From: Candidatus Latescibacterota bacterium
GTDB lineage: Bacteria > JAAXHH01 > JABIQT01
Assembly (NCBI GenBank): GCA_018667995.1
Contig: JABIQT010000877.1
Coordinates: 1 to 8,124 of the forward strand
Direction of reading: 5' to 3'
Length of the DNA stretch: 8,124 bases
This document shows, piece after piece, positions 1 to 8,124 of the stretch. Under the pieces are notes generated by a model. That model did no database searches, was not told the origin of the DNA, and saw only the letters and a list, made by a program, of their open reading frames with translations. Numbering within the stretch: the stretch's first letter is position 1; the number at the start of each line of letters is the position of its first letter. The position numbers and the translations under genes are program-made.

Positions 1-2442
1 CTTCAGGCTCGCAAGGAGGGCGCGTTGCACGAAGTCCTCGTTATCGCTTCCGCCATCAGTATCCAGGATCCACGTGTCCGTCCTCTGGACAAGCAGAAGG
101 AGGCTGATAGCGAGCATAGCAAGTTTGTGCATCCTGAATCCGATTTTCTCACACTGCTCAATATCTGGAACGCGTATCATGATCAATTCGAGCACATGGA
201 CCGGCAGAGCATTGCACGGCGATTCTGTAAACAACATTTTATCTCTTTCAATCGGATGCGAGAATGGCGCGACATTTACACACAGCTGCGTCGCATTCTG
301 AGAGAAATCGGATTCCACTGGCACAAGGAATCTGCGAGCTACGATGCCATCCATCGTTCAATCCTCTGTGGCCTTCTTGGCAGCATAGCCCAGAAGAAAG
401 ACGAAAATCTCTACAGGGCCGCACGCAGCAGAGATGTGATGCTTTTTCCAGGATCTGGACTCTTTATCCGAAAAACAGATCCTAAGAAACCAGAGAATTC
501 TCCATCCAGGCAGCGGAATACTCCCGCATGGGTGATGGCAGCAGAAATTGTGGAGACCAGTAGGCTCTTTGCACGAACCACGGCTCGCATTCAACCGGCG
601 TGGATAGCAGACCTCGGTGGTCACCTGTCTAAGGCCACCTTTGGCGAACCGGTATGGGACGAACGGGCGGGGCGGGTAACGGTCGTGGAAACATCAACGC
701 TGTATGGCTTGCAGGTGCGCAGAAAATCGGTTTCGTACCACAAAGTCAACCCCCTGGCCGCCAGGGAGATATTCATTCGTGAAGGACTGGTTGACGAGAG
801 GCTGGACGTTCTACCGGGATTCGTGAAACAGAACCAAGGGGTGCGACAGAAACTGGATAGTTGGGTGCTGCTACGACGTGGTTCCGGGTTGGATATCGAC
901 GATGCCGTCTTCATGTTCTATGACGAGCGTATACCGGACGTTTCGTCACTGGCAGACCTGGACGCCACGTTTAGGGAGAAAACACCGCCGCTCAGTCCGG
1001 AGTCTCTGGTGATGGAGATTGAGGACTTGGTCGGAGGAAGAGACGTGGACGTCAATCCGAGAGATTTTCCAACAGAGATGGCATTCGATGGCGAACAGCT
1101 GAGCCTTTCTTACGCCTACAGTCCCGGCAATATAGAAGACGGAGTCACGATTACCATTCCGGAAAAGACCGTCAATAACGTGCCTGCCGTCGCACTGGAA
1201 TGGCTCGTGCCAGGTTTACTGACGGAGAAGATCACCGCCTTGCTCCGCGGACTTCCCAAAGCTTTTCGCAAACACTTCGTACCCATACCTGATGCCGCCA
1301 CCAAGCTGGCACAATCGCTCCAACCCTCTCACCAGTCTTTACTGGGGTCACTTGGCGCATTGATAGCTCGGGACTTCGGGCTTCAGATCGACAGGGCCGA
1401 TTGGCGGGTTGATCATCTTCCAGATTATCTGCGTATGGGGATCCGTGTGGAGGCCGATGATGGGACGATCGTATTTGAGGGTCGGGATCTCCGGGAAATA
1501 CAAGGAGTGTTGCAAGACCAGGCCGAATTAGCGGCATCGGACGTTTTCTCCGTCGTGGCAATGGAATGGGATCAGTTTGACCTGCAAGGCTGGACATTTG
1601 GTGATTTGCCCGAGCGCGTCGAGGTCAGTCAAGCGGGGGTGGTACCGATCTACGGTTTCCCAGGATTATACCTTGACGATGATATGGTGTGCATTCGGCT
1701 ATTCCGAGATCTCGGCGACGCTGAGCGCGAGAGCCGACGTGGCGTGACACGGCTGTACGAGCTGACGCTGAAAGAGGAATTGGCCTGGGTCAGGCGCGAT
1801 CTGAGCCAAGTCGGCCACTTTTCATCCCTATGCGGCCGGCTTGGTACGAGCATGCAGTTTCAAGCGGCCGCCTACGAATACCTTGTGGACCTCGTCTTAC
1901 TGGACGGTTCCGTCTTTCCTCTGACCCAGGTACGTTTTGAGGAAGGTGTGAGTGCAGCTCGTGAACTATTCCCGGGCACAGTACCGCGATTTATTGATCG
2001 TCTTTCGGCTATAGACATGGCCTTGCAGGCCGTATTCGAAAAATCGGGTGCTTACGGAAATGTCCGCACAGATGTTGATAGGCTGGTGCCCCCCGATTTT
2101 CTGTCGCTCACTCCATTTCTGCGCCTTGAAGACGTGAGCCGTTATCTGAGGGCCATTGAAATCAGAGCTGATCGCGCCAGACTCGACCGCGTTAAAGACC
2201 AGCGAAAAGCTGATCTGGTAGCACCCTATCAAGTATATCTTGATCGACTGGGCGGCCAGAGCCCGGTTCCGAGATCTGGTGCAGGACTCTTGATCGATGA
2301 ATTTCGGTGGATGCTGGAAGAATTCCGCGTCTCTACCTTCGCACAGGAACTGGGTACCCGATTTCCGGTGTCCGAGAAGCGGTTGAATGCCAAACTACAC
2401 GAGGTGGATCTGGCACTAAATACGATCGGGATCGCCACGTGA
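1..2442 (+). CDS. hrpA: ATP-dependent RNA helicase HrpA, C-terminal part (5' end outside window)
   Basis: This is the C-terminal part of HrpA, a DEAH-box RNA helicase of the cytoplasm; in E. coli HrpA acts on translating or stalled ribosomes and mRNA. The frame is open from base 1, and the codons before the TTG at 25 (LQARKEGAL) continue the family alignment, so the real start lies upstream. Of about 813 visible residues, the segment EVLVIASAISIQDPRVRP (about 11-28) is the helicase-associated region, then REWRDIYTQLR near 87-97. FPGSGLF (about 149) and VETSRLFARTTARIQPAWI (about 184-202) mark the OB-fold/DUF1605 region. The rest matches the long HrpA-specific C-terminal DUF3418 region, ending with WMLEEFRVSTFAQELGTRFP. 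The two RecA-like ATPase domains (about 500 residues in E. coli) are not visible. A short hydrophilic insertion (RKTDPKKPENSPSRQRNT) sits just after the FPGSGLF motif compared with the E. coli protein as I recall it. Recognition is by memory of E. coli HrpA and is strong. Confidence 0.95.
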   Translation, partial: LQARKEGALHEVLVIASAISIQDPRVRPLDKQKEADSEHSKFVHPESDFLTLLNIWNAYHDQFEHMDRQSIARRFCKQHFISFNRMREWRDIYTQLRRILREIGFHWHKESASYDAIHRSILCGLLGSIAQKKDENLYRAARSRDVMLFPGSGLFIRKTDPKKPENSPSRQRNTPAWVMAAEIVETSRLFARTTARIQPAWIADLGGHLSKATFGEPVWDERAGRVTVVETSTLYGLQVRRKSVSYHKVNPLAAREIFIREGLVDERLDVLPGFVKQNQGVRQKLDSWVLLRRGSGLDIDDAVFMFYDERIPDVSSLADLDATFREKTPPLSPESLVMEIEDLVGGRDVDVNPRDFPTEMAFDGEQLSLSYAYSPGNIEDGVTITIPEKTVNNVPAVALEWLVPGLLTEKITALLRGLPKAFRKHFVPIPDAATKLAQSLQPSHQSLLGSLGALIARDFGLQIDRADWRVDHLPDYLRMGIRVEADDGTIVFEGRDLREIQGVLQDQAELAASDVFSVVAMEWDQFDLQGWTFGDLPERVEVSQAGVVPIYGFPGLYLDDDMVCIRLFRDLGDAERESRRGVTRLYELTLKEELAWVRRDLSQVGHFSSLCGRLGTSMQFQAAAYEYLVDLVLLDGSVFPLTQVRFEEGVSAARELFPGTVPRFIDRLSAIDMALQAVFEKSGAYGNVRTDVDRLVPPDFLSLTPFLRLEDVSRYLRAIEIRADRARLDRVKDQRKADLVAPYQVYLDRLGGQSPVPRSGAGLLIDEFRWMLEEFRVSTFAQELGTRFPVSEKRLNAKLHEVDLALNTIGIAT

Positions 2443-2469
2443 AGTCGGGATTCTGATTGTGTCTTCAGC

Positions 2470-2492
2470 GCCACGGCCAGGACGCGCGTGGC
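2470..2492 (+). terminator. Stem-loop 28 nt after the hrpA stop, possible weak terminator
   Basis: GCCACG (2470-2475) and CGTGGC (2487-2492) form a perfect 6-bp GC-rich stem with an 11-nt loop. It lies in the 133-nt gap between hrpA and the DinB gene. No T-run follows it, so it is not a classical Rho-independent terminator; it could slow transcription, act as an mRNA 3'-end, or be chance. Confidence 0.25.
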
Positions 2493-2506
2493 ACCATGTC
2501 ATTGGC

Positions 2507-2535
2507 TTGACTTTTGGGGCAGGCCGGATTACCCT
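2507..2535 (+). promoter_or_regulatory. Possible sigma70-like promoter for the DinB/kinase/MurU unit
   Basis: TTGACT (2507-2512) matches five of six bases of a -35 box; 17 nt later stands TACCCT (2530-2535), a poor -10 with three of six matches. It lies after the stem-loop and about 40 nt before the DinB start codon, the right place for a promoter of the three-gene unit. The weak -10 keeps this tentative. Confidence 0.2.
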
Positions 2536-2562
2536 GGACCGACTCGTTTTCTATGGGAAAAT

Positions 2563-2571
2563 GGGAGAGGG
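2563..2571 (+). promoter_or_regulatory. Ribosome binding site deciding the DinB start
   Basis: GGGAGAGGG lies 4 nt before the ATG at 2576; its GGAG core is 8 nt away. It supports this ATG over the in-frame TTG at 2459 or the ATG at 2561, which lies just before this site rather than after it. Confidence 0.6.
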
Positions 2572-2575
2572 ATCT

Positions 2576-3121
2576 ATGGATGAGAAGCGCCAAATGCTGT
2601 GCCACTTTCTTGCGGCGATAGCCTATCGTACGCAGAAGGCTCTGAGACAGGCGCCGGATGATTTTGCCACTTTTCGCGCTGTTTCAGGTCTCCGTACGCC
2701 TTGGGAGCTCCTCTTGCATATGACCAGTGTTCTGGGATATGCACGCACGCATTTGCAGGGCGGTGTATGGCGTCCAGAGAGATCGTCGGACTTCGAATCA
2801 GAAGTGGCCCGGCTCCACGAGATACTCGAGGGCCTCCGGTGTGAATTGGCATCCGATCATCCGCTCATTGAAACAACGCCCGAACGATTGTTACAGGGGC
2901 CTCTGGCAGATGCTATGTCGCACGCGGGACAGCTCTCCATGTTGAGACGGCTGCATGGATCACCAGTGCCGCCAGAGAATTTCATTGTTGCGGACATTGA
3001 CTCTGAAAATCTAAGTGTGACCCAAGCTGACCCCGTGAGTCCGGATGCAGAATGGTACGATGCGGAAGGCAATATTCAGAGCAGACGACCTACGACGGGA
3101 CACAAAGGCAGACATGACTAA
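2576..3121 (+). CDS. DinB-like four-helix-bundle family protein
   Basis: A 181-residue cytoplasmic protein of the DinB/YfiT-like four-helix-bundle superfamily, whose members are usually small metal-binding proteins; some are thiol (e.g. bacillithiol or mycothiol) transferases and most have no known function. Features seen: TPWELLLHMTSVLGYAR (about 41-57) with His48 in helix 2, and LLQGPLADAMSHAGQLSMLRRL (about 105-126) with His116, followed by GSPVPPENFIVADI. The latter pair of motifs is what I recall from a widespread DinB subfamily of about 170-180 residues. The classical DinB metal site uses three histidines; only two are obvious here, so metal binding is uncertain. The frame is open back to a TTG at 2459, but the purine-rich site at 2563-2571 and the usual family length favour the ATG at 2576. 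Its stop overlaps the kinase start by 8 nt, so the two are probably translationally coupled. Substrate and exact role unknown. Confidence 0.85.
   Translation: MDEKRQMLCHFLAAIAYRTQKALRQAPDDFATFRAVSGLRTPWELLLHMTSVLGYARTHLQGGVWRPERSSDFESEVARLHEILEGLRCELASDHPLIETTPERLLQGPLADAMSHAGQLSMLRRLHGSPVPPENFIVADIDSENLSVTQADPVSPDAEWYDAEGNIQSRRPTTGHKGRHD
3104..3108 (+). promoter_or_regulatory. Ribosome binding site of the kinase-RapZ_C gene
   Basis: AAAGG, 5 nt before the ATG at 3114, lies inside the end of the DinB gene. It supports 3114 rather than the in-frame ATG at 3045, which would overlap the DinB gene by 77 nt. Confidence 0.5.
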
Positions 3122-4547
3122 CACGCAGGCCGTGCACGATCTTTTCAAGAGCTGGACAGGGGGGAACCCGGACAGCATCGTCCCGATGGCCTCCCACGGA
3201 TCCACGCGCAGGTATTTCAGAATCTCCTATGACGGCGGTACGGCTATTGCTGCCATCAATCACGATCGGCGTGAAAATGAAGCATTCGTATCGCTGTCAC
3301 GCCACTTCAGGGGGAAGGGACTGCCCGTTCCCGAAATCCTGTATCAGAATCTCGATCTTGGTATGTACATTGAACAGGATCTGGGGAACCAGACCCTATA
3401 TGACGAGATAGCAGCAGGCACCCGTGGGAATGGATTTTCAGATGAGGCAATGGATCAATATCGCATGGTTCTGGACTGGCTACCGCAGTTTCAAATTACA
3501 GGAGCCCAGGACCTTGATTTTAGCATCTGCTATCCTCGTCAAAGCTTCGATGAGCAGTCCATAGTGTGGGATCTTAACTATTTCAAATATCACTTTCTCA
3601 AGTTCACGAATATCTCATTTGACGAGCAGGCTCTCGAAGACGATTTTGCTCAGTTCACAGAATACCTGCTGGGTGCCGATTCCGCCTATTTTATGTACCG
3701 GGATTTTCAGTCCCGTAATGTGATGTGGAACGACGATGGGCCCTGGTTTATCGATTACCAGGGCGGCCGTAGAGGGGCCTTGCAGTATGACCTGGCTTCC
3801 CTGTTGCAGGATGCTAAGGCTGATATTCCATGGGAGGATAGAGAAGTACTGCTTGCATATTACCTTGATGCTGCAAGCCAGTTGATCCCTGTGGATCGAT
3901 CCCAATTTATGAAGTACTATTATGCCTATGCATTAATCCGCATCATGCAGGCGTTTGGTGCCTACGGTCTGCGTGGACTTCACGAGGGAAAGTCCCTGTT
4001 TCTGAAGAGCATTTCCTATGCGGTCGCCAATTTAAAAGGCCTGACAGAGCGTGCAGAACTGCCACTTCCCTTGCCCGAACTCCGGTCGGTTTGGGGGCAG
4101 ATCATGGACTCAGAGCAATTGCAAAGTATAGGGATGCCGTCTGCCGACGGCTTAACGGTACATATAACCAGTTTCTCATACCATAGAGGCATTCCTCGGG
4201 ACGACTCGGGACACGGAGGCGGGTTCACGTTTGACTGCCGGATCCTCCCTAATCCAGGTCGCCTTCCCGAATACGCAGAACTCACCGGTATGGATTCGGA
4301 AGTGGTGAAATACCTTCAGAAAAGTGGTGCCGTGACCGAATTTCGGGCCGACGTGATGCGAATTGTGGATCGCGCGGTTGGACACCATGCGGATCGGGGG
4401 TTTTCAGACCTGACGATCAATTTTGGATGTACGGGCGGGAGACATAGATCCGTCTATTTCGCCGAAGAGACCGCCAGGCACCTCGCTGGGAAATATGGAT
4501 CCAATGTCATAATGCATCACCGAGAACAGGAGGCGGAGGCAGATTGA
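3114..4547 (+). CDS. APH-family (AmgK-like) sugar kinase fused to a RapZ C-terminal domain
   Basis: A 477-residue two-domain protein. Residues about 8-330 are an aminoglycoside-phosphotransferase-fold kinase. The segment SHGSTRRYFRIS (28-39) fits the nucleotide-binding loop seen in AmgK; YRDFQSRNVMW (195-205) is the catalytic loop with Asp197 and Asn202; WFIDYQGGRRGALQYDLASL (211-230) carries the metal-binding Asp214. Residues about 346-470 are the RapZ C-terminal domain, with FTFDCRILPNP (371-381), LTGMD and GCTGGRHRSVYFAE (438-451). The N-terminal P-loop domain of full RapZ is absent and is replaced by the kinase. AmgK phosphorylates the anomeric C1 of MurNAc or GlcNAc in peptidoglycan recycling; RapZ_C in E. 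coli binds glucosamine-6-phosphate and the GlmY/GlmZ RNAs. The MurU-like gene just downstream supports an amino-sugar-1-phosphate kinase role. Substrate is inferred, not seen. I recall similar fusions from Bacteroidota, where they are often named RapZ. The catalytic loop has Tyr where most kinases have His (HRD). Confidence 0.88.
   Translation: MTNTQAVHDLFKSWTGGNPDSIVPMASHGSTRRYFRISYDGGTAIAAINHDRRENEAFVSLSRHFRGKGLPVPEILYQNLDLGMYIEQDLGNQTLYDEIAAGTRGNGFSDEAMDQYRMVLDWLPQFQITGAQDLDFSICYPRQSFDEQSIVWDLNYFKYHFLKFTNISFDEQALEDDFAQFTEYLLGADSAYFMYRDFQSRNVMWNDDGPWFIDYQGGRRGALQYDLASLLQDAKADIPWEDREVLLAYYLDAASQLIPVDRSQFMKYYYAYALIRIMQAFGAYGLRGLHEGKSLFLKSISYAVANLKGLTERAELPLPLPELRSVWGQIMDSEQLQSIGMPSADGLTVHITSFSYHRGIPRDDSGHGGGFTFDCRILPNPGRLPEYAELTGMDSEVVKYLQKSGAVTEFRADVMRIVDRAVGHHADRGFSDLTINFGCTGGRHRSVYFAEETARHLAGKYGSNVIMHHREQEAEAD
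4528..4539 (+). promoter_or_regulatory. Strong Shine-Dalgarno-like tract at the end of the kinase gene
   Basis: AGGAGG (4528-4533) and GGAGG (4535-4539) lie 10 and 4 nt before a TTG at 4544 that overlaps the kinase stop TGA. This makes the TTG a credible coupled start for the next gene. The tract also encodes the Glu-rich kinase tail (EQEAEA), so the match may be coincidental. Confidence 0.4.
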
Positions 4548-4603
4548 ATCAACGGTGCGGCGAATTCGTCGCGAAAGATCCGGGGATTCACTCAAGCTGC
4601 ACT

Positions 4604-5380
4604 ATGAAGGCTATGATCCTCGCGGCGGGCCTGGGTACAAGGCTCAGGCCGCTCACCGACTCGGTTCCCAAAGCACTCCTTGAGGTGTATGGTCGGCCCT
4701 TGCTGGCCTGGGTAGTGGATCGGTTAGCGCTTAACGGTTTCACAGATATCGTCGTGAACGCCCACCACCATGCAGAACAGATTGTTGCATTCGCGGAGTG
4801 GTACCCTGATCATGCCGGTATTGAGGGACTACGAATGGCGGTCTCCCTTGAGGAAGACCTGCTTGGGACGGGAGGCGGCTTGAAGCAGGCGGAGTGGTTT
4901 TTCGATGACGATCAGCCTTTCCTGCTACACAATGCGGATGTGATCACTGATGTGGATCTTCAGGCATTGGCACACAAGCATCTGGAGTCCGGCGCACTAG
5001 CAACTCTGGCAGTCAAGAAGCGCGATACGAAACGGTATCTCTTGTTTGACGAGGAAGATGATCTGTGCGGTTGGCAGTCCACAGAGCCTGCCGAGACACG
5101 CGAGGTCCGCAAGCCGTCCGGGCAGACGACTCCGTATCCGTTTCTCTGCGTACAAATCCTATCTCCAGAAGTATTCAATACCATGAATTCCCCCTCACCC
5201 TATTCATTAATCGACGCCTATCTGGCGGCTGTGGCAGGTGGTCACCGTGTCACTTCATTCTTAGCGCCTGATGCGCGTTGGATGGATGTGGGACGCCCAG
5301 GACATCTGGAGCAGGTGGCAGGGCTCTTTGGGGATCGGTATTTTGAAGCCCTGCTTGCTCGAGATCGCGATTCTGGTTGA
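4604..5380 (+). CDS. MurU-like nucleotidyltransferase (sugar-1-phosphate uridylyl/nucleotidyl transferase)
   Basis: A 258-residue member of the NTP-transferase (GT-A-like Rossmann) family, which joins a sugar-1-phosphate to an NTP to give an NDP-sugar and pyrophosphate. Visible: MKAMILAAGLGTRLRPLT (1-18) with the GxGTRLRPLT nucleotide loop, VPKALLEV with Lys23, LLGTGGGL (86-93), HNADVITDVDL (109-119) where Asp112 is the likely metal ligand, and WMDVGRPGHLEQ (226-237). Length and motif order fit MurU (MurNAc-1-P uridylyltransferase) better than the longer RmlA or GlmU enzymes, and no left-handed beta-helix follows. Coming straight after an AmgK-like kinase, it probably uses that kinase's product. 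The base and sugar specificity cannot be read from sequence. Start: ATG 4604 puts the usual N-terminus first but has no good ribosome site; TTG 4544, overlapping the kinase stop and next to a strong purine tract, would add 20 unconserved residues. Confidence 0.88.
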   Translation: MKAMILAAGLGTRLRPLTDSVPKALLEVYGRPLLAWVVDRLALNGFTDIVVNAHHHAEQIVAFAEWYPDHAGIEGLRMAVSLEEDLLGTGGGLKQAEWFFDDDQPFLLHNADVITDVDLQALAHKHLESGALATLAVKKRDTKRYLLFDEEDDLCGWQSTEPAETREVRKPSGQTTPYPFLCVQILSPEVFNTMNSPSPYSLIDAYLAAVAGGHRVTSFLAPDARWMDVGRPGHLEQVAGLFGDRYFEALLARDRDSG

Positions 5381-5479
5381 GGCTGGCTTGGATCCAGACT
5401 TTCATAACCCATGGAAATTAAGGCAGGGACTTTTCTCAGCATTGTCGGTTTTGTAGATATCGGAAAGGGATCGTAAGCT

Positions 5480-5845
5480 ATGGCAGAAATCAGCCCCGTC
5501 GAGTTGGCACAGCGATATGTGGCGCTCTCGAATGACCACGATCTCAATAAGGTTTTTTGCCTATTTGACCATATGGCCACTTATCACTCGTCTCAGTTCG
5601 GAAGTTTCATGGGCCGAGAGTCCATAGAAGAGATGATGGGTGGTTTCTTCAGCAAGTTTCCAGATGTTTGCTGGACTGTCGACGAGTATGTGCAGGAGCC
5701 AGATCGCAGTGTCTCCTTTGAGTTTATCATGCGCGCCACAAGCGCAGATACGGGTGAAACTGTGGAACGCCGGGGAATCGAGCGCATCTACTTCGGGCAA
5801 GACGAACTGATTACGCACGTGGAAGTAGGGGTAACAACGGGATAG
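5480..5845 (+). CDS. SnoaL-like / NTF2-fold small protein
   Basis: A 121-residue single-domain protein of the NTF2-like superfamily, SnoaL-like branch, a cone-shaped alpha+beta fold. Members include polyketide cyclases, ketosteroid isomerases, epoxide hydrolases and many proteins of unknown function. Visible pattern: helical start VELAQRYVALSNDHDLNKVF, then the YHSSQFGSFMGRESIEEMM segment (35-53), FFSKFPDVCWTVDEYV (56-71), SFEFIMRAT (79-87), and the closing strands RRGIERIYFGQDELITHVEV (98-116). A ribosome site AGGGA (5466-5470) stands 9 nt before the ATG. The gene is 99 nt after the MurU-like gene and 298 nt before phyH, so it may be transcribed alone or as the tail of the upstream unit. His21-Asp22 near the start and Asp62 are possible pocket residues, but no catalytic set can be assigned. 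Function unknown. Confidence 0.82.
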   Translation: MAEISPVELAQRYVALSNDHDLNKVFCLFDHMATYHSSQFGSFMGRESIEEMMGGFFSKFPDVCWTVDEYVQEPDRSVSFEFIMRATSADTGETVERRGIERIYFGQDELITHVEVGVTTG

Positions 5846-5982
5846 GTGGTTGGTTGACGGTGGTTTTCCCCTTGTGTCCGCAGCATCGCTTCCTATCAGA
5901 ATACTCGTGACACATTTGGGTTGGTATTGTGGGATCCAGGCATAGGTTCCACCGTTGCTTAAATGGCTTCTCGTTGCCTACT

Positions 5983-5998
5983 CCAGGATCGCTCCTGG
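5983..5998 (+). other. Perfect stem-loop in the phyH upstream gap
   Basis: CCAGGA (5983-5988) and TCCTGG (5993-5998) form a 6-bp stem with a 4-nt TCGC loop. No T-run follows on either strand, so it is not a standard terminator. It could be an operator-like inverted repeat or the 3' end of the SnoaL-like transcript; its position about 145 nt before the phyH start allows either. Confidence 0.3.
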
Positions 5999-6072
5999 CA
6001 TACATGATCGGTGGCAGACTAAACATCGCGGTAGCCCATTGGTGGTGAATTCCATCCTGCGGAACTGATCGC

Positions 6073-6147
6073 ATGGAGCTCGACCTAATCAGCAGAACAA
6101 GTGACCAGGCAATAGATTTGATTCGCTTGGCCGTGAGGTTAAGATGA
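6073..6147 (+). CDS. Possible 24-codon leader ORF overlapping the phyH start
   Basis: An ATG at 6073 opens a frame of 24 codons (beginning MELDLISRTSDQA) whose TGA at 6145-6147 overlaps the phyH ATG at 6144 in an ATGA junction. A GGAA 8 nt before the ATG is a weak ribosome site. Ending exactly on the next start codon is the arrangement used for translational coupling. The peptide is not recognised and shows no run of one amino acid as in attenuator leaders. If the promoter-like element at 6113-6120 is real, this ORF would not be in that transcript. Chance is quite possible. Confidence 0.15.
   Translation: MELDLISRTSDQAIDLIRLAVRLR
6113..6120 (+). promoter_or_regulatory. TAGATTTG, Bacteroidota-type -7 promoter element candidate
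   Basis: TAGATTTG fits the TAnnTTTG -7 element of Bacteroidota housekeeping promoters, and read as TAGATT is a moderate (four of six) sigma70 -10 box. It is 23 nt before the phyH ATG. No matching TTG -33 element is seen about 20 nt upstream, which weakens the call. Confidence 0.22.
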
Positions 6148-7343
6148 CAATCGATCGAGATAGATTCATGAAGGACGGTTATATGATCGTCCGCAATGCA
6201 ATTCCAGCAGATAAGTTGGAGGCGGTACGGTCTGCATACGAAGTGTTGGTGGATCTGCAGAAGGGCATCTGGGCCGCGGACCGTGGAGAATCCGATCCAC
6301 CGGAAGGCGTCTGGGCAACCTCGGCTCAACCCCGATTAAACCTGGAGACGATGGCGAATCTGGTGGACGAGCGGAGCGCAATGGCTATCGAGGCCTGGCT
6401 CAATCCAAATATCCATGGGTTGAGCTCCACCTTGCTGGGCGTACCCGATGCGGCTGTCACGCAGATGATGCTCATGTGTAGCCCCGTCAAGGATCATGGA
6501 CCAGCTCTATGGCACCGGGACATGTATCCGCCGTACTGCGCGCCACTCGGGGGATACATTGAAGACATACTCGAAGGAGGACCCCGCTACATTCAGTGGA
6601 ACATCCCTCTTTACGACGACGACGTCCTCTGGGTGGTGCCCGGGAGTCATATACGGGTGAATTCGGAAGAGGAGGATGCGTCAATTCGGTCCGATCCCCG
6701 AGTACCTCTGTCCGGTAGCATTCAAACAAATCTGAAGGCCGGTGACGGGGTGGTATATATTCTGCCAATCCTTCATTGGGGCAGTAACTACACCCCACTG
6801 CTGCGGCGCTGTATACACGGTGGTTTCTCAACGTTCTCACAATATGAAGATCTCAGCTTTTTGAATCACCTGTCGGATAATACCCAGGCCGCATTTTCTC
6901 GGTGGGACCTGCGTTCGGAGGAAATGAAGGAGCACACAGAGTCCGCACTCAGAGCGTTTATGGCGGGTAACAAGGATGGGTACTTTACGGCCCTCGAAAG
7001 ACTTCATCCTGGACGGGGCGACAGGGGGAGGGCTCTCTCGACCGTATTTCTAAGCAAGACTTCTAAACGGATTCACAGCCTGAAACAACCTGAGTTTCAC
7101 ACACTTCCGGAGCAGGAGCAGGGGTGGGCAGAGCGACCGCACCCGGGTACGCTCCAATGGGGCCGAGCGTTCGCAGCACGCTTTTCGACTGCTGAGGCCC
7201 AAAGGCTCTGGGAGCGATTCCAGCAGGTAGATTCTCTCGTGCAATCCTCCGAACCGCAATACGCACCAGGATTTCAGGGAGCCAATTCAATCTATAATTT
7301 CATTGGAATGCCATTAACGGAAGCAATTTTGGCAGCGGTGTAG
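6144..7343 (+). CDS. PhyH-family Fe(II)/2-oxoglutarate-dependent oxygenase
   Basis: A 399-residue protein of the phytanoyl-CoA dioxygenase family, double-stranded beta-helix enzymes that use Fe(II), O2 and 2-oxoglutarate to hydroxylate, halogenate or otherwise oxidise small molecules. The start FMKDGYMIVRNAIP (8-21) is the usual N-terminal helix-strand. The iron ligands are His124 and Asp126 in WHRDMYPP and most likely His211 in LPILHWGSNYTP; Arg221 or Arg222 would hold 2-oxoglutarate. QWNIPLYDDDVLWVVPGSHIR (151-171) is the typical core strand and PGSH turn. The beta-helix core seems to end near residue 235, and about 160 more residues, partly charged and helical-looking, follow without a pattern I know, so it is longer than common PhyH proteins. 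Ribosome site GTGAGG (6133-6138) lies 5 nt before the ATG. The P450 gene 74 nt downstream suggests they act in one oxidative pathway. Substrate unknown. Confidence 0.87.
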   Translation: MTIDRDRFMKDGYMIVRNAIPADKLEAVRSAYEVLVDLQKGIWAADRGESDPPEGVWATSAQPRLNLETMANLVDERSAMAIEAWLNPNIHGLSSTLLGVPDAAVTQMMLMCSPVKDHGPALWHRDMYPPYCAPLGGYIEDILEGGPRYIQWNIPLYDDDVLWVVPGSHIRVNSEEEDASIRSDPRVPLSGSIQTNLKAGDGVVYILPILHWGSNYTPLLRRCIHGGFSTFSQYEDLSFLNHLSDNTQAAFSRWDLRSEEMKEHTESALRAFMAGNKDGYFTALERLHPGRGDRGRALSTVFLSKTSKRIHSLKQPEFHTLPEQEQGWAERPHPGTLQWGRAFAARFSTAEAQRLWERFQQVDSLVQSSEPQYAPGFQGANSIYNFIGMPLTEAILAAV

Positions 7344-7417
7344 CGAGATCCCTTTGTCGTTCTTTTTCGCGAGCAGTTATCCATCTCCGTACAAATCGCA
7401 ATTCTGGAAATGAACAT

Positions 7418-8124
7418 ATGACCGATAACGTATATACGCGTCCCCCGATTACTTCTGACGTTTCCGGGGCCACTTGCCCCGTCTCCGGACTCGGTGCTAC
7501 CTTTGATCCCTTTGTGGATCCCTATATCAGCGATCCATACGCATTCTATACAGAGGCTCGGGAGCGTGAGCCTGTCTTCTATAGTCCAGAGATTGATCAT
7601 TGGGTGGTGACACGATATGACGATATCAAGAGCATACTCGACGATCCGGAGACCTACTCGTCCCGCATGGCCCAATCGCCAATCAAGCCGTGGCCAATGG
7701 AAGCGGTGGACATGTTGCAGGCGCAGAACTTCAACATGATTCCAAATCTCAGCAATAACGATCCGCCGTCGCACACACAGGTTCGCCATTTCCTTCAGGA
7801 CGCCTTCACACCCCGTCGGATCGCCTGGCTCGAACCCCACGTCCGCCGTCTGGTTCGAGATGCCATAGGTGCGTTTCCCAGAGAGGGAGAGATCGATTTA
7901 GTGCAGGACCTGCTGTACGAAACACCGGCCCGGGTTCTTTTCGTCTTTCTGGGCATTCCTGGGACTGATGTGGAGAAGATAAAACGCTGGTCCGAAGGGC
8001 GGGCCCTGTTGACGTGGGGGAAACCGACTGATCAGGAAATCATCAATCAGATGCCGGATTTTATCGAATACATTCATTACTGTATCAAACTGGTAGAGCG
8101 TCTGGATCAGAATCCTGGTGATGA
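7418..8124 (+). CDS. Cytochrome P450, N-terminal half (runs off the window end)
   Basis: The frame opens at ATG 7418 (GGAAA at 7406-7410, 7 nt before) and is still open at the last base, giving 235 residues. Soluble bacterial P450 features are clear: FDPFVDPYISDPYAFY (29-44), EPVFYSPEIDHWVVTRYDD (51-69), the C-helix region NNDPPSHTQVRHFLQDAFTP (113-132), and FLGIPGTDVEKIKRWSEGRALLTWG (177-201). No signal anchor is present, so it is cytoplasmic. The I-helix AGxxT, the ExxR motif and the heme-ligand Cys loop lie beyond the window, so activity cannot be confirmed. The early CPV motif (20-22), the phrase EPVFYSPEI-x-x-WVVTRYDD and the LLTWGKPTDQE segment are like what I recall from CYP116B-type P450s, which carry a fused phthalate-dioxygenase-type reductase. 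A short ORF (ATG 7410) ends on this start codon. Together with phyH it looks like the start of an oxidative gene cluster. Confidence 0.93.
   Translation, partial: MTDNVYTRPPITSDVSGATCPVSGLGATFDPFVDPYISDPYAFYTEAREREPVFYSPEIDHWVVTRYDDIKSILDDPETYSSRMAQSPIKPWPMEAVDMLQAQNFNMIPNLSNNDPPSHTQVRHFLQDAFTPRRIAWLEPHVRRLVRDAIGAFPREGEIDLVQDLLYETPARVLFVFLGIPGTDVEKIKRWSEGRALLTWGKPTDQEIINQMPDFIEYIHYCIKLVERLDQNPGD

Follow-up and report, generated by a model that had tools for sequence, protein, structure and literature searches.

A kinase–RapZ_C fusion beside a MurU-like gene in Latescibacterota: a probable amino-sugar salvage module with a candidate phosphatase domain

What does the C-terminal domain of RapZ (RapZ_C) do when it is joined to a kinase? 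The question is raised by a locus of Candidatus Latescibacterota in which a kinase–RapZ_C fusion precedes a gene for a MurU-like nucleotidyltransferase. The window, that is, the whole stretch of DNA analysed, is an entire contig of 8,124 bases from a metagenome-assembled genome (6.06 Mb, 85% complete). The features of the locus are as follows.

2576..3121, + strand: ORF 5' of the fusion, 181 aa, matching no Pfam or NCBIfam model; 8-nt overlap with the fusion start
3114..4547, + strand: fusion protein, putative APH-fold amino-sugar kinase plus RapZ_C domain, 477 aa (ORF, Pfam, model)
3114..4067, + strand: kinase domain, aa 1-318 (Pfam APH, invariant residues, VIA Z 30.1 to 3csv)
3702-3704, + strand: D197 codon, invariant in relatives
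3717-3719, + strand: N202 codon, invariant in relatives
3753-3755, + strand: D214 codon, invariant in relatives
4068..4148, + strand: linker between the domains, aa 319-345 (domain limits from Pfam and VIA)
4149..4532, + strand: RapZ_C domain, aa 346-473 (PF22740, 115 bits; VIA Z 20.2)
4209..4223, + strand: GHGGG insert, Gly-rich and specific to the subfamily, aa 366-370; canonical RapZ lacks it (alignment)
4257..4259, + strand: Gly382, at the position of the E. coli RapZ pocket residue His190 (alignment)
4428..4448, + strand: C-X5-R loop C439-R445 (E. coli C247-R253), oxyanion pocket (alignment, model)
4604..5380, + strand: MurU-like nucleotidyltransferase, 258 aa (PF00483, 84.7 bits; NCBIfam MurU is the best match)

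The first-pass annotation had described an APH-fold kinase with intact Asp197, Asn202 and Asp214, joined to a RapZ_C domain (motif GCTGGRHRS, here aa 438-446) lacking the P-loop domain of RapZ and directly followed by a MurU-like gene, and each part of this description stood. Both domains lie in one ORF, the P-loop N-domain (PF03668) was found neither in the fusion nor elsewhere in the window genome, and 56 nt separate the stop of the fusion from the start of the MurU-like gene. The ATG of the fusion overlaps the stop of the preceding ORF by 8 nt, and the two are probably co-translated. That ORF is not a conserved partner, as no neighbour of the fused loci other than MurU is conserved. The remainder of the window encodes the last 813 aa of a DEAH helicase of HrpA type, truncated at the contig edge (1-2442), and, downstream of the MurU-like gene and all on one strand (5480-8122), a SnoaL-like protein, a PhyH-type dioxygenase and a cytochrome P450 fragment.

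A structure model of the whole protein, built from 57 relatives, contained both domains at a mean pLDDT of 93; a single-sequence model (pLDDT 39.6) was discarded. The kinase part matched 3csv best in VIA. Pfam APH (PF01636) covers aa 24-251 with 42.2 bits against a cut-off of 23.2, and D197, N202 and D214, the Brenner-motif Asp/Asn and the DFG-like Asp, are unchanged across alignments of 11 and 57 relatives. The domain is thus a member of the APH superfamily by score, residues and fold. Its specificity for an amino sugar, as had been proposed, is the best available reading: the only NCBIfam kinase models that the fusion matched were two for AmgK, both far below their cut-offs (NF045698, 67.9 of 500 bits; NF045759, 58.2 of 550 bits). 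On this weak similarity the kinase is predicted to work like AmgK but is not filed as AmgK. The MurU-like protein likewise falls short of the NCBIfam MurU cut-off (NF045761, 117.5 of 250 bits), although this is still its best family match. The locus is probably a two-gene amino-sugar salvage module, in which the APH domain would convert a free amino sugar to its 1-phosphate and the MurU-like enzyme would convert the 1-phosphate to a UDP-sugar. The salvaged sugar is most likely MurNAc, and possibly also GlcNAc.

A search for the APH plus RapZ_C architecture found the fusion to be recurrent. In a sample of 15 genomes from the window's order (G001 to G015) it was full-length in 13, in two pieces in one and absent from one (83% complete); the full-length relatives within the order share 54-60% identity. 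The first-pass annotation knew the fusion from Bacteroidota, where it does occur, but this understated its range, which takes in ten or more named groups at about the level of phylum. Beyond Latescibacterota, carriers are found in KSB1, Calditrichota, Neomarinimicrobiota, Bacteroidota, Ignavibacteria, Chlorobiota, Acidobacteriota, Elusimicrobiota, Spirochaetota and Gemmatimonadota. Neither chance nor faulty assembly accounts for the fusion, given its recurrence in many genomes and the confidence of the model. Of the 96 fused loci with enough flanking sequence for this check, 75 have MurU no more than 300 bp downstream. In five genomes (G304, G229, G106, G316 and G058) kinase, RapZ_C and MurU are separate consecutive genes, and in a single case (G022) RapZ_C is joined to MurU rather than to the kinase. 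These split rows and the RapZ_C–MurU fusion suggest a role for RapZ_C in the pathway. Our literature search found no paper describing the kinase–RapZ_C fusion, which is seemingly unstudied in spite of being widespread.

The second domain is RapZ_C by both score and fold. PF22740 spans aa 347-472 with 115.4 bits against a cut-off of 27, and the model superimposes on the E. coli RapZ C-terminal domain (5o5s) at 1.5 A rmsd over 123 residues. The RapZ model, NF003828, gave the fusion only 101 of 244 bits. In a tree of 90 RapZ_C domains, canonical RapZ and the kinase-partnered domains fell on opposite sides of a branch with support of 100/98, so that the latter form one clade, a subfamily apart from RapZ. 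The two types also differ in residues (E. coli numbering). The insert region has a length of 11 in all 101 fused proteins, at least 11 in all nine split ones and 6 in all 22 canonical ones; the five-residue Gly-rich insert is accordingly present in 101/101 fused and 0/22 canonical domains. Position 190 is Gly in 100 of 101 fused domains and His, Tyr, Asn or Phe in canonical RapZ; position 191 is Arg or Lys in the partnered domains and aromatic in canonical RapZ; position 238 is Phe in 98 of 101 and canonically Arg or Lys; and position 251 is mostly Gln in place of the canonical Lys or Arg. One genome (G389) holds both a canonical RapZ (L163) and a kinase-partnered domain (L180), each in its own clade, and, together with the 100/98 branch, this rules out a recent capture of RapZ_C from canonical RapZ. 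Genomes that carry the module seldom have the canonical P-loop domain: it was clear in one of the 15 module families, against ~79 of the 168 other genomes (Fisher p 0.002, which is no more than a guide, as the sample is phylogenetically structured).

Both types share a core of C247-T-G-G-x-H-R253-S254, D182, R184, N188 and H276, in which D182, R184, N188, C247, G250, H252 and R253 show little or no variation. One fused protein of the 101 (L170, G228:C28) has Gly for the cysteine of the loop. The GlcN6P pocket of E. coli RapZ consists of H190, T248, G249, H252 and R253 (PMC5737377, PMC9841335). Alignment with the fused domains showed T248, G249, H252 and R253 to be kept, and H190 to be replaced by Gly with the new insert nearby in sequence. 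Since four of the five pocket residues are kept, and the only exchange lies next to the new loop, the domain probably still binds a ligand, which may differ from GlcN6P and is perhaps another sugar phosphate. Compared with RapZ and YvcJ, the fusion has the same C-terminal fold and C-T-G-G-x-H-R-S pocket but differs in its missing P-loop domain, its insert, H190G, R238F, its separate clade and the loss of RNA-contact residues.

AnmK makes MurNAc-6-P, which the HAD phosphatase MupP of Pseudomonas converts to MurNAc. MupP was discovered through profiling of Beta- and Gammaproteobacteria (PMC5371407). We found AnmK in the window genome and in all 13 order relatives tested, and no MurQ above cut-off in these 14 genomes; among the HAD proteins scanned in the window order, none scored above cut-off for MupP. 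In the AmgK–MurU recycling pathway of Pseudomonas and Caulobacter, too, an APH-fold anomeric sugar kinase stands beside a MurU-type uridylyltransferase, with AnmK in the genome and MurQ absent. The window differs from that pathway in the RapZ_C domain on its kinase, the lack of a clear MupP and the unreached AmgK and MurU equivalog scores. With AnmK present and neither MurQ nor, among the HAD proteins scanned, MupP above cut-off, the step from AnmK to the kinase has no assigned enzyme in the window order, and the fused RapZ_C could supply it. The pattern of AnmK without MurQ is not universal in the other module families. AnmK is missing from 7 of the 15, and its enrichment over background is weak and not significant (p 0.08), so the substrate of RapZ_C need not be MurNAc-6-P everywhere.

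We therefore favour the reading that RapZ_C serves a MurNAc/GlcNAc salvage module as its sugar-6-phosphate phosphatase, with a probability of about 0.4 and a GlcN6P sensor close behind. The C-X5-R-S loop would hold the sugar 6-phosphate, the cysteine would remove the phosphate, and the free sugar would pass to the kinase, so that RapZ_C would fill the role of MupP, turning the AnmK product MurNAc-6-P into MurNAc. Cys phosphatases characteristically bind oxyanions with a C-X5-R-S loop set between a strand and a helix. In our model, strand 432-439 ends at C439 and helix 445-460 starts at R445, which S446 follows. In E. coli RapZ this loop binds sulphate and malonate through the T248/G249 backbone and R253 (PMC5737377); the C247S variant is inactive, and its authors suggested a catalytic thiol (PMC5737377, PMC9841335). 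Density for GlcN6P with E. coli RapZ was that of a transformed product, described as 'chemically transformed' (PMC5737377, PMC9841335). PMC7525490 states phosphatase activity for the RapZ homologue YvcJ, beside which RapZ papers name HpaP, described as an ATPase and phosphatase, as a distant relative.

Several observations speak against a phosphatase. The resemblance to the C-X5-R phosphatases of the PTP superfamily is local, and PDB sequence and Pfam searches detected no sequence similarity of RapZ_C to Cys phosphatases. RapZ_C is also unrelated in sequence to MupP, in whose place it would act between AnmK and AmgK, and the proposed chemistry is Cys-based in place of the HAD aspartate. The Foldseek and VIA lists for the whole fusion model consist of kinases and RapZ, and the absence of phosphatases from them is no evidence. 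The published DALI match of the RapZ C-terminal domain is a phosphofructokinase subdomain (PMC5737377), which, with the lack of phosphatase homology, suggests that the C-X5-R motif could be a mere anion-binding loop. Canonical RapZ has an identical loop and yet regulates through tight GlcN6P binding, and the available text on YvcJ does not tie its activity to the RapZ_C domain. AnmK is absent from nearly half of the module families, generic HAD phosphatases of no assigned role are present in the window order, and the one fused protein with Gly in the loop would lack the nucleophile.

A quite possible alternative, held tentatively, is that RapZ_C, on binding GlcN6P or some related sugar phosphate, exerts allosteric control over the activity of the kinase, and perhaps of MurU, balancing salvage against de novo synthesis. 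The E. coli domain binds GlcN6P with a KD of ~10 nM (PMC7073468), and the control of kinase activity by a sensor, as the first-pass annotation proposed, agrees with the tethering of the domain and the partly kept pocket. Most of the module genomes tested have MurA, indicating that salvage and de novo routes coexist. Less easily reconciled with a sensor are the near-universal loss of H190 close to the insert and an invariant cysteine that exceeds the needs of binding. Moreover, RapZ_C is also found unfused and, in one case, joined to MurU, so its role must go beyond controlling the kinase in cis. In four genomes of 93-98% completeness (G312, G304, G058 and G228) MurA scores were 70-121 of 392.7 bits, none near the cut-off, and the first three of these also carry MurQ. 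Tannerella forsythia depends on salvage for UDP-MurNAc, and these four may do so as well.

It is unlikely that the kinase acts instead on GlcNAc or GalNAc, like N-acetylhexosamine 1-kinase (NahK), or on glucosamine, with the UDP-sugar destined for surface glycans rather than for MurNAc salvage. Consistent with such a substrate are the low AmgK and MurU scores, the module families without AnmK and the more distant VIA matches of the kinase part, NahK (Z 19.9) and glucosamine kinase (Z 19.7), which tie with choline kinases. AmgK and MurU are nevertheless the best family matches, and AnmK without MurQ in all 14 genomes tested from the window order points to MurNAc.

A purely structural function, in which RapZ_C dimerises the kinase or docks MurU and so channels the sugar 1-phosphate, is improbable: the RapZ C-terminal domain forms dimers (PMC5737377, PMC7073468) and RapZ_C is fused or adjacent to both enzymes, but scaffolding alone hardly explains invariant polar pocket residues. 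The binding of small RNAs as by E. coli RapZ, which the first-pass annotation had also offered, is very improbable in spite of the shared fold (Z 20.2), because most of the basic residues of the RNA path (K170, R184, K194, R196, R211, R238 and K251; PMC9841335) are lost, with only the K170 and R184 positions mostly basic, R/K238 replaced by Phe and K/R251 mostly by Gln, the C-tail of the window protein is acidic, the net charge of the window domain is -4 against +5 in E. coli, and the RNA-binding tail has been described as confined to Enterobacteriaceae (PMC7073468).

RapZ_C of the fusion thus looks more like a part that handles a sugar phosphate, perhaps as a phosphatase, than like an RNA-based regulator. 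If it acts as a sensor, the fusion would be a simple single-protein system for studying feedback on salvage. If it is catalytic, many non-proteobacterial lineages would gain an enzyme for the unassigned phosphatase step, from MurNAc-6-P, of their cell-wall salvage, and both the inactivation of E. coli RapZ by C247S and the apparently altered GlcN6P in its pocket would be accounted for. We infer, as a more doubtful extension, that RapZ_C may be the missing MurNAc-6-P phosphatase in at least ten groups fused there to the MurNAc 1-kinase, and that E. coli RapZ, which binds RNA and senses GlcN6P, may be a repurposed relative of such a Cys-based enzyme.
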